From Brachybacterium faecium DSM 4810 (lineage in GTDB: Bacteria > Actinomycetota > Actinomycetes > Actinomycetales > Dermabacteraceae): a stretch of 64,000 bases of DNA. The notes under the pieces were generated by a model, which saw only the letters and a program-made list of their open reading frames with translations, did not search any database and was not told the DNA's origin. The stretch is from positions 3,224,001 through 3,288,000 of the forward strand of contig CP001643.1 in NCBI GenBank assembly GCA_000023405.1, written 5' to 3'. This document shows, in pieces, positions 1-64,000 of the stretch. Every line of letters starts with the position of its first letter. The stretch's first letter is position 1. Made by a program: the position numbers and the translations under genes.

Positions 1-776
1 TGCAGTACGCCTCGCAGAACCTGATCCCGGTCACCCTCGAGCTGGGCGGCAAGAGCCCGAACATCTTCTTCGGCGACGTCGCCTCCGCCCAGGACGACTA
101 CTACGACAAGGCGCTCGAGGGCTTCGCGATGTTCTCGCTGAACCAGGGCGAGGTGTGCACCTGTCCCTCGCGGGCGCTCGTGGAGTCCTCGATCTACGAC
201 TCCTTCGTGGCCGACGGCATCGCCCGCGTGGAGGCCACGACGCAGGGCGACCCGCTGGACACCGACACGATGATCGGCGCGCAGGCCAGCAACGACCAGC
301 TGGAGAAGATCCTCTCCTACCTCGACATCGGCACGCAGGAGGGCGCGAAGCTGCTCACCGGCGGCGAGCGCGCCGATCTCGGCGGCGACCTCTCGGGCGG
401 CTACTACGTCACCCCCACGATCTTCGAGGGCGACAACTCGATGCGGATCTTCCAGGAGGAGATCTTCGGTCCGGTGCTCGCGCTGACGCGGTTCGACGGC
501 TACGACGAGGCGATCTCGATCGCGAACGACACCCTGTACGGGCTGGGCGCCGGTGTGTGGTCGAGGCAGCAGAACACCGTCTACCGCGCCGGCCGCGCCA
601 TCCAGGCCGGTCGCGTGTGGGTGAACCACTATCACAGCTACCCGGCGCACTCCGCGTTCGGCGGGTACAAGTCCTCGGGCATCGGTCGGGAGAACCACCT
701 GATGATGCTCGACCACTACCAGCAGACGAAGAACCTGCTGGTCAGCTACTCGGAGCAGAAGCTCGGCTTCTTCTGA
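1..776 (+). CDS. aldehyde dehydrogenase, C-terminal part (5' end outside window)
   Basis: NAD(P)-dependent oxidation of an aldehyde to the acid in the cytoplasm. The gene enters from the left edge with first full codon at position 3, and 257 residues are visible. Seen: ELGGKSP with the catalytic Glu near visible residue 13, the active-site segment NQGEVCTC with the nucleophile Cys near residue 52, EEIFGPV, and the C-terminal [12 protein letters not shown] motif. Families with a DUF779 gene immediately downstream, as here, are usually acetaldehyde or broad aliphatic aldehyde dehydrogenases of the ExaC/AldA type. The N-terminal cofactor-binding half lies outside the window, so subfamily and start cannot be checked. 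An internal ATG at 129 is not a plausible start because conserved sequence continues upstream of it. Confidence 0.93.
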
Positions 777-882
777 GCAGCCTCCGACCGGCTCGGCCGA
801 CGGGCCGGTCCGCGCTGCGGGGCCGACGGACCGGCCCGCACCGCGGGATCGGCCCGTCGGATCCACTGCGGAAGGACGGATC

Positions 883-1362
883 ATGACCCAGCACCCCACC
901 ACCACCCCGGCACCTCAGCCGGACCAGCCTCCCGCCCCGGATCTGCCTGCGCCGAGCCCGGCCGACGACGTCCTCGAGATGGAGCCGACGATCGAGGGCG
1001 AGGACTTCTCCCGGGTCGCGTTCACCCAGGCCGCCGTCGCGCAGATCCAGCGGCTCATCGACCGCAACGGCCCGCTGATGTTCCACCAGTCCGGCGGATG
1101 CTGCGACGGCTCCTCCCCCATGTGCTACCCCGAGGGCGACCTCATCACCGGGGATGCGGACGTGCGCATGGGCCACGTCGCGATCCCGCTGCCGGACGGC
1201 ACCACCAGCCCGCTGGACTTCTGGATGAGCCGGGAGCAGTTCGCCTACTGGCGCCACACCCATCTCACGATCGACCTGGTGGACGGGCGCGGCGGCGGGT
1301 TCAGCCTCGAATCGCCCGACGGGAAGAGGTTCCTGACCAGGTCACGGATGCTCGAGAGCTGA
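883..1362 (+). CDS. DUF779 family protein
   Basis: A 159-residue protein of the DUF779 family, commonly encoded next to aldehyde dehydrogenase genes; its biochemical role is not established. Residues 1 to about 40 are a Pro/Ala-rich tail absent from most relatives. The conserved core follows, with HQSGGCCDG (about 68-76) and a further Cys at about 80, a cysteine-rich patch that could bind metal or thiol (inference). A GGAAGGA ribosome site lies 7 bases before the ATG. The gene is 106 bp downstream of the aldehyde dehydrogenase on the same strand, so co-transcription is likely. Confidence 0.88.
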   Translation: MTQHPTTTPAPQPDQPPAPDLPAPSPADDVLEMEPTIEGEDFSRVAFTQAAVAQIQRLIDRNGPLMFHQSGGCCDGSSPMCYPEGDLITGDADVRMGHVAIPLPDGTTSPLDFWMSREQFAYWRHTHLTIDLVDGRGGGFSLESPDGKRFLTRSRMLES

Positions 1363-1427
1363 GCAGGCCGCGCACCGCTCTCGGGGAGGCGCCCACAGGT
1401 CGCCGACCCTCCACGGAAGGACTCGTC

Positions 1428-1793
1428 ATGACCGACCGTTCTGCTCACCTCCGCCCGCTCGGGGCCCCGTCGGCCGGAGGCACTCTGCCCCCGCCGAGCG
1501 AGCCGCCGCTGACCCCGCCGGGGCAGCCGCCCACAGACCCGCCCACGCATCCGCCGACCGACCCTCCCGGCCCTCCGCCGGACACCCCGCCCATGCCTCT
1601 CCCCGGCCGGCCGCCGGCGCCCTCCCCCGACCCCGCCCCGGATCCGCCCACGCAGCCCGAGCAGCCTCCGCCGCCCGGGCCCCCACCCGGCGCCCCACCG
1701 GCGACAGACGCCCCACCCGCGACAGGTGCCCCACCCGCGACAGGGAACGAACTTCTTGCTCCCTGCGTGGACTCAACGCCTCTACGGGGTTGA
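1428..1793 (+). CDS. proline-rich low-complexity ORF, doubtful gene
   Basis: A 121-codon frame, unrecognised. It has a convincing ribosome site (GGAAGGA, 7 bases before ATG) in the same context as the flanking genes at 883 and 2013. The product is about 40% proline, built from PPTDPP, PPGPP and tandem APPATG units, so it would be disordered; there is no signal peptide, membrane segment or domain. The last 15 residues and the stop are contributed by the left arm and loop of the hairpin at 1747-1819, so an originally longer frame may have been cut by that element. It may be an expressed disordered peptide, a decayed gene or a chance frame in GC-rich sequence. Confidence 0.3.
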   Translation: MTDRSAHLRPLGAPSAGGTLPPPSEPPLTPPGQPPTDPPTHPPTDPPGPPPDTPPMPLPGRPPAPSPDPAPDPPTQPEQPPPPGPPPGAPPATDAPPATGAPPATGNELLAPCVDSTPLRG

Positions 1794-1819
1794 GCCCACG
1801 CAGGCGACAAGAAGTTCGT
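1747..1819. repeat. long imperfect inverted repeat (intergenic hairpin)
   Basis: Arms 1747-1777 and 1789-1819 pair at 27 Watson-Crick and one G-U position out of 31, around an 11-base loop. The outer 12 bp (ACGAACTTCTTG with its complement) are perfect, and the inner block CCTGCGTGG plus CTCAAC pairs with one mismatch between them. There is no U tract, so it is not a classical intrinsic terminator. It is clearly less GC-rich than its surroundings. It may be a MITE-like or REP-like element, or a structure at the end of the upstream transcript. No second copy was seen in the window. Confidence 0.75.
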
Positions 1820-2012
1820 CGCGCACCCCGGGCCGCACCCTTCCCACCCGGAGTCGCCCGGCGGCCCGCCCCTCCGCCCGGCGCTCCCGACCTGCCCATG
1901 TCCGTTCTGCGAACCTCTGCGTCCGGCGCAGGCCTGGAGACCGTCACGTCGGCTCTCCTAGCCTCGAAGTGCACGAAGACACCGCAGTCCCCCACTCATG
2001 GAAGGGTCGATC

Positions 2013-2789
2013 ATGACCACCCTCTCCACCCCCCGCACCGATCTCGACGCCCTGGCCGACACCTACGATGAACAGGGGTATGTGCTGGTCAAAGGCCTCC
2101 TCACCCCGGAGGAGGCCGCGGAGTACCGCGCCCGCAGCCACGAGCTGATCGCCTCTCTGGACCGCAAGGACGATCCCACCTGGGAGGCGGCGGCGAGCGT
2201 CGCGATGGGTCAGAAGACCAGCCTGCAGCACCTGCACGACGCCCAGTTCTACGACGCGGCGTACACGCGGCTGCTCACCGATCCGCGCTTCACCGACGTG
2301 GCCGCAGCCGTTCTGCGCACCCCGGACGTGCAGCTGCACCACACGAAGATGTTCATCAAGCCGCCGGAGAACGGCTCCCCGTTCCCCGCGCACCAGGACC
2401 ACCCGTTCTTCCCCCACACCCACCACCGGGTGGCCGCCGCGATCTTCCACTTCGACGACGCCCCCGAGGTGAAGGGGTGCGTGCGCATCGCGCCGGGCAG
2501 CCACCGCGAGGGGCCTCGCGAGCACTCCGAGGAGGGCGGCTTCCACCTGCCGGACTTCCCCATGGATCAGCTGGAGCCGATGGAGGCGGAGGCCGGGGAC
2601 GTCCTGTTCTTCACCTACCTCACGGTGCACAGCTCCGGCGTGAACGTGAGCGACGAGGCCCGCACCACCTGGCTGGTCCAGTTCCGCGATCCCGCCGATC
2701 CGCCGCTGACCACCCAGCACGATCACTCCCTCGGCCAGGGCCTCATGCTCGCCGGGAGCGATCCCACGGGACGTGCCGGCACGGCATGA
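2013..2789 (+). CDS. phytanoyl-CoA dioxygenase family protein
   Basis: Non-haem Fe(II)/2-oxoglutarate oxygenase of the PhyH type, 258 residues; the substrate is unknown. Seen: the iron-binding HxD motif (His127, Asp129 in HQDH) and a distal His near 206 (VHSSG), with a downstream Arg/Asp-rich segment expected to hold 2-oxoglutarate. ATG 2013 is preferred to the in-frame ATG at 1998 because GGAAGGG lies 8 bases before it. The stop is inside the start region of the AraC-type regulator, so the two are translationally coupled and the oxygenase is probably that regulator's target. A second oxygenase/AraC pair lies at 61.1-62.8 kb. Confidence 0.9.
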   Translation: MTTLSTPRTDLDALADTYDEQGYVLVKGLLTPEEAAEYRARSHELIASLDRKDDPTWEAAASVAMGQKTSLQHLHDAQFYDAAYTRLLTDPRFTDVAAAVLRTPDVQLHHTKMFIKPPENGSPFPAHQDHPFFPHTHHRVAAAIFHFDDAPEVKGCVRIAPGSHREGPREHSEEGGFHLPDFPMDQLEPMEAEAGDVLFFTYLTVHSSGVNVSDEARTTWLVQFRDPADPPLTTQHDHSLGQGLMLAGSDPTGRAGTA

Positions 2790-3699
2790 TGCGTTCGTGA
2801 CCCTGGATCTCGTCGCCCATGCGGCGAACTTCGTCGACCTCACCGGTCTGCTCTCGACCGGTGAGGTCGACGGCTTCACGGTGGGCTATCTCAGCTGGGG
2901 CTTCTTCACGCCGCAGGTGTGGCGCAACCACCTGCACACCCACTCGTTCCACGAGATCTGCCTGGCCTACAGCGGCTCGGGCACCTTCACGGTGGACGGG
3001 GCGGACCACCGGGTCGAGACCGGCACGGTGTTCGTGGCCCGTCCGGGCGAGGTGCACGAGATCATCTCCGATCCCGTCGAGGGGCTGGGCATCGCCTTCT
3101 GGGGCATCGCCCTGCAGCCGGTCGGCGCCTCCCCGGCCACGTCCCCGGGCTGGTGGGATGGGCTGCTGCGCGAGGACAGGCCCCGCGTCTCGACGGCGCT
3201 GGGCTCCCTGCCGGCCCTGATCTCGGCGCTGAGCGCGGAGGCGCGCTCGCCCCGCGCCGGGATGGGCGAGCAGCTGCGGGCCCTCGGCGGCGCCCTCGTG
3301 GTGGAGACCGGGCGGGCGTTCGCGACGGCGGAGGATCTCGCCGTCGAGGTGGACCCCACCGCGCGCTCGGTCTCGAGCGTGGCCGCGATGGAGCGCTTCC
3401 TCGCCGACAACCTCGACCGCCCGCTGCAGGTGGAGGACGCCGCTTCGGTGGTGCACCTGTCCACCCGGCACGCGGCGCGGCTGTTCGCCGCCGAGACCGG
3501 GGAGTCGGTCATGGCGGCGCTGCGGCGGATGCGGCTCGAGCGCGGCGCGCACCTGCTGCTGGATTCCGACGCGCCCGTCGCGCAGATCGCCCGCGCCTGC
3601 GGCTACCCGGAGCCGCGGGCGTTCATCACCGCGTTCCGCCGGCGCTACGGGCAGCCGCCCGGCGCCTTCCGCACCCGCGGCGGCACCCTCCACCTCTGA
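2773..3699 (+). CDS. AraC family transcriptional regulator
   Basis: A 308-residue regulator. The N-terminal half is a cupin-like sensing domain (HLHTHSFHEICL near residues 55-66, then GSGTFTVDG). The C-terminal 100 residues hold two helix-turn-helix motifs, ending in the conserved IARACGYPEPRAFITAFRR region and RYGQPPGAFR. The start may be GTG 2773 or GTG 2797; both overlap or abut the end of the dioxygenase gene (stop at 2789). Followed by a strong GC hairpin and the convergent symporter. The ligand is unknown; control of the overlapping dioxygenase is inferred from position. Confidence 0.9.
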   Translation: MPARHDAFVTLDLVAHAANFVDLTGLLSTGEVDGFTVGYLSWGFFTPQVWRNHLHTHSFHEICLAYSGSGTFTVDGADHRVETGTVFVARPGEVHEIISDPVEGLGIAFWGIALQPVGASPATSPGWWDGLLREDRPRVSTALGSLPALISALSAEARSPRAGMGEQLRALGGALVVETGRAFATAEDLAVEVDPTARSVSSVAAMERFLADNLDRPLQVEDAASVVHLSTRHAARLFAAETGESVMAALRRMRLERGAHLLLDSDAPVAQIARACGYPEPRAFITAFRRRYGQPPGAFRTRGGTLHL

Positions 3700-3716
3700 C
3701 CCCCGCCCAGGGGCCC

Positions 3717-3749
3717 GGCCGGCCGGGCACGTCGAGGGCCCGGCCGGCC
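3717..3749. terminator. GC-rich hairpin between convergent genes
   Basis: Perfect 12-bp stem (GGCCGGCCGGGC, 3717-3728, with 3738-3749) and a 9-base loop. It lies in the 63-bp gap between the ends of the AraC gene (+) and the symporter (-). There is no U tract; a bidirectional terminator is the likely role. Confidence 0.55.
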
Positions 3750-3762
3750 GACGGGCCGACGC

Positions 3763-5109
3763 TCACACGCGCGCGGCGGTCTCCGAGGGCGTCCCGTCGG
3801 CGGGTTCGACGGACCCGTCGGCGAGGGCGTGGTGGCGGTCGTCGGCCATCAACCAGCCGGCCAGCAGCACCACCAGCAGCACCACGGCGCCCATGATGAC
3901 GTAGGAGAGGCTGAAGCCGATCACGTCGTAGGCGATGCCGAACACCCACGAGAACACGACGATGCCCACCTGCTTGGCCATGTTGAAGCCGATCATGTAA
4001 GCGGTCGCGGAGATCCGCACGTCGAACATGCGGGTGATGTACTTCATCACCGAGACCAGCATCAGCGGCATCTCGACCGCGGCGAGCAGCCGCCAGAAGA
4101 TCAGCAGATAGGTGTGGGTGAAGAAGGCCGAGCCGACCACCCGCACCACGAGCACGAGCGCGAACAGCTGCAGGCCCCGCTTCGCGCCGATCCGGTTGAT
4201 CACGAACGGCATCGCGACCATCACGAGCGCCTCGACGAGGATCTGCACGAACACCACGCGGGAGAACAGCACCTGCGGGTCGATCGCGCCGGTGACGAAG
4301 CGGGCGAAGTAGTTCGGGAACTGCTGGTCGAACACGTCATACAGGGCGGCGGCACCGAACATGAGCACCATGAAGCCGAGGAACGAGCGGCTGCGCAGCA
4401 GCGTCAGCACGGTCTCGCGCGAGACCTTGGGCTTTTCGGCAGCGGCGTCGGCACCGCCCTCGGCGGCGGCATCGGCCGCGACCGCCGCATAGCCGGGATC
4501 GCCCGGCTTGGGGGTGCGGGCCACGAGCAGCAGGGTGCCCAACACGATCGCGGAGACGGTCGCGGCCCACCAGATGTTGTCCGGATCCGAGGCCCAGAGG
4601 AATCCGCCGATGAGGGAGGCGGTCGCGCCGGCGACGGAGCCGAACAGGCGCACGTGCCCGTACTCGAAGCCGTTGGCCCGCGAGTTGCGCTCGTTGAACG
4701 CCTCGACGATGCCGACGCCGGCGTTCAGGGTGAGCGAGAGGAACAGGCCGCCCACGATCGCGCCGAGCACCTGGTTCACCTCGACCAGCGGTGTGAAGAC
4801 GAACGCGAAGAACGGTCCCATCAGCGCGCCGACGAGCACCACGAAGGCGAACAGGTGCTTGCGGAAGCCGAGCTTGTCCTGCAGGTAGCCGTACAGCGGC
4901 TGCAGGCAGAAGGCGGTCAGCGCCATCACGGAGTTCAGCAGGCCGATGTTGCCGTGGCTCATGCCGGCCTCGACCTCGAGCCAGCGGCTGAGGAAGGTGA
5001 AGGCGAGCTGCCAGATCGCGAAGTAGAAGAAGAACAGCCCGCCGAAGTTCCAGAAGGCGGGGTTCTTCAGGCTCGTGCCGGCGCTCGGGGGCGTGACGGC
5101 GGCGCTCAT
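3763..5109 (-). CDS. MFS oligosaccharide:H+ symporter, LacY family
   Basis: A 448-residue, 12-helix major facilitator of the oligosaccharide:proton symporter (LacY/RafB) type. Seen: the opening segment FWNFGGLFFFYFAIWQ, QPLYGYLQDKLGFRKHL in the loop after helix 2, the acidic pair region NERNSRANGFEYGHVRLFGS near helix 5, and a hydrophilic Ala/Glu-rich central loop before the second six-helix half. Its start overlaps the stop of the GH43 gene (ATGA at 5106-5109), so both are translated from one message. The coupling indicates uptake of the arabino- or xylo-oligosaccharide the glycosidase hydrolyses; the exact sugar is not readable from sequence. Confidence 0.9.
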   Translation of the reverse strand: MSAAVTPPSAGTSLKNPAFWNFGGLFFFYFAIWQLAFTFLSRWLEVEAGMSHGNIGLLNSVMALTAFCLQPLYGYLQDKLGFRKHLFAFVVLVGALMGPFFAFVFTPLVEVNQVLGAIVGGLFLSLTLNAGVGIVEAFNERNSRANGFEYGHVRLFGSVAGATASLIGGFLWASDPDNIWWAATVSAIVLGTLLLVARTPKPGDPGYAAVAADAAAEGGADAAAEKPKVSRETVLTLLRSRSFLGFMVLMFGAAALYDVFDQQFPNYFARFVTGAIDPQVLFSRVVFVQILVEALVMVAMPFVINRIGAKRGLQLFALVLVVRVVGSAFFTHTYLLIFWRLLAAVEMPLMLVSVMKYITRMFDVRISATAYMIGFNMAKQVGIVVFSWVFGIAYDVIGFSLSYVIMGAVVLLVVLLAGWLMADDRHHALADGSVEPADGTPSETAARV

Positions 5110-6131
5110 GAGAACTCACCCGAGGGCGGGAGCACCTCGGTGGAGGTCGGGGCCGGGCGGGTGCCCGGGGCGGGGGTGCCCCAGAGGGGGCGTCCCGCCT
5201 CGTCGAAGCGCAGCACCTGTGCGCAGGCGTGACGGTTGGGGTCGCGCAGCGGGTCGCCCTCGATGTGGGTGTAGGTGCGTGCGTGGTAGACCAGCACCGG
5301 CTGGCCGTCGGGCGTGGTGGTGAAGGAGTTGTGGCCCGGGCCGTACCGCTGCACGCTCGGATCGGAGACGAACACCGGGGTGGGGCTCTTGGTCCAGGAG
5401 GCGGGGTCGAGCAGGTCCGCGTCGGCCGACGCGGTGAGCACGCCCATCGCGTAGTCGATGCCGGTGGCCGCGCCCGAGTAGGTGAGGTAGAGGGTGCCCT
5501 CGTGCTCGAGGACGGCCGGTCCCTCGTTGACCCAGAAGCCCTTGATCTCCCAGTCGTGCTCGGGCCGGGTGAGCTCGACGGCGGGGCCGGCGAGGGTCCA
5601 GGGGTTCTCCATCGGGGCGATGTAGAGGTTCGAATGGCCCTCGACCTCGAGGTCCTCCTGGGCCCACACCAGGTACTGCCGGTCGCCGTGCACGAAGCTC
5701 GTCGCGTCCAGCGCGAACGATTCCCAGCCGGTGTCGACCTGGCCGCGCTCGGCCCACTCGCCCGTGAAGGGATCCGCGGCGGTGTTCTCGAGGACGAACA
5801 CCCGGTGGTTGAAGGTCTCGTTGGTGCTGGGCGCATCTGCGGTGCCGTGCGCGTTCGGCGCGGCGGCGTAGTAGATGTACCAGGCGCCGTGCACGCGGTG
5901 GATCTCCGGGGCCCAGATCAGCTCGGACTGGGGGCCCTGATCGTGCTTGTGCCAGATGGCGACCTCGTCGGCCGCCTGGAGGCCGTCGAGGGTCTCGGCG
6001 CGGCGCAGGATGATGCGGTCGTACTGCGGGTGCGAGGCGGTGAAGTAGTACTGCCCCTCGTGCCGCAGCACGCAGGGGTCGGCGCGCTGCAGCACCAGCG
6101 GGTTCAGGGTCGGCTCGTCCGTGCGTCTCAT
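5106..6131 (-). CDS. glycoside hydrolase family 43 protein
   Basis: A five-bladed beta-propeller glycosidase of 341 residues, probably an alpha-L-arabinofuranosidase or beta-xylosidase. Seen: catalytic-base region RADPCVL (Asp18), the WAPEIHRVHGAWYIYY strand, an Asp in DATSFVHGDRQYLVWA, and the probable general-acid Glu in WVNEGPAVLEHEGTLYLTYS. There is no signal peptide, so it acts on imported oligosaccharide. ATG 6131 is chosen because AGGGAGTG precedes it by 7 bases; upstream in-frame codons lack conserved sequence. First gene of a two-gene operon with the LacY-type symporter, behind a LacI-type operator candidate at 6217-6230. Confidence 0.9.
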   Translation of the reverse strand: MRRTDEPTLNPLVLQRADPCVLRHEGQYYFTASHPQYDRIILRRAETLDGLQAADEVAIWHKHDQGPQSELIWAPEIHRVHGAWYIYYAAAPNAHGTADAPSTNETFNHRVFVLENTAADPFTGEWAERGQVDTGWESFALDATSFVHGDRQYLVWAQEDLEVEGHSNLYIAPMENPWTLAGPAVELTRPEHDWEIKGFWVNEGPAVLEHEGTLYLTYSGAATGIDYAMGVLTASADADLLDPASWTKSPTPVFVSDPSVQRYGPGHNSFTTTPDGQPVLVYHARTYTHIEGDPLRDPNRHACAQVLRFDEAGRPLWGTPAPGTRPAPTSTEVLPPSGEFS

Positions 6132-6216
6132 GATTGTCACTCCCTGTGCGGCAGGGTCTCTCCCTGGGCGTGGCAGCGCCTCGATCATCTGGCGAGGCGC
6201 CGTCGGATCCTTCGAG

Positions 6217-6230
6217 GGTAAACGATGTAA
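6217..6230 (-). promoter_or_regulatory. candidate LacI-type operator before GH43
   Basis: GGTAAACGATGTAA, an AT-rich patch 86 bp upstream of the GH43 start. It shares the GGTAAnCG half with the sites at 39386 and 56397. No adjacent LacI gene exists here, so control in trans is inferred. Confidence 0.4.
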
Positions 6231-6235
6231 AAAGC

Positions 6236-6469
6236 GCTGAGCAGGCACTTCATCACCGCCCGAATGAGCCCCGGCGCGCTGGTTCCGCCTGCTGGGCCGC
6301 ATGACCTGCATCGCCGTCGCCCGCAGCCCGCGCACGGCGGGGCGCCGCCGAGAGCAAGATCACGGGCCGCGCCCGGATCTGTCCGGGCCTGCGCGGGGCA
6401 GCCCGTCCGGCTCGGCGAGGGCCGGTCTGCCCGGGCCTCCACAGGTCAGCCCGTCCGGCCCTGCGCGGG
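6236..6469. other. non-coding spacer with imperfect 48-bp direct repeat
   Basis: No credible gene. CAGCCCGTCCGGC occurs at 6399-6411 and 6447-6459 within a roughly 48-bp tandem duplication rich in CCGGGCCT and GCGCGGG words. It lies just beyond the 3' end of the monooxygenase gene. Confidence 0.6.
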
Positions 6470-7633
6470 TCAGGCGGCGGCGATGCTGCGGGCGGCCAGG
6501 CGGCTGGCTCCGGGCAGGCTGAGCGCGCGCCGGGCGATCTGCTGCAGGCGCAGCTGGGCGCGGCTCGAGGGCGTGAAGAAGGAGGCGCTGCGCCGGCCCG
6601 CGCGCTGCACCCTCTCGGCCGTCGGCCGCCACCGGCGCTCGTACTCGGCCAGCCCCGCCTCGACGTGCGGCCCCGTGGCGCGCAGGCTCCGCGCGAGGGC
6701 CTCGGCACCGGCGATCGCGAGGGAGGTGCCCTGCCCCGCCAGCAGCGAGGGAGCGTGGGCGGCGTCGCCGGCCAGCACCACCCGGCCCCGGCTCCAGCGC
6801 GGCGCGACCGCCTGCGCGACCAGGTCGTCGTAGAAGCTCTCCGGGGCGTGGGCGAGCGCCCGGTCCACCTGCGGGTGCAGGCCCGCGAAGGCGCGCTGCA
6901 GGCGCCCACGGTCCGGCACCGGGCGGGCGGTGCGGGCCGGGTCGACGCGCTCGGCGAGCATCACCCCCACCCGCTGCGCGTCGGCGGCGTACGCCCAGCC
7001 CACCCGGCCCACGGTGTCCGTCATGAGCATCCGCTCGCCGAGCTCCGCGGCGAGCTGCGGATCCTCGCAGAGGTAGCTTGCCACCCGGTATCCCATCGGC
7101 ACGATCGCGCCGTGGCCCGGGGCGACCAGCTCCCGCACGGCGGAGCGCACCCCGTCGCAGGCCACCACGAGATCCGCGTCGAGGGTGCTGCCGTCGGCGA
7201 GCTCGACCGCGGCCCGGCGCGACCCGGCCGCCCCCTCCAGGCCCGCGTCGCGCACCGCCTCCACGCGCGCGCCGTAGCGCAGCTGCACCGAGGCCGGCAG
7301 CGCGGCCAGCAGGCCCAGCTCCACCTCGGGCCGCAGGATCGAGAAGTAGCGGCCGCCGGCGGCCGCGACCAGGGGGCCGACGTCGATGCGCCCGGTCTCG
7401 GTGCCGTCGGGCGCGGCGTAGCGCACCCCCTCGAAGACATGGCCGCGCGAGCGCAGCTCCTCGAGGAGCCCCATCCGCTCCGCGGCGACGAACCCGGGGC
7501 CGAAGAAGTCGATCATGTATCCGCCGCCGCGCGGGCCCGGGGCGGCCTCGAGCACGGTGACGTCATGAGCGGGGGCGAGCTCGTGGGCGAGGGCGAGGCC
7601 GGTGATGCCGCCGCCGAGGAGGAGGACGTCCAT
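6470..7633 (-). CDS. FAD-dependent monooxygenase
   Basis: A 387-residue class A flavoprotein hydroxylase (PHBH fold), using NAD(P)H and O2 to hydroxylate a small molecule. Seen: N-terminal dinucleotide motif GGGITG (residues 7-12), the DG motif in ACDGVRSAVRE (about 158-168), and the second FAD motif VVLAGDAAHAPS with QGTSLAIAGAEAL (about 288-312). The overall pattern is close to the TetX/Rdc-like group, so aromatic or tetracycline-like substrates are possible, but resistance cannot be claimed. It starts 9 bp after the stop of the ABC exporter gene on the same strand and may be the last gene of that operon, which would fit a detoxification role. Confidence 0.88.
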   Translation of the reverse strand: MDVLLLGGGITGLALAHELAPAHDVTVLEAAPGPRGGGYMIDFFGPGFVAAERMGLLEELRSRGHVFEGVRYAAPDGTETGRIDVGPLVAAAGGRYFSILRPEVELGLLAALPASVQLRYGARVEAVRDAGLEGAAGSRRAAVELADGSTLDADLVVACDGVRSAVRELVAPGHGAIVPMGYRVASYLCEDPQLAAELGERMLMTDTVGRVGWAYAADAQRVGVMLAERVDPARTARPVPDRGRLQRAFAGLHPQVDRALAHAPESFYDDLVAQAVAPRWSRGRVVLAGDAAHAPSLLAGQGTSLAIAGAEALARSLRATGPHVEAGLAEYERRWRPTAERVQRAGRRSASFFTPSSRAQLRLQQIARRALSLPGASRLAARSIAAA

Positions 7634-7642
7634 GGGCCGACG

Positions 7643-9676
7643 CTACGCCTGCTCGCCCTCCCCCGCCACGGCGGTGATCTCGCCGGTGACGCTCAGCGAG
7701 CGCTCGAGCACGGCCTCGTCCTCGTCGGGATCCACCCCGGAGGCGAACTGCGACCAGTACAGCCGGTGGTAGGCGCCCTCGGCCTCGAGCAGCTGCTCGT
7801 GCGAGCCCTGCTCGACGATGTCGCCGTGCTCCATCACCAGGATCACGTCCGCGTCGCGGATCGTGGAGAGGCGGTGGGCGATCACGAAGCTGGTGCGGTC
7901 GGTGCGCAGCGCCGCCATCGCCTCCTGCACGAGCACCTCGGTGCGGGTGTCCACGGAGCTCGTGGCCTCGTCGAGGATGAGCAGCGCCGGATCGGCGAGG
8001 AAAGCGCGGGCGATGGTGATCAGCTGCCGCTCGCCGGCGGAGACGTTCGCGCCCTCGTCCTCGATCACGGTGTCGTAGCCCTCGGGCAGGGTGTGCACGA
8101 AGCGGTCCACGAAGGTGGCCCTGGCGGCGGCGAGCACCTCCTCGTCGCTCGCCTCGAGGCGGCCGTAGCGGATGTTCTCGCGGATGGTGCCGCCGAACAG
8201 CACCGCATCCTGCAGCACCATGCCCACGCGGCTGCGCACCGCGCCGCGGTCGAGCGCGCGGATGTCCACGCCGTCCAGGCGGATCTGCCCGGCGTCGATC
8301 TCGTAGAACCGCATGATGAGGTTCACCAGGGTGGTCTTGCCGGCGCCGGTGGGGCCCACGATCGCGATGGTCTGCCCCGGTTCCGCGGTGAGCGACAGGT
8401 CGCTGATCAGCGGCTTGTCCGGGGTGTAGGAGAAGGCGACGTGCTCGAACTCGATCCGGCCGCGGGTGGGGCCGGTGAGCTCCGCGGGCTCGATGCGCTC
8501 GCCGCGCCCCTCGCCGTCGACGCCCGCGCCGGCGGTGATCTCGCCATCGGCCTCCTGTTCCTCGGCGTCGAGCAGCTCGAAGATGCGCTCGGCGGAGGCC
8601 ACGCCGGAGATCAGCATGTTCGCCATCCCCGCCACCTCGCCGAGCGGGGCGTTGAACTCGCGCGAGTACTGGATGAAGGCCGTGACCTGTCCCAGCGACA
8701 TCTGCCCGGAGGCGATCCGCAGGCCGCCCACCACGGCGATGCCGACGTAGCCGAGGTAGGTCACCCACTGCATGATCGGCATGATCATGCCGGAGTAGAA
8801 CTGGGCCTTGAAGGAGGCCTCCCACAGCTCCTCGTTCCGCTCGTCGAACTGCTCGCGCATCGAGTCCTGGCGGTCGAAGACGGTCACCAGGTCGTGCCCG
8901 GTGAAGGACTCCTCGACATGGCCGTTCAGCCGCCCGGTGTTGCGCCACTGGGCGGTGAACAGCTTCTGCGACTTCGCGCCGATGAGCCCGATGACCACGC
9001 CGGAGATCGGCAGGGCGATCAGGGCGATGAGCGCCAGCTGCCAGGACAGCCAGAACATCATGACGGTGATGCCCACGATCGTCAGGACCGCGTAGACCAG
9101 GGAGGCGAAGGCCTGCTGGAGGGCGGTCTGGACGTTGTCGACGTCGTTGGTGGTGCGGGAGAGCAGGTCACCGCGCTGGCGGGTGTCGAAGTAGGACAGC
9201 GGCAGACGGTTGACCTTCGCCTCGATCCTCTCGCGCAGGCGGTAGACGATCTCCATCACCACGTCGTTCAGCAGCCGTCCCTGCAGCCAGTCGAACAGCG
9301 CCGCGATCACGTACATGCCCAGCACGATCAGCAGCAGCCGGCCCAGCGCGTCGAAGGCGACGCCGTCTCCGGTGAGGAAGCCGTCGAAGATGACGTCCAT
9401 GGCGTCGCCGAGGATGGTGGGCGCCCAGACGGTGAGCACGGTGGAGATCAGGCCGAACAGCAGCACCACGGACAGTCCGAGCTTGTGCTCGCCGAAGGTG
9501 CCCGCGAGCCGCAGCGCTGAGGGCCAGAACGCCTTCGCCTTGCGCGGCGCGGCCTCGCCCCACTCCCCCGACATCGACTCCTGCATCTCGAGGATCTCGG
9601 ATTCGGTGAGCTCGGCTCCCGCCCCGGTGCTCTCGTGCGCGTCGCCCCTCCTGCGGGAGGTCTTCTTCGCGCTCAT
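7643..9676 (-). CDS. ABC exporter half-transporter 2 (TMD-NBD)
   Basis: A 677-residue type IV ABC exporter subunit. Residues 1-70 are a charged cytoplasmic extension; six membrane helices follow (about 70-350), with an ABC_membrane domain containing TRQRGDLLSRTTNDVDNVQ. The ATPase domain has Walker A GPTGAGKTT, signature VSAGERQ, Walker B LLILDEATSSVD and the switch His in IAHRLSTI. An insert rich in Glu/Gly before the ATPase resembles those of LmrD/TM288-type subunits. The start overlaps the stop of the partner subunit (ATGA at 9673-9676), pointing to a heterodimer. Substrate unknown; multidrug or lipid export is typical. Confidence 0.92.
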   Translation of the reverse strand: MSAKKTSRRRGDAHESTGAGAELTESEILEMQESMSGEWGEAAPRKAKAFWPSALRLAGTFGEHKLGLSVVLLFGLISTVLTVWAPTILGDAMDVIFDGFLTGDGVAFDALGRLLLIVLGMYVIAALFDWLQGRLLNDVVMEIVYRLRERIEAKVNRLPLSYFDTRQRGDLLSRTTNDVDNVQTALQQAFASLVYAVLTIVGITVMMFWLSWQLALIALIALPISGVVIGLIGAKSQKLFTAQWRNTGRLNGHVEESFTGHDLVTVFDRQDSMREQFDERNEELWEASFKAQFYSGMIMPIMQWVTYLGYVGIAVVGGLRIASGQMSLGQVTAFIQYSREFNAPLGEVAGMANMLISGVASAERIFELLDAEEQEADGEITAGAGVDGEGRGERIEPAELTGPTRGRIEFEHVAFSYTPDKPLISDLSLTAEPGQTIAIVGPTGAGKTTLVNLIMRFYEIDAGQIRLDGVDIRALDRGAVRSRVGMVLQDAVLFGGTIRENIRYGRLEASDEEVLAAARATFVDRFVHTLPEGYDTVIEDEGANVSAGERQLITIARAFLADPALLILDEATSSVDTRTEVLVQEAMAALRTDRTSFVIAHRLSTIRDADVILVMEHGDIVEQGSHEQLLEAEGAYHRLYWSQFASGVDPDEDEAVLERSLSVTGEITAVAGEGEQA

Positions 9677-11436
9677 GCCGGCTCCTCCACGGTGATCTGG
9701 GAGTCGACGATCTCCCGGTAGGTCTGCGAGCTCTCCAGCAGCTCCTCGTGGGTGCCGCGGCCCACGATCCGGCCCTCCTCGAGCACCAGGATCTGATCCG
9801 CGGAGGTGATGGTGGAGATGCGCTGGGCGACGATGAGGGTGGTCGCGCCGCGGGTGTGGCGGGCCAGGCCCTCGCGCACCTTCGCGTCGGTGGTGACGTC
9901 CAGCGCGGAGAACGAGTCGTCGAAGACGTACACGCGCGGCGCGGCGACGAGGGTGCGGGCGATGCACAGGCGCTGGCGCTGCCCGCCGGAGACGTTGGTG
10001 CCGCCCTGGGAGACGGAGGAGTCCAGGCCGCGGGCGGCGCTCTCCCCCTCCCCGGTGGTGCGGTCGGCGACGAACTCGGTGCCCTGGGCGACGTCGAGCG
10101 CGCGCCACAGCTGCTCCTCATCGGCCCCGGGATCCCCGAAGCGCAGGTTGTGCGCGATGGTGCCGGAGAACAGGTAGGGCTTCTGCGGCACCAGTCCGAC
10201 GGTCCGCGAGATGGTGGCGCGGGAGAGGTCGGTGACCGGCACGCCGTCCAGCAGCACCTGGCCGCCGGTCGCGTCGTGCAGGCGCGGGATGAGGTTGACC
10301 AGGGTGGTCTTGCCCGCGCCGGTCGAGCCGATGATCGCGGTGGTCCTCCCCGCCTCCGCGGTGAAGGAGAGGCCGTCGAGCACGGGGGACTCGGCGCCCG
10401 GATAGGCGAAGGTGACGTCGCGGAACTCGATCCTCGCGCCGCCGCCCTCCTGTGCGAGGGCGACCGGCTGGGTGGGCTCCGCGAGGGTCGGGACGGTCTC
10501 GAGCACCTCGCCGATGCGGCGGGCGCTGATGATCGCGCGCGGGAACATCATGAACATGAAGGTGCCCATCATGACCGCCATGAGGATCTGCAGCAGGTAC
10601 TGCATGAAGGCGGTGAGCGCCCCCACCTGGACCAGGCCCGCATCGACCCGGTGACCGCCGAACCAGAGCACCGCGGCGGTGGCGAGGTGGAGCACCACCG
10701 TGATCGCCGGCCCCATGATCACGAACAGCCGCCCGATCCGCACCGAGGTGTCGGTGAGCTCGGCGTTGGCGCCCTCGAAGCGGGCGGTCTCGTGCCGCTC
10801 CCGCACGAAGGCGCGCACCACGCGGATGCCCATGATCTGCTCGCGCATCACGGAGTTGATCGCGTCGATGTTGTCCTGCATCCGCTGGAACAGCGGCATC
10901 AGGCGGGTGACCAGCAGCGACACGATCACCATCAGCACCGGCACGGAGACCCACACCAGCCAGGACAGCCCCGGGTCCTCCTGGATCGCCATGACGATCC
11001 CGCCGATGGACATGATCGGCACCATCACCATGAAGTTCAGCGTCATCAGCACCAGCATCTGCACCTGCTGGACGTCGTTGGTGGCGCGGGTGATGAGGGT
11101 GGGGGCGCCGTAGCGGCCCATCTCCTCGGTGGAGAAGCGGTCCACGCGGGTGTAGATCGAGCGGCGGATGTCGCGGCCCATGCCCATCGAGGCCCGGGCG
11201 CCGAACCACACCGAGGCGATCGCGGTGACCACCTGCACCATCGCGACCACCAGCATGAGGCCGCCCACGCGCCAGATGTAGTCCGTGTCTCCGGTGGCGA
11301 CGCCGTTGTCGATGATGTCCGCGTTGAGGCTGGGCAGGTAGAGGGTCGCCAGGATGGTGGCGAGCTGGAGGACGACGACGGCCGCCACGTGCGGCAGGTA
11401 CGGCCGCAGGTGGCGCCGGATCAGGGTCCAGAGCAT
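9673..11436 (-). CDS. ABC exporter half-transporter 1 (TMD-NBD)
   Basis: A 587-residue partner of the downstream subunit. Six membrane helices span about residues 15-300, with the coupling segment GRYGAPTLITRATNDVQQVQ. The ATPase domain has Walker A GSTGAGKTT, signature VSGGQRQR, and a Walker B region reading VYVFDDSFSALDV. Here the Walker B Asp is followed by Asp instead of the catalytic Glu, the usual degenerate site of heterodimeric exporters; its partner keeps Glu. GGGAGA precedes the ATG. Upstream lie 147 bp with a short repeat and then the GntR remnant, so the promoter is probably in that gap. Confidence 0.92.
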   Translation of the reverse strand: MLWTLIRRHLRPYLPHVAAVVVLQLATILATLYLPSLNADIIDNGVATGDTDYIWRVGGLMLVVAMVQVVTAIASVWFGARASMGMGRDIRRSIYTRVDRFSTEEMGRYGAPTLITRATNDVQQVQMLVLMTLNFMVMVPIMSIGGIVMAIQEDPGLSWLVWVSVPVLMVIVSLLVTRLMPLFQRMQDNIDAINSVMREQIMGIRVVRAFVRERHETARFEGANAELTDTSVRIGRLFVIMGPAITVVLHLATAAVLWFGGHRVDAGLVQVGALTAFMQYLLQILMAVMMGTFMFMMFPRAIISARRIGEVLETVPTLAEPTQPVALAQEGGGARIEFRDVTFAYPGAESPVLDGLSFTAEAGRTTAIIGSTGAGKTTLVNLIPRLHDATGGQVLLDGVPVTDLSRATISRTVGLVPQKPYLFSGTIAHNLRFGDPGADEEQLWRALDVAQGTEFVADRTTGEGESAARGLDSSVSQGGTNVSGGQRQRLCIARTLVAAPRVYVFDDSFSALDVTTDAKVREGLARHTRGATTLIVAQRISTITSADQILVLEEGRIVGRGTHEELLESSQTYREIVDSQITVEEPA

Positions 11437-11583
11437 GGGGTCTCCCGGAACAGGGTGATGCGGCCCGGCCGACGGGGGTGAGCGGCCGGGGTCTCGAACC
11501 GACGGTCCATCCTCGCCTGCGGCGGCCCCGGGCGCATCCCCTTTTGGTCGCAGGATCCGGGGTGGTCGCAGGATCCGGGACGG
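11437..11583. repeat. spacer with tandem 18-bp repeat
   Basis: GGTCGCAGGATCCGGG occurs at 11546-11561 and 11564-11579, period 18 bp, in the gap upstream of the ABC exporter operon. It may be an operator pair or a replication-slippage product. No clear -10 element was recognised. Confidence 0.6.
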
Positions 11584-11985
11584 TCACAGCCCCTTGAGCA
11601 TCGCCAGGCCGTTGCCGCCGCCGCGCACCGCGCTCGAGGCGAAGCGCGCATGACCGGGCAGGTAGCGATCCTCGGACCACTCCAGCGGCGTGCCCTCGAT
11701 GGTGAAGGCGCGTCGGCGCAGCCGCATCAGCGGCGACCCCTCGGGGATCTCGAGCAGGCGCGCGTCCACCTCGTCCGCCCCCACCGCATCGAGCAGGCGC
11801 GTGGCGTGGTGGATGTCGACGCCGCTGGCGACCAGCCGCTCGTGGATGGATCCGGAGTCCGGGTCGAAGGAGAGCACGTGGCGGCCCACCTCGTAGGAGT
11901 AGCACAGCCGCTCGAGCATGATCGGCACCCCGTCGGCCAGCCGCACCCGCAGTACCTCGACCACCGGGTCGCCCTCGTCGGCGTC
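11584..11985 (-). pseudogene. GntR-family regulator remnant (UTRA domain only)
   Basis: The last ~130 codons encode a recognisable UTRA effector domain: VVEVLRVRLADGVPIMLER, then YLPGHARFASS near the end. This is the ligand-binding part of GntR/HutC (PhnF-like) regulators. The winged helix that should precede it is missing: upstream in this frame, about 11985-12255, the translation is Arg/His-rich shadow of another gene, and no frame on this strand carries the HTH. The break at about 11980-11990 coincides with the start of an alcohol dehydrogenase remnant on the other strand. A protein without DNA-binding domain could still be made, but decay after deletion is more likely. Confidence 0.65.
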
Positions 11986-12279
11986 GCCTCCGCGGTGGGC
12001 TCCCTGGAGGCGGGAGGCACGGCGGTGCTCGCCGGCAGCGTCTTCCCCGGACCGCCCCTCGCCATGGCCCCCGAGGCACTGGTGCGGGGACGCCACTCGC
12101 TCATCGGCGTGCACAACTACGAGCCGCAGCACCTCGCGGCGGCTGTCGCGCTGCTCTCCTCCCCCGCGGCGTCCGTGCTCGCGGACCCGGCCGTGCTCAG
12201 CATCCCGGTCGGTCTGGACGGGGCAGCGGCCGCCTTCGCCGCGCCGACGGCTCATCTCCGCACGCTCGTACGCCCCTAG
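11986..12279 (+). pseudogene. zinc-type alcohol dehydrogenase remnant (C-terminal end)
   Basis: About 97 codons match the C-terminal part of medium-chain dehydrogenases, with GGTAVLAGSVFPGPP at the end of the Rossmann fold, then LIGVHNYEPQHLAAAV and the terminal FAAPTAHLRTLVRP. The GVHNY segment is typical of the alcohol dehydrogenases linked to phosphonate catabolism. The catalytic zinc domain and nucleotide site that should precede it are absent; upstream sequence is the antisense of the GntR remnant. Both remnants point away from a common breakpoint, as expected if one deletion removed the 5' halves of a divergent regulator/dehydrogenase pair. Confidence 0.6.
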
Positions 12280-12425
12280 CCGCAGCGGCGTACGGGGCGG
12301 TGCCCTCTCCGCCGCGTTCGCCGGTGCGCGGATATGCCTGCGCTCTTACGGCGCGCGGCCCCACCCGTCCTCCCACGCTGCCCCGTCCTGTCACGGCGTC
12401 CCGCGGACGTGCCCACTGCGGCCTC
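12280..12425. other. intergenic, nothing recognised
   Basis: 146 bp between the dehydrogenase remnant and the 3' end of lrgB. No gene, repeat or clear hairpin seen. Confidence 0.5.
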
Positions 12426-13124
12426 TCAGGCCGTCACCAGCTGGGCGACCAGCGGCAGGACGAGGGTCATGGCCAGGGCGTTGAGCACCATGGCGGCGCT
12501 GGACCAGCCGCCCGAGGTGGTGGATTCGTCGAGCACGCGGGAGGTGCCGATGCCGTGCGAGGTCATCCCGATCGCGAAGCCGCGCGCCCGCTCGTCCCGC
12601 ACCCGCACCAGGGTGAGCAGCCCCGGCCCGATCACGGCGCCGAGGGTGCCGGAGATCAGGGTGAGCACCACGGCCATCGGCACGGAGGCGCCGAGCGTCT
12701 CGGCGATCGTGAGGCCGACGGGTGAGGTGACGGAGCGGGGCAGTGCGGCACGCAGCATCGCCTCGTCGGCCCCGAATCCCACCATCGCGCCGACCGTCAC
12801 CGCGATGCTCACCACCCCGCCGATCACCAGGGCGGCGGCCACCGCCCCGGCCGAGGAGGCGAGCGCCGCCCCGTTGCGCAGCAACGGCAGCGCGAGCGCC
12901 ACGGTGGCCGGGCCCAGCAGCAGGGTGAGCAGGGCGACCTGATCCATGTACAGGGCGTACGGCATGCCCGTCAGCTGCAGCACCGCGGCCACGCCGAGAA
13001 CGGTCACCAGCACCGGCGACAGCAGGCCCGGGCGGCCGAAGCGGTGGTAGAGCCCGAGGGAGAGCAGGTAGATCGTCAGCGTCAGGGCGAGGCCGAAGAC
13101 GGGCAGCTCGTAGAGCGCGCTCAT
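12426..13124 (-). CDS. lrgB: LrgB/CidB family membrane protein
   Basis: A 232-residue integral membrane protein with about six or seven helices. Seen: the family segment SVTSPVGLTIAETLGASVPMA and GMTSHGIGTSRVLDE near the C-terminus, both typical of LrgB. Members work with LrgA-type small holin-like proteins in murein hydrolase control or in export of small metabolites such as pyruvate or glycolate. ATG 13124 overlaps the stop of the lrgA-type gene by 4 bp (ATGA). LrgAB and CidAB cannot be told apart from this sequence alone. Confidence 0.88.
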   Translation of the reverse strand: MSALYELPVFGLALTLTIYLLSLGLYHRFGRPGLLSPVLVTVLGVAAVLQLTGMPYALYMDQVALLTLLLGPATVALALPLLRNGAALASSAGAVAAALVIGGVVSIAVTVGAMVGFGADEAMLRAALPRSVTSPVGLTIAETLGASVPMAVVLTLISGTLGAVIGPGLLTLVRVRDERARGFAIGMTSHGIGTSRVLDESTTSGGWSSAAMVLNALAMTLVLPLVAQLVTA

Positions 13125-13606
13125 GCCGGGGACCGTCCCGTCCCGGGACCGGAAGCAGGACCCGCGTCGGGGTCGAGGCCGAGGCGAGGGCCGGAGCCGG
13201 GAGCGCCCGACGAGCCGGTGGTGCCGCGTCGTCGGTCCTGGCGGCGCAGCAGGGCCTGCAGCAGCCCTCCGACCACCACCAGCGTCAGCACGAAGGATCC
13301 GCCGACGGCGAGCGCGATCGGCAGCGCGTTCTGGGCGAGGGTCTGCACCTCGAGCACGATCCCCACCCCGGGCGGGACGAACAGCAGCTGCAGGTGCTGG
13401 AGCAGCGGCGCCGCGGCCGGCTCGGCGGCGCGGACCACGGACCGGGTGGGGCGCAGCAGACCGAGCAGCACGAGCAGCACCAGCCCGAGCACCACACCGG
13501 GCACGGGCAGGCCCAGCAGATGCTCGAGCGTCAACCCCACCATCTGCGCGCCGAGCAGGATCACGAGGCCCAGCAGCACCGGGGGCAGGAGGGCGGCACG
13601 GGTCAT
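13121..13606 (-). CDS. lrgA: LrgA/CidA family holin-like protein
   Basis: A 161-residue membrane protein with four predicted helices: a first helix at about 6-26, LPVPGVVLGLVLLVLLGLL (about 32-50), the loop LLFVPPGVGI typical of LrgA, and a last helix about 98-118. The C-terminal 40 residues are Gly/Pro/Arg-rich and extend beyond the family norm. ATG 13606 is preferred to GTG 13639 because the added N-terminus would be charged and unlike relatives; no strong ribosome site separates them. Translationally coupled to lrgB. Divergent from the acetyltransferase gene with 56 bp between the starts. Confidence 0.85.
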   Translation of the reverse strand: MTRAALLPPVLLGLVILLGAQMVGLTLEHLLGLPVPGVVLGLVLLVLLGLLRPTRSVVRAAEPAAAPLLQHLQLLFVPPGVGIVLEVQTLAQNALPIALAVGGSFVLTLVVVGGLLQALLRRQDRRRGTTGSSGAPGSGPRLGLDPDAGPASGPGTGRSPA

Positions 13607-13662
13607 CCGGCCATCGTGCCATCGCCGCCTCTGACCCACCGACCCGGTCCCATACTGACCCC

Positions 13663-14202
13663 ATGCCCCTCACGTTCCCGCTGCACAGCGACCGCCTCGA
13701 CCTGCGGCCGTTCGAGACCTCCGATCTCGAGGCGGCGCATCGCGTGTACGGCGACGCAGAGGTGATGCGGCACGTGGGAGAGGGCGGGGCCGTGGGCCGG
13801 GAGGGCTCCGCCGCGTTGATCGCCGCCTACCGCGAGCACCAGGCCCGGCACGGATTCGCGTTCTGGGCCGTGATCGAGCGTGCCTCCGGCCAGCTGATCG
13901 GCGATGCCGGTCTCGAGGTCACCGCCGAGGGCGTCGAGCTCGGATACACCCTGGCCCGGGCGTGGTGGGGGCAGGGGCTCGCCACCGAGGCGGCGCAGCG
14001 GTGCGTCCAGGCCGCCTTCGGGCCGTTGGGGCTCACCCGCCTGGTGGCCGTGGTCGATCCCGCGAACCCGGCGTCGGCCGGGGTGCTCGGGCGTCTCGGC
14101 TTCCGCGAGGAGCGCGTGGTCACCGCCCATGGCAGACCGCACCGGCTCTTCGCCCTGCCGCGACCGGCCCCCTCCCCGCGGCGGCGGGGTCAGTCGAAGT
14201 AG
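13663..14202 (+). CDS. GNAT family N-acetyltransferase (RimJ/RimL-like)
   Basis: A 179-residue acetyl-CoA-dependent transferase. Seen: opening strand SDRLDLRPFETSDLEAAHRVY, the beta-bulge strand VELGYTLARAWWGQGLATEAA with the acetyl-CoA pyrophosphate loop (WWGQGLATEA), and the late VDPANPASAGVLGRLGF motif. These mark the RimJ/RimL-like group acting on protein N-termini or small amines. The ATG follows a CATACT -10-like hexamer (13651-13656) by only 6 bases and has no ribosome site, so leaderless translation is likely. The gene overlaps the 3' end of the convergent M20 gene by 13 bp. Confidence 0.88.
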   Translation: MPLTFPLHSDRLDLRPFETSDLEAAHRVYGDAEVMRHVGEGGAVGREGSAALIAAYREHQARHGFAFWAVIERASGQLIGDAGLEVTAEGVELGYTLARAWWGQGLATEAAQRCVQAAFGPLGLTRLVAVVDPANPASAGVLGRLGFREERVVTAHGRPHRLFALPRPAPSPRRRGQSK

Positions 14203-15635
14203 CGGGGCACGTCGATCGGCCCGCCCGCGGCCCGGAACTCCTCGACCGCCGCGGCGGCGAGCACGCGGTCGTGGAGGGCATCGAGCACGGTCGCGGCGAG
14301 GCCGTAGGCCCCGTCGGCCGCGGCGGCGCGGGCGTCCGCGGAGACGGCACAGGCCGCGAACTCGCGGGTGTGGAGCGCGACCTCCGGCGGCGCGATCCGG
14401 ATCACCGGATGGATGCCGGGGATCCGATAGCTGACGTTGCCGAAGTCGGTGGAGGCCGCGAGCGAGGGCGAGACCACGCCGTGCGGCAGCGGATCGCGGC
14501 CCCGACGGCGCTGCGCCTCGACCCACCGCCCGGTGAGCGCCTCGTTGGTGCGCACCGGCAGCGACGGCGGATGCTCGTCCCAGCGCACGGAGACGCCCAC
14601 GCCGGCCATGAGCGCCGCCCCGCGGGCCACGTCCTCGACCCGCCGCGAGAGGTCCTTGAGGGTCTCGGGCCGCTGCGAGCGGACGTACAGGTCCATCCGC
14701 GCCCGGTCGGGGATCACGCTGGCGCGGTCGCCGCCCTCGCGGATCACGGCGTGGATGCGATCCGTCGGCGGGGTCTGCTGCCGCATCAGACCGATGCCCT
14801 GGTACATGAGGTTCGCCGCGTCCAGCGCGTTGCGGCCCATGTACGGCTGGGCCGAGGCATGGGCGGTGTGGCCGTGGAACTCGACGGTGAGCGTGCGACG
14901 CCCCAGCCAGGTCTGATCGGCCAGGTCATATCCGTAGGGGTGCGCCATCACCGCGGCGTCCAGCCCCTCGAACGCCCCTTCACGGGCCATGTGCTCCTTG
15001 CCGGTGTGGCCCTCCTCGGCGGGGGTCCCGAGGAACACCACCCGCCCGGGCACGGCCGACGGGTCCTCCTTCGCGAGCGCGGCCAGGGCGAGGAACGCCC
15101 CCAGCCCCATCACGGCGATGACGTTGTGACCGCAGCCGTGGCCCACCCCGGGCAGCGCGTCGTACTCGGACAGGATCGCGTAGGTCGGCCCGTCGGCCGA
15201 TTCGACGGCCGGCCCCTCGACCCCCTGTGTCTCTGTCTCGGCCTCCGTCTCTGTCTCTGTCTCTGCGCCGGCCCGCGCCGTGCCGGTCCCGCGGATCTCG
15301 GCCCGGATCGCGGTGTCCAGACCGTGCACGCCCACCTGCGCGTCGATGCCGTGGGCGGCGAGGGACCCGGCGATCGCCCGGGCGGAGCGGTGCTCCTCGA
15401 AAGCCACCTCGGGATGCGCGGCCAGATCGAGCATCAGCGCGATCATCTCGTCCGCGTCGGCCGCCAGCTGCTGCTCGAGCCGGTCGTGCAGCGCCCGCGG
15501 CGCGCCGGCGAAGGCGGAGCCGGGATGGCTCACGCTCCACATCGCCGACTCGCGCTCCTCGTCGAGCTGCTGGAGGTAGGCGGTGGACACCTCGGAATGC
15601 TCGGCGCCACGATGCGCCGTCGACTCGTGGGACAT
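14190..15635 (-). CDS. M20 family amidohydrolase
   Basis: A 481-residue metal-dependent amidohydrolase of the M20D/AbgB-like group, removing an acyl or aminoacyl group from a small amide. Seen: the metal ligands in GHGCGHN (about residues 174-180), the catalytic Glu pair in GTPAEEGHTGK, the dimerisation insert beginning VEFHGHTAHASAQPYMGRNALDA, and the late metal His near ALHTREFA. A Thr/Glu tandem stretch (TETETEAETET, about 126-136) encoded by a hexanucleotide microsatellite sits in a loop before SEYDALPG; its length may vary. ATG 15635 follows a TACCGT -10-like hexamer by 8 bases and lacks a ribosome site, suggesting a leaderless message. Divergent from metP. Confidence 0.88.
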   Translation of the reverse strand: MSHESTAHRGAEHSEVSTAYLQQLDEERESAMWSVSHPGSAFAGAPRALHDRLEQQLAADADEMIALMLDLAAHPEVAFEEHRSARAIAGSLAAHGIDAQVGVHGLDTAIRAEIRGTGTARAGAETETETEAETETQGVEGPAVESADGPTYAILSEYDALPGVGHGCGHNVIAVMGLGAFLALAALAKEDPSAVPGRVVFLGTPAEEGHTGKEHMAREGAFEGLDAAVMAHPYGYDLADQTWLGRRTLTVEFHGHTAHASAQPYMGRNALDAANLMYQGIGLMRQQTPPTDRIHAVIREGGDRASVIPDRARMDLYVRSQRPETLKDLSRRVEDVARGAALMAGVGVSVRWDEHPPSLPVRTNEALTGRWVEAQRRRGRDPLPHGVVSPSLAASTDFGNVSYRIPGIHPVIRIAPPEVALHTREFAACAVSADARAAAADGAYGLAATVLDALHDRVLAAAAVEEFRAAGGPIDVPRYFD

Positions 15636-15988
15636 GCGGACACGGTAGGGCACGGGGGTGGACAGTGCCTCCCCGCGTCGCGTAACGGTACGATTCGGTC
15701 TCAGTGCCCCGCGGCGACCCCGCACGGGCACGCCCTCGCACGGACCGCCCACCCCTGCGGCCCGTGGTCACCTCCCGGTGGCCGACACCGTCGCCTCGCG
15801 GCGACGACCTCGTCGTCCCTCGACGGAGCGCGCAGCCCGCACCGGGCGTGCCCCGTCGCTCGGCGACAGCGCCCGCCGCTCCGTGCGGCGGTCCATCGCG
15901 TCCCTCGCGGCGTTCCTTCCCCGGGCCGTCATCGTCGTCGGCCCTCCCCCGTGCCGCCCCTCGCGGCGCAGCTCCCCGGAGGCTCTTC
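15636..15988 (+). promoter_or_regulatory. divergent promoter region and long metP leader
   Basis: 353 bp without a credible gene. A TACGAT -10-like hexamer at 15689-15694 would give a leader of about 290 nt before metP. The leader contains a small perfect hairpin (CGTCGCC with GGCGACG, 15789-15806). The metP frame is open back to 15704, but the predicted residues are Arg/Pro-rich and not family-like, so the region is treated as untranslated. No known methionine riboswitch core was recognised. Confidence 0.4.
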
Positions 15989-17632
15989 ATGAGTGCAACG
16001 TCCTCTTCCGCCGGCACCGCGGCGCGGAGCGCCGACCGCGGCGCCTTCTCCGGCCGCACCGCGTTCATCTTCGCGGCCATCGGCTCCGCCGTCGGCCTCG
16101 GCAACATCTGGCGCTTCCCGGCCGTCGCCTACGAGAACGGCGGCGGCGCCTTCATCCTGCCGTACCTGGTCGCGCTGCTGACCGCCGGCATCCCGCTGCT
16201 CTTCCTCGACTACGCGATCGGGCACCGCTGGCGCGGCTCCGCCCCCGCCGCCTGGCGCCGCTTCAGGCGCTGGACCGAGTTCATCGGCTGGTGGCAGGTG
16301 CTCATCGCCCTGATCATCGCGCTGTACTACGCGCTGATCCTGGCCTGGGCCACGAACTACACGATCTTCTCGTTCGACCAGCGCTGGGGCGATGACGCGG
16401 ACGGGTTCTTCGGCGAGTACACCCAGGCGCTCGGCGGCGCCGACGTGACGATCTCCTTCGACGTCGTCCCGGCCGTGCTGATCTCCATGATCGTGGTGTG
16501 GCTCGCGGTCATCATCGTCATGGCGCTCGGCGTGCAGAAGGGCATCGCCGCCAGCTCGATCGTCTTCATCCCGCTGCTGCTGGTCATGTTCGTCATCCTC
16601 GTGGTGCGCGCCCTGTTCCTGCCCGGCGCGATCGACGGCCTCGACGCGCTGTTCACGCCGAACTGGGGCGCGCTGCTGGATCCGGCCGTGTGGATCGCGG
16701 CCTACGGCCAGATCTTCTTCTCGCTGTCCGTCGCCTTCGGCATCATGCTCACCTACGCCTCCTACCTGAAGAAGAAGACGGACCTCACCGGCTCCGGCCT
16801 GGTGGTCGGCTTCGCGAACTCCGGCTTCGAGATCCTGTGCGGCATCGGCGTGTTCTCCGCGCTGGGCTTCATGGCGCAGGCGCAGGGCGTCGCGATCGAC
16901 GAGGTCGTCACGGACGGCGTGGGGCTCGCCTTCATCGCCTTCCCGACCATCATCAGCGAGGCGCCCGCGGGCGCTCTGATCGGGGTGCTGTTCTTCGGCT
17001 CGCTCGTGCTGGCGGGCTTCACCTCCCTGATCTCGATCGTCGAGGTGGTCATCGCCGCGATCCAGGACAAGTTCGGCCTGGCCCGCGTCCCCGCGACCCT
17101 GTGGGTGTGCCTCCCCCTCGCCGTGGTCTCCGTCGCCCTGTTCTCGACCACGATGGGCCTGCCGCTGCTGGACGTGATGGATAAGTGGGTCAACGAGTAC
17201 GGCATCGTCGCAGCCGCCCTGGTCTCCACGATCGTGGTCACCTACGTGGTGCGGGGCCTGCCCACGCTGCGCGATCACCTCAACCACCAGGGCACCTTCC
17301 GGATCCGGACCTGGTGGCTGGTGTGCGTCGGGGGGATCGCTCCGATCGTGCTGGGCACCTCGCTCGTGCTCAGCACGATCGAGCTGCTCACGGCCGACGA
17401 CACCTACAGCGGGTACCCGGGCTGGTTCGTGTTCGTCTTCGGCTGGCTGATGGCCATCGGCCTGGTCGTCATCGCGATCGGCCTGTCGCTGATCCCCTGG
17501 CCCACCGGCTCGAACCTGTTCAAGGACGACTCCGACGGCGACCCGATCGCCCCCGAGGTCGTCGCCGGCCAGGGCCTCGACCCCGCGCCCGGGGCGGCCA
17601 CGCCCCACGAGCTGCGCTCGGCGCCGCGGTGA
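15989..17632 (+). CDS. metP: sodium-dependent methionine/alanine importer, NSS family
   Basis: A 547-residue member of the neurotransmitter:sodium symporter (SLC6/LeuT) family. Seen: helix 1 motif FAAIGSAVGLGNIWRFP with the Na+ and substrate-binding unwound segment, YENGGGAFILPYL (helix 2 start), AYGQIFFSLSVAFGIMLTYASY for helix 6 and the following loop, and 11-12 helices overall. The assignment to the MetP branch rests on the small MetS-like gene 218 bp downstream, the known partner subunit in Corynebacterium-type MetPS. CCGGAGG precedes ATG 15989. The stop codon lies inside the first unit of a 9-bp tandem repeat. Confidence 0.88.
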   Translation: MSATSSSAGTAARSADRGAFSGRTAFIFAAIGSAVGLGNIWRFPAVAYENGGGAFILPYLVALLTAGIPLLFLDYAIGHRWRGSAPAAWRRFRRWTEFIGWWQVLIALIIALYYALILAWATNYTIFSFDQRWGDDADGFFGEYTQALGGADVTISFDVVPAVLISMIVVWLAVIIVMALGVQKGIAASSIVFIPLLLVMFVILVVRALFLPGAIDGLDALFTPNWGALLDPAVWIAAYGQIFFSLSVAFGIMLTYASYLKKKTDLTGSGLVVGFANSGFEILCGIGVFSALGFMAQAQGVAIDEVVTDGVGLAFIAFPTIISEAPAGALIGVLFFGSLVLAGFTSLISIVEVVIAAIQDKFGLARVPATLWVCLPLAVVSVALFSTTMGLPLLDVMDKWVNEYGIVAAALVSTIVVTYVVRGLPTLRDHLNHQGTFRIRTWWLVCVGGIAPIVLGTSLVLSTIELLTADDTYSGYPGWFVFVFGWLMAIGLVVIAIGLSLIPWPTGSNLFKDDSDGDPIAPEVVAGQGLDPAPGAATPHELRSAPR

Positions 17633-17664
17633 CCACGGTGATCACGGTGATCACGGTGATCACG
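17629..17664. repeat. tandem GTGATCACG repeat after metP
   Basis: Four 9-bp units: one GTGACCACG (containing the metP stop) and three identical GTGATCACG units, followed by decayed units to about 17690. Each unit holds the palindrome TGATCA. It lies between metP and metS. It may be a binding-site array or a slippage-prone minisatellite. Confidence 0.8.
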
Positions 17665-17849
17665 GTGCCGAGGTGATCAGGGTGCCGCGCCCGGGACGCT
17701 CCCCGGGTGCGGCACGAACCGCCCGCTCGACCGACCTCTCGGTCCTCTCCGTCCCCTTCATCCGTTCCTCCCCCTCCGTTTTCTCCGCCCGCTCCCTTCC
17801 CGCCCACAGTTCCCGCCGTCGTCTCCGTTCCCTCCCGTCAGGAGTGACC

Positions 17850-17960
17850 ATGTCCGTCTCCGCCATCGTCATGATGTCCGTCGCGATCCTCACCGTCTGG
17901 GGCGGCCTCGTCGCCGCCATCGTCAACATCGCCCGCCACCCCGAGGCCAAGGACGACTGA
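17850..17960 (+). CDS. metS: methionine/alanine importer small subunit, MetS-like
   Basis: A 36-residue membrane peptide with one hydrophobic helix (AIVMMSVAILTVWGGLVAAI, about residues 5-24) and a charged tail ending ARHPEAKDD. The sequence and position match the small subunits required by MetP-type NSS transporters in actinobacteria. CAGGAG lies 5 bases before the ATG; an in-frame GTG at 17844 overlaps that ribosome site and is less likely. The 217-bp gap after metP carries a repeat, so the pair may be co-transcribed or separately expressed. Confidence 0.88.
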   Translation: MSVSAIVMMSVAILTVWGGLVAAIVNIARHPEAKDD

Positions 17961-18121
17961 CCCCGCGCCTCCGGGCCGGTCCCGGGGTGCCGGGCCCCGG
18001 GGTGCAGGCTGGGCTGCCCCGCGGCAGCTCCGCACCGCGCTCCTCCCGAGCCCGCGCTCGGCCCGCGCTCGGCCCGCACCCACGCCCGCGCCCGGCCCAG
18101 GACCGCTCTGCGGCGAGCAAT

Positions 18122-18276
18122 TGTGCGCTGTGCACCGATGCGTCCTTCTCGGACCGGTGCACAGCGCACAGTGGCGTTCGCGGCCCGGTGCTCAGCACGT
18201 CCCACCTCACCGCAACCGGTGCACAGCGCACAGTTACGTTCGCGGCCCGGTGCTCAGCACGTCCCGCCTCACCGCC
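18122..18276. repeat. palindromic repeat copy A with 62-bp tandem duplication
   Basis: A perfect 16-bp inverted repeat, TGTGCGCTGTGCACCG at 18122-18137 with its complement at 18155-18170, and a 17-base loop. The right arm plus downstream sequence is then duplicated in tandem: 18153-18214 and 18215-18276 agree at 58 of 62 positions. Related palindromes occur at 19644-19708 (copy B) and 26701-26760 (copy C), so this is a dispersed intergenic family. It lies in the 394-bp gap between metS and the DUF559-type gene; the rest of that gap is CGCTCGGCCC-rich and holds nothing else recognised. Confidence 0.85.
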
Positions 18277-18354
18277 GTTCCTCCCCATCGCGCGTCATCC
18301 ACATCTCGGCGGCCGGCCCGGCGCCGTCGTGTCCCGCGGCCCTAGCGTCCGGGC

Positions 18355-19494
18355 ATGCGCGCCACCCAGATCCCTCGCGGAGCACTGCTCTCCCGCCGCC
18401 GGTGGCGCGAGCTCGGGGTCTCCTCGGACCGTCTGTGCGGCCCGCAGTTCGAGACGCTCCTGCCCGGCCACCTCACCCCGCGCGCCGCGCCGGCCTCATT
18501 CGAGGAGATGCTGCGGGTGCTGCAGACCGAGCTCGTCCCCGGCGCCGTCCTCAGCCATACGACGGCAGCCGTCCTCTACGGCGTGCCGGTGCCGGCGAGC
18601 GCGGACGACGGCGTCGGCCTGCTGCTGCGCCGCTGGGACGTCCATGGCCGGCACCGTCTGAGCCTGTTCTCGCTCCGCGATGATCCCGACGCCCCTCCGC
18701 GGGCGAGCCGCGCCACCGATCTGCCGCCCGAGGCTCTCGAGCTCCGCCGTCCGCACGTGCACATCCGCATCCCTCCCGGACGGCAGGCCCGGGCGGGCCC
18801 GCACGTGACCGTGCACAGGATGGCCCGCGCGGAGACCCGCGTGCTGCGCGGACTCACCCTCTCCGCCCCACGCGAGATGCTGCTCGAACTCGCGGTCACG
18901 CTGGAGCACGACGAGCTGGTCATCGCGATCGATCACCTCCTCGGCCCCCGCGGCCCCTTCGGTCCCCAGGACCGCGATGCGCTGCAGGAGACGCTGGTGC
19001 CGCTGGCCGGTCGGCGGGGGTACCGCGCGCTGGTCCGCGCCGTGGAGGACGCTCGCGAGGGCGTCGAGTCGCCGGGCGAGACCCGCACCCGGCTGCTGCT
19101 CAGCCGTGCCGGCTTCCCCGAACCCGCGCTCAACCTGCGGGTTCGCGTGCCGTCCGATGCGCGCACGCGCCGTCTCGACCTCGCCTACGAGGATCTGAGA
19201 GTGGCCATCGAGTACGACGGGGACGTCCACCGCAGCCGTGGGGCGTGGAGGGAGGATCAGGCCCGGCGGGACTCCCTCGAGTCGATGGGCTGGACCTTCC
19301 GCCGGCTCACCGCCGCCGACATCCGCGCCCCCGGACGCTTCCTGGACGCGCTGCGGCGCACCTTCCTCCGGCTCGGAGCCGATGCCCCCGCACCGGACGC
19401 ATGGCGCGGCACAGCGGGGGCGGAGCTGTCGCGTCCGCGCCCCCGACCGGCTCCCCACCCCAGGCCACGCCCCCGAACCCGGCCTCGACCGTGA
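18355..19494 (+). CDS. DUF559/VSR-like endonuclease-domain protein
   Basis: A 379-residue protein of an actinobacterial family with a C-terminal DUF559 domain related to very-short-patch-repair endonucleases (PD-(D/E)xK fold). Seen: an N-terminal segment with GALLSRRRWRELGVSSDRL like the winged-helix start of AbiEi-type antitoxins, SHTTAAVLYGVPVP, then SPGETRTRLLLSRAGFPEP and RRLDLAYEDLRVAIEYDGDVHR (about 272-298), where Asp, Glu and Asp form a plausible metal site, and RDSLESMGWTFRRLTAADI. The tail after about 345 is Pro/Arg repeats. A TAGCGT hexamer 7 bases before the ATG and no ribosome site suggest a leaderless start. Cellular role unknown. Palindromic repeats flank the gene. Confidence 0.75.
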   Translation: MRATQIPRGALLSRRRWRELGVSSDRLCGPQFETLLPGHLTPRAAPASFEEMLRVLQTELVPGAVLSHTTAAVLYGVPVPASADDGVGLLLRRWDVHGRHRLSLFSLRDDPDAPPRASRATDLPPEALELRRPHVHIRIPPGRQARAGPHVTVHRMARAETRVLRGLTLSAPREMLLELAVTLEHDELVIAIDHLLGPRGPFGPQDRDALQETLVPLAGRRGYRALVRAVEDAREGVESPGETRTRLLLSRAGFPEPALNLRVRVPSDARTRRLDLAYEDLRVAIEYDGDVHRSRGAWREDQARRDSLESMGWTFRRLTAADIRAPGRFLDALRRTFLRLGADAPAPDAWRGTAGAELSRPRPRPAPHPRPRPRTRPRP

Positions 19495-19555
19495 GCGTGC
19501 CCCCGGGGCACGGGGTGAGGGCCGGGGGCGCGCGCCCCCGGCGAGGTCGAGCAGC

Positions 19556-19643
19556 GAGCGGCGGGTGGCAGGCCGCGAGTGGCGAGCGGCGCGTGGCGGG
19601 CCGCGTGTGGCGAATGGCGGGTGGCGGGTGGCGGGCGCTGCGC
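19556..19643. repeat. degenerate GTGGCG tandem repeats
   Basis: Runs of GTGGCGGGTGGCG and variants (GTGGCGAGCG, GTGGCGAATG) with a period of about 7-10 bases, directly left of palindrome copy B. No gene is supported in the 355-bp gap 19495-19849. Confidence 0.6.
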
Positions 19644-19708
19644 GTGGCAGATGTGCGGTGTGCACCGGTGACGCCGCCCTGCACCGGTGCAGAACGCACA
19701 ACTGCCAC
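19644..19708. repeat. palindromic repeat copy B
   Basis: Inverted repeat with arms 19652-19667 (TGTGCGGTGTGCACCG) and 19685-19700, extended outward by GTGGCAG (19644-19650) pairing with CTGCCAC (19702-19708). That gives a 24-position stem with a few mismatches. The right flank AACTGCCACGAG is identical to that of copy C at 26.7 kb. It lies between the DUF559-type gene and the 3' end of ecfT. Confidence 0.8.
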
Positions 19709-19849
19709 GAGACGTCCGCGTGCGCGGTGCGCGAGGGCGGACGACGCGGCGCCGGCCGGGCGAACCCCGGCAGGACGGCGCCGGCTGGCGAGGCCGGGCG
19801 ACGCAGCCCCGGCCGCGGCGCCGGGCAGGTCCGCGCCGGCGCCGCGGGG

Positions 19850-20674
19850 TCAGCCGGCGGCGGCCAGCTGCCCGCCGGTCCAGAACGCCCCGGCCACAGC
19901 GAGCACCGTCACGGCCACCACGCCCACGTCCCTCGCGGTGACCCGCAGATAGGCGAGTCGCAGCGAGCGGCCGACGGGGTTCGAGGCGCCGTAGGTGAAG
20001 CCGCGCGTCTCGAGCGCCTCCACCGTGGTGCGCACGTTCTTGGCGGTGTTGAGCATGATCGGGTAGAACGCGGTGACGGCGAGGACGCACCACTGCCACA
20101 CCACGCGCCACCCCAGCAGCCCGGGCCGCTCTGCCGGGGCGTGCCGCAGCCGCTGCCCCTCGAAGACGGTCACGTACTCGTCCACCAGGATCGGCAGCAT
20201 GCGGTAGCCGTAGCTCACCCCGAAGGCCAGCAGCTCGGGGGCGCGGAACCACAGCAGGGCGTCGGAGAGCTTCTCCGGGTCCAGGGAGACGAACGCCGCC
20301 ATCGACGCCATCGAGACCGCGCCGAGCTTGAGGTTCAGCTCGGCGAGGGCGGCGAGCGTGTCGAGGTTCCCGCCGAACAGGAAGGACGCCGCGAACAGTC
20401 CCACCACGTTGCCGAGCAGGCCGAACAGGAACAGGCCCAGCACGAGCGGTCCCACCCGGGCGAGCACCACGGAGATGGCGCCGAGGGCGAAGAGCATCGC
20501 GAGCACGGTCACGTCGTGGGTGAGCCAGGGCGCGATGGCCATGACCAGGTACCACGCCAGCACCATGCGCGGGTCCATGCGGGAGAACAGCCCGCCGCGG
20601 GTGGAGTAGGCGGTGCGCAGCAGCTCGAGGCGCACCCAGTCGACGCTGAGCACGTCACGGGTCTTGCGGGACAT
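19850..20674 (-). CDS. ecfT: ECF transporter transmembrane component EcfT
   Basis: A 274-residue membrane scaffold subunit of an energy-coupling factor importer. It couples the ATPases to the substrate-binding S component. Seen: five to six hydrophobic helices, an N-terminal RMDPRMVLAWYLVMAI segment, GVSYGYRMLPILVDEYVTVFEGQRLR, and the ATPase-contact motif ETRGFTYGA near residue 226 corresponding to the second A-R-G coupling motif of the family. Its ATG shares one base with the stop of the fused ATPase gene (TGATG at 20672-20676), so it is the last gene of the ecfS-A-T operon. A palindromic repeat lies beyond its 3' end. Confidence 0.88.
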   Translation of the reverse strand: MSRKTRDVLSVDWVRLELLRTAYSTRGGLFSRMDPRMVLAWYLVMAIAPWLTHDVTVLAMLFALGAISVVLARVGPLVLGLFLFGLLGNVVGLFAASFLFGGNLDTLAALAELNLKLGAVSMASMAAFVSLDPEKLSDALLWFRAPELLAFGVSYGYRMLPILVDEYVTVFEGQRLRHAPAERPGLLGWRVVWQWCVLAVTAFYPIMLNTAKNVRTTVEALETRGFTYGASNPVGRSLRLAYLRVTARDVGVVAVTVLAVAGAFWTGGQLAAAG

Positions 20675-22599
20675 CAGCGCACCTCCGGGTGGGCAGAGTC
20701 GGAGACGGCAGGGCCAGAAAAGGCAGGGTCAGAAAAGGCGGGGCCGGAAAAGGCGGTGTCGGAGACGGCGGGGCCGGAAAGGGCGGTGTCGGAGACGGCG
20801 GGATCGGTGCAGGTGGCGCTCGCCCGGGCCGGGCCGGGCAGCCAGGCGCGCAGCTCCGCGGCGGTCAGGGGCAGCGGGTCGAGGCCGAGCTCGAGCGCGA
20901 TGCGGGCGGCCTGCGGCGGGACCAGCCGGGCCTGCGCGGTGACCCCCGGGTGGGAGAAGAGCTCGCGGGGGCTGACGTCGGCGAGCACCGCGCCCTGGTC
21001 GAGCACGAGCACCCGGCTCGCCCAGGTGGCGACGAGCTCCATGTCGTGGGTGGCGACCACGGCGCAGCGCACCGTGTCGGACAGGGCCGCGAGCATGGCG
21101 GTGACGTCGTCGCGGGAGCGGATGTCGAGGCTCGAGGTGGGCTCGTCCAGCAGCAGGAGGCTGGGCCGCATCGCCAGGCCGATGCCGAGGGTGGCGCGGC
21201 GCTGCTGCCCGCCGGAGAGGGAGCGGCCGTCGCGGTCGGCGAGCGCGGCCAGCCCCACCTCGTCGATGATGCGGTCCACGATCTCCTCGGTGTCGGGCCG
21301 GCGCCGTCCGCGCGGGAACAGGGCGATGTCCTCGCGCACGGTGTCCTTGAGGAACATCTGCTGGGGGTGCTGGTAGAGGTAGGAGACGTGGTCGGCCAGG
21401 CGGGCGGCGGAGCGGCTGCGGGTGTCGATGCCGTCCACGGTGACGGTGCCGCTGCGGGGCACGATCAGGCCGGTCAGCAGCTTCATCAGGGTGGTCTTGC
21501 CGGCGCCGTTGGTGCCCACCAGCGCGACCCGCTCCCCGTCGTGCAGCTCGAGGTCGAGGTCATCGAGCACGGTGGACAGACCGCCGCCGACGGACCGGTA
21601 CCCGTGGGTGACGCCGCGCAGCGAGGCGACCACCTCGTCGGCCGCGACCGGGGGCTCGGGCTGTGCCGTCGGCCGCGGCCGGGTGAGCAGCAGCGGTCGC
21701 AGCGCCCGGGCCGCGCTCGGCACGTCGAGGGCGACGGGCCGGGCACCGGCGGCGGCGCTGAGCGCGACCGCATCGGGGGCGGGCACGCCGTGCTCGGCGA
21801 GATCGGCGTGGCGGTCCATCGCCTCCTGCACGGGCAGGTGCCAGACGGGCGCGCCGTCGGCCATCAGCACCACCGAGCTGGCGAACTCGGCGATGAACTC
21901 GGCGTGATGCTCGATGGTGATCACGGTGATGCCGTGGCGCTGGTTCAGCTCGCGCAGCCGCAGGTAGATCTCGCGGGCGCGGGCGGGGTCGAGCTCGGCG
22001 ACCGGTTCGTCGACCACGATCACCTCGGGGCGCAGGGCGAGCACCGCGGCGAGGGCGACGAGGTGGGACTGCCCGCCGGAGAGCTGCCACACGAAGTGGT
22101 CGCGCAGGTGGGCGATGCCGAGCTGGGCGAGCGCCTCCTCGGTGCGCTCGCGGTGGTCGGCGTGGCCGAAGTTCAGCGGACCGAAGGCGACCTCGTCGCG
22201 GACCGTCGGCCGCACCAGCTGGTTCTGGAAGTCCTGGTAGACGTAGCCGACGCGGCTGGAGAGCTCCGCGACCGAGGAGTCCCAGGTGTCCACGCCGCCC
22301 ACGTGCACGCTGCCGGCGAAGTCGCCGTTCCAGTAGTGCGGGACCAGTCCGTTGAAGGTCTTGCACAGGGTGGTCTTCGCGGAGCCGTTGCCGCCGACCA
22401 CCGCCACGAAGTCGCCCCGCTCGATCGTGAGGTCGACGTTGCGCAGCGTGTCGCGGTCGGTGCCCGGGTAGCGGAAGGACAGGTCCTTCACGACGATCGC
22501 CGGCGCGGCGGCCGACGGGGCGCCCGCGGGGGCGGCGGACGAGGCGGTCGTCGGGGTGGTCGTCGACGCGGGGCGGGTGGTGGGGGTGGCGGTCTGCAC
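20674..22599 (-). CDS. ecfA: ECF transporter fused ATPase (EcfA-EcfA')
   Basis: A 641-residue protein with two ABC ATPase domains in one chain. Domain 1 (about 35-270): Walker A GGNGSAKTT, where Ala replaces the usual Gly before Lys, Q-loop YQDFQNQ, signature LSGGQ, Walker B VIVVDEP, switch His in IEHHAEF. Domain 2 (about 335-560): canonical GTNGAGKTT, YQHPQQMFL, LSGGQQRR, LLLLDEPTSSLD, ATHDME. The C-terminal ~40 residues are a 5-residue tandem repeat (P-A-V/F-S-D/G) from a 15-bp minisatellite at 20697-20812. GTG 22599 is preceded by CAGGAG at 7 bases. Sits between the S component and EcfT. Confidence 0.88.
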   Translation of the reverse strand: MQTATPTTRPASTTTPTTASSAAPAGAPSAAAPAIVVKDLSFRYPGTDRDTLRNVDLTIERGDFVAVVGGNGSAKTTLCKTFNGLVPHYWNGDFAGSVHVGGVDTWDSSVAELSSRVGYVYQDFQNQLVRPTVRDEVAFGPLNFGHADHRERTEEALAQLGIAHLRDHFVWQLSGGQSHLVALAAVLALRPEVIVVDEPVAELDPARAREIYLRLRELNQRHGITVITIEHHAEFIAEFASSVVLMADGAPVWHLPVQEAMDRHADLAEHGVPAPDAVALSAAAGARPVALDVPSAARALRPLLLTRPRPTAQPEPPVAADEVVASLRGVTHGYRSVGGGLSTVLDDLDLELHDGERVALVGTNGAGKTTLMKLLTGLIVPRSGTVTVDGIDTRSRSAARLADHVSYLYQHPQQMFLKDTVREDIALFPRGRRRPDTEEIVDRIIDEVGLAALADRDGRSLSGGQQRRATLGIGLAMRPSLLLLDEPTSSLDIRSRDDVTAMLAALSDTVRCAVVATHDMELVATWASRVLVLDQGAVLADVSPRELFSHPGVTAQARLVPPQAARIALELGLDPLPLTAAELRAWLPGPARASATCTDPAVSDTALSGPAVSDTAFSGPAFSDPAFSGPAVSDSAHPEVR

Positions 22600-22643
22600 G
22601 GGGCTGCTCCTGGAGGTGGAGGGGTGGCGGTCAGGAGAGGCGG

Positions 22644-23573
22644 TCAGGCCCGTTCTGCGGCATCCCGCGCCTTCTGCGACAGGCGGAACAGCAGCAGCGA
22701 CAGCCCCAGCACCAGCCCGATCGCGAGCACCGAGACCACCAGGAACCAGTCGCCGAAGAGGTCCAGGAAGTCGGGTTCGAAGGCTCCGGCGGAGACGTCG
22801 AACGCCTCGAGGAACGCGAAGCCGAAGCTCGCCACCGACAGCAGCAGCATGGCGCCGAGGAACAGCGGGGTGCGGGGCGCGCGGCCGGGGACCGGTTCGC
22901 CGGGCACGCGCGGCCGCATGCCCATCAGCGGCTCGATCTTCCCGTGCAGGGCGGGGATCAGCCACAGGGCGGGGATCGCGCCGAGCAGGATCCCGGACAT
23001 CAGCACGTCCACGCCGAGGCCCAGCGCCTCCAGCGCCAGCATCGACTCGGGCAGGCCGGCGACGAACTCGGCGTCCTCGACGCCGATCCACACCTTCGAC
23101 AGGTCCACCACCGCGGAGAGGATCTTGTCCACCAGCACCAGCACGATCGCGCCGAGCACGATCTGCGGGCGCGAGCGCGGGGAGCGGATCAGGGAGCCGG
23201 CGATGTAGACGGCGAGGAACATCTGCAGGTAGCCCTCGACCTCGGCGAGGCCGGAGAAGTCGCCCATCAGCAGGTCGGTGAACACGATCTCGCCGAGCGG
23301 GGCGCCGAGCGCGGCCCACAGCGGGGAGAACAGGGCCGCGATCGTCAGGGGCACGAACACCATATAGGCGACGGAGACGTCGACCGGGCCGATCGAGGCG
23401 TCCGGGATGATCTCCAGGATGATGTTCGACAGCCCGAACAGGGACATCGACAGCACGAAGATCATCAGCTTCTGGGAGGTGGACAGGTCGAGGCGGCGGG
23501 CGCCGTCGACGGCGCCGCGCAGGGTGCCGCGGCGTTCGTCCTCGGCGGGGCGGGGCGGGATCTGGGTGGACAT
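22644..23573 (-). CDS. ECF transporter S component (substrate-binding membrane subunit)
   Basis: A 309-residue membrane protein with six to eight helices, encoded directly upstream of the ECF ATPase and scaffold genes. Seen: a first helix KLMIFVLSMSLFGLSNIILE, VAYMVFVPLTIAALFSPLWAALGAPLGEIVFTDL reminiscent of the helix 1-3 region of S components, and a longer C-terminal half with two further helices about 235-295. It is larger than classical S proteins (about 180-220 residues). The ligand is unknown; position makes the S role likely, and the twin-HAD phosphatase encoded just before suggests a phosphorylated vitamin, nucleoside or sugar-like compound (inference). Confidence 0.75.
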   Translation of the reverse strand: MSTQIPPRPAEDERRGTLRGAVDGARRLDLSTSQKLMIFVLSMSLFGLSNIILEIIPDASIGPVDVSVAYMVFVPLTIAALFSPLWAALGAPLGEIVFTDLLMGDFSGLAEVEGYLQMFLAVYIAGSLIRSPRSRPQIVLGAIVLVLVDKILSAVVDLSKVWIGVEDAEFVAGLPESMLALEALGLGVDVLMSGILLGAIPALWLIPALHGKIEPLMGMRPRVPGEPVPGRAPRTPLFLGAMLLLSVASFGFAFLEAFDVSAGAFEPDFLDLFGDWFLVVSVLAIGLVLGLSLLLFRLSQKARDAAERA

Positions 23574-23634
23574 GGTGTGCTCCTCGCGGTGCGGGCGGGA
23601 CGGGGTGGGCAGGAAGCGGCGGGGCGGAGACGGG

Positions 23635-25386
23635 TCAGGCCGGGGGCGCCGGGTGGGGCGCGGCGAGCAGGTCGATCACGTCGGCCGGGGAGTCGAGCAC
23701 GTGGTGGGCGTCGCCCGCGGCGAGGGCGGCGGCGAGCTGCTCCTCGTCGTCCTTGCCTCCGCGCAGCAGGCAGACGGTGCCGATGCCGGCCTCGCGCCCG
23801 CCCGCGCCGTCGTTGAGGGACTTGTCGCCCACGTAGACGACGTCGGCCCGGTCCACGTCCAGGCCGGCGAGCGCGGCCTCGAAGATCGCGCGGCCCGGCT
23901 TGCGCACCCCGATCTCGTCGGAGTAGGCGGAGGGGCCGAGCAGCGATCCCACGCCGTAGCGGGTGAGGATCTCCCGCACCCCGCGGCCGGAGATGGTGTT
24001 CGAGACGATCCCGACGACGATGTCGTTCTCGTGGCACCAGCGGATCAGCTCGAGCGCTCCGGGGCGCGGCGCGGGCACGCTCTTGGCCCGGTGCAGGGCG
24101 AAGGAGAGCTGCGGTGCCTCGAGGCGCAGCGCCGCGCGCAGCGGTTCGGGCAGCCCCTCGCCGACGAGATCGCCCCACAGGGCGGCGGGGTCGATCTCCT
24201 CGTGCCGGGCGACGGGGTCGGCGGAGGCGTCGCGGGCGCGTTTGCGGGCGCGGTGCCGGTCCCATCCGGCCTCGACGGCACGTTCCGCAGCGGCCTGGTC
24301 GATCGGGCTGCCGATCCGTGCGGACAGCGCGACGATGCGGGCCCCGATCTCGCGGAACCGGTCGGGGTTCGCCGTGGACCAGGTGATGACCCCGCCGTGG
24401 TCGAGCAGCAGGGCACGGCGCGCGGGGGCGGCCGACGGGGCGCCGGCCGCAGCGTCGGCGGCGTTGGGGGCGGTGGTGATGGTGGCGGTGGTGGCGTCGT
24501 CGGCCGCGGTCGCGCTGTCGGCTCCGGCGAGCGCGGCGCGCAGCGGGTCGAGCAGCCCCTCGGGGGTGTCGAGCACCAGGTCGGGCGTCTCGGCGACGGA
24601 GAAGGGCGGGTGGTCGGTGCGGCGGTCGCGGGTGATCACGACGGCGCCCACCGCGGCGCGCCGCCCGGCGACGACGTCGCGGTCGAGGGTGTCGCCCACG
24701 TACCAGGCTTCGGCGGGCTGCACGCCGAGCGCCTCGGTGGCCAGGTGGATCATGCCCGGGTGCGGTTTGCGGATGCCCACCTCGTCGGAGTAGATCTGCA
24801 CCCCGAAGGCGTCCCCGAGGCCGAGGTAGTCGAGGATCGTGCGGTGCGCGCGGCCGGAGTGGGCGTTGGAGACGATGCCCAGGCGGATGCCCCGTGCGGT
24901 GCACTCGGCGAGCAGCTCGGGGATGCCGGGGCGGAGGTGATGGTCGGCGACCAGGGGCGCCATCGCCGCGAGCAGCTCCGGGGCGTCCAGGGCGAGGCCC
25001 TTGCGCGCCGCCGTCGGCAGATCCGCGAGCAGGAAGTCCTCGACGATCTCGCGCGGGCTCAGCTCGCGCGGGGCGAGGCGGCGGCTGGCGGCGTTCTTCC
25101 ACAGCGACAGGGCGGTGCGTCCGGCGCGCAGCGATTCCTCGACCGCGGCGAGGTCCAGCTGTGCCCCGAGGGGCCGGGCGCGGTCCACCACGATCTCGGC
25201 GAGCTCGCGGGCCCAGCTCACGCGGGCCGCGGTCGAGATGACCACCCCGCCGAAGTCCAGCAGCAGGGCGCGCGGCGCGGGCAGGGCCGGCGCGGGGGTC
25301 TCCGACGACGGGGCGGCGGGGGCCGGCACGAGCCGGGGCCCGGGGAGGGTGTCGGCCGGAAGGGGGCTGCGAGGCGCAGTGGTCAC
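23635..25386 (-). CDS. tandem HAD-family hydrolase (two HAD domains)
   Basis: A 583-residue fusion of two HAD-IA phosphatase-like domains. Domain 1: motif I LLLDFGGVV, motif II GIVSN, motif III Lys in IRKPHPG, motif IV YVGDTLDRD. Domain 2 repeats the set: LLLDHGGVI, GIVSN, VRKPGR, YVGDKSLND. In both, the nucleophile Asp is present but the +2 acid is Gly, as in YihX-like HAD proteins. An Ala/Thr-rich linker of about 45 residues joins them. GTG 25386 is chosen for its GGAGAG site; the frame is open further upstream without family sequence. First gene before the ECF S-A-T genes and divergent from a LacI regulator, suggesting dephosphorylation of the imported compound or its product. Confidence 0.85.
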   Translation of the reverse strand: MTTAPRSPLPADTLPGPRLVPAPAAPSSETPAPALPAPRALLLDFGGVVISTAARVSWARELAEIVVDRARPLGAQLDLAAVEESLRAGRTALSLWKNAASRRLAPRELSPREIVEDFLLADLPTAARKGLALDAPELLAAMAPLVADHHLRPGIPELLAECTARGIRLGIVSNAHSGRAHRTILDYLGLGDAFGVQIYSDEVGIRKPHPGMIHLATEALGVQPAEAWYVGDTLDRDVVAGRRAAVGAVVITRDRRTDHPPFSVAETPDLVLDTPEGLLDPLRAALAGADSATAADDATTATITTAPNAADAAAGAPSAAPARRALLLDHGGVITWSTANPDRFREIGARIVALSARIGSPIDQAAAERAVEAGWDRHRARKRARDASADPVARHEEIDPAALWGDLVGEGLPEPLRAALRLEAPQLSFALHRAKSVPAPRPGALELIRWCHENDIVVGIVSNTISGRGVREILTRYGVGSLLGPSAYSDEIGVRKPGRAIFEAALAGLDVDRADVVYVGDKSLNDGAGGREAGIGTVCLLRGGKDDEEQLAAALAAGDAHHVLDSPADVIDLLAAPHPAPPA

Positions 25387-25512
25387 GTCTCTCCGATCAG
25401 GAAGCGGGGCGGGCGAGGCCTGGTTCCCGCCTCGCACCTGCCACGCTAGGAAGACGCTCGCGCGCTCTCGTGAACTCGGGGTGAACCCCGCGGCACACTT
25501 CGGTCGCGGGAC

Positions 25513-25526
25513 CTGAAACTCTTCAG
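25513..25526. promoter_or_regulatory. candidate operator in HAD-ECF/LacI divergent region
   Basis: CTGAA-ACTC-TTCAG inverted repeat in the 182-bp gap between the divergent twin-HAD (-) and LacI (+) genes. A TAGCGT hexamer on the minus strand (complement of 25443-25448) could serve the HAD-ECF operon. Binding by the adjacent LacI protein is inferred from position. Confidence 0.4.
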
Positions 25527-25568
25527 AACCGCCGGTGAGGGACGGATTTCCTGGGGTAGACCGGGGGC

Positions 25569-26720
25569 ATGAGAACCACCGCGGGCCGGAGCGCAGCCGG
25601 GGACACGAGACCAGCAGGAGCCGCGGGCGCTGCGGAAGCAGTGGGGGCACCGGGGCCCTCCCGCAGTCCGCGCGTCACGCTCGCGGAGGTGGCCCGCGCG
25701 GCGGGGGTCTCCTCCGCCTCCGCGTCGATGGCGCTGAACGACCGGCCTGGCGTCTCGGCGACGACGCGGGAGCGGGTGCACGCGGCCGCGCGGCGGCTCG
25801 GCTATCGGCGCCGCGCCCGCGGCACGGGCCTGCTCGGCGTGCTGCCCACGGACCTCGGGAACCCGTATCACACGGACGTCATCGCGGGCATCGAGGCGGA
25901 GGCGGAGAGCCTCGGCCTCGGGGTGGTGATCGCGCATGGTCGGCGCGATGGCGCCCATCTGGAACGGCAGCTGCAGCGGCTGCTCGAGCTGGACGTGGAC
26001 GGCATCGTCGCCGTGACGACCTGGCTGACCCCCGACGCCCTCGAGCAGGCCGCACGTCGGGCGCCGACGGTGGTGATCGGGCGGATGCAGGACGCGGTCG
26101 AGGGCACCGACGCGGTGAGCAACCATGACCAGGCCGGGGCCGCGCTCGCGGTGCGCCACCTGGTCGAGCGGGGGCATCGCCGGCTGGCTCACGTCACGCT
26201 GTCGACCCGTCCGGGCCCGGCGCTGCGGCGCACCGGGTTCCTCGCCGAGACGGACCGGCTGGGGCTCGGCGGGCGCTGCGAGGTGATCGGCCCGGACCGG
26301 GCGGCGGCCGAGGAGGGCATCGACATGCTGCTGCGCGCCCTGCGCCGCGGCGACCCGGACGCCCCCACCGCGGTGTTCGCCGCGAACGACATCGCCGCGG
26401 TCCGGGTGCTGCACCGCGCCGCAGACCTGCAGGTGGCCGTCCCCGAACAGCTCAGCGTGGTGGGCTACGACTCCTCGGCCGTGGCGCTGACGGTCCGCCC
26501 GCACCTGACCAGCGTGAACCAGCCCCGGCAGGAGATGGGCCGCATCGCGGCGCAGATGCTGCGCGAGCGCTTCGCCGGCCGCGCCCACGATGCCCGCAGC
26601 ATCGTCGACCCGCAGCTCATCGTGCGCGCCTCCACCGGCCCCGGCCCCGCCCTGAGCCCGGGAGCCCAGGGCCCGGGAGCCCAGGCCCCGGGGTCGCAAA
26701 TGTGCGCTGTGCACCGATGA
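25569..26720 (+). CDS. LacI family transcriptional regulator
   Basis: A 383-residue repressor-type regulator. A disordered N-terminal extension of about 35 residues precedes the HTH (VTLAEVARAAGVSSASASMALNDR), which is followed by the hinge and a periplasmic-binding-protein-like sensor (LLGVLPTDLGNPYHTDVIAGIE; AVFAANDIAAVRVL; LSVVGYDSS; TSVNQPRQEMGRIA). The last residues (SQMCAVHR) and the stop codon are encoded by the left arm of palindromic repeat copy C, so the element has replaced or extended the native 3' end. TAGACC 7 bases before the ATG may be a -10 of a leaderless promoter. Divergent from the twin-HAD/ECF operon, its likely target. Confidence 0.9.
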   Translation: MRTTAGRSAAGDTRPAGAAGAAEAVGAPGPSRSPRVTLAEVARAAGVSSASASMALNDRPGVSATTRERVHAAARRLGYRRRARGTGLLGVLPTDLGNPYHTDVIAGIEAEAESLGLGVVIAHGRRDGAHLERQLQRLLELDVDGIVAVTTWLTPDALEQAARRAPTVVIGRMQDAVEGTDAVSNHDQAGAALAVRHLVERGHRRLAHVTLSTRPGPALRRTGFLAETDRLGLGGRCEVIGPDRAAAEEGIDMLLRALRRGDPDAPTAVFAANDIAAVRVLHRAADLQVAVPEQLSVVGYDSSAVALTVRPHLTSVNQPRQEMGRIAAQMLRERFAGRAHDARSIVDPQLIVRASTGPGPALSPGAQGPGAQAPGSQMCAVHR

Positions 26721-26760
26721 TCTCGCCTGACACCGGTCCACAGCGCACAACTGCCACGAG
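26701..26760. repeat. palindromic repeat copy C
   Basis: Arms 26701-26716 (TGTGCGCTGTGCACCG, identical to copy A) and 26734-26749 pair at 15 of 16 positions. The right flank AACTGCCACGAG is shared with copy B. The left arm encodes the final codons and the TGA stop of the LacI gene. It is placed between lacI and the tyrS leader and may also act as a terminator, although it has no U tract. Confidence 0.82.
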
Positions 26761-26809
26761 AGCCGCCCGCACTGTTCCCGAATCGGGCGGGGTGCGCTAC
26801 TGTGCCGGC

Positions 26810-26881
26810 ATGCATCTGCGCCACGACTATCCGCACGGCTCTGGGACGAGCCGTGCCGTCGTGCGCCCGCCGACGCCATGA
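26810..26881 (+). CDS. putative tyrS leader peptide
   Basis: A 23-codon ORF beginning MHLRHDYPHG and ending PPTP, 6 bases after a TACTGT -10-like hexamer (26798-26803), so it may be translated leaderless. It contains one Tyr codon, TAT at 26828-26830, which is the rarer Tyr codon in a genome of this GC content. The base-paired elements that follow overlap its 3' half, as in ribosome-controlled attenuators. A single Tyr codon is weak evidence for amino-acid sensing. Not a known family. Confidence 0.4.
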   Translation: MHLRHDYPHGSGTSRAVVRPPTP

Positions 26882-26919
26882 GGCCGGCGCGCTGACGCAG
26901 CACCGCTCTTCCCAGAGCC
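26836..26919 (+). promoter_or_regulatory. alternative leader RNA stems before tyrS
   Basis: Two mutually exclusive pairings share the bases around 26837-26841. One is a local hairpin CGGCTC/GAGCCG (26836-26841 with 26848-26853). The other is a 10-bp long-range stem GGCTCTGGGA/TCCCAGAGCC (26837-26846 with 26910-26919). The distal strand ends 3 bases before the terminator-like hairpin. T-box landmarks were searched for by eye and not found. Confidence 0.45.
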
Positions 26920-26922
26920 CCG

Positions 26923-26956
26923 GGCGAGGACCACACGGTCCTCGCCTTCTCCGTTT
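26923..26956 (+). terminator. terminator-like hairpin upstream of tyrS
   Basis: Perfect 10-bp stem GGCGAGGACC/GGTCCTCGCC with an ACAC loop (26923-26946), then TTCTCCGTTT. It stands 52 bases before the tyrS start, where it could end transcription early. Confidence 0.65.
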
Positions 26957-27008
26957 CCACGGCAGGGGTGTCTGACCAGAGCTCCTCGCCCTCATCGAGA
27001 GGAACTCC

Positions 27009-28343
27009 ATGAGCACCCCGCACCGTCCCGACTCACCGCAGCCCGCCGGCCAGGTCCCCGCCGTGCCGCAACCCGCCGGCCAGGTCCTCGCCGTGCCTCA
27101 GCCCGTCGGCCCCGGCGCCACCGCTCCCCCGCCCGCGGCCCCGGCCGCACCGGAGGCGGTCCTCGCCGCGCTCGAGCGCACCACGGATCAGATCATCGGC
27201 CGCGAGGACCTGCTGGACCGGCTGCGGGAGGGGCGTCCGCTGCGCATCAAGTTCGGCGTCGACCTCACCGCCCCGGATCTGCATCTGGGCCATGCCGTGA
27301 ACCTGTGGATGATGCGGGTGCTGCAGGATCAGGGCCACACCGTGATCTTCCTGCTCGGCGACACCACCAGCCGCATCGGCGATCCCACCGGCCGCAGCAC
27401 CACCCGCCCGGTGCTCACCGAGGAGCAGATCCGCGAGAACGCCGAGTCCTTCCTCGCGCAGGTCACGCGCGTGCTGCGCAGCGAGCCCGAGCTGCTGCGG
27501 ATCCGCCGCAACTCCGAGTGGTTCGACGAGATGGGCGTGCCCGGCCTGCTGCGGGAGCTCAGCCTGGTCACGCACGCCCACCTCGTCTCCCGCGACATGT
27601 TCCGGGCGCGGCTCGCCGCGGGCAGCGAGATCGCGATGCACGAGCTGATCTACCCGGTGCTGCAGGGCTTCGACAGCGTGGCTCTCGACTCGGACCTGAC
27701 GATCGTGGGCACCGATCAGCTGTTCAACGAGGCGATGGGCCGCGAGCTGCAGGTCAAGCACGGGCAGCGCCCGCAGACGGTCATCACCAGCACCGTCACC
27801 CCGGGGCTCGACGGCGGCCCGAAGCAGTCGAAGTCGCTGGGGAACTACGTGCCGCTGTGCGCGAGCCCGGGCGAGAAGTTCGGCCGCCTCATGACCTTGC
27901 AGGACGAGCTGGTGGGCACCTGGGCGCGGGTCTACACCGACCTCCCGCTCGCGCAGTGCGCGGAGCTCGGCCGACGGGCGGATGCCGGGGGCGCCGCCGC
28001 ACGGGACGCGAAGCTGGACCTCGCCGAGGCGGTGGTGCGCCGGCACGACGGGGCGGACGCCGCCCGGCACAGCCGCGAGGAGTTCGTGCGGGTGTTCTCC
28101 GCCGGGGAGCGGCCGACGGACATGACCCCGCTCCCCCTCGAGCCGGGTACGCGGACTGCGCTCGACCTGGTCCTCGCAGCCCGGCCGGAGCTCTCGCGCT
28201 CCGCAGCCCGGCGTCTGCTCAGCGGCGGAGCGGTCACCCTCGAGGACTCGCGCCTGCGCGAGGCGGAGGAGGAGGTGGCGGTCCGTGACGGGCAGGTGGT
28301 GAAGGCGGGGCGCCGGCGCTGGTTCCGCATCGAGATGCCGTGA
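27009..28343 (+). CDS. tyrS: tyrosyl-tRNA synthetase, second type (TyrZ-like)
   Basis: Charges tRNA-Tyr in the cytoplasm; 444 residues. A 45-residue Pro/Gln/Val-rich N-terminal tail with a 30-bp tandem duplication precedes the catalytic core. Seen: class I motif HLGH in DLTAPDLHLGHAVNLW, GDPTGRS, NSEWFDEM, the tyrosine-site segment YPVLQGFDSVAL and GTDQLFN, the KMSKS-equivalent KQSKS, and a C-terminal S4-like domain (SRSAARRLLSGGAV). The layout is that of the TyrRS2/TyrZ clade, often a second copy in actinobacteria; a housekeeping copy may exist elsewhere. GAGAGGAA lies 5 bases before the ATG. Probably controlled by the leader hairpins at 26.8-26.96 kb. Confidence 0.92.
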   Translation: MSTPHRPDSPQPAGQVPAVPQPAGQVLAVPQPVGPGATAPPPAAPAAPEAVLAALERTTDQIIGREDLLDRLREGRPLRIKFGVDLTAPDLHLGHAVNLWMMRVLQDQGHTVIFLLGDTTSRIGDPTGRSTTRPVLTEEQIRENAESFLAQVTRVLRSEPELLRIRRNSEWFDEMGVPGLLRELSLVTHAHLVSRDMFRARLAAGSEIAMHELIYPVLQGFDSVALDSDLTIVGTDQLFNEAMGRELQVKHGQRPQTVITSTVTPGLDGGPKQSKSLGNYVPLCASPGEKFGRLMTLQDELVGTWARVYTDLPLAQCAELGRRADAGGAAARDAKLDLAEAVVRRHDGADAARHSREEFVRVFSAGERPTDMTPLPLEPGTRTALDLVLAARPELSRSAARRLLSGGAVTLEDSRLREAEEEVAVRDGQVVKAGRRRWFRIEMP

Positions 28344-28420
28344 GGATGCCGAGATTCCCGTGCCCCGTGCCGGCAGTGTGACCTGTGCCCGATCGGTTCG
28401 CGCCGACCTGTGCCGTCGGG

Positions 28421-28426
28421 TACGCT
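28421..28426 (+). promoter_or_regulatory. -10 element of tRNA-Ser promoter
   Basis: TACGCT, 22 bases before the mature tRNA 5' end. The -35 region (TTCGCG, 18 bases upstream) is weak. Confidence 0.45.
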
Positions 28427-28448
28427 GATGCCTGCTCTTACGAGCGCT

Positions 28449-28533
28449 GGAGGATTCGCATAGCGGCCTAGTGCGCACGCCTGGAACGCGTGTTGGGTGA
28501 AAGCCCTCGGGGGTTCAAATCCCCCATCCTCCG
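28449..28533 (+). tRNA. tRNA-Ser(GGA)
   Basis: An 85-nt cloverleaf: acceptor GGAGGAT/ATCCTCC, anticodon stem CACGC/GCGTG with loop CTGGAAC giving anticodon GGA at 28483-28485, a long variable arm typical of serine tRNAs, and T-arm GGGGG-TTCAAAT-CCCCC. Discriminator base G at 28533; the CCA end is not encoded. It reads UCC and UCU codons. Confidence 0.97.
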
Positions 28534-28541
28534 CCGAAGGG

Positions 28542-28586
28542 AACGGCCCTGACCAGCGAGATCACTCGCCGGTCAGGGCCGTTTCG
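28542..28586 (+). terminator. intrinsic terminator after tRNA-Ser
   Basis: A 13-bp stem, AACGGCCCTGACC (28542-28554) with GGTCAGGGCCGTT (28571-28583), extended by GCGAG/CTCGC around an ATCA loop and followed by TTCG. Confidence 0.85.
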
Positions 28587-28850
28587 CTGTCCCCGGCCCC
28601 TGCACGGAGCGGGGCCGATGCGCGTCCGGTGCGTCGGCAGCGCGCCCTTTCCCGACGCCGCCAGTTCGTGACCGCATCGGAACGTGCGCCGCACACCGGG
28701 CGTCCTCGCACGTCAGCGTCTCGGCGTCGGCTGTGCGTCGGCGGCGTCTGCCTCCTGACCGGCCGTTTTCCGCCCGCGCCCCCTGCTCCCGAGGGGAGTG
28801 CACGGATATCCTGCCGTGAGCAGTGATGGGCGCGGATGAGGGGGCAGGGG
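28587..28850. other. intergenic, nothing recognised
   Basis: 264 bp between the tRNA terminator and the next gene. No gene, repeat or clear promoter was recognised; it contains scattered short GC words only. Confidence 0.5.
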
Positions 28851-29978
28851 ATGTCGAGCTCGGGATGGGGCGGCCCCGGCAACGAGCCGCAGGGCGGGCC
28901 AGGGCAGCAGGGCTCGGGGCAGCCGGGCGGTCCGTACGGGACGCCCTCGCCCGGGTGGCAGTCGCCGCCGCCGCGACGGGGTCGCTCCTGGGCGCTGCTC
29001 GCCGTCGCCTTCTCCTGCGTGCTGGCGCTGCTGCTCGTGGTCGGCGGCGGGATCACCTACCTGGCCCTCCGGCAGAACGCCGACGAGAGCTCGGTCGCCA
29101 CGGGGTCGCCGTCCACCTCCACCACGGAGGATGTCTCGCCCAGCGACGACGCGTCCCCCGACGAGGAGGTCCCGCCGACGCCGGAGAAGTCGGAGACCTC
29201 GAGCTTCGAGGTGGTGGTGCCCTACGATCCGCCGACGGGCACGGTCGACGAGCTGTGGGACGTCATGGCGGACAACCCGCTGAGCGAGGGCTCGCTGCCG
29301 GCCCTGTCCACCTGCGAGCTGCCCGCCACGCCGACCGAGCCGGACGATGCCGAGCTGCAGGCAGTGCTGGATGCCGCCTCGACCTGCCTGAACCAGGTGT
29401 GGGCGACCGCGAGCTCGGATCGCGGCCTGCCGTGGACGAGCCCGGAGATCGTCGTCTACCACCACCCGGACGTGCCGAAGGAGGCGACCTGCTCCGACGG
29501 CTTCGCGGCGGACTTCCCCCGGGTGTGCAACCTCGATTCGACGATCTACTGGCCGGACGGCTACGGGACCGGCCGCGATCTCGAGGATGCCGCGGACGTG
29601 CCCGCCGCGTACCTCTGGGACCTCTCCTACCTCTACATGAACACGGTGACCTGGAACAGCTCGCTGGCCGTGTACTACGGGACCATGAGCACGCAGCTCG
29701 AGGAGACCGACGACGAGCGCCACGACGAGGCCTGGCGCCGCTACAACCTGCAGAACCAATGCCTGGCCTCGGCCGCGTCGATGCAGGTCCCGAGCGCCGC
29801 GGAGCCCTCGAAGCAGCTGCGTGACATCCTCACCTCGCCGGACACCTGGGAAGCCGGGCAGCCGCCCAAGACCATCACCCCGGAGAACCGCGCGCTCTGG
29901 ATCCAGCGCGGCTTCGAGGCGGACGGCGACCTCTCCGCATGCAACACCTGGACAGCCGATCTCGAGCAGGTGACGTGA
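28851..29978 (+). CDS. membrane-anchored neutral zinc metallopeptidase-like protein, zinc motif lost
   Basis: A 375-residue protein: Gly/Pro-rich cytoplasmic tail (1-45), one membrane helix (about 46-72), acidic Ser/Thr linker, then an extracytoplasmic domain. The domain follows the neutral zinc metallopeptidase (YpfJ/PF04228) pattern: NPLSEGSLPALSTCEL, a CL-x-x-VW motif, paired Cys around DSTIYWPDG, and RRYNLQNQCLASAAS matching the family's late Glu/Gln-Ala-x-Cys helix. Where HExxH is expected (about 254-262) it reads YLWDLSYLY, so it cannot bind zinc in the normal way. It is probably a pseudoenzyme on the cell surface. ATG 28851 has the better ribosome site; ATG 28836 is an alternative. A paralogue follows 40 bp downstream. 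Confidence 0.75.
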   Translation: MSSSGWGGPGNEPQGGPGQQGSGQPGGPYGTPSPGWQSPPPRRGRSWALLAVAFSCVLALLLVVGGGITYLALRQNADESSVATGSPSTSTTEDVSPSDDASPDEEVPPTPEKSETSSFEVVVPYDPPTGTVDELWDVMADNPLSEGSLPALSTCELPATPTEPDDAELQAVLDAASTCLNQVWATASSDRGLPWTSPEIVVYHHPDVPKEATCSDGFAADFPRVCNLDSTIYWPDGYGTGRDLEDAADVPAAYLWDLSYLYMNTVTWNSSLAVYYGTMSTQLEETDDERHDEAWRRYNLQNQCLASAASMQVPSAAEPSKQLRDILTSPDTWEAGQPPKTITPENRALWIQRGFEADGDLSACNTWTADLEQVT

Positions 29979-30018
29979 GCACGGTCCCGGCGGGCCGCGC
30001 CTCCGCGTCAGGAGCGCG

Positions 30019-31020
30019 ATGAGCGCCCCGTCCCCGTCCGCGCCGCCGGGGGTCGACGCGACGCGCCGCCCGCGCCGACGCGGCCTGCTCCTGCCCGCGA
30101 TCGCCTTCGGCTGCGCGATGCTCCTGCTGCTGGGCATCGGCGGCGGTCTCACCGCGCTGTGGCTCACCGGGCGGGACGACCAGCCCTCCCCCGCCGCCGA
30201 CTCCTCCTCCGAGGCAGAGTCCCCGAGCGTGGAGCCCGGCACCTGGCAGCCGCTCGGCGACGGCCAGGCCCCGCCGGGCAGCGCCGAGGAGCTCGAGCAG
30301 GTGCTGGCCTCGAACCCGCTCCTGGACGCCGGCCTGCCGTCCCCGGAGGAGTGTCCCCTGCCGGAGACCGAGGGCGGGGCGGTGCCGGCCGAGGAGCTCA
30401 CCGACCTCCTCGAGGCGGGGGCCGCGTGCCTGGCGACCGCGTGGACCGACGCCCTGGCGCCGGCGGGCATCGACTTCGCGCCACCTGCGGTGGTCGTCTT
30501 CACCACCGAGGACCTCCCCGCCGACGCCGGCTGCGAGCCCGAGCGCTTCTCCGACTCGGCGCCCGTGGTGTGCCGGGCCGACAACACCCTCTACTGGCCC
30601 GCCCTGTGGGACCCCGGCTTCTCCCACACCTCTGCCGAGGAGGCGCCGCAGCTGTACATGTGGCACCTGTCGTACTCGTACACGATGTTCGCGCTCTCCG
30701 CGGCGTCGCTGGACGGCTACTACGGCGCGCTGCAGGTGGCGCTGGCGGAGGATCCCGACCGGGCCGACGAGGCGCAGCGCCGCTGGGCGCTGCAGATCTC
30801 CTGCCTCTCCTCCGCCGCGACCTTCCAGATGCCGCAGGGCGTGCGCCCCGACGGGCGGGTCGAGGAGTTCGTGACCTCGGTCGAGGCGCAGGCCTCCCCG
30901 GCCACGGCAGGGGAACCCTCCCCCGAGGCCCGCGCGGCCTGGGTCGGCACCGGTCGTGACAGCGGCGGGGTGCTCGAGGGGTGCGGGACGTGGTCCGCCC
31001 CGGCCGACGAGGTGGCCTGA
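30019..31020 (+). CDS. paralogous metallopeptidase-like membrane protein, zinc motif lost
   Basis: A 333-residue paralogue of the preceding gene with the same plan: basic N-terminus, membrane helix (about 22-48), acidic linker, and extracytoplasmic domain. Seen: NPLLDAGLPSPEECPL, CLATAWTDAL, CRADNTLYWPA, and RRWALQISCLSSAATFQMP. The HExxH site is degenerate: His216 remains but the sequence is HLSYS, so the catalytic Glu and second His are gone. GGAGCGCG precedes the ATG. The two genes are likely co-transcribed and may form a heteromer or bind the same ligand (inference). The gene ends in a hairpin shared with the convergent radical SAM gene. Confidence 0.75.
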   Translation: MSAPSPSAPPGVDATRRPRRRGLLLPAIAFGCAMLLLLGIGGGLTALWLTGRDDQPSPAADSSSEAESPSVEPGTWQPLGDGQAPPGSAEELEQVLASNPLLDAGLPSPEECPLPETEGGAVPAEELTDLLEAGAACLATAWTDALAPAGIDFAPPAVVVFTTEDLPADAGCEPERFSDSAPVVCRADNTLYWPALWDPGFSHTSAEEAPQLYMWHLSYSYTMFALSAASLDGYYGALQVALAEDPDRADEAQRRWALQISCLSSAATFQMPQGVRPDGRVEEFVTSVEAQASPATAGEPSPEARAAWVGTGRDSGGVLEGCGTWSAPADEVA

Positions 31021-31049
31021 CCACCACCGCTCGGGACGGAGCTGGTCAG
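31017..31049. terminator. bidirectional hairpin between convergent genes
   Basis: CTGACCA (31017-31023) pairs with TGGTCAG (31043-31049), with an inner GCTC/GAGC stem. Both flanking stop codons lie in the arms. Confidence 0.5.
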
Positions 31050-32098
31050 AACAGTGCCGGCTGCGGGGCCAGGTCCAGGGCCGCGGGTGCGGTGCGTGCG
31101 CGCCGGGCGGCGTCGGCCGCATGGCGGCGCTGCTCGGGCTGGTCCTCGTCCTCATGCGAGGCGAGGCCGTGGCGACGCAGCAGCGGGCGCAGGCGCTGAG
31201 CGAGGTTCCGCCGGTACCCGGCCGGGGCGTAGGAGGAGCTGCCGTAGAAGCGGCGGTAGCCGGTGGCGAGCTCGGGGTGCTCCCGCGCGATCCACTCGAG
31301 GAACCATTCCTTCGCCCCCGGGCGCAGGTGCAGCGCGCCGTGGACGACGCGATCCGCCCCGGCCTCCGCGATGCGGGCGAGGGCCTCATCGAGCTGGGCG
31401 TCGGAATCCGTCAGCCAGGGCATGATCGGCATGAGGAACACGGTCACGCGGAAGCCGGCGTCGGCCGCGGCGCGCACGGTGGCCAGGCGTGCGGCGGTGC
31501 TCGGGGTGCCCGGTTCGACGGCCTTCTGCAGTGCGTCGTCGAAGACGGCGATCGACATCGACAGGTCCACGGGCACCCGTTCGGCGGCGGTGACGAGCTG
31601 GGGCAGGTCGCGGCGCAGCAGGGTGCCCTTGGTGAGGATCGACAGCGGGGTGCCGCTGTCCGCGAGCGCGGAGATGATGCCGGGCATGAGCCGGTACCGG
31701 CCCTCGGCCCGCTGGTACGGGTCGGTGTTGGTGCCCAGCGCCACGAGGTCCCGGCGCCAGGAGCGCCTCGCGAGCTCGGCGCGCAGCACCTCGTCGACGT
31801 TGACCTTGACCACCACCTGCTGGTCGAAGTCGGCGCCGGCATCCAGGTCGAGGTAGCGGTGGGTGCTGCGGGCGAAGCAGTAGACGCAGGCGTGGGAGCA
31901 GCCGCGGTACGGGTTCACCGTCCACTCGAACGGCATGGAGCTCGCGGCCGGCACCCGGTTCAGCGCGGACTTCGCCGTGACCTCGTGGAAGGTGACGCCC
32001 GCGAACTCAGGGGTGCGCACGCTGCGCACGAGCCCCGACATGCCCAGCAGCGCCCGCTCCCGCTGCTCGGCCCCGACCGTCTGTCCGCTCCACCGCAT
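31046..32098 (-). CDS. Rv2578c-type radical SAM protein (SplB-like)
   Basis: A 350-residue radical SAM enzyme of the group annotated as Rv2578c family and related to spore photoproduct lyase (COG1533). Seen: NPYRGCSHACVYCFAR with the CX3CX2C iron-sulfur motif (about residues 66-73), GTNTDPYQRAE, LTKGTLLRRD, and HLRPGAKEWFLEW. ATG 32098 (MRW, the usual family start) lies 6 bases after a -10 element, so the message is probably leaderless. A perfect LexA-type SOS box overlaps that promoter, suggesting a DNA-damage role. The C-terminal 40 residues are Arg/Ala-rich and not conserved. It lies downstream of the S9 peptidase gene but has its own promoter. Confidence 0.88.
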   Translation of the reverse strand: MRWSGQTVGAEQRERALLGMSGLVRSVRTPEFAGVTFHEVTAKSALNRVPAASSMPFEWTVNPYRGCSHACVYCFARSTHRYLDLDAGADFDQQVVVKVNVDEVLRAELARRSWRRDLVALGTNTDPYQRAEGRYRLMPGIISALADSGTPLSILTKGTLLRRDLPQLVTAAERVPVDLSMSIAVFDDALQKAVEPGTPSTAARLATVRAAADAGFRVTVFLMPIMPWLTDSDAQLDEALARIAEAGADRVVHGALHLRPGAKEWFLEWIAREHPELATGYRRFYGSSSYAPAGYRRNLAQRLRPLLRRHGLASHEDEDQPEQRRHAADAARRARTAPAALDLAPQPALF

Positions 32099-32104
32099 CA
32101 CGCC

Positions 32105-32133
32105 ATTCGAACGCGTGTTCGACGGGCTGTCAA
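32105..32133 (-). promoter_or_regulatory. SOS-type promoter with LexA box
   Basis: On the minus strand, -35 TTGACA (complement of 32128-32133), a 17-base spacer, and -10 TCGAAT (complement of 32105-32110), then 6 bases to the ATG. The perfect palindrome TCGAACGCGTGTTCGA (32107-32122) lies in the spacer and overlaps the -10. It matches the actinobacterial LexA consensus TCGAAC-N4-GTTCGA. Confidence 0.85.
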
Positions 32134-32188
32134 GCAACACGGCACAGCGGGCGGGCGCAGCGCGCCGCCCGCACCGCGGCGGCCGGCC

Positions 32189-34348
32189 TCAGCCGAGCGT
32201 GGCGGGGCGCTCCCAGGCCTCGCCGCGCACGTGCTCGTCGAGGAAGCCGAGGAAGGTCTCGTACCAGACCTGCGCGTTGCCGCGGCCCAGGATCCAGTGG
32301 CCCTCGTCCGGGAAGTAGAGGTAGCGGTGGCGGGTGCGTCCCTCGGCGTCGCGCGGCGTCGCGGAGAATTCGTGCAGGTCGTACCAGAGGGCGTGACCCT
32401 GCGCGATCGGCACGCGGTAGTCCTTGTCTCCGTGGATCACGAGCATCGGCACGACGATGTCGCGCACGAACTCCTTGGGGTTGTACTGCGGGTTCTGCGG
32501 GCGCATCGGCCGGTCCCAGGCGGCGTTGTCGGTGGTGTGCCCCATGGTCTCGGTGTCCCACAGGGAGGCGTGGGTGACGATGCAGCGGAACCGGTCGCCG
32601 GTGTGCCCGGCCACCCAGTTGGCCATGTACCCGCCGTAGGAGCCGCCGGCGAAGGCGGTGCGCTCGGCGTCGATGTCCTGCCGGGTGATCGTGGCGTCGG
32701 TGAGGGCCATGATGTCGGTGTAGGGCGCGCCGCCGAGCTCGTGCTGGCCGCGGTCGATCATCGCCTGGCCGTAGCCGGTGGAGATCGCCGGATCCGGCAG
32801 CAGCACGGCGTAGCCGGCGTCCACGAAGGGGCCCGGATTCCAGCGGTAGGTCCAGGCGTTCCAGGAGCCCCAGGGGCCGCCGTGGGCGAAGACGACCAGC
32901 GGGTGCGGGCCCTCCCCCTCGGGCAGGCGCAGCCAGGCGCGCAGGTCGGTGCCGTCCTCGGCGGTGGCGGTGACCTCGGCGAGGGTGCCGGGCAGGTCGA
33001 CCTCGTCGGCGGGGTTCGGCAGCGTCTCGACGGCGCCGGTGGCCGGGTCGATCCGCACCGGGTGCGGGGCCACGGCGATGCCGGAGGCCGCCGCGATGAC
33101 GGCCCCTCCGGCGACGGAGGCGGAGGAGAAGGCGAGCTGCTGTGCGGGCCCTCCCGCGAGGCGGCGCGGGGCGGGGTCGGTGAGCGCACCGATCCACACG
33201 GAGCCGCGGCCGGTGTCGTCGCTGGTGGCGACGAGGGTGGTGTCGTCGAGCCAGACGGGGTCCACCCAGTGGTCCAGCTCGGGCCAGACCTCCTGCGCGT
33301 CGCCGGTGCTCAGGTCGAGGACCTCGACGGCGGTGGAGAGGCTCGTGGTCTCGGTCCAGGGGCGGTGGCGGCCCAGGAGGGCGCGGGTGCCGTCGGGCGC
33401 GAAGTCGCCGGGTCCGTGCTCGAGCTCGGCGGTGCCCTCGCGCAGCAGCCGCGGCGGCTGGGCGCCGACGAGGTCGACGAGGTAGAGGTCGGAGACGGCG
33501 AGCAGGTCGTGGCGGGAATCGGAGACGGAGACGAGGGCGCGGGTGCCCTGGCGGTCCACGGTCCAGCCGTCCAGTCGGCCGGGCGGCATGGGGACGTGGC
33601 GGAAGTGGAGCAGCTGCGGGGCGGGGGTCTCGTCCTCGTCGGCCGACGGGCCCGCGGTGGTGCTGTCGGCGGCGCTGCCGCCCGAAGCAGCGGCGCTGCC
33701 CGAGGTGACGGCGCTGCCCGAGGTGACGGTGCTGCCCGAGGTGGCGGCGCTGTCGGCGTCGGCGTCGGTCGAGCCCGGAGCCGGGGTGGGTTCGGCCCAG
33801 GCGAGGTCGTCGGGCAGGGTGGCGATGGCGAGCACGGGGCGGGTGGGGCCGAGGTCGTGGTCCCAGAAGCGTGTGGGGAAGCCGCTGTGCAGGGCTGCGG
33901 TGACCTTGGCGGTGGAGCGCTTCGCGCTGAGCTCCGCGTGCTCGGCCTCGTCGGTCGCCTGGGAGTGCACCTCGAGCTCGGCGACGAGGTGCCGGCCGGC
34001 GACGGTGAGGCCGCCGAATCCGCCGGGGCGGGAGGCGAGCTCGCGGGCTTCGCCGCGCACGGGCAGCGCCCACAGCTGGGCGTCCTCGGCCTCCTCGCCG
34101 TCCTCGCCCACCCTCTTGGCGGTGAAGTAGGTGGTGCCGTCCTCGGCGGCGGCGACGGCGCCGATGGAGGCGCTGCCCCGGGTGAGCGGCAGCAGGCGAT
34201 CGCCGTCGATCTCGACGAGGCTGCTGCGGTAGGCGGTGCCCTTCGCGTCGGGGCTCGAGACCTTGGCGAGGATCCTGCCTCCGTCCGTGGTCTCCAGTCC
34301 GGCGAGCCGGGTCGCGTCCAACAGGGCTTCGATGCTCTCGCGTGTCAT
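32189..34348 (-). CDS. S9 family prolyl oligopeptidase-like peptidase
   Basis: A 719-residue serine peptidase of the acylaminoacyl-peptidase/DPP-type S9 group, with no signal peptide. An N-terminal beta-propeller (about 1-440) is followed by an alpha/beta-hydrolase domain with the nucleophile in GGSYGGYMANW, Asp in HGDKDYRVP and His in DEGHWI. A Ser/Thr/Gly-rich insert (about 195-235) is encoded by an 18-bp minisatellite (units GCGCTGCCCGAGGTGACG on the plus strand, 33656-33765) and probably forms a flexible propeller loop. ATG 34348 is chosen at the family-like start MTRESIEALLD. Divergent from the monooxygenase pair. Role: peptide turnover. Confidence 0.9.
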   Translation of the reverse strand: MTRESIEALLDATRLAGLETTDGGRILAKVSSPDAKGTAYRSSLVEIDGDRLLPLTRGSASIGAVAAAEDGTTYFTAKRVGEDGEEAEDAQLWALPVRGEARELASRPGGFGGLTVAGRHLVAELEVHSQATDEAEHAELSAKRSTAKVTAALHSGFPTRFWDHDLGPTRPVLAIATLPDDLAWAEPTPAPGSTDADADSAATSGSTVTSGSAVTSGSAAASGGSAADSTTAGPSADEDETPAPQLLHFRHVPMPPGRLDGWTVDRQGTRALVSVSDSRHDLLAVSDLYLVDLVGAQPPRLLREGTAELEHGPGDFAPDGTRALLGRHRPWTETTSLSTAVEVLDLSTGDAQEVWPELDHWVDPVWLDDTTLVATSDDTGRGSVWIGALTDPAPRRLAGGPAQQLAFSSASVAGGAVIAAASGIAVAPHPVRIDPATGAVETLPNPADEVDLPGTLAEVTATAEDGTDLRAWLRLPEGEGPHPLVVFAHGGPWGSWNAWTYRWNPGPFVDAGYAVLLPDPAISTGYGQAMIDRGQHELGGAPYTDIMALTDATITRQDIDAERTAFAGGSYGGYMANWVAGHTGDRFRCIVTHASLWDTETMGHTTDNAAWDRPMRPQNPQYNPKEFVRDIVVPMLVIHGDKDYRVPIAQGHALWYDLHEFSATPRDAEGRTRHRYLYFPDEGHWILGRGNAQVWYETFLGFLDEHVRGEAWERPATLG

Positions 34349-34396
34349 GGGACACCATCCTGCCACCCCCGGATCGCGACCGGCGTCACCTCGGCA

Positions 34397-34425
34397 TTGC
34401 ACTGCACCTCGCGATAGTTTAAAGT
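34397..34425 (+). promoter_or_regulatory. promoter of the flavin monooxygenase operon
   Basis: -35 TTGCAC (34397-34402), a 17-base spacer, and -10 TAAAGT (34420-34425), in an AT-rich patch. The leader to the ATG at 34518 would be about 85 nt. Confidence 0.6.
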
Positions 34426-34517
34426 TGCAGTAACTCCTCGGAGCGGCCCGGCCACCGGTGACGACCACCGTGCACGCCCCTCCTGGACACCGACCACCCC
34501 GTCAAGGAGCAGCCGTC

Positions 34518-35681
34518 ATGCAGTTCGGAATCTTCACCATCGCCGACATCACGCCGGACCCGACCACGGGCCGGGTGCCCACCGAGAACGAGCGCCTGCG
34601 CAACATGGTCGAGCAGGGCAAGCTCGCCGAGCAGGTGGGGCTGGACGTGTTCGCGATCGGCGAGCACCACAACCCGCCGTTCGTCACCTCCTCCCCCACC
34701 ACCACCCTCGCCTACGTCGGCGCGCAGACGGAGCGGATCATCCTCTCCACCGCGACCACGCTGATCACCACCAACGACCCGGTGAAGATCGCTGAGGACT
34801 ATGCGATGCTGCAGCACCTCACCGGGGGTCGCGTCGATCTGGTGATGGGCCGCGGCAACACCGGCCCGGTCTACCCCTGGTTCGGGCAGGACATCCGCAA
34901 GGGAATCGAGATCGCGATCGAGAACTACGATCTGCTGCGCCGGCTGTGGACGGAGGACGTCGTGGACTGGGAGGGCCAGTTCCGCACCCCGCTGCAGCAG
35001 TTCACCTCCACCCCGCGCCCGCTGGACGGCGTCGCGCCGTTCGTGTGGCACGGCTCGATCCGCTCCCCGCAGATCGCCGAGCAGGCCGCGTACTACGGCG
35101 ACGGATTCCTGCACAACAACATCTTCTGGCCCATGAGCCACACCAGGCAGATGGTGCAGCTGTACCGCGAGCGCTACGAGCACTACGGCCACGGCAAGGC
35201 CCACCAGGCCTACGTGGGCCTGGGCGGGCAGGCGTTCATGCGCAAGAACTCCCAGGACGCCGTCGACGAGTTCCGCCCCTACTTCGACAACGCCCCCGTC
35301 TACGGCGGCGGGCCCTCGATGGAGGAGTTCACCCGCGCCACGCCGCTGACCGTCGGCTCCCCCGAGCAGGTCATCGAGCGCTACCTCGCGATGGCCGATC
35401 ACGTGGGCGACTACCAGCGCCAGATGTTCCTCATGGACCATGCGGGACTGCCGCAGAAGACGGTCCTCGAGCAGATCGAGCTGCTGGGCACCGAGGTGGT
35501 CCCGGTGCTGCGCCGCGAGCTCGCGGCGCGCAAGCCGGCGGACGTCCCGGAGGCACCCACCCACGCCGCCCGGGTCGCCGAGGCAGAATCACGACACGGC
35601 ACCTTCGATGACAGCTACCGGTTCGAGACCGGTGACAACTGGACCGGCCTGCGGGCCGAGGACAGGCAGGAGCAGCACTGA
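34518..35681 (+). CDS. LLM-class flavin-dependent oxidoreductase (CE1758-type)
   Basis: A 387-residue bacterial-luciferase-like monooxygenase using FMNH2 and O2. Seen: MQFGIFTIADITPDPTTG, FAIGEHHNPPFVTSSP with the conserved EHH, LSTATTLITTNDPVKIAEDYAMLQHLTGGRVDLVMGRGN, and a C-terminal SPEQVIERYL segment. AAGGAG lies 8 bases before ATG 34518; the frame is open further upstream without conserved sequence. The stop overlaps the start of a flavin reductase gene (TGATG), which supplies the reduced flavin. This two-gene arrangement is conserved in actinobacteria as the CE1758/CE1759 pair. Substrate unknown. Confidence 0.92.
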   Translation: MQFGIFTIADITPDPTTGRVPTENERLRNMVEQGKLAEQVGLDVFAIGEHHNPPFVTSSPTTTLAYVGAQTERIILSTATTLITTNDPVKIAEDYAMLQHLTGGRVDLVMGRGNTGPVYPWFGQDIRKGIEIAIENYDLLRRLWTEDVVDWEGQFRTPLQQFTSTPRPLDGVAPFVWHGSIRSPQIAEQAAYYGDGFLHNNIFWPMSHTRQMVQLYRERYEHYGHGKAHQAYVGLGGQAFMRKNSQDAVDEFRPYFDNAPVYGGGPSMEEFTRATPLTVGSPEQVIERYLAMADHVGDYQRQMFLMDHAGLPQKTVLEQIELLGTEVVPVLRRELAARKPADVPEAPTHAARVAEAESRHGTFDDSYRFETGDNWTGLRAEDRQEQH

Positions 35682-36379
35682 TGAGCGCACCGATCCGTCT
35701 TCTCGCCCTCACCGCGGGGCTCTCCACCCCCAGCTCCACGCGCATGCTGGCCGATCAGCTCGCCCGCGAGTCCGCGGCGGCGCTGGGCCGGGGCGGCGCG
35801 GAGGTCGAGGTGAGCACCGTCGAGCTGCGCGAGTACGCGCACGACCTCACCGACGCGCTGCTGACCCGCTTCCCCAGCGAACGCCTGGCGATGGTGATCG
35901 AGCAGGTGCGCGCGGCCGACGCGGTGATCGCGGTGACCCCCGTGTTCAACGTCGGCCCCTCGGGCCTGTTCAAGATGTTCTTCGACGCCCTGGACATGGA
36001 GCTGTGGCGCGGCAAGCCGGTGCTGCTGGGAGCGACCGCCGGCAGCGCCCGGCACTCGCTGGCGATCGACTACGCGATCCGGCCGATGTTCGGCTACCTG
36101 AAGGCGGAGGTCGTCCCGACCTCGGTGTTCGCGGCCTCCTCCGATTTCGGCGCGGACGCCGACGGGCAGGCCGACGAGCAGCCCCTCATCGCGCGGGTGC
36201 GCCGCGCGGCGGGCGAGCTCGCCCTGATGGTGCGCGCCGGCCTCGGCGAGGGCGCGGTCCCGACCGGCGGCGAGGAGACTGCTGGTGAAGCCCAGGAGCC
36301 GTCCGACGACGGCGGGGCCGGGCTCGACCCGGAGTTCTCCGACTTCGTGCCGATGGACGCCCTGCTGCGCCGGAGCTGA
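35681..36379 (+). CDS. NAD(P)H-dependent FMN reductase (CE1759-type)
   Basis: A 232-residue flavodoxin-like reductase. Seen: N-terminal FMN phosphate loop AGLSTPSSTRMLADQL, ADAVIAVTPVFNVGPSGLFKMFFDALD with the family's PxYN-like turn replaced by PVFNVGPSG, and GKPVLLGATAGSARHSLAIDYAIRPMFGYL. It shares one base with the preceding monooxygenase gene, so the two products are made together; it should hand FMNH2 to that enzyme. The acidic C-terminus (about 195-225) is variable. Convergent with the MFS exporter gene, 37 bp away. Confidence 0.9.
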   Translation: MSAPIRLLALTAGLSTPSSTRMLADQLARESAAALGRGGAEVEVSTVELREYAHDLTDALLTRFPSERLAMVIEQVRAADAVIAVTPVFNVGPSGLFKMFFDALDMELWRGKPVLLGATAGSARHSLAIDYAIRPMFGYLKAEVVPTSVFAASSDFGADADGQADEQPLIARVRRAAGELALMVRAGLGEGAVPTGGEETAGEAQEPSDDGGAGLDPEFSDFVPMDALLRRS

Positions 36380-36416
36380 CCCGCACCGCTCCCGCCCTCC
36401 GCGTTCCCGCCGGGCC

Positions 36417-37643
36417 TCAGGCCGCGGCGGGGGCGGACGCGCCCCGGCGCCGCAGGGTCAGCAGCGCCGCGGCGAGGGCGAGCAGGGCGGCGCCGGTGGT
36501 GACGATCCCCAGCGGCAGGATGCTCAGCGAGCCTGCGAGGCCCACGAAGGGCGCGGCCACGCCGCCGAAGCCGTACCGGGCGGTGCCCAGGATCGAGCTG
36601 GCGGTGCCGGCCATCTGCGGGTACTCGGACAGGGCGAGGGTGGTCAGCGCGGGCGAGGAGAACTGCGCCCCGAAGACCAGCAGGAACAGCGCGGCGAGCA
36701 CCACCGCGAGCGGCATCGCGACGATCCCGGACAGCAGCAGGCCCCCGGCGCCGAGGGCCGTGGTGCCCACGCCGAGGAAGAGCGCGCCGTGCACCCGCCA
36801 GTGCTCGGCGGTGCGCCCGCCGAGCCACCCCGCGATCACCCCGCCGGCCGAGTTCAGGGCGAAGGCGGCCGCGTACCACTGCGGAGTGAGGCCGTAGATC
36901 TCCTGGAGCACGAAGGTGGAGCCGGCCAGGTAGGAGAAGATCGCCGCGAACACCATCCCCTGGGCGAGCACGGCGCCGACGAACACCCGGTCCGCCAGCA
37001 GCACCCGCAGATCGGCGCCCGTGCGGCCGAGCCCGCCGCCGGTGCGGCGCTCGGGCGGCAGCGTCTCGGTGAACCAGGTCGCCGTGAGCACCAGCAGGAC
37101 CACGCCCACCAGGGCGAGGAAGCCGAACAGGCCCCGCCACGGCACCACCGCGTTCAGCAGGCCGCCGATCACCGGGCTGACGATCGCGGCGGTCGGGCCG
37201 GCCACGGCCAGGCGGCCGTAGAAGCGGATCAGCTCCCGCCCCTCGAACACGTCACGGCCCGCGGCCTGCGCGATGACGATCCCGGCCCCGCCGGCCAGGC
37301 CCTGCACGAAGCGGGCCACGATCAGCAGCTCGATGCTCGGGCTGAGCGCGCACAGCAGCGAGGTGACCACGTAGGCGCTCACGCCCGCCAGGAGCACCCG
37401 GCGCCGCCCGTGCTGATCCGACGCGGGCCCGGCCAGCAGCTGCCCCGCCGCGAGGCCCACCAGGCAGGCCGTCACGGTCAGCTGGGCGACGGAGGTCGAG
37501 GCCTCCAGCTCGAGGGTGAGGGCCGGCAGCGCCGGGAGGTACAGGTCCATCGAGAAGGGCCCGAACACCGTCAGCAGCAGCAGGATCCACGGCAGGGCGC
37601 GCGGGATCGCGGGGGCGACGGGAGCGGGCGGAGTGCGGGTCAC
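36417..37643 (-). CDS. MFS multidrug exporter, Bcr/CflA type
   Basis: A 408-residue, 12-helix drug:proton antiporter. Seen: the first-helix motif FGPFSMDLYLPALPAL typical of Bcr/CflA (conserved Asp and Pro), the loop motif AGPASDQHGRRRVLLAG after helix 2, and motif C-like GPTAAIVSPVIGGLL in helix 5. GTG 37643 is preferred to ATG 37706, because the extra 21 residues are not family-like; GGAGG lies 11 bases before the GTG. Substrate unknown. No regulator is encoded beside it. Confidence 0.88.
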   Translation of the reverse strand: MTRTPPAPVAPAIPRALPWILLLLTVFGPFSMDLYLPALPALTLELEASTSVAQLTVTACLVGLAAGQLLAGPASDQHGRRRVLLAGVSAYVVTSLLCALSPSIELLIVARFVQGLAGGAGIVIAQAAGRDVFEGRELIRFYGRLAVAGPTAAIVSPVIGGLLNAVVPWRGLFGFLALVGVVLLVLTATWFTETLPPERRTGGGLGRTGADLRVLLADRVFVGAVLAQGMVFAAIFSYLAGSTFVLQEIYGLTPQWYAAAFALNSAGGVIAGWLGGRTAEHWRVHGALFLGVGTTALGAGGLLLSGIVAMPLAVVLAALFLLVFGAQFSSPALTTLALSEYPQMAGTASSILGTARYGFGGVAAPFVGLAGSLSILPLGIVTTGAALLALAAALLTLRRRGASAPAAA

Positions 37644-37809
37644 GGCGGGGAGGTCCTCCAGGGGGCGACGAGGGCCGACGAACGATGATCGCCCCGATCC
37701 CACCATCGGCCGCCCGCCCGAGCCAGGCCCTGCGAGGGCACCCCTGGCCGTCCCGGGGCGGAGCGGGTCGAAGGTCGGCGCGAGGTGCCAGCGCAGGAGG
37801 CGAGGCGAC
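37644..37809. other. intergenic, nothing recognised
   Basis: 166 bp between the MFS exporter and the sulfatase, both on the minus strand. No gene or clear hairpin seen. Confidence 0.5.
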
Positions 37810-39279
37810 TCAGCCCCGCGGCGCCATCTGCCCGCTGCCGTCCACGTCGCTGCTCCAGCCGCTCAGCGCGGCGGTCTCGTGCCGGGCGAACCACTCCTCG
37901 AGCTCCGCGGTGAGCTCTCGCAGTCGTGCCCGATGCGGTGCGGACGCGGAGAGGTCGTGCTCCTCGAGAGGGTCCTCGCCCAGGTCGTAGAGCTCCGTGG
38001 GCCCGTCGCGGCGCAGCACGAGCTTCCACCGCTCGGTGCGCAGCATGCGGTGCGCCCCGTACTCGTCATGGATCACGATCGGCATCGCCTCGTCATCCTC
38101 GTCCCGAGCGGCGCCGTCCTCGTCGTCGCCGAGCAGCCGCGGAGCCAGGGACCGCCCGGCGCGCAGCGGGTCCTCGCGCGGGGTCGCACCGGTGAGCTCA
38201 CCGAGGGTGTCGAGGAGGTCGACCGCGGAGGCAGGGCGCTCGTCCACGGCGCCGGCGGGGATCCGGCCGGGCCAGCGCACGATGAAGGGGACCGTGATCG
38301 AGGGCTCCCAGAAGTTCAGGGGCGTGGTGCCGTTCCCCTTGCCCCAGTACCCGTGATGGCCGCAGGAGAAGCCGTTGTCCGAGGTGAAGACCACGATCGT
38401 GTCCTCCAGGACGCCGCGGCGCTCGAGGTCCTCGAGGAGCGCCGCGATGCTGCGGTCCACCCCGCTGACCGCGGCGCAGTAGCCGGCGAGCGCGCCGTGG
38501 CGGTCCGCCACGGCGCGAGGGAAAGAACCGGCCGGGAACCACGGATGCGGTGCGGGAGCGGGCACGGAGGGGAAATCCGTCTCGTCGTAGAGGGCGAGCA
38601 GCTCGCGCGGATGGTTCCCGTCGAGCCACGGGTCGTGCGGCGCGGTCCAGTTGACCTGGAGGAAGAACGGGGCCTGCGCCGCCTCGGCGTGCACGCGGTC
38701 GAGGAAGTCGAGGCTCTGGCGGGTGATCGCGTCGGTGAGGTGCTCGGGCTCGGTGGTCGGCTCCGCGGGGACGGTCGGCCGCCCGCTGGCCGCGTCGTGC
38801 TCCCAGACCGGCGCCCCGTAGTAGGGGCCTCCCCCGAGCTGGTGCGCCCACCAGTAGTCGAAGCCCGGCGCGGGGGTGTCGGAGGAGCCGATGTGCCACT
38901 TGCCGACCATCCCGCAGCGGTAGCCGTGGCGCGAGAGCATCTGCGCGATCGAGTCGGCGCCGACGGCCCGGTCGAGGAAATCCGGGTCGATGGGCCTCTC
39001 GGTCGCGCCGGCGCGGGCGAGCGCCTCGGGGCGGAGCCAGTCGTGCACCCCGTGGGCGGAGGGCATCCGCCCGGTGGTGAGGCTGGCACGGGCCGGCGAG
39101 CAGACCGGGGAGGCGCAGAAGAACCGCTCGAGGGTGGTCCCCTCCTGCTGCAGCCGATCGAGCGTGGGGGTGTGCAGCTCGGGCATCTTCGATCCCAGCG
39201 CCCATGCGCCCTGATCGTCTGTGACCAGCAGCAGCACGTTCGGCGGGCGGTGTGCGGGGGTGGGACTCGGCGTGGACAC
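37810..39279 (-). CDS. sulfatase (formylglycine-dependent, arylsulfatase family)
   Basis: A 489-residue type I sulfatase removing sulfate esters from a sugar or small molecule. Seen: N-terminal metal site NVLLLVTDDQG, the maturation motif CSPARASLTTGR (Cys to be converted to formylglycine), GKWHIG, APHDPW, and the metal ligands in FTSDNGF, followed by the C-terminal sulfatase_C-like strand TERWKLVLRRDG. There is no signal peptide, so it is cytoplasmic and acts on imported substrate. GTG 39279 is preceded by AGGAGG at 5 bases. It stands divergently at the left edge of the sugar island, sharing the gap with the isomerase gene and its operator. No formylglycine-generating enzyme is in the window. 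Confidence 0.92.
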   Translation of the reverse strand: MSTPSPTPAHRPPNVLLLVTDDQGAWALGSKMPELHTPTLDRLQQEGTTLERFFCASPVCSPARASLTTGRMPSAHGVHDWLRPEALARAGATERPIDPDFLDRAVGADSIAQMLSRHGYRCGMVGKWHIGSSDTPAPGFDYWWAHQLGGGPYYGAPVWEHDAASGRPTVPAEPTTEPEHLTDAITRQSLDFLDRVHAEAAQAPFFLQVNWTAPHDPWLDGNHPRELLALYDETDFPSVPAPAPHPWFPAGSFPRAVADRHGALAGYCAAVSGVDRSIAALLEDLERRGVLEDTIVVFTSDNGFSCGHHGYWGKGNGTTPLNFWEPSITVPFIVRWPGRIPAGAVDERPASAVDLLDTLGELTGATPREDPLRAGRSLAPRLLGDDEDGAARDEDDEAMPIVIHDEYGAHRMLRTERWKLVLRRDGPTELYDLGEDPLEEHDLSASAPHRARLRELTAELEEWFARHETAALSGWSSDVDGSGQMAPRG

Positions 39280-39385
39280 GGTGGCCTCCTGGGCTGGTGC
39301 GGGCGCGGTGGGGACCCGGCTCGCCACCCTATCGATCCCTCAGTGCTCGGGAGCACCGCGCACCACCCGTTCTCCGTTACGCTGT

Positions 39386-39399
39386 GGTAAACGCTTGCC
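39386..39399. promoter_or_regulatory. candidate LacI-type operator, sulfatase/isomerase gap
   Basis: GGTAAACGCTTGCC, an imperfect palindrome centred on ACGCTT, in the 153-bp divergent gap. It shares GGTAAnCGCTT with the site at 56397, and could control both directions. Confidence 0.5.
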
Positions 39400-39432
39400 C
39401 CGCGTGGGCCCGCACCATCGTCAGGAGTGCTC

Positions 39433-40215
39433 ATGATCCGCCCCGGGCTGTGTTCCGTGACCTTCCGTGAGCTCGATGCCGAGCGCGTCGTCGAGCTCGC
39501 CGCCGAAGCCGGCCTCGCCTGTGTGGAGTGGGCGGGTGACGCCCACGTCCCGCCAGGAGATACCGCCGCTGCCGAGCGGGCTCGCAGCCTCACCGAGAGC
39601 GCAGGGCTCGCGGTCGCCTCCTACGGCTCCTACCTGCGGTTCGACGGCACCGACGAGGAGTTCGCCGCGGAGTCCGAGGCGGTGCTGGCCGCCGCCCGGG
39701 CGCTCGGCGCGCCACGGATCAGGGTGTGGGCCGGCAGGACCGGATCCGCCGAGACGCCCGCGGCGGAGCGGTCCCGGATCGCTGCCCGGATCCGGGAGGT
39801 CGCGCAGGCCGCAGGGGCGCACGGCATCGACCTCGGCCTCGAGTTCCACGGCGGCACCCTCACCGATGAGATCGGCTCGACCCTGCGTCTGCTCGAGGAG
39901 ATCGGCCACGACCGGGTGCTCAGCTACTGGCAGCCGCACCAGGGCATGCCCGAAGGCGACGCGCTCCAGACGCTGCGGCAGGTGCTGCCCCGCACCTCGA
40001 CGATCCACGTCTTCTCCTGGTGGCCGCGGCACGAGCGCCTCCCGCTCACCGATCGGGCGGCGCTGTGGCGCGAGGTCTTCACGGTGCTCGCCGCAGAGGG
40101 CTCGGACCGCGACGCGCTGCTCGAATTCGTGCCCGGGGACGACCCATCCGTGCTCGCCCGCGAGGCGCTTTCGCTGCGCGAGCTGATCGCCGCCGGGACG
40201 GAGGACGCCCGATGA
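39433..40215 (+). CDS. sugar phosphate isomerase/epimerase-like TIM barrel
   Basis: A 260-residue AP-endonuclease-2-like TIM barrel (xylose isomerase-like family). Seen: GLCSVTFRELDAERVVELAAEAGLACVEW at the first strand, metal-ligand candidates in LGLEFHGGTLTDE (Glu) and YWQPHQGM, IHVFSWW, and EFVPGDDPS (Glu) near the C-terminus. It probably isomerises or epimerises a keto-sugar or sugar acid. ATG 39433 is preceded by AGGAG at 5 bases; GTG 39427 overlaps that site. The stop overlaps the hydroxyacid dehydrogenase start (ATGA, 40212-40215), so the two act in one pathway. Confidence 0.85.
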   Translation: MIRPGLCSVTFRELDAERVVELAAEAGLACVEWAGDAHVPPGDTAAAERARSLTESAGLAVASYGSYLRFDGTDEEFAAESEAVLAAARALGAPRIRVWAGRTGSAETPAAERSRIAARIREVAQAAGAHGIDLGLEFHGGTLTDEIGSTLRLLEEIGHDRVLSYWQPHQGMPEGDALQTLRQVLPRTSTIHVFSWWPRHERLPLTDRAALWREVFTVLAAEGSDRDALLEFVPGDDPSVLAREALSLRELIAAGTEDAR

Positions 40216-41204
40216 AGGCGCTGCTGGCGATGCCGTCGGAGCTGCCCGGCCGCATGTTCGATGCCGCCCAGCTCGGGCGTCTGGGAGAGCTGGCGGAGAT
40301 CGACACGTTGCGCACCGTCACCGACTTCTCCGCCGCCCCGGGCGAGGTGCTCGCCGAGGTGGAGGTGCTCCTGACGGGCTGGGGTTCGCCCCGGGTAGAC
40401 GCCGTCGCCCTCGCCCGGATGCCGCGCCTGCGGGCGATCGTGCACACGGCCGGGACCGTGCGCTTCGTGGTCTCCGACGCGGTGTGGGAGCGCGGTGACA
40501 TCGTGGTGACCTCCGCGACCGAGGCGAATGCCGTGCCCGTCGCGGAGTTCACGCTCGCCCACGTGCTGCTGGCCGGCAAGCGGTCCCTCGCCCAGGAGTC
40601 GGCTCACCGCCGTGAGCGCGGGACGGGGTCGAGACTCGGTGCCGATCCGGCGCTCGGGAACTGCGGCAGCGTGGTGGGCCTGATCGGCGCCTCGCGGATC
40701 GGCAGCCTGGTGGCCGAGCACCTGCGCCGCTTCGACGTGGAGGTGCTGATCACGGACCCGTACGCGAGCGCCGAAGAGATCACGGCCCTCGGCGCGACGA
40801 AGGTCGAGCCCGAAGAGCTGTACTCCCGCAGCGATGTCGTGAGCCTGCACGCTCCGGACGTCCCCTCCACCCAGGGCATGGTGAGCCGGGAGCTGCTCGC
40901 CCTGATGCGCGACGGCACCACGTTCGTGAACACCGCCCGGCCCGCGCTCGTCGATGTCGATGCGCTGCGGGAGGAGCTCGTCTCCGGGCGCCTGAGCGCG
41001 GTGCTCGACGTGCATGACGACCTCTCCGCCGACGATCCGCTCTGGGATGTCCCGACCGTCTCGATCACCCCGCACATCGCCGGCTCCCAGGGCAACGAGC
41101 TGCACAGGATGGGGGCGGCGGCCCTCGAGGAGGTGCGTCGCCTGGCCGCGGGGGAAACTCCCCGCTTCCCCGTCGATGGCAGCGTGCGCGACGTCTCCGC
41201 CTGA
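40212..41204 (+). CDS. D-2-hydroxyacid dehydrogenase family protein (paralogue 1)
   Basis: A 330-residue NAD(P)-dependent dehydrogenase. Seen: nucleotide-binding GLIGASRIG (about residues 153-161), substrate-site HTAGTVRF, catalytic Arg in NTARPALVD, and the His in TPHIAGSQGNELHRM. The usual catalytic-Glu region reads LDVHDDL, where Glu is not at the common place; the paralogue at 42430 has the same sequence, so this is a subfamily trait. It probably oxidises or reduces a sugar-derived hydroxyacid together with the coupled isomerase. Confidence 0.87.
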   Translation: MKALLAMPSELPGRMFDAAQLGRLGELAEIDTLRTVTDFSAAPGEVLAEVEVLLTGWGSPRVDAVALARMPRLRAIVHTAGTVRFVVSDAVWERGDIVVTSATEANAVPVAEFTLAHVLLAGKRSLAQESAHRRERGTGSRLGADPALGNCGSVVGLIGASRIGSLVAEHLRRFDVEVLITDPYASAEEITALGATKVEPEELYSRSDVVSLHAPDVPSTQGMVSRELLALMRDGTTFVNTARPALVDVDALREELVSGRLSAVLDVHDDLSADDPLWDVPTVSITPHIAGSQGNELHRMGAAALEEVRRLAAGETPRFPVDGSVRDVSA

Positions 41205-41238
41205 TCTCGCCACGTCGAGCACGCCCTCTCGTTATGCT

Positions 41239-41260
41239 GAAACGATCGGGACAGCGTTTC
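41239..41260. promoter_or_regulatory. candidate autoregulatory LacI operator
   Basis: GAAACG (41239-41244) and CGTTTC (41255-41260), inverted with a 10-base spacer, directly after a TATGCT -10-like hexamer (41233-41238). It lies 28 bp before the LacI gene at 41289. Confidence 0.45.
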
Positions 41261-41288
41261 CCGGATCGTCCCGGAAGAAGGAGACCCG

Positions 41289-42410
41289 ATGCCCGCCGTC
41301 CGACTCAGTGATGTCGCCAAGGACGCCGGGGTCTCCCTGGCCACCGCCTCCCGCGTGCTCAACGGCTCCTCCCGGGTCCCCGGGAAGGCGGTCGCGGAGA
41401 AGGTGCAGGCCTCGGCGGCGAAGCTCGGCTACGTCCCCAACGCCCAGGCGCAGGCCCTGGCCCGCTCCCGCTCGGGCCTCATCGGCCTCGTGGTCCACGA
41501 CATCGCCGATCCGTACTTCGCCACCATCGCCCGCGAGATCCAGCAGCAGGTGTTCGCCTCGCAGTCCCAGGTGCTGCTCACGCAGACCGACCGCGAGATC
41601 GACACCGAGATCCGCGCGCTGCGCTCCCTGATCGCGCAGCAGGTCGACGCGCTGGTGCTGGTGGGTTCGCACCGTTACGGCAATGAGTCCGATGCCGCGA
41701 TCAGCGCCCTGCTCGAGGGCTTCGAGCGCAACGGCGGGAAGGTCGTGGGGCTCGGCCAGTCCCTCGGGGTGGGCCGCACGATCGTGCCGGACAATGCGGC
41801 CGCCGCCCATGAGCTCGCCACCGCGCTGGTGGTCGAGGGGCATCGCCGCTTCGCCGTGGTCGAGGGCATCGCGGGGATCCCCTCGGCGGCGGACCGCACC
41901 GGCGGCTTCGTCGCCGCGCTCACCGAGGCCGGCATCGAGCCGGAGCTGAGCACCGCCGCGGATCTCACGCGCGACGGGGGGCTCGCCCTCGCCGCGGCCC
42001 TGCAGCAGCATCTAGAGGATTCCCCCGCCGACGACCAGCCGCTGTGCGTGTTCGCGCCGGCGGACGTCATGGCCCTCGGCACCCTCGGCGAGCTGCGCCG
42101 CCGCGGCCTCGACGTCCCGGGCCAGGTGGCCGTGGCCGGTTTCGGCGGGGTGCCCGGCGCGGCCGACGCGAACCCGACGCTCACCACCATCGCGCTGCCG
42201 CTCGCGGAGATGTCGCGCCAGGCGGTCGAGTGGATCCTCGGCGCCCCGGCCACCGACGCCGCCTCTGCCGACGAGGTCTCTGCCGACGCGACCTCGGCCG
42301 ACGACCCCTCCGCCGACCAGCCCGGCAGCGCCGCGGCCGATGCCCGCGAGGTGCATGTGCGCGGCGACGTGCGGCTGCGCGAGTCGACGGCGCTGGCCTC
42401 CGCCATCTGA
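41289..42410 (+). CDS. LacI family transcriptional regulator
   Basis: A 373-residue regulator with an N-terminal HTH (VRLSDVAKDAGVSLATASRVLNGS), hinge, and sugar-binding-type sensor (SGLIGLVVHDIADPYFATIAREI; CVFAPADVMALGTLGELRRRGLDVPGQVAVAGFGG; ALPLAEMSRQAVEWI). Near the C-terminus an acidic insert of tandem SADE/SADA units (coded at about 42253-42320) interrupts the domain end. AGAAGGAG precedes the ATG by 7 bases. It lies between two paralogous hydroxyacid dehydrogenase genes and is the best candidate to bind the GGTAAnCG sites of the island. Confidence 0.92.
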   Translation: MPAVRLSDVAKDAGVSLATASRVLNGSSRVPGKAVAEKVQASAAKLGYVPNAQAQALARSRSGLIGLVVHDIADPYFATIAREIQQQVFASQSQVLLTQTDREIDTEIRALRSLIAQQVDALVLVGSHRYGNESDAAISALLEGFERNGGKVVGLGQSLGVGRTIVPDNAAAAHELATALVVEGHRRFAVVEGIAGIPSAADRTGGFVAALTEAGIEPELSTAADLTRDGGLALAAALQQHLEDSPADDQPLCVFAPADVMALGTLGELRRRGLDVPGQVAVAGFGGVPGAADANPTLTTIALPLAEMSRQAVEWILGAPATDAASADEVSADATSADDPSADQPGSAAADAREVHVRGDVRLRESTALASAI

Positions 42411-42429
42411 GCCGCTGCGCGGCCGCCGC

Positions 42430-43470
42430 TCAGGCGGTGATGTCCAGCCGGCTGCGATCCAGGGCATGGCGAGGCAGCTCCCCGCGAGTGAGCCGGACGA
42501 GCTCCTCGAGGGTGTTCTCGGCCATCCGATGCAGCTCATTGCCCTGCGAGCCGGCGATATGCGGCGTGAGCTCGACGGTCGGCACGTCCCACAGCGGATC
42601 GTCGGCGGCGAGGTCGTCGTGCACATCGAGCACGGCGCTGATCCGGCCGCTGACGAGCTCCTCGCGCAGAGCGCCCTCGTCCACGAGCGCAGGGCGTGCG
42701 GTGTTGATGAAGGTGCTGCCGTCCTGCATCAGCGCGAAGTGCTCCCGGGTGATCATGCCGCGGGTCGAGGGGACGTCCGGAGCATGCAGACTGACCACGT
42801 CTCCGGCGCGGAAGATCTCCTCCAGCTCCACCTTGCGCGCCCCGAGCGCAGCGATCTCGTCGGCTCCCGCGAACGGATCGCACATCAGCACTTCGAGATC
42901 GAAGGGCTGCAGGCGCTCCGCCGTGAGCCGCCCGGTCCGCGAGGCGCCGATCAGCCCCACCACCGCCCCGTAGTTGCCGGTCTCACCGGTCGCGGTCCAG
43001 GCCCCCTCGCGGCCCCGCGCGCGGCGGTAGTCGGCGGACCGCGCCAGCGACCGCTTGCCGGCCAGCAGGATCTGGGCGAGCGTGTACTCGGCGACCGGCA
43101 CCGCATTGGCCTGCGCGGCGGAACAGACCGTGATGTCCTCGCGCTCCCAGACGGCCTGGCCGACGAAGGAGGCGACCGTACCGGCGGTGTGCACGATCGC
43201 CCGCAGCCGCGGCATCCGCTCGAGCGCCTCCGCATCGATCCGGGGAGCGCCCCACCCGGTCACGAGGATCTCCACCTGGGCCGCCACCGACGTCGGGACG
43301 GCGCTGAGGTCCGAGACGACCTCCTCCGCCAGCAGCGAGACCAGCTCGTCCAGGCGCCGGCGCTGATCCGGAGCGAACAGCTCGGCATCGAGGCCGCCGC
43401 TCATGGCGAGCAGCGCAGCCGGGCGCGCCGGCAGGGCGTGCTGGGCAGGCTGGGTGTGCTGGGTGATCAC
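42430..43470 (-). CDS. D-2-hydroxyacid dehydrogenase family protein (paralogue 2)
   Basis: A 346-residue paralogue of the gene at 40212, convergent to the LacI gene with 19 bp between. Seen: HTAGTVASFVG, GLIGASRTG nucleotide motif, LHAPDVPSTRGMI, catalytic Arg in NTARPALVDEGALREELVSGR, LDVHDDLAADDPLWDVP, and TPHIAGSQGNELHRM. The similarity to paralogue 1 runs along the whole length, pointing to duplication within the locus. GTG 43470 has GGAGGG 5 bases before it; the N-terminal ~30 residues are Gln/Ala/Pro-rich and not shared, so an internal ATG near residue 24 is possible. The regulator gene follows upstream on the same strand. Confidence 0.85.
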   Translation of the reverse strand: MITQHTQPAQHALPARPAALLAMSGGLDAELFAPDQRRRLDELVSLLAEEVVSDLSAVPTSVAAQVEILVTGWGAPRIDAEALERMPRLRAIVHTAGTVASFVGQAVWEREDITVCSAAQANAVPVAEYTLAQILLAGKRSLARSADYRRARGREGAWTATGETGNYGAVVGLIGASRTGRLTAERLQPFDLEVLMCDPFAGADEIAALGARKVELEEIFRAGDVVSLHAPDVPSTRGMITREHFALMQDGSTFINTARPALVDEGALREELVSGRISAVLDVHDDLAADDPLWDVPTVELTPHIAGSQGNELHRMAENTLEELVRLTRGELPRHALDRSRLDITA

Positions 43471-43498
43471 GGTGGCCCTCCGAAGGGAGTGGTGGGGA

Positions 43499-44632
43499 TC
43501 AGGACGGGATCGACGGCCCCTCGTCCGAGGGCGGCGCGGTGGTGCCGCGCACGTGGAGCCTCGGGAGGAGCTCGGTGCGTTCGTAGGGGGCATCGGGCGC
43601 CTCCAGCCGCCGCACGAGCATCTGCACCGCGCGGTCGCCGAGGGCGATCTTGTCCGGACTGACGGCGGTCAGCGCCGGCCGGGTGAGGGTGGACAGCTCG
43701 TCGTCGTGGGCGGTGATCGACAGGTCCCCGGGAACATCGATCCCGCGACGCCCCGCCTGCTGCATGACCAGGAGCGCCGCCTCGTCGGAATGCACGTGGA
43801 TGCCTGTCACGCCATGGTCGAAGCACAGGTCCAGGAAGGAGTCGACCTGTTGAGCGGGGTTCCGCCCATGGGTGTCGAGCACCCCGAGCGCGGAGTGCTC
43901 CGCAGGCAGGTCGAAGAGCTCCTGTGCACGCTGCCAGGCGGTGAGGATCCGCGGGACCGTGGGACTGGTCCGGTCGTGCAGCAGGCCGAGCCGGCGGTGT
44001 CCGAGCTGATGCAGGTGGGCGAAGGCATCCAGCGCCCCCTGCTGGTGATCGGTGCGCACCGAATCCACACCGACGAACGTCGGATCCAGGTCCCGCGCGT
44101 CGCGCTCCATGAGCACGACCGGGGCCCTCAGGCCCCTCAGCCGTGCGAGCAGCTCCCCGGACGCCTCCCCCGACCGCAGGTCCGGCGCCAGCAGCAGCGC
44201 GTCGATCGCACCCTCGTCCGTCAGCCGCGCGAGGCTCTCCAGGCACTCCTCAGCGCGGGGCGCAGCGGCCTCGATGTGCAGGCGAGCTCCGTGTTCATCG
44301 GCTGCGGCACTGGCTCCCCGGAGGATCCGCGGCCAGTAGTAGGTCAGCGAGGGGACGATGACGCCGATGTCCTTCAGCGGCGTGCCGCCTCCCGCGGCAG
44401 CGAGGCGGTCGGACCGCTGAGCCGGCTCGTCGCGCGGCACCAGGCGGTGGGCGCCGCCGCGGACCTGCCTCAGCAGCCCCTCCCCGTCCAGGCTCGCGAT
44501 GTCGCGTCGCACCGTGATGGCGGAGACGCCGAGCTCGGAGGCGAGATCGGCGACACGAGCCTCGCCGCGAGCGTTGACACGTTCGAGGATCGCCTCGCGC
44601 CGTCCGACGGGCAGCGAGCGCGTCTGCGCCAT
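43499..44632 (-). CDS. DeoR-type HTH fused to LacI-type sugar sensor
   Basis: A 377-residue hybrid regulator. Residues 1-60 are a DeoR helix-turn-helix (RREAILERVNARGEARVADL; SAITVRRDIASLDGEGLLRQVRGGA). From about 80 on it is a LacI/periplasmic-binding-like sensor (DIGVIVPSLTYYWPRILRGA; GLLHDRTSPTVPRI; HSDEAALLVMQQAGRRGIDVPGDLSITAHDDE; TAVSPDKIALGDRAVQML). The sugar-phosphate domain normal for DeoR proteins is absent. GGAGA precedes the ATG. Divergent from the ABC importer operon, 362 bp away, where two CATGATCG words may be its sites. It lies 28 bp upstream of hydroxyacid dehydrogenase paralogue 2, so the two are probably co-transcribed. Confidence 0.88.
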   Translation of the reverse strand: MAQTRSLPVGRREAILERVNARGEARVADLASELGVSAITVRRDIASLDGEGLLRQVRGGAHRLVPRDEPAQRSDRLAAAGGGTPLKDIGVIVPSLTYYWPRILRGASAAADEHGARLHIEAAAPRAEECLESLARLTDEGAIDALLLAPDLRSGEASGELLARLRGLRAPVVLMERDARDLDPTFVGVDSVRTDHQQGALDAFAHLHQLGHRRLGLLHDRTSPTVPRILTAWQRAQELFDLPAEHSALGVLDTHGRNPAQQVDSFLDLCFDHGVTGIHVHSDEAALLVMQQAGRRGIDVPGDLSITAHDDELSTLTRPALTAVSPDKIALGDRAVQMLVRRLEAPDAPYERTELLPRLHVRGTTAPPSDEGPSIPS

Positions 44633-44782
44633 GGGGTCTCCGTTCTGCTGTGCGGTGCGAAGAGGTGACTGTTCGGGCGGTGCCGAGCACGGCGCCCGAT
44701 CCGGCCGCGCGCCGCGACGCCTCGTCGGCATCGACGCTCACCTCGACAGAATAAGCGGCACCGCCAACCCACCATAAAGCAT

Positions 44783-44855
44783 CATGATCGATCACCATCG
44801 CTCGACTCCCTTCCGTGAGAGCGCCTTGACAGATCGAACATGATCGTTGTTGGAT
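44783..44855 (+). promoter_or_regulatory. promoter and candidate operators of the ABC importer operon
   Basis: TTGACA (44826-44831), an 18-base spacer and TTGGAT (44850-44855). CATGATCG occurs at 44783-44790 and 44839-44846, 56 bp apart, the second inside the spacer. The rest of the 362-bp gap 44633-44994 shows no gene. Confidence 0.5.
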
Positions 44856-44994
44856 GCTCGGCATCGCCTGTGGCTGGTCGCGGTGATCGTGCCGGAGTTT
44901 TCCGCTGCGACGACCCACCGGAGCATGTCCCGCGGGCGACCGAGTCTGACGGGCCGGCCTCCGCACAGCCCGCTTCACCGTGGAAGGAAGACCA

Positions 44995-46299
44995 ATGACG
45001 TTCACCCCCACCCGCCGCAGCATCCTGGGTGCTGCAGCCCTCTCCGTGCCGACCCTTGCCCTGGCCTCGTGCGGGGGCGGTGAGGCCGAGCGCAACGCAG
45101 AGGGCAAGATCGAACTGACCATGGCGGCGTGGTCGATCGCCACCACCCCGGAGTTCGAGGTCATCGTCGACGGCTTCGAGGCCGCCAACCCCGACGCGAC
45201 GATCGTTCTCAAGGAGTACAGCGCAGACGACTACGACACGCAGCTGACCACCGACCTCTCGGCGAACTCTGCACCGGACGTCTTCCCGCTCAAGAACCTC
45301 GAGCCGTACTTCTACTACCAGTCCAACGGGGCGCTCGCCGACCTCACGGACCAGGCGTCCTCCCTCCGCGAGGACGGCAACATCGAGCTCGACCTGCTCG
45401 ATCTGGACGGCGGGATCTACGCCCTGCCCTACCGCCAGGATTCCTGGGTGGTCTACTACAACAAGGAGATGTTCGCCGCGGCGGGCATCGACGAGCCGGA
45501 CGGCAGCTGGACCTGGGACGATTTCGCCGACATGGCCGAGGAGCTGACCGGTGCGCTCGAGGGCACCGACTATCAGGCCAAGGGCGCGTACATGCACAAC
45601 TGGCAGTCCATCGTCCAGTCCTTCGCCCTCGCGCAGACCGACGGCGCTGACCTCGCCTCCGGGGATCTGTCCTACATGGCCCCGTACTACGAGCGGCTGC
45701 TGGCGATGCAGGACGCCGGCTCGACCGAGACCTTCTCGACGGTGGACTCGCAGTCGCTGAGCTACCAGGCGCAGTTCGGCACCCAGAAGGCTGCGATGAT
45801 GCCGATGGGCACCTGGTACATCGGAACCCTGCTCGCCCAGCGCGAGAGCGGCGACGCCGACGAGTTCGAGTGGGGCATGGCGCCGGCTCCGCAGCAGACC
45901 AGCGGGGCAGGCCCGATCACCTTCGGCGACCCGACCACGCTGGCGATCAACGCCGAGCTCTCGGGCGAGAAGCTCGAGGCCGCCCAGAGCTTCCTGGACT
46001 ACATCGTCTCCGAGGACTGCTCGAAGGCTCTCGCGGAGATCGGCATCACCCCGTCGTACTTCTCCGACGACGTGGTCGACACGATCTTCTCCCTCGACGG
46101 CATGCCCGACGACGAGCTCTCCCGCACCGCCTTCGCCGACACGCAGGTCGAGGCGGAGAACCCGATCGGCGAGTTCACCAACGACATCGTCACCATCCTG
46201 GAGGACACCCACTCGGAGATCCTCACCGAGTCAAGCCCGGTCGACGTGGCGCTGACCAAGGCGGAGGAGCAGCTCGACAACGAGGGCCTGACCGCGTGA
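44995..46299 (+). CDS. sugar ABC transporter substrate-binding lipoprotein
   Basis: A 434-residue extracellular solute-binding protein of the carbohydrate (family 1) type. The Tat-like or Sec signal region (RRSILGAAALSVPTLALASC) ends in a lipobox LASC, so Cys26 is lipid-anchored. Typical segments follow: TMAAWSIATTPEFEVIVDGFEAANPD, LPYRQDSWVVYYNKEMFAAAGI, MMPMGTWYIG, and FGDPTTLAINAEL. GGAAGGA lies 6 bases before the ATG; GTG 44980 overlaps the ribosome site region. First gene of the importer operon (lipoprotein, two permeases, DUF624). The ATPase is not encoded here and is probably a shared MsiK-type subunit. Ligand: an oligosaccharide, unidentified. Confidence 0.93.
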   Translation: MTFTPTRRSILGAAALSVPTLALASCGGGEAERNAEGKIELTMAAWSIATTPEFEVIVDGFEAANPDATIVLKEYSADDYDTQLTTDLSANSAPDVFPLKNLEPYFYYQSNGALADLTDQASSLREDGNIELDLLDLDGGIYALPYRQDSWVVYYNKEMFAAAGIDEPDGSWTWDDFADMAEELTGALEGTDYQAKGAYMHNWQSIVQSFALAQTDGADLASGDLSYMAPYYERLLAMQDAGSTETFSTVDSQSLSYQAQFGTQKAAMMPMGTWYIGTLLAQRESGDADEFEWGMAPAPQQTSGAGPITFGDPTTLAINAELSGEKLEAAQSFLDYIVSEDCSKALAEIGITPSYFSDDVVDTIFSLDGMPDDELSRTAFADTQVEAENPIGEFTNDIVTILEDTHSEILTESSPVDVALTKAEEQLDNEGLTA

Positions 46300-47252
46300 G
46301 TGCCCCCATCGTCCCCCCGCCCGCCAGGACGGCCTCTGAGACGACGCGCGACGGGGCCGGCTCCGCCCGCAGCGCCGGCAGAGCGCTTCGGCGGCGGCGC
46401 ACCGTCGCCGGCTGGACGTTCATCATGCCGAACTTCCTCGGCTTCGTCCTGCTCACGCTCGGTCCGGTCCTGGCGCTGTTCTACATCGCCTTCACCAAGT
46501 GGTCCGCCTTCGGCTCGCCGCAGTTCACAGGCCTGGAGAATTTCGAGCGCCTGATCGGCGACAAGATCTTCTGGACCTCGTTCGGGAACACCCTGTACTA
46601 CTCGGCGATCCACATCCCGGTCACCTTCGTGGTCTCCCTGAGCCTGGCGCTGCTGCTGAACGAGAAGATGCGAGGGCGGGCGTTCTTCCGCTCCGCAGCG
46701 TTCTTCCCGTACTTCACCTCCATCGTCGCGGTCGCGCAGGTCTGGAACATGCTGTTCTCCCCGGAGTTCGGACCGGTCAACCAGCTGCTGCGGTTCATCG
46801 GCCTGGAGAATCCACCGGACTGGGTGGCGTCGAGCACCTGGGCCATGCCGGCGGTGATCATCGTGGGCATCTGGCGCGACGCCGGGTACTTCATGCTGCT
46901 GTTCCTCGCGGGGCTGCAGTCCATCAACCCTGAGCTCCACGAGGCCGCGAAGATGGACGGCGCGAACTGGCTGGAGCGCATCTTCAACGTCACCATCCCG
47001 GGCCTGCGGCCCACGATGTTCTTCGTGACCGTGATGCTGACGATCAACAGTTTCAAGGTGCTCGATCTGATCCTGGTGATGACCGGCGGCGGGCCCGGCA
47101 ACTCGACGCTGGTGCTCTCCCAGTACATCTATCGGATGGGCTTCGAGCGCAACGATTTCGGCTACGCGTCGACCATCTCGGTGGTGCTGTTCGCGCTCTG
47201 CATGATCGTGACCATCATCCAGTTCACCTACAACCGTCGAGCGGAGAAGTGA
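46296..47252 (+). CDS. sugar ABC transporter permease 1 (MalF-type)
   Basis: A 318-residue permease with six helices. Seen: WTFIMPNFLGFVLLTLGPVLALFYIAF at the first helix, and the ATPase-contact EAA loop ELHEAAKMDGANWLERIFNVTIPGL (about residues 210-234), both standard for carbohydrate uptake CUT1 permeases. The GTG start overlaps the stop of the binding-protein gene (GTGA, 46296-46299). The N-terminal 35 residues are cytoplasmic, Ala/Arg-rich. It works with permease 2 and an ATPase encoded elsewhere. Confidence 0.93.
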   Translation: MSAPIVPPPARTASETTRDGAGSARSAGRALRRRRTVAGWTFIMPNFLGFVLLTLGPVLALFYIAFTKWSAFGSPQFTGLENFERLIGDKIFWTSFGNTLYYSAIHIPVTFVVSLSLALLLNEKMRGRAFFRSAAFFPYFTSIVAVAQVWNMLFSPEFGPVNQLLRFIGLENPPDWVASSTWAMPAVIIVGIWRDAGYFMLLFLAGLQSINPELHEAAKMDGANWLERIFNVTIPGLRPTMFFVTVMLTINSFKVLDLILVMTGGGPGNSTLVLSQYIYRMGFERNDFGYASTISVVLFALCMIVTIIQFTYNRRAEK

Positions 47253-47253
47253 C

Positions 47254-48159
47254 ATGACCCAGCTAGCGTCGCGGCCCGCTGCGGCACCGGGCGAGCCTGA
47301 CCAGGGCACTGCTCCACTGCGCACTGCGCCGATGAAGCCCCAGGCGGTGATCAGCCGCACGGTGCGCTACGTGCTCCTCTCGGCCATCTCCGTCGTGGTG
47401 CTCACGCCGTTCGCGTGGATGGCGCTCAGTTCGCTGAAGCGCAACAACGAGGTGTTCACCGCCCCGATCACGTGGTTCCCCGACGAGTGGCAGTGGCACA
47501 ACTACATCGACATCTGGACCAAGGCCGACATGTCGACCTGGCTGGGGAACACGATCTTCCTGTCGGTGACGGTCACCGCCCTGCAGGTGCTCACCGGATC
47601 GTTCGCAGCCTACGGATTCAGCCGCATCCGCTTCCCTGGACGCGATGCGCTGTTCCTGGTCTACATCGGCACGATCGCGGTGCCGTGGCAGGCGTACATG
47701 ATCCCCCAGTTCAAGTTCCTCTCCGAGGTGGGGCTCGCCGATACCCGTCTGTCGATCATCCTGTTGCAGGCGTTCAGCGCCTTCGGGGTGTTCCTCATGA
47801 AGCAGTTCTACGACACCGTTCCCGAGGAGCTCTCGGAATCCGCTCGCATCGATGGACTCAGCGAGTTCGGCATCTATCGGCGGATCATGCTGCCGCTCTC
47901 GGTGCCGTCGATCTCCGCGCTGGCGATCCTGACCTTCACCAACACCTGGAATGACTACATGGGTCCGCTGATCTACCTGCGCAGCCCGGACCTGTGGACC
48001 ATCCAGCTGGGTCTGAAGACCTTCATCGGCCAGTACAACGCGGACTACGCCGCGATCATGACCGGCTCGGTGCTCTCGGTGCTGCCGATCGCCGTGGTGT
48101 TCGCCATCGGCCAGAAGTACTTCGTCCAGGGCATCGCCTCGAGCGGGCTGAAGGGCTGA
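47254..48159 (+). CDS. sugar ABC transporter permease 2 (MalG-type)
   Basis: A 301-residue permease with six helices. Seen: LTPFAWMALSSLKRNNEVF after the first helix, AAYGFSRIRFPGRDALF, and the EAA loop ELSESARIDGLSEFGIYRRIMLPLS (about 192-216). It begins 1 bp after permease 1 ends. CUT1 family; substrate set by the lipoprotein. A DUF624 gene follows 6 bp downstream, an arrangement common in oligosaccharide importers of actinobacteria and firmicutes. Confidence 0.93.
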   Translation: MTQLASRPAAAPGEPDQGTAPLRTAPMKPQAVISRTVRYVLLSAISVVVLTPFAWMALSSLKRNNEVFTAPITWFPDEWQWHNYIDIWTKADMSTWLGNTIFLSVTVTALQVLTGSFAAYGFSRIRFPGRDALFLVYIGTIAVPWQAYMIPQFKFLSEVGLADTRLSIILLQAFSAFGVFLMKQFYDTVPEELSESARIDGLSEFGIYRRIMLPLSVPSISALAILTFTNTWNDYMGPLIYLRSPDLWTIQLGLKTFIGQYNADYAAIMTGSVLSVLPIAVVFAIGQKYFVQGIASSGLKG

Positions 48160-48165
48160 GCGTCG

Positions 48166-48969
48166 ATGTCGCAGCTGCAGACTCCCCTGCAGGCCCGCCG
48201 CGCACCTCTGGTGCGCTGGGGCGGCCGGGACGGCTCGGCGAGCGTCAGCAGCCATGCCGCCCACACGTTCAGCGCGCTCGCCTCGTACGTCTTCGGAGCG
48301 CTGCGCCTGAACATCATGCTGGCGATCGGGGCTCTGCCGCTGGTGCTGCTGCTCCTGCTGGCGGCTGACCCCTTCAGCGCACCACCTGCGCTGCTGGCGG
48401 CGGTGTATCTGGCGATGCCGATCGTCACGGTCGCCTTCTGCGCCTTCCGCGACAGCCCGGCCTTCCGGGCGGGGCTGTCCGCGCGGGAGGGGGCCGGCGA
48501 GGACTCGTGGTGGTCCTCCCATCCCGACCAGTCGCTGCTGCGGCCGGCGCTGCACGTGCTGCGGCGCACCGGACTGCGCACGCTCGGGGCGACCGCGCTG
48601 CCCATGGCTCTGGCGCTGATCCTGGTGGTGGACGCCCGGTGGGCGCTGGACCACGCCTGGGGCTTCATGCTCTTCCCGGCGTTCCTGCTCGGTGCGGCGC
48701 TGGCCCTGAGCACAGCGTTCAACACCGCGGCGCTGATCAGCGAGCGGGCCGATGCGCCCTGGCATGTGCTGCTCCGCATCGCCGCTTTCGGGGTCCTGCG
48801 CAGCTGGCCGCTGTCGCTGCTGAACCTCGCGGTGATGGGGATCGCCGTGATGGGCCTGATCTGGCAGCCGCTGCTGTGCTGGGTGCTCGCCTCATCGCTC
48901 GTGCTGTACGTGATCTGGGCCGGCTCCCGCTGGTCGATCCTGCCGACGGTCAGTCCGCGGGCCGGCTGA
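48166..48969 (+). CDS. DUF624 family membrane protein (YesL-like)
   Basis: A 267-residue membrane protein with five to six helices of the DUF624/YesL family, whose genes regularly accompany ABC importers for plant or host oligosaccharides; its biochemical role is unknown. Seen: FGALRLNIMLAIGALPLVLLLLLA as the first helix, GLRTLGATALPMALALILV, and the late WPLSLLNLAVMGIAVMGLIW. ATG 48166 follows the permease gene by 6 bp. It overlaps the 3' end of the convergent DUF2264 gene by 20 bp. Confidence 0.82.
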   Translation: MSQLQTPLQARRAPLVRWGGRDGSASVSSHAAHTFSALASYVFGALRLNIMLAIGALPLVLLLLLAADPFSAPPALLAAVYLAMPIVTVAFCAFRDSPAFRAGLSAREGAGEDSWWSSHPDQSLLRPALHVLRRTGLRTLGATALPMALALILVVDARWALDHAWGFMLFPAFLLGAALALSTAFNTAALISERADAPWHVLLRIAAFGVLRSWPLSLLNLAVMGIAVMGLIWQPLLCWVLASSLVLYVIWAGSRWSILPTVSPRAG

Positions 48970-50983
48970 CCTGCACCACCGGGAGCGACAGCTCGGTCAC
49001 GCTCTCATCAGGCCAGGTGACGCGCACCGAGTCGCCGACGATCTCCACAGCCGTCCCCTCCACCCGGGCGGGACGCCCGCCGAGGTGCACTGCCACCGCG
49101 CACACCGTGCCGGCCGGCACGCCCTCGCCGAGCAGGTGCGGCACGGCGAGGTGGGGGCCCAGCGGGCTCACGGCACCCTCCCTGTGCACAGCAGGCGCGA
49201 GCTCGCCGCGCAGCGGGGTCAGCGAGCTGTGCAGGGTGGTGCCATCGGAACGGGTCAGCTGCAGCCCGGCCGGGCCGGTCCGCGTGGCCGGATCGGGGCC
49301 GGACAGCGGCCAGCCCGCGATCGCCAGCGGAAGATCCACATCGGTCTCGGCCCGCACCATCCGCACTTCGAGATCTCCCCGGACCACGCTCGCGACAGTC
49401 AGCACAGGGCCCTCGATCACCTCTCCGCCGCGCCCGGAGCCGTGGTCGCCGCCGGTCCCCTCCGTGAGCACCCAGTGGCAGCGCTGACGGGAGATGCCCA
49501 GACCGGTCGACTCGTCGATCTGCTCCAGCGCGAGAGTCTCGAAGCCCGTGCGATGGCTCCACCCGTGCTCGGGATGGACGACCGCGACGGTCTGATCCCG
49601 GGGATCCAGGACGTCCGGCCCGGTCATGGGAGGGCTCGTGACGGTCGAGTAGCCGAGGCGGGCGTACAGCGGCGCGTCGGTGCGCCGGCTGCCGGGCAGG
49701 GCATGGTCGGTGCCGTGGTTGATCACCCGCACGATCCCGTCCTCGCGCGTCCGAGAGACCAGCCAGCCGGGGACGGGAAGGATCTGTGCGGCATCCTGCC
49801 TCCCGCCGGAGCCGCCCCGCTCGACCGGCAGCGGCTCCTCGACGGCGGTCCACACCGCGTGGTCCGCCGGCAGTGCGAGGCCGAGGAACCCCTTCGCCGC
49901 CCAGTACGGGGAGCCGGGGCCGGAGTAGCTCTGCGCCATCTCGCCGAATTCGTGGAACCACCCCAGGGTCAGCAGGCCCTCGCCGTCGGGCACTCCGCGG
50001 GTCAGGAAATGCTCGAGCACGCCGGAGGCCGCGCGGCGCAGCGCCCCGGGGTCGATCCGCGGCTGCGGGCCGTCCGCGAGCCCTTCGAGCGCCGCGGCCC
50101 AGGGGGCGGCGGCCACGGCCATCCGGTAGATGAGGCTGCGCCCCTGGATGAGCGGTCCCCCGTCGGCTCCGATGAGCCCCATGGCGTCGACGGCGAAACG
50201 GGCGAGCCGCTCGCGGTGGCGCTCATCGTCGGCCGGCAGGAGCAGCCCGTCCGCCCGCAGCTCATCGGCGCCGCGCATACGGCGCCAGAGGGTCGGGAAC
50301 ACCGCGAAGGCCCAGGTGCCGTAATGATCGACGGCACGCTCGGCACCATCGGTGAACCAGCCGCCCTCCCGGGCACAGGCTTCGTGGACGGCGAGATCCT
50401 GACGCAGGTCGGCGCGCAGCGCCTCGACGTCCTCTCCGGCGCCGCAGGCCGGGTCGTACCGGGGGTCCGCACCGCGCAGGAAGGTCAGCACCACGATGCG
50501 GAACCACACCCAGTTGATCGGCGGGTATTCGGTGCCGATCACCTCGCGCAGCCAGTCCAGGGTGTGTGCCTGGGTTCGTTCGCTCAGGTGGTCCCAGATC
50601 CAGGGCCGGGTGAGGTCCAGCCCGAGGGCGATCGATGCGGCCTCGACCTTCGCCTGTCCCGTGGAGGCCGGACGCGGCCATGCGGTGGCGCTGTCGGGGT
50701 CCACGCCGGCGGTGAGCCCGCGTGCGTACTGCGCGATATGGCCCGAGGGATCCCGGCCGTCCTCCCCCGCGATGAGCAGCGCGACGATGAGGAACGAGCG
50801 GGCGAATCCCTCGAGGCCGTCGGAGGCGGGCCCGGAGCTGCTGAATCGTCCCGGCGGCAGGATCCGGGCGCCGTCGGCGCTGGTGTGGGGGCGCAGGGCC
50901 AGCAGCAGCTGGTCGGCGACCCCCTGCCAGTGTTCCCGGACGAGTCCGGTGCACGGGCTGAGGCGATGGTCGCGGTCGGTCAT
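48950..50983 (-). CDS. DUF2264 family protein
   Basis: A 677-residue protein of the DUF2264 family, found in polysaccharide-degradation loci; no activity is firmly established to my knowledge. The N-terminal half (about 10-380) looks like an (alpha/alpha) toroid, with ASDGLEGFARSFLIVALLIAGEDGRD, YPPINWVWFRIVVLTFLRG, GGWFTDG, and FPTLWRRM. A beta-rich C-terminal half follows, and the fold recalls polysaccharide lyases or unsaturated glucuronyl hydrolases. There is no signal peptide, so it is cytoplasmic. ATG 50983 overlaps the stop of the heparinase-like gene by 4 bp. Confidence 0.85.
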   Translation of the reverse strand: MTDRDHRLSPCTGLVREHWQGVADQLLLALRPHTSADGARILPPGRFSSSGPASDGLEGFARSFLIVALLIAGEDGRDPSGHIAQYARGLTAGVDPDSATAWPRPASTGQAKVEAASIALGLDLTRPWIWDHLSERTQAHTLDWLREVIGTEYPPINWVWFRIVVLTFLRGADPRYDPACGAGEDVEALRADLRQDLAVHEACAREGGWFTDGAERAVDHYGTWAFAVFPTLWRRMRGADELRADGLLLPADDERHRERLARFAVDAMGLIGADGGPLIQGRSLIYRMAVAAAPWAAALEGLADGPQPRIDPGALRRAASGVLEHFLTRGVPDGEGLLTLGWFHEFGEMAQSYSGPGSPYWAAKGFLGLALPADHAVWTAVEEPLPVERGGSGGRQDAAQILPVPGWLVSRTREDGIVRVINHGTDHALPGSRRTDAPLYARLGYSTVTSPPMTGPDVLDPRDQTVAVVHPEHGWSHRTGFETLALEQIDESTGLGISRQRCHWVLTEGTGGDHGSGRGGEVIEGPVLTVASVVRGDLEVRMVRAETDVDLPLAIAGWPLSGPDPATRTGPAGLQLTRSDGTTLHSSLTPLRGELAPAVHREGAVSPLGPHLAVPHLLGEGVPAGTVCAVAVHLGGRPARVEGTAVEIVGDSVRVTWPDESVTELSLPVVQVSRPAD

Positions 50984-53010
50984 GATCGTCGCTCTCCTGA
51001 GTCGGTGTCGACGGCGGTCAGGGTGAGGTCCGCACGGCCGGATCCGGCCCCCTCGAGGCTCAGCCGGTGCACCGCCCCGCCCCAGGACGCCGCCAGCAGA
51101 GGATCGTCGATCTCCCGTCGTTCCAGGGCACCGGCGCCGAGCTCCTCATCCCAGCGCAGCTCGGCGAGCGCCCCGGACAGGGCGCGGACTCGCAGCAGGC
51201 CGGGCGCGTGCGCGAGGGGATCGCCGGCGATCACGTGGTGGAGCACGACGGGCGGTTCGTCCTCGTGGCTGCCGCGCGCCTCCAGCTCCCATGCATCGCT
51301 GATGCGCACGGTGCGGGCGTCCCGGTCCAGGGCCGCGGTGCGTCGCCAGCTGCGCAGCCCGGCGGCAGCGGGGTAGGCGTCGCGGAGCTCGAGGTCGAGC
51401 ACGGAGCCGGAGCACGGTCCGCGAGTCGTGTCGGTGCTGGTCCCGCTCAGTGCGGGAACCACGTCGACGGCCCGGAATCGGGCCCCCACGCCCTGCTGGT
51501 GGCCCCGGATCTCCGGGAGGTTGTGCCAGGAGCTGGTCATGGTCCAGATCTCGTAGCGACGGTCGGTGAACGTCGTGGCTGTGTACGTGGGCTGCCCGAG
51601 GTCGATGAGCACCGGCGAGCCGTCGAGGGCGACGAGGTGTGACCCGACGTCGAGATGGTTGTGCGCCTCGTCGTTGTGGCCGCCCTTGATGGCGAGCGCC
51701 AGCCCGCTGGGGTCGCCGCCGCGTTCGCGGGCCACGAGCAGCTGCACCTCCGACAGCCAGGTCTCAGCGGGAAGCACCGGCCGGGCCCCGTGCCCGTCCG
51801 CCTCCCTCCAGGTGGCATCGCCGCAAGCGACGAGAACCCGACCGAGCCCTGTCTGCGGGCGCACGAGCGCGCGAGCACCCGAGCCGCGGTGGGCGAGGGC
51901 CTGGGCCGCGACGTCTCCGGCTCCCAGCGCATGCGCCCAACGGTGCAGCACGTCCCAGGGCTGTTCGGACGGGGGCCGGGCCGGACCGTCGGCGACGTTG
52001 ACGAACCATCCGTCCCCGAGCTCCATCCGCTGGGGGAAGCGCAGCAGAGCGCCGATCACCTCGATCCGGGCGACCGAGTCGCGGGGCAGCAGCCCGTCGG
52101 AGGCGATGACCAGCAGGTCGATCGCCTCGAGCATCCGGCAGGCGCCGTTCCAGTAGTAGGAGAACCCCTCGTCGATCCCTCCGTCAGCGGGGAAGGATGC
52201 CAGATAGCGGTCCACCTGGGCGATCGAGAGAGCGAGGATCGCGTCGCGGTCCTCGCGGTCGCCTTCGCCGTCGAGCAGGAGCAGGGCCGCAGCGATCAGA
52301 TGCTGGTGGATCCAGCCGGTCCAGTTATGGGCGGCACCGTGCAGCCAGTGCCAGTCGCGCCGAACGAGATACGGCTCGAACACGCGGGCCCGGGCCTTGC
52401 GACGGATCAGCGCGCGCAGTCCGGGGACCCGCTCCTCGAGCGCGTCACCGAGCGTGAGGTCCGCCCACGCCAGCACGTGCAGGGTCTGCGCGGCACCGAG
52501 GTCGAGCACGGGTGAGTCCAGATCCGGGACCACCCATCCGCGCCGGTCATGCACCTGCTCGTGCGCGACCCAGCACCAGGTCGACAGCTCGCAGAGCAGC
52601 ATGAGGCCGTCCGCCGCGCGGTCGATCCAGCGGGTCTCGCCGGTGCCGATCGCTGCGAGCACCGCCTCGCCGGTCATGATCCCGAGCCGGCGCACGTCGT
52701 CCTCGTAGTCCGTGCGGACGCCATCGCGCCAGTACCGGGCGTACTGACTGAGCAGGGGGAACGGCAGGGGCTCCGCGGCGGAGGCCCGGGCCGGTCCCGC
52801 GAGTGCCTCACGCAGCTCGTCGGGCAGGGCCGCAGCACCGCGCCCGGGCTCCAGCCGGGGCACGGCGAGCATGTGCGGAGCCTTGTCGAAGGCTTGCGAG
52901 AGGGCGACCGGCACCCCGGCGCGGCGTGCCGCGTGGGGGCCGGTGCCGTGCTCGTCCTCGCGATCGATGGGGAGACCCCACGCCTCGCGCAGTGGAGACG
53001 TGCTGGTCAT
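50980..53010 (-). CDS. heparinase II/III family protein
   Basis: A 676-residue lyase-like protein with an (alpha/alpha) toroid (about 60-380) and a C-terminal Hepar_II_III beta-sandwich region (about 400-650). Seen: RRDWHWLHGAAHNWTGW, GGIDEGFSYYWNGACRMLEAIDLL, and the beta domain start LALAIKGGHNDEAHNHLDVGSHLVALDG, whose HNHLD segment carries the family His/Asn. Relatives cleave uronate-containing chains such as heparan, alginate or related glycans by beta-elimination. No signal peptide, so it degrades imported oligosaccharide. It starts 16 bp after the isomerase gene with a weak ribosome site; coupled to DUF2264. Confidence 0.87.
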   Translation of the reverse strand: MTSTSPLREAWGLPIDREDEHGTGPHAARRAGVPVALSQAFDKAPHMLAVPRLEPGRGAAALPDELREALAGPARASAAEPLPFPLLSQYARYWRDGVRTDYEDDVRRLGIMTGEAVLAAIGTGETRWIDRAADGLMLLCELSTWCWVAHEQVHDRRGWVVPDLDSPVLDLGAAQTLHVLAWADLTLGDALEERVPGLRALIRRKARARVFEPYLVRRDWHWLHGAAHNWTGWIHQHLIAAALLLLDGEGDREDRDAILALSIAQVDRYLASFPADGGIDEGFSYYWNGACRMLEAIDLLVIASDGLLPRDSVARIEVIGALLRFPQRMELGDGWFVNVADGPARPPSEQPWDVLHRWAHALGAGDVAAQALAHRGSGARALVRPQTGLGRVLVACGDATWREADGHGARPVLPAETWLSEVQLLVARERGGDPSGLALAIKGGHNDEAHNHLDVGSHLVALDGSPVLIDLGQPTYTATTFTDRRYEIWTMTSSWHNLPEIRGHQQGVGARFRAVDVVPALSGTSTDTTRGPCSGSVLDLELRDAYPAAAGLRSWRRTAALDRDARTVRISDAWELEARGSHEDEPPVVLHHVIAGDPLAHAPGLLRVRALSGALAELRWDEELGAGALERREIDDPLLAASWGGAVHRLSLEGAGSGRADLTLTAVDTDSGERRS

Positions 53011-53026
53011 CGACGGTTCAACTCGC

Positions 53027-53893
53027 TCATGCCGACGGCAGCACGAGCTGCGTGAAGCGTTCGGCGATGGTCTTCGCGGAGTCGTCGGCCGGGGTGGCCC
53101 ACACGTCCTCGTTGAAGATCTCGACCTCGATGTCGCCGGTGTAGCCGGCCTCCTTGATCATCGCGGTGATCGAGGGGAAGTCGATGTAGCCGTCGCCCAT
53201 GTAGCCGCGGGAGTGCAGGGGCTCCGCCGCGAGCGGCAGGTTCCAGTCGCACACCTGGTAGCTGAACAGGCGGTCCGACGCCGCGGCGCGCTGGATCGCG
53301 CGCTCGAGGCAGGGGTCCCACCACACGTGGTAGGTGTCCACCACCACCCCGGCGGCGGGGCTGCCCGAGGCCTCGGCGATGTCGAGGGCCTGGTCGAGGG
53401 TGGACACCACGGCGCGGTCCGCCGCGAACATGGGGTGCAGCGGCTCGATGGACAGCGTCACCCCGCGCTCCTCGGCGTAGGGGGCGAGGGCGGTGACCGC
53501 CTCGGTGACCCGGGAGCGGGCGCCGATGAGGTCCTTGTCCTCGCGGTCCACCCCGCCGACGACGAGCACCAGCGTGGCGGCGCCGAGCGCGGCGGCCTCG
53601 TCGATCGCGCGGTGGTTGTCCTCGAGGGCGGCGGTCCGGTCCGCCTCGGCGGCGGCGGTGAGGAAGCCGCCGCGGCACAGGCTGCTCACGCGCAGTCCGG
53701 CGTCGTCGACCCGTCGGCGCAGCGCCTCCAGGCCGACCTCGGCGACGTCCTGGCGCCACAGGCCCACGGCGTCGATCCCGTTCGCGGCGGTGACCTCGAG
53801 GAACTCCTGCAGCGGGGTGGTGCGGAAGGTCCAGCGGTTCAGGGAGAGCCGCGGCGTGCCGGCGCCGAGGCGTTCGGAGGGTGAGGGGGTCAT
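53027..53893 (-). CDS. sugar phosphate isomerase/epimerase-like TIM barrel
   Basis: A 288-residue xylose-isomerase-like TIM barrel. Seen: LSLNRWTFRTTPLQEFLEVTAANGIDAVGLWR at strand one, metal-ligand candidates in LSIEPLHPMFAADRA (Glu, His), VVDTYHVWWDP (Asp, His), YQVCDWN, and DIEVEIFNED (Glu). It fits a sugar or sugar-acid isomerase or epimerase, or a 2-keto-myo-inositol dehydratase-like enzyme. ATG 53893 overlaps the stop of the DUF993 gene (ATGA, 53890-53893). The isomerase, DUF993 and Gfo/Idh genes form a tight cassette. Confidence 0.87.
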   Translation of the reverse strand: MTPSPSERLGAGTPRLSLNRWTFRTTPLQEFLEVTAANGIDAVGLWRQDVAEVGLEALRRRVDDAGLRVSSLCRGGFLTAAAEADRTAALEDNHRAIDEAAALGAATLVLVVGGVDREDKDLIGARSRVTEAVTALAPYAEERGVTLSIEPLHPMFAADRAVVSTLDQALDIAEASGSPAAGVVVDTYHVWWDPCLERAIQRAAASDRLFSYQVCDWNLPLAAEPLHSRGYMGDGYIDFPSITAMIKEAGYTGDIEVEIFNEDVWATPADDSAKTIAERFTQLVLPSA

Positions 53894-55176
53894 GCGGCGT
53901 CTCCTGTCGCGTGGGCGGGGGCGGCGGGCAGCTCGTACCCTGCAAGGCGCAGCAGCGAGTGCCAGCGCTCGGCGGCCAGCGCCGGCTGCTCGAGGTTCCC
54001 GGTGGTGGCGGCGAGCTCGATGGTGCGCGAGAGGTGCGGCAGGCTCCGTGCGGAGTGCATCCCGCCCACCATCGCGAACGCCTTCTGGTGGCCGTTCAGC
54101 CAGGCCAGGAACGCGACGCCGGTCTTGTAGTGGTAGGTCGGGGCGGAGAAGACGTGCCGGCCCAGCTGCTCGGAGGCGTCGAGGATGCGGCGCGCCTCCT
54201 CGGGGTCCCCGGCATCCAGCGCCTGCACGGCGGCGGAGGCGGCGGGGGCGGTCGCGGCGAAGGCGCCGAGCAGCGCATCGGAGTACTCGCCCTTCACCTG
54301 CTCCGCGCCGGGGGCGGTGGTCACGGTGCCGTCGCCGACGATGAGGTGGGAGAAGTGGAAGTCGTCCCCGGTGAGCATGCGCACGCCGCCTGGCAGGCGC
54401 TCGCGCACGGCGATCTCGGCGGCATCGTCCAGCAGGCTCATCTTCACGCCGCGGATCTTCGCGGGGTCGCGCTCGATGATGCGCAGCATGGTCCGGGCCG
54501 CCTCGGCGCTGTCCGTGCTGCCGAAGTAGCCCTCGAGCTGCGGGTCGAAGACGGTGCCGAGCCAGTGGATGACGACCGGGGCGGTCGCCTCCTCCAGCAC
54601 ACGGCGGTAGACCTCCTCGTAGTCCGCGGCGGTCCTCGCGGTGCGGGCGAGGTGCCGGCTGGCCATGAGCACGGCACCCGCGCCGGTGGCCTCCGTGGCG
54701 CGCAGCTGCTCGAGATACGCCTCGACGATCTCGTCCAGGCTCAGCTCCGGCTCGGCGCGCTGGTCGGTGTTGACGCCGGCGACCACCAGGTCGCTCACGG
54801 CGGCGCCGGCGGGGAACACGGCGGCGATCTCGGGATCCTCGAGCGCGGTGCGGGCCGCCTCGGCCGAACGGCTGATCAGCTCACGGGTCGCGGCCGGGTC
54901 CAGGCCCATGTTGCGCTGGGCGGTGTCCATCGCGTCGGCCACTCCGAGCCCGCGGGACCACATGGTGCGGCGGAAGGCGAGGGTGGCGTCCCAGTCGATG
55001 TCGGCCGGGGCGCCGGGGGTGTTGTCCCCGTGCACCTGCGGCACCACGTGCACCGCCGCGTAGATCACGCGGGAGCGCAGCGGCGCGGTGGGCCGGGCGA
55101 AGGCGGGGGCGTCGGCGAGCGCGATGGTGCGCAGCGAGCCGTCCTCCTCCAGCAGGGTCAGCGGCAGGTCGCTCAT
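53890..55176 (-). CDS. DUF993 family protein
   Basis: A 428-residue protein of the DUF993 family, related to the dihydrodipicolinate-synthase-like TIM-barrel aldolases. Its genes commonly sit beside Gfo/Idh dehydrogenases and sugar isomerases. Seen: RVIYAAVHVVPQVHGDNTPG, AVSDLVVAGVNTDQR, PVVIHWLGTVFDPQL, RGVKMSLLDDAAEIAVRERL with a Lys that could be the Schiff-base residue (inference), and MLTGDDFHFSHLIVGDG. ATG 55176 is favoured by GGAGGT 9 bases upstream; GTG 55185 overlaps the Gfo/Idh stop. Likely cleaves or hydrates a keto-sugar acid in the cassette's pathway. Confidence 0.82.
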   Translation of the reverse strand: MSDLPLTLLEEDGSLRTIALADAPAFARPTAPLRSRVIYAAVHVVPQVHGDNTPGAPADIDWDATLAFRRTMWSRGLGVADAMDTAQRNMGLDPAATRELISRSAEAARTALEDPEIAAVFPAGAAVSDLVVAGVNTDQRAEPELSLDEIVEAYLEQLRATEATGAGAVLMASRHLARTARTAADYEEVYRRVLEEATAPVVIHWLGTVFDPQLEGYFGSTDSAEAARTMLRIIERDPAKIRGVKMSLLDDAAEIAVRERLPGGVRMLTGDDFHFSHLIVGDGTVTTAPGAEQVKGEYSDALLGAFAATAPAASAAVQALDAGDPEEARRILDASEQLGRHVFSAPTYHYKTGVAFLAWLNGHQKAFAMVGGMHSARSLPHLSRTIELAATTGNLEQPALAAERWHSLLRLAGYELPAAPAHATGDAA

Positions 55177-55181
55177 CGTGC

Positions 55182-56345
55182 TCACACCTCCGTGAGCGGG
55201 TCGAGGCTGATGCGGCGGCCCTCGGCGGAGCTGGTCAGGCCCGCTTCGGCCAGGCGCACGCCGCGCGCGCCGGAGAGGAAGTCGAAGGGGTACTCGCGGC
55301 CCTCTGCATAGTGCGCGAGGAAGTCCTCCCACTGCACCTTGAAGCCGTTGTCGAAGCCGTCCGGTCCGGCGTTGTCCGGCACCTCGATCCAGTCGCCGCG
55401 GTAGTCGTGCGGGTCCTTGACGTCGGGGTTCCACACCGGCTTCGGGGTGGCCTCGCGCGGCTGGACGCGGGCCCCGTGCAGGCCGACGACGGCGCTGCCC
55501 CTGGTGCCGTCGACCTGGAACTCGACCAGCTCGTCGCGGTGCACGCGCACGTCCCAGCTGGAGTTCATCTGCACCACGGTGCCGCCCTCGAGGCGGAACA
55601 CGCCGTAGGCGGCGTCGTCGGCGGTGGCGGTGTACTGCTCGCCCTGCTCGTCCCAGCGCCGCCCGATGTGGGTGGCGGTCTGGGCGTAGACGTCCTCGAT
55701 GCGGCCGAACAGCTCCTCGATGACGTAGTTCCAGTGCGGGAACATGTCCGCGACGATGCCGCCGCCGTCCTCGCTGCGGTAGTTCCAGGAGGGCCGCTGG
55801 GCGCTCTGCCAGTCCCCCTCGTAGACCCAGTAGCCGAACTCGCCGCGCACGGAGAGGATCTCGCCGAAGAAGCCGGAGTCGATGAGGCGGCGCAGCTTGA
55901 GCAGGCCGGGCAGGTACAGCTTGTCGTGGACCACCCCGTTGACCACGCCCGCCTCCTTCGCGAGCTTCGCGAGCTCGAGGGCGTCCTCGAAGGTCTCCGC
56001 GGTGGGCTTCTCGGTGTAGATCGCCTTGCCGGCGGCGATCGCCTTCTTGAGGTTCGCGACGCGCAGGTTGGTGACCAGGGCGTCGAAGTAGACCTCGTAG
56101 TCCGGGTTCGCGAGCGCCTCGTCGACGTCGGTGGTCCACGCCGTCAGGCCGTGCTTCTCCGCCACGCCCCGCAGCTTCTCCTCGTTGCGGCCCACCAGCA
56201 GCAGGTCCGGCAGCAGCCGGTCGCCGCCGGCGATCTCGACCCCTCCCTGCTCCTGGATCGCGAGCAGGGACCGCACCAGGTGCTGGCGGTAGCCCATGCG
56301 CCCCGTGGCGCCGTTGACGATGATCCCGATCCTGCGTGTGGCCAT
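55182..56345 (-). CDS. Gfo/Idh/MocA family oxidoreductase
   Basis: A 387-residue NAD(P)-dependent sugar dehydrogenase. Seen: an N-terminal Rossmann fold with IIVNGATGRMGYRQHL, the EKP motif in YTEKPTAETFEDAL (about residues 113-126), and a C-terminal beta-sheet domain with GGGIVADMFPHWNYVIEELFG including the catalytic-type Asp/His. The glycine motif (GATGRMG) resembles dihydrodipicolinate reductase more than the usual GxGxxG. AGGAGA lies 8 bases before ATG 56345. First gene of the minus-strand operon Gfo/Idh, DUF993, isomerase, heparinase-like, DUF2264, preceded by two LacI-type operator candidates. Confidence 0.9.
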   Translation of the reverse strand: MATRRIGIIVNGATGRMGYRQHLVRSLLAIQEQGGVEIAGGDRLLPDLLLVGRNEEKLRGVAEKHGLTAWTTDVDEALANPDYEVYFDALVTNLRVANLKKAIAAGKAIYTEKPTAETFEDALELAKLAKEAGVVNGVVHDKLYLPGLLKLRRLIDSGFFGEILSVRGEFGYWVYEGDWQSAQRPSWNYRSEDGGGIVADMFPHWNYVIEELFGRIEDVYAQTATHIGRRWDEQGEQYTATADDAAYGVFRLEGGTVVQMNSSWDVRVHRDELVEFQVDGTRGSAVVGLHGARVQPREATPKPVWNPDVKDPHDYRGDWIEVPDNAGPDGFDNGFKVQWEDFLAHYAEGREYPFDFLSGARGVRLAEAGLTSSAEGRRISLDPLTEV

Positions 56346-56396
56346 GTGGCAGCTCTCCTTCGTGGTGGCCGGCACCGGTCTCGCAGCACTGCGAAC

Positions 56397-56459
56397 GGTA
56401 ACCGCTTTCCGTCGCGACCAGTCAAGCACATCGGATCAGGTTCGGGCAAGCGCTTGTCC
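56397..56459 (-). promoter_or_regulatory. two candidate LacI-type operators before the Gfo/Idh operon
   Basis: GGTAACCGCTTTCC at 56397-56410 and GGCAAGCGCTTGTCC at 56445-56459, the latter containing the perfect palindrome CAAGCGCTTG. On the minus strand a TTGACT -35 lies between them, with a TACCGT -10 overlapping the first site. The sites are also 57-119 bp upstream of the divergent GH95 gene, so both directions may be controlled. Confidence 0.55.
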
Positions 56460-56515
56460 AGTGAGCGGCGCCACCGGCGGGTCGGTGCCCGATCGCGAGC
56501 ACCCCGGCCCGCAGG

Positions 56516-58810
56516 ATGGAGGTGACGCGCCCGCCCGGCACCGACGAAAGGCTCCGCCCCGTGACACCTCCCCCCGCCCTCCTCCGCCACGGCCCCGCCG
56601 AGCGCTGGCTCGAAGCGCTCCCGCTGGGCAACGGCCGGCTCGGCGCCATGGCCTGGGGCGACCCGGGCCGTGCCCGCTTCTCCCTCAACGAGTCCACGCT
56701 GTGGTCCGGCGCGCCGGGCGTCGATCTCCCGCACCGCACGCCGCGCGCGGAGGCCGCGGCCGCGCTCGAGCGCTCCCGCGCCCTGTTCACCAGCGGCGCG
56801 GTCCAGGAGGCGCAGGAGGAGATCGAGCGCCTGGGCGCCTCGTGGTCCCAGGCGTACCTGCCCGTCGGCGATCTGACGGTGCGCCTCGACGGCGACGCGG
56901 GCCCCGAGGGCGGCGACGGGCGGCGGGAGCTGGATCTGCAGCACGGCGAGCATCGCGTGCTCGCCGCGGATGGCGAGCACCTGAGCTTCGTCAGCGCGGC
57001 GGACGAGGTGCTGGTCCACTGCCTGCCCTGCCCCGAGGGGGCCCGGGCCGTCCTCGAGCTCGACTCCCCGCTGGTCGAGGAGCAGCGCGAGGAGCAGCCC
57101 GCGGACGGCGACGCGGCCCTCACCATCGTGCTGCGCGCCCCGTCGGACGTGCCGGGCGGCCAGTTCCGCCAGCAGGAGCAGATCGCCTGGGAGAGCGAGG
57201 GGGCGAGCCGCGCGGCGGTCGTGGTCCGCACCCGGCGCGAGGCCGGCCGGCTGCTGGTGGTGTGCGCGATCGTCACCACCTGGCAGGGCCTCGGCCGCAC
57301 CCCCGACCGGGCCGTGGCGGAGGCGGTCCAGGAGGCGACGGCGCAGGCGGAGACCGCCCTCGCCCGCGGCGCGGAGGAGCTGCACCGCCGCCACCGCGAT
57401 CGGCCGCGACCGGGGGCGGATGCCGTCGGCCTGCAGCTGACCGGGTCCGAGGAGGCGGAGCTGCTGGCGACCTGCTTCGCCTACGGCCGCTACCTGCTGG
57501 CGTCCGCCTCCCGGCCGGGACTGCCGCCGGCGAACCTCCAGGGGCTGTGGAACGCGAAGCTCGAGGCGCCGTGGTCCTCGAACTACACGGTGAACATCAA
57601 CCTCGAGATGAACCACTGGGGCGCCGCGATCGCCCAGGTCCCCGAGGCCGCCGGAGCGCTCGAGCAGTACGTGGAGATGCTGCGCGAGCAGGGCCGGGAC
57701 ACAGCGCGCCGGCTCTACGGAGCGGACGGCTGGACCGTCCACCACAACTCCGATCCGTGGGGCTACACGGATCCGGTGCGCGGGGAGCCCTCGTGGGCGA
57801 CCTGGCCGATGGGCGGGCTGTGGCTCGAGCAGCTGCTGGACACCTTCGCCGCCTGCAGCGGCAGCGATCCCGCCGAGGTCGCGCGCGACCGCTTCCCGGC
57901 GCTGCGCGAGGCCGTCGCCTTCGCCCTCGGGCTGCTGCACGAGAGCGCCGACGGGCACCTGGCCACCTTCCCCTCCACCTCGCCCGAGAACCGCTGGCGC
58001 ACTGCGGACGGCACCGTGGTGTGCCTCAGCGAGGGCACCGGCATGGACCGCTGGCTGCTGCGGGAGACCGCGCAGCACCTGGTGGAGGCCGCTGCCGTGC
58101 TGGGCCGCGAGGATGATCCGGTCGTGCAGCAGGCCGCCTCCGCCCTCGATCTGGTGCCCGGCCCGCGGGTCGGGGCCGACGGCCGCATCCTCGAGTGGCA
58201 CCGCGACGGCCTCACCGAGGCCGAACCGGACCACCGCCACGTCTCCCACCTCGGGTTCCTCTACCCGAGCGGGCTCCCGGCGGAGCCGCGGCACGAGCAG
58301 GCCGCGGCCCGCTCCCTCGAGGCCCGCGGGGACGAGGCGACCGGCTGGTCGCTGGTGTGGAAGGTGTGCCTGTGGGCGCGGCTGCACCGGCCCGACCGGG
58401 TCCAGTCCCTGCTCGAGCTCTACCTGCGCCCCGCCGAGGCGCCGGACGGCACGGCGCGCAGCGGCCTGTACCCGAACCTCTTCTCCGCCCATCCCCCGTT
58501 CCAGATCGACGGGAACCTCGGGATCGTCGCCGCGCTCGCGGAATGCCTGGTCCAGAGCCACCGCGGCGAGCTCGAGCTGCTGCCCGCCCTGCCGCCGATG
58601 ATGGCCGACGGGGCGTTGCGCGGACTGCGGGCCCGGCCCGGGATCGAGATGGACATGACCTGGAACGACGGCACGCTGACCGCCCTGACGCTGCGCGCCC
58701 TGGGCCCCGGCGCCCTCGGCACGCACCGGCTGCGCTGCGGGGAGAGGAGCACCGAGGTGACGCTGGGCGACACCGCACCGGTGTCGCTCGATCTGGGCTG
58801 GGCGTGCTGA
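56516..58810 (+). CDS. glycoside hydrolase family 95 protein (alpha-L-fucosidase-like)
   Basis: A 764-residue GH95 enzyme: N-terminal beta-domain (WLEALPLGNGRLGAM; FSLNESTLWSG), (alpha/alpha)6 barrel and C-terminal beta-domain. Catalytic residues of the family are in place: the Asn pair in NYTVNINLEMNHWG, the acid Glu in TSPENRW, and the Asp in FQIDGNLG. Members hydrolyse alpha-1,2-L-fucosides and sometimes L-galactosides. No signal peptide, so it acts on imported oligosaccharides. Start uncertain: ATG 56516 has little ribosome site, and GTG 56561 has AAAGG 9 bases upstream and retains the whole domain. Divergent from the Gfo/Idh operon across shared operator candidates. Confidence 0.88.
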   Translation: MEVTRPPGTDERLRPVTPPPALLRHGPAERWLEALPLGNGRLGAMAWGDPGRARFSLNESTLWSGAPGVDLPHRTPRAEAAAALERSRALFTSGAVQEAQEEIERLGASWSQAYLPVGDLTVRLDGDAGPEGGDGRRELDLQHGEHRVLAADGEHLSFVSAADEVLVHCLPCPEGARAVLELDSPLVEEQREEQPADGDAALTIVLRAPSDVPGGQFRQQEQIAWESEGASRAAVVVRTRREAGRLLVVCAIVTTWQGLGRTPDRAVAEAVQEATAQAETALARGAEELHRRHRDRPRPGADAVGLQLTGSEEAELLATCFAYGRYLLASASRPGLPPANLQGLWNAKLEAPWSSNYTVNINLEMNHWGAAIAQVPEAAGALEQYVEMLREQGRDTARRLYGADGWTVHHNSDPWGYTDPVRGEPSWATWPMGGLWLEQLLDTFAACSGSDPAEVARDRFPALREAVAFALGLLHESADGHLATFPSTSPENRWRTADGTVVCLSEGTGMDRWLLRETAQHLVEAAAVLGREDDPVVQQAASALDLVPGPRVGADGRILEWHRDGLTEAEPDHRHVSHLGFLYPSGLPAEPRHEQAAARSLEARGDEATGWSLVWKVCLWARLHRPDRVQSLLELYLRPAEAPDGTARSGLYPNLFSAHPPFQIDGNLGIVAALAECLVQSHRGELELLPALPPMMADGALRGLRARPGIEMDMTWNDGTLTALTLRALGPGALGTHRLRCGERSTEVTLGDTAPVSLDLGWAC

Positions 58811-58863
58811 GCGCGGCCGCGCCCCGGTCTCTGACACGATGACCGGACCCGGAACGGCGAGAG

Positions 58864-60396
58864 GTGCGTGAGGCAGTGGGTGCACGACGAGATCGACGAC
58901 CGGTGATCACCCGGCGGATGTTCGCGGGAGCGGCGGCCGTGGCGGCGGCAGCGGCCCTGACCGCCTGCACCGAGGACGACGCCCAGCTCCAGGTCGAGCT
59001 CGCCGCCGCCCCCGGATCGACGGTGCTGCCCGGTGAGGATCTCGCCCCGACCCTCCTCGCCCTCAGCAGCACACTGTTCGAGGCGGCGGACATCGCCGCC
59101 CTCGCCACGGAGGAGAGCCTCACCGACCTGCTCGCTGTGAGCACCGAGGCCGGCCTGCCGCTGCTGCTGGGCACGGACGAGGCGGTCGCCGAGGAGCTCT
59201 CCCGGCTCGGCGCGCGCACCGTCGTCACCGCCGCCGGCACCGACCTGGGCGATCTCGGGGAGGATCTCGGCGACGACCTCGAGGTGATCGAGCTCGAGGG
59301 CGAGGAGGCCGACGACGACCCGCTGCGCTCCGTGACCGTCGCCGGCCATCCCGCGCCGCTCGCGCTGCTGGTCGATCCCGAGCTCGAGCTGCCCGCCCAG
59401 TCAGCCGTGACCGCGATCGTCCAGGCTGCGGGCGGCAGCGTCTCCGAGATCCCGGGCGGCGACCTCGGCCGCAGCGGCGAGTCCCTCGAGACGGCGGCCT
59501 CCGCCGCCGGGGACGATCCCGCCACCGGCGTCGTGGCGCTGGGCGAGAGCTTCGGGCCGGCCGAGGCCTGGACGGACACGCTGCAGGCCGCGCTCACGAT
59601 GCCGCAGCTGCCGGGCGGCGGCCACACCGTCTTCCCCGGGCGGCGGATGATCGCCGTCTACGGCTCCCCCGATGTCCCCTCCCTCGGCGTGCTCGGCGAG
59701 CAGGGGCTCGAGGAGACCATCACCCGGGTCCAGGACCTGGTCGCGGAGTACGAGGGGCTCGCCGAGGAGCCGCTGGTCCCCGCCTTCGAGATCATCACCA
59801 CGATGGCCTCCTCCGATCCCGGCGGCGACGGCGACTACTCCTCCGAACGGGCCCCGGAGCTGCTGCGGGAGTGGGTGGACGCGGCCGGCGAGGCCGGGAT
59901 CTACGTGGTGCTCGACCTGCAGCCCGGCACCACCGACTTCCTCACCCAGGCGAAGCTCTACGAGGACCTGCTCACCGAGCCGCACGTGGGGCTCGCACTC
60001 GACCCCGAATGGCGGCTCTCCGCCGGCCAGAAGCACATGGCGCAGATCGGCTCGGTCTCCGCCGCCGAGGTCAACGAGACCGTGACCTGGCTGGCGGACC
60101 TCACCGCCGAGAACGCTCTGCCGCAGAAGCTGCTGATCCTCCACCAGTTCAGCCGCTCGATGATCACCGACCGGCAGGACGTGGACACCTCCCGGCCCGA
60201 GCTCGCGATCACGCTGCACGCCGACGGCCACGGCGTGGCCGGGGACAAGCTCGGCACCTGGAACTCGCTGCAGCAGGACCTGCCCGAGGGGATCTTCATG
60301 GCGTGGAAGAACTTCTACGACGAGGATTCCCCGATGTTCACCCCGGAGCAGACCTACGAGGTCGAGCCGCGGCCCTGGTTCGTCTCCTACCAGTGA
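58864..60396 (+). CDS. putative lipoprotein with cell-wall-binding-repeat-like region
   Basis: A 510-residue exported protein. The signal region (ITRRMFAGAAAVAAAAALTAC) has twin Arg and ends in a lipobox LTAC, so it should be anchored outside the membrane. The first half contains alternating segments such as LSSTLFEAADIAALATEES and LSRLGARTVVTAAGTD that resemble cell wall binding repeat 2. The second half looks like a TIM-barrel fragment (YVVLDLQPGTTDFLTQAKLYEDLL; HVGLALDPEWRL; LLILHQFSRSMI; ITLHADGHG), glycosidase-like but without an assignable active site. Start uncertain: GTG 58864 is used, and GTG 58903 sits directly before the twin Arg. It follows the GH95 gene by 53 bp. Function unknown. 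Confidence 0.7.
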   Translation: MREAVGARRDRRPVITRRMFAGAAAVAAAAALTACTEDDAQLQVELAAAPGSTVLPGEDLAPTLLALSSTLFEAADIAALATEESLTDLLAVSTEAGLPLLLGTDEAVAEELSRLGARTVVTAAGTDLGDLGEDLGDDLEVIELEGEEADDDPLRSVTVAGHPAPLALLVDPELELPAQSAVTAIVQAAGGSVSEIPGGDLGRSGESLETAASAAGDDPATGVVALGESFGPAEAWTDTLQAALTMPQLPGGGHTVFPGRRMIAVYGSPDVPSLGVLGEQGLEETITRVQDLVAEYEGLAEEPLVPAFEIITTMASSDPGGDGDYSSERAPELLREWVDAAGEAGIYVVLDLQPGTTDFLTQAKLYEDLLTEPHVGLALDPEWRLSAGQKHMAQIGSVSAAEVNETVTWLADLTAENALPQKLLILHQFSRSMITDRQDVDTSRPELAITLHADGHGVAGDKLGTWNSLQQDLPEGIFMAWKNFYDEDSPMFTPEQTYEVEPRPWFVSYQ

Positions 60397-60451
60397 GCCG
60401 CCCGGCGCTCGTCCGCCCGGCGCCCGGCCCGTCGGCCCCTCCGCCCGCGCG

Positions 60452-60949
60452 TCAGGCCGCGCGCAGGTGGGCGAGGACGAGCCCCACCGGGATGCTCACC
60501 ACGGTCACCACGAGCGCGGCGCGGAAGAGCCACAGCGCCCAGGCCGGTCCGTGCGCTCCCCGGCCGACGGCGCGCATCATCAGCACCATCGCCACCACCA
60601 GCAGCGCCCCGCCCGCATCGACCAGCAGCGGCGCGGCCAGCAGGGTCCCTCCGATCACGGCGAGGCAGCCCGCGTTCCAGGAGAGGAGCTGCACCAGGAG
60701 GGTCCGCCCGCCGATCCGGGCGGCGAGGAGGTGCTGAGCGACACCCAGGGCGCCCTGCATCACGCCGCCGACGAGCACCTGGAAGGCCGCGGACCAGGAG
60801 CCGTGCGCGAGCCCGAGCGGACCGGTCACCGCGGCGACCAGGCCTCCGGTGATCACCCACGCGAGGGCGAGGGCGCGGAAGGGCAGATCGACCCGGACGG
60901 TGCCCGGTGCTTCGTGGGCAGCTCCTGGACGGCGGTTCATGCCCTCCAT
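60452..60949 (-). CDS. small integral membrane protein, unknown function
   Basis: A 165-residue hypothetical protein with four to five hydrophobic helices: FRALALAWVITGGLVAAVTG, SAAFQVLVGGVMQGALGVAQ, NAGCLAVIGGTLLAAPLLV, GALLVVAMVLMMRAV, and a last helix LWLFRAALVVTVVSIPVG. No family was recognised. Start is ATG 60949 or ATG 60940. Convergent with the lipoprotein gene, 55 bp away. Nothing in the surroundings indicates its role. Confidence 0.65.
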   Translation of the reverse strand: MEGMNRRPGAAHEAPGTVRVDLPFRALALAWVITGGLVAAVTGPLGLAHGSWSAAFQVLVGGVMQGALGVAQHLLAARIGGRTLLVQLLSWNAGCLAVIGGTLLAAPLLVDAGGALLVVAMVLMMRAVGRGAHGPAWALWLFRAALVVTVVSIPVGLVLAHLRAA

Positions 60950-61064
60950 CTTCTCGCCCGAGCACGCGGGGGTGTGCGCCGGTGGCCTGGTGTGAGGCAT
61001 CGGACGTCGGCGCCCCGCGTCCGCGAACCGGCCGGCGACCCCGTGAAAAGCGCGGACTCGTCGC

Positions 61065-61934
61065 TCAGTGGTTGCGCGCCACCCAGCCCTCGCCGCAGGT
61101 GCCGCCGTTTTCGGAGGCCTCGATCTCGACCTCCTCGCCGCGGGCGTCGAGCAGCGGCTGGTAGCCCGCGGCGACCTCGCGGCTGTCCTCGGGGATGTAG
61201 TGGAAGATCAGCGAGCGGCGGAAGCGGTCCGTGCTGGTGTTGGGCTTGGAGCCGTGCACGAGGCTGCCGTGGAAGATCAGCATGTCGCCGGCGCGCATGT
61301 CCGTCTGCACCACGCTGAGGTGCTCGGGGATCGAGACGGTGATCGTGGTGAAGGATTCCGTGGCGTCGGCCTCCTCGGGGCATTCGATCTCGTAGCGGTG
61401 GGTGCCGGGCACCACGCCGAGGGCGCCGTTCTCGGCGTCGCAGTCGTCGACCGCGATCCAGGCGGCGATGCAGGTCTCCGGGTGGGACTGCAGGAAGTAG
61501 TTGTCCTGGTGCATGGCCTGGCCGCGGGCGCCGGCGGGCTTGAAGTAGAACATCGACTGCGCCGCCCACACGGGGCCGACGGCCTCGGCCACGCGCCCCA
61601 TCACCCGCTGTTCGAGCAGCCAGCGGTGGGAGAGGCGGCCGGGGGTGTGCTCGGCGCGGTGCGGCTGGATCATGCGGGGGTAGGCATGCAGCGGGTCGCC
61701 CTCGGGGATCTCGTGGAAGGCGCCGCCGCTGCCGTCGGTCTCGATATGGCTGGTGAAGGCCTCGCGCAGCTCGGCGATCTCCTCGGCGGTGAGGACGCCG
61801 CGCAGGTGCACGGCGCCGGCCTGGTCGTAGGCGGCGGCGAGCTGGGCGGGGTCGACGTCGGCGTCGAGGATCGCGAGCCCGGGGGCCCCGGTGGTGTCGA
61901 CAGGGTCGGCGGGGGTGTTCTGGATGGTGGTCAT
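61065..61934 (-). CDS. phytanoyl-CoA dioxygenase family protein (second copy)
   Basis: A 289-residue Fe(II)/2-oxoglutarate oxygenase. Seen: the iron site HQDNYFL (HxD near residues 142-144), AAWIAVDDCDAENGALGVVPGTHR, GDMLIFHGSLVHGSKPN with the distal His, and a following Arg-rich strand (DRFRRSLIFHYIPE) for 2-oxoglutarate. The pattern is close to EctD-like and sugar- or phytanate-linked PhyH members; substrate not predictable. Divergent from an AraC regulator with 56 bp between. It is only distantly like the oxygenase at 2013, from which it differs in length and motif context. Confidence 0.9.
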   Translation of the reverse strand: MTTIQNTPADPVDTTGAPGLAILDADVDPAQLAAAYDQAGAVHLRGVLTAEEIAELREAFTSHIETDGSGGAFHEIPEGDPLHAYPRMIQPHRAEHTPGRLSHRWLLEQRVMGRVAEAVGPVWAAQSMFYFKPAGARGQAMHQDNYFLQSHPETCIAAWIAVDDCDAENGALGVVPGTHRYEIECPEEADATESFTTITVSIPEHLSVVQTDMRAGDMLIFHGSLVHGSKPNTSTDRFRRSLIFHYIPEDSREVAAGYQPLLDARGEEVEIEASENGGTCGEGWVARNH

Positions 61935-61990
61935 GCTGTCATTCTGGGCTCACGCCAACGGAGACGACCAGGTGATCGGAGGGCGAGGAC

Positions 61991-62830
61991 ATGGATTATC
62001 CTGCTGCGCCGCGGCAGGTTGCGGCGACCGAGGTGCCGCCGCCGGAGACGGGCCGGGCGCTGCTGGGCGAGCTGGAGCAGGATGCGGGATACCGGGTGCG
62101 CCGCTCGCAGGGCGCCGCCGACTGGCTGCTGCTGCACACGGTGGCCGGGGCCGGGATCCTGCGCGGGGCCGACGGCGCCTCGCTGCCGGTCCGCCCCGGA
62201 CAGGCGGCGCTGCTCGCCCCGGGCGCGCTGCACGACTACGGCACGGACCCCGCCGCCGGGCGCTGGCGCCTGCTGTACAGCCACTTCCATCCTCCGGCCA
62301 CCTGGCTCGCCCTGCTGGGCTGGCCGGAGGTCACCCCCGGCATCGGCACGATCCGACTGGGTACCGAGGTGGAGGTGCGGGTGCGGCAGGCGCTGCGCGG
62401 TGCGGCCCGCGCCGCACGCCTGGCCGTGGGCCGGCCGGAGCTGTTCGCGCTCAACGGCATCGAAGCCGCGCTGCTCTGGTACGACACGCAGAACCCGCGC
62501 CGCCACCAGCTCGACGAGCGCGTGCTCGCGGTGCTCGAGCACGTCGACGCCCACCTCGCGACCGATCTCGACGCCGCAGAGCTGGCACGAGTGGCGCACC
62601 TGTCCCCCTCGCGACTGTCGCACCTGTTCACCGCCCAGGTGGGCACCTCGCTCGCCCGCTATGTGGAGGCGCAGCGGCTCGAGCTGGCGGCCCGGCTGCT
62701 GGAGATGACGCCCGAGCCGGTGGCGGACATCGCCGGCCGGGTCGGGTTCCGCGATCCGCTGTACTTCTCGCGCCGCTTCCGCACGCTGCGCGGGGTGAGC
62801 CCGTCGGAGCATCGGGCGCGGCACCGCTGA
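61991..62830 (+). CDS. AraC family transcriptional regulator
   Basis: A 279-residue regulator with an N-terminal cupin-like domain (WLLLHTVAGAGILRGADG; PGQAALLAPGALHDYGTD) and a C-terminal double HTH (DLDAAELARVAHLSPSRLSHLFTAQVG; ADIAGRVGFRDPLYFSRRFRTLRGVSPSEHR). Divergent from the second PhyH-type dioxygenase gene, its likely target. The purine-rich stretch GGAGGGCGAGG ends 3 bases before the ATG and supplies a close ribosome site. The sensing domain is of the kind used for sugars, so the oxygenase may belong to sugar-derived metabolism (inference). Confidence 0.9.
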   Translation: MDYPAAPRQVAATEVPPPETGRALLGELEQDAGYRVRRSQGAADWLLLHTVAGAGILRGADGASLPVRPGQAALLAPGALHDYGTDPAAGRWRLLYSHFHPPATWLALLGWPEVTPGIGTIRLGTEVEVRVRQALRGAARAARLAVGRPELFALNGIEAALLWYDTQNPRRHQLDERVLAVLEHVDAHLATDLDAAELARVAHLSPSRLSHLFTAQVGTSLARYVEAQRLELAARLLEMTPEPVADIAGRVGFRDPLYFSRRFRTLRGVSPSEHRARHR

Positions 62831-62915
62831 GCCGGCGCTGAGCGGCATCGCTGGGCCGGTGCGGGGCGACACCGCAGCGCGGAGACGGGCGGCACCTTTC
62901 CTCCACACACGCTTC

Positions 62916-62998
62916 TCATCCACATTCCCATCCACTGCGGACGCGTTTTCCCTGCTCCTCTTTCCCTCCCCACAACAAGGTTATCCACACTATCCACA
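62916..62998. repeat. cluster of DnaA-box-like 9-mers
   Basis: TCATCCACA (62916-62924), CCATCCACT (62928-62936), the perfect DnaA-box consensus TTATCCACA (62981-62989) and, directly joined to it, CTATCCACA (62990-62998). All are in the same orientation, in an unusually AT-rich 273-bp gap before the DUF222 gene. Confidence 0.7.
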
Positions 62999-63037
62999 TA
63001 TTCGTCTCGAGGGCTGGCGGGAGACGGTGTGCGACGG

Positions 63038-63043
63038 TAAAAT
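63038..63043 (+). promoter_or_regulatory. -10 element before the DUF222 gene
   Basis: TAAAAT, 60 bases before the ATG; no good -35 at 17-18 bases. Confidence 0.4.
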
Positions 63044-63103
63044 GAGGGCACGTGAAGAATGCTGGCGACGATGCCGGTGAATTCAGAGCAAGGGGGTGAC
63101 GAG

Positions 63104-64000
63104 ATGTCTTCGGCGATCGATCCGCAGGGCCGGGAGAGCCGCGATATCCCGGCACCGTCCTTCCCCGCCGCAGAGCCTCCGCGCACCCCGGTGCGGGCCC
63201 GCACTCCGCTGGATCCGCAGGATTTCGCCGCCCGCACCGTCACCGAGCCGGGCTCCCTCGAAGCGCAGGTGGCGCTCGAGCTCTTCTCCACCCACCACCA
63301 GGAGGCCCGCGCCTACGCGACGCGGCTCCGCCGGCTCGCGACGCTCTGGGACGACACCGACGAGGACGGCGACGCCTACGCGGATCTCGTCGCCGAAGCG
63401 CGCCGGGTCACCCTCGATCAGGCTCGCACGCTGCTGCGCGATGCCGCTCTCGCCGTCACGTCCCTGCCGCACACCCTGGAGCGGCTCGACGCCGGACACA
63501 TGCCCGTCTCCTGGTTCGAGCAGATCCTGCGCCGCGTCCGGCACCTCACGCCGGAGCAGTGCCGGCAGCTCGACGATCGGGTCGCCGACTGGGACCTGGC
63601 GAACATCAGGCGCGACCGCTTCACCCGGGAGCTGGGGATTCTGATCGCCTGGTTCGGAGTGGCGGCCACCCGGCCCTCGCCGCAGGAGCAGCGTGCCGTC
63701 GCGCTCGAGGTGAACCCCGAGCACGACGGCACCGCCTGCCTCCACCTCACCGGGCCGGTCCACGAGATCGTCGACCTCTCCCACCGCCTCGATGCCGCGG
63801 CCCGCGCGGTCCAGGACGAGCAGCGCCGCGCGCTGGCGGATGGCCGCCCTGTGCCTTTCGACATCGACGGCGCCGCCAGCCGCGAGGGCCGCCATCTGAC
63901 CCTCGCGGCGCTGCGCTACGCGATCCTCACCCGCTCCGTGCTCGAAACCGGCGGCATCGAGGCGCCCGGGAGCTGGCTGCGACTGCAGGTGGTGGTCCCG
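63104..64000 (+). CDS. DUF222 (13E12-type) protein, probably HNH endonuclease; 3' end outside window
   Basis: 299 codons are visible and the frame runs off the right edge. A basic/Pro-rich start of about 45 residues is followed by a DUF222-type helical domain: QVALELFSTHHQEARAYATR, ADLVAEARRVTLDQARTLLRDA, LDAGHMPVSWFEQILRRV, LGILIAWFGV, and LSHRLDAAARAVQDEQRRAL. Such proteins usually end in an HNH nuclease domain, which would lie outside the window. AAGGGGGTGA precedes the ATG at 63104. The family is multi-copy in many actinobacteria (13E12 repeats) and its biological role is unsettled. Confidence 0.8.
   Translation, partial: MSSAIDPQGRESRDIPAPSFPAAEPPRTPVRARTPLDPQDFAARTVTEPGSLEAQVALELFSTHHQEARAYATRLRRLATLWDDTDEDGDAYADLVAEARRVTLDQARTLLRDAALAVTSLPHTLERLDAGHMPVSWFEQILRRVRHLTPEQCRQLDDRVADWDLANIRRDRFTRELGILIAWFGVAATRPSPQEQRAVALEVNPEHDGTACLHLTGPVHEIVDLSHRLDAAARAVQDEQRRALADGRPVPFDIDGAASREGRHLTLAALRYAILTRSVLETGGIEAPGSWLRLQVVVP

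Follow-up and report, generated by a model that had tools for sequence, protein, structure and literature searches.

A conserved leader with a fixed TAT codon and covarying hairpins upstream of a second tyrosyl-tRNA synthetase gene in Brachybacterium faecium, a candidate ribosome-mediated attenuator

The window, the whole 64,000-nt stretch of Brachybacterium faecium DNA analysed here, carries tyrS2, a gene for a second tyrosyl-tRNA synthetase (TyrRS), together with a structured leader. The tyrS2 product scores 266.8 bits with TIGR00234 against a curated cut-off of 113.8. The other TyrRS of the genome is encoded elsewhere and shares 32% identity with the tyrS2 product; it is the housekeeping copy, and tyrS2 is the spare. 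A copy 53–62% identical to the housekeeping-type TyrRS is present in all 12 tyrS2-bearing genomes searched. tyrS2 itself occurs in 9 of the 38 genomes of the genus, one of the copies (in G003) being truncated and without the leader, and in 8 of the 297 genomes of an order sample (E <=1e-80), with four of these eight in Brachybacterium. Because this distribution is patchy, we regard tyrS2 as an accessory gene. The truncated G003 copy (L010) is apparently a decayed one. The N-terminal extension of tyrS2 (window 27009-27160) is rich in Pro and Ala; its length varies among the Brachybacterium copies, and it is short in the other genera compared. A tRNA-Ser(GGA) lies just 3' of tyrS2, at window 28449-28535. 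The tRNA-Ser sequence also flanks tyrS2 in L004, L008 and L009, as judged by eye, so the insertion place looks shared. Between a LacI-type gene and the tyrS2 promoter there is an 11-bp inverted repeat, TGTGCGCTGTG and CACAGCGCACA, at window 26701-26711 and 26739-26749.

The elements of the leader are listed in Table 1. A preliminary description, made from the window alone, had proposed a TACTGT promoter element, a leaderless ORF of 23 codons with a rare TAT codon for Tyr, two mutually exclusive stems that share a segment and a perfect terminator-like hairpin, with no T-box landmarks. All of these are present in the sequence at the positions given, and by the comparison of leaders described below they stand far above chance.

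Table 1. Elements of the tyrS2 leader and the gene that follows it (window coordinates).
Element	Position	Strand	Basis
-10-like promoter element TACTGT, 6 nt 5' of the small ORF start	26798..26803	+	sequence
Leaderless leader-peptide ORF, ATG 26810, TGA 26879-26881, 23 codons, peptide MHLRHDYPHGSGTSRAVVRPPTP	26810..26881	+	sequence, comparison
TAT, candidate specifier codon, codon 7, 9 nt 5' of arm A	26828..26830	+	conservation
Arm A CACGGCTC, 5' side of hairpin A:B, alternatively pairs with arm C	26834..26841	+	covariation
Loop and arm B (GAGCCGTG, 26848-26855); B pairs with A, or loop and B with 26894-26914	26842..26860	+	complementarity
Alternative pairing A:C, GGCTCTGGGA with TCCCAGAGCC	26837-26846 / 26910-26919	+	covariation
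C' and 5' part of arm C, partner of loop and B	26894..26914	+	complementarity
Arm C, TCCCAGAGCC then CC, pairs with A (upstream) or D (downstream)	26910..26921	+	A:C covariation, C:D complementarity
T, terminator-like perfect 10-bp hairpin, GGCGAGGACC (26923-26932) with GGTCCTCGCC (26937-26946)	26923..26946	+	covariation
Segment D, alternative partner of arm C 3' of T	26965..26974	+	complementarity
Segment E, can pair with the Shine-Dalgarno region	26979..26987	+	sequence, family-level complementarity
Shine-Dalgarno region GAGAGGAACTC of tyrS2	26997..27007	+	sequence
tyrS2, second tyrosyl-tRNA synthetase, 444 aa	27009..28343	+	TIGR00234 match

Thirty-nine distinct tyrS2 leaders were compared. 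They come from Brachybacterium, Occultella, Microbacterium, Isoptericola, Herbiconiux and Kribbella, and also from two Propionibacteriaceae-like bins, an Aeromicrobium bin and a Streptomyces-labelled record. L037, L038, L039 and L043 carry the same leaders as L007, L008, L034 and L035 and were counted once. Outside the 39 stand the truncated L010 and two Actinopolymorpha loci, L061 and L062, which have a reduced leader. This reduced form has TAT at codon 8 (VIGSQQRYRR in L061) followed by a short hairpin, and L061 has an additional GC hairpin. Over 74 loci, the leader was present in 31 and the reduced form in 2, and the motif located no leader near the gene in the other 41. In 19 loci picked by the protein core alone, the leader was recognized by eye in every case. 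Strong covariance-model matches occur in 8 of the 38 genomes of the genus, the same eight that have an intact tyrS2.

A TANNNT box precedes the start of the small ORF in 39 of 39 leaders, at 6 nt in 29 and at 7 nt in 10, the start codons (ATG or GTG) having been assigned with this box in view. A Shine-Dalgarno-like sequence 5' of the small ORF was seen in none of the 39. As in attenuators of the trp type, the short ORF carries a codon for the amino acid that the downstream enzyme handles. In all 39 leaders, a TAT in frame lies 8–9 nt 5' of arm A as codon 7 to 9, with TAC at this place in none, some of the leaders having been found by a motif that required TAT or TAC 5' of the hairpin. Since the motif accepts either codon and the starts were chosen with the box, the preference for TAT over TAC is the unbiased part of this observation. 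TAT makes up 12 of the 255 Tyr codons in 32 long ORFs of the window, which were picked by GC3 >0.85, a choice that favours TAC. A second Tyr codon (TAC) occurs in one leader, and the other 38 have a single Tyr codon. The 39 leaders have no Trp codon and seven Phe codons in total.

Arm A is read in different frames in different clades, offset by one base with respect to TAT (GGC-TCT versus CGG-CTC-TG, read PAL). The peptide reads YxxGS (YxxSS in one leader) in one clade and YxPAL in the other. TAT stays in frame despite the shifted frame of arm A and the changed peptide, so what is conserved is the codon and the RNA rather than the peptide. This bears on a reading in which the product of the small ORF is an arrest peptide, or in which the ORF responds to a ribosome-stalling drug and not to tRNA charging. 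The spare TyrRS could be a resistance copy, and leaders that sense drugs by stalling do exist, such as uORFC-6-1 in the accessible part of PMC8632094. A peptide and an arm A frame that vary between clades around a constant Tyr codon argue against such a role, as do the relatives of the leader before DAHP synthase genes, which carry Phe, Tyr and Trp codons (see below). We regard it as very unlikely.

Hairpins A:B and T are 97.2% paired over 30 leaders (set A1). Ten of their 18 pairs are changed on both sides, compared with 5.8 in shuffles, a value reached by 0 of 500. Compensated cells, which count sequences and not events, number 71 versus 25.8 in shuffles, and sliding the partner cuts the pairing to 32–47%. 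The alternative pairing A:C is 90.7% paired over 30 leaders (0 of 500 shuffles) and has 12 compensated cells, again counted by sequence, versus 4.3; slid by one column, 58% of the pairing is retained. In 30 mixed tyrS2 and aro leaders (set A4), A:C has 25 compensated cells versus 8.7. The first loop base accounts for thirteen of these, and the change there partly follows the split between tyrS2 and aro leaders. The first loop base and arm C form C-G in 15 of the 30 rows and U-A in 13, and are unpaired in 2. Because this base is unpaired in A:B, its covariation with arm C is not explicable by A:B. The two stems both use 26837-26841 and both covary, so they are mutually exclusive in the manner of the trp type. 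T is kept in 37 of the 39 leaders; in the window it is followed by TTCTCC, a weak U-tract. It is absent in Kribbella L053 and L055, which retain the ORF, TAT, A, B, C and D. L053, L055 and L060 have TGGAG as Shine-Dalgarno sequence where the others carry GAGAGG.

The fixed, specifier-like codon 5' of a stem would also suit a riboswitch that binds tRNA and has UAU as its specifier, be it a T-box or another kind, and T-boxes control tyrosine genes in other bacteria, according to the accessible text of PMC1262725. No Rfam family, T-box included, reached its curated cut-off in the 64,000-nt window. At E <=10, the surroundings of the leader gave only three microRNA matches, far under their cut-offs, and no T-box. 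The covariation of the loop with arm C and a codon that belongs to the reading frame of the small ORF in all 39 leaders also speak against such a riboswitch, which seems to us extremely improbable.

Additional pairings were assessed by complementarity. In the window, the helix of loop and B with C' and C has a dG of -26.3 (p=0.010). It is significant at p<0.05 in 12 of 75 leaders and in 5 of 33 hand-picked representatives, with a Fisher value of 9e-5 over the 33. In the test of C:D, D:E and E:SD, 12 of the 75 leaders and 3 of the 33 representatives were skipped, T being absent or not detected by the script, which leaves 63 and 30. C:D is complementary at p<0.05 in 24 of 30 representatives (Fisher 9e-19) and in 45 of 63 leaders, D:E in 7 of 30 representatives (Fisher 3e-7) and E:SD, the pairing of E with the Shine-Dalgarno region, in 4 of 30 (Fisher 1e-3); all these p-values overstate the significance, because the leaders are treated as independent. 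C:D is near-invariant in Kribbella and says little there. For the window alone, p is 0.075 for C:D, 0.43 for D:E and 0.85 for E:SD. The Shine-Dalgarno hairpin of the window is no stabler than shuffles (z +0.47), and the mean over the 39 leaders is -1.04. The covariation of D:E is not above shuffles in either clade. E:SD pairing over 14 leaders is reached by 5 of 500 shuffles; 68.8% is paired, versus 67.2% after a one-column slide.

The leaders were also folded with and without a ribosome. In the stall model, the ribosome masks bases up to 12 past the first base of TAT; the accessible text of PMC4833913 gives about 12 nt hidden past the translated codon. With TAT masked in this way, A:B is predicted to be lost and the loop to stay free. 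The tested A:C pairs exceed 0.5 in 34 of 39 RNAs truncated after arm C and in 15 of 39 full leaders, and with a mask two bases longer in only 4 of 39 short and 2 of 39 full RNAs. This model-based result for A:C is fragile and hinges on the mask length. With no ribosome in the model, A:B rises above 0.5 for 17 of the 39 short and 24 of the 39 full RNAs, and the window's own leader is predicted to adopt A:C at equilibrium, not A:B. A modelled ribosome at the stop codon favours A:C. Over 73 leaders, modelled stalling raises C:D rather than lowering it. T is paired in the free, stalled and at-stop equilibrium models, and the difference between stall and stop is larger than half a pair in 3 of the 73 leaders. 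Between stalled and free models, pairing of the Shine-Dalgarno region has no consistent change (less in 18 and more in 19 of 73), and the same holds for the folding of the 39 leaders (5 up, 6 down). Neither inspection by eye nor constrained equilibrium folding found a competitor for the 5' arm of T or a conventional antiterminator. The antiterminator of the trp type, which takes the 5' arm of the terminator, is thus absent from the equilibrium models.

These pairings and folds can be read as purely post-transcriptional control, in which T is a spacer and the position of the ribosome is relayed from C to D, to E and to the Shine-Dalgarno region. C:D reaches beyond T and can form only in read-through RNA, yet among the four complementarities tested it has the strongest significance. 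The Fisher values of D:E and E:SD, the shuffle test of E:SD over 14 leaders, and the two Kribbella leaders that lack T but retain the ORF, A, B, C and D are in agreement with such a relay. The covariation of D:E at the level of shuffles and the small effect of sliding E:SD weigh against it, and no consistent change in Shine-Dalgarno accessibility is predicted with the ribosome on TAT. T is moreover kept in nearly all leaders and is followed by a long U-tract in some of the aro leaders described below. We judge control by this relay alone to be unlikely.

The scaffold is also found before genes of the aromatic pathway. At E <=0.01, a covariance model built from tyrS2 leaders alone has matches in 64 genomes of a class sample of 394, weak and partial matches included. 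A mixed model, built partly from these class-sample matches, finds 77 of the 394 genomes at E <=0.001, and 61 matches in 60 genomes at E <1e-7. In a phylum sample, it matches 10 of 198 genomes, with strong matches only inside the class. We classed 57 distinct loci with tblastn and Pfam, four of the 61 strong matches (G354, G459, G477, G648) being left out: 40 precede an aroF-type DAHP synthase gene, 15 a gene of the DAHP synthase/chorismate mutase type and 2 tyrS2. No other target was found among the 57. The weak matches L172, L176, L178-L183, L186, L188 and L189 were judged false by eye and left unclassified. In L209 and L210, the match to a DAHP synthase-type protein begins 1026 and 807 nt on. 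In L212 and L214, the ORF downstream of the scaffold matches no more of the reference protein than its chorismate mutase part.

Thirty-six of 42 aro loci could be parsed, and in these the aromatic codon closest to arm A, 8 or 11 nt away, is TTT (30 loci), TAT (5) or TTC (1). Many aro leaders also have TAT and TGG further up (e.g. YWRF), and some have a long U-tract after T. The B. faecium genome itself contains a second scaffold, located before aroF (L202, G000:C1:672166-672275). Its leader MQNRWFTYAMSAPEGPATV has Trp, Phe and Tyr codons in the order W-F-x-Y. A common RNA scaffold with aromatic codons therefore stands before aromatic pathway genes, as in the aroR-aroF kind of system. The codon pattern across targets suggests one scaffold, with Tyr before tyrS2 and often several aromatic codons before the first gene of the shared pathway.

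Hairpins form readily in GC-rich leaders, and several of the tests on the window alone are not significant, as would be expected of fortuitous hairpins behind a constitutive promoter. The covariation over 30 leaders and the recurrence of the scaffold in 60 of the 394 genomes, some of them sources of the model, contradict this. The comparison across genomes refutes the fortuitous origin, and we give it next to no credence.

The reading that we prefer, at roughly two chances in three, is that the tyrS2 leader is a ribosome-mediated attenuator that senses charged tRNA-Tyr and raises the spare TyrRS under shortage. The mRNA would start at the small ORF and be translated leaderless. When Tyr-tRNA is scarce, the ribosome would wait on the single rare TAT and cover the 5' side of arm A. 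The stalled ribosome would block A:B and leave the loop and B free to pair with C' and C. When Tyr-tRNA is plentiful, the ribosome would move on, and A would pair with B, or with C when the ribosome is near the stop codon. The partner of C would set tyrS2 expression, through T and/or the region over the Shine-Dalgarno sequence.

We hold with fair confidence that this leader senses Tyr-tRNA through the ribosome. At the level of sequence comparison, the conserved leaderless ORF, the fixed TAT, the covarying A:B, A:C and T, and the complementarity of C to D point to this. Stalling on TAT and the direction of the response are what we infer from it; induction on shortage is expected because of the function of the gene and the precedent of Corynebacterium glutamicum aroF (see below). 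The output step is also inferred, because no competitor for the 5' arm of T was found, folding of T and the Shine-Dalgarno region has no consistent change and the stall model depends on the mask. We count against the attenuator model the weak U-tract and the presence of only one Tyr codon in 38 of the 39 leaders.

The preliminary description had considered the leader an attenuator-like control of a second-type TyrRS and a different way of controlling such a gene. A non-T-box leader is supported by the comparison, but it is not a textbook attenuator, no competitor of the 5' arm of T having been found. It is conserved before tyrS2 but not particular to it, the scaffold also being found before DAHP synthase-type genes. 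Covariation in related leaders and conservation of the small ORF had been suggested as checks, and both came out in favour: A:B, T and A:C covary above shuffles, and the ORF is kept with its in-frame TAT in 39 of 39 leaders. A bolder proposal is possible, with the odds against it. The scaffold may be a modular actinobacterial chassis in which one codon (UAU or UUU) at a fixed place sets the amino acid sensed, similar to a T-box specifier but read by the ribosome. The signal might then pass without an antiterminator, via exclusive helices (A:B or A:C, C:D, D:E, E:SD), past T to the translation start.

If the attenuator reading is true, actinobacteria gain a ribosome-read control of a TyrRS, and a common RNA scaffold links the spare synthetase with the first step of the shikimate pathway. 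Because no antiterminator is apparent, the leader also lends itself to asking how such signals are passed on to expression in high-GC bacteria.

In Firmicutes, tyrS is controlled by the level of tRNA-Tyr through a T-box with a specifier codon 5' of a stem. The tyrS2 leader differs from it in that a ribosome and a leader ORF would take the place of direct tRNA binding, and it has no T-box match. For Actinobacteria, a 2005 survey describes trp, leu, ilv, cys and ileS elements, ileS being under T-boxes, and its accessible text reports nothing conserved before tyrosine or phenylalanine operons (PMC1262725). The literature searched, mostly at title and abstract level and with subscription journals thinly covered, contained no tyrS attenuator in Actinobacteria. 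Elsewhere, leaders are described for cysS in Rhodobacterales and for aroF in Acholeplasma (PMC8632094, accessible part). The LEU element of actinobacterial leuA is similar to the tyrS2 leader in having exclusive structures and in not being a classical attenuator, and differs from it in sequence and amino acid (PMC1262725, in the portion available).

Related cases are the leaders of leuS, trpS, alaS and thrS in Streptomyces lividans, as presented in the accessible sections of PMC8079986. Similar to the tyrS2 leader, the Streptomyces attenuators of these genes have an ORF before an aminoacyl-tRNA synthetase gene, and several are leaderless (PMC1262725, PMC8079986, available text). In S. lividans, the leader of trpS contains just one cognate codon, as does the tyrS2 leader. 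These attenuators differ in the amino acid and are likened here by description, with no tyrS case among those in the accessible text. The aroF leader of C. glutamicum is the aroR-aroF attenuator (PMC4046766, PMC11802643, both in part). There, aroF rises on Phe limitation and Tyr availability is without effect, according to the available part of PMC11802643, in line with Phe being the aromatic codon closest to the hairpin in most of the aro leaders found here. Like our scaffold, and again as likened by description, aroR-aroF is an actinobacterial leader peptide with aromatic codons before a DAHP synthase gene, whereas the leader in the window stands before a TyrRS gene and contains a single Tyr codon, with neither Trp nor Phe codons.
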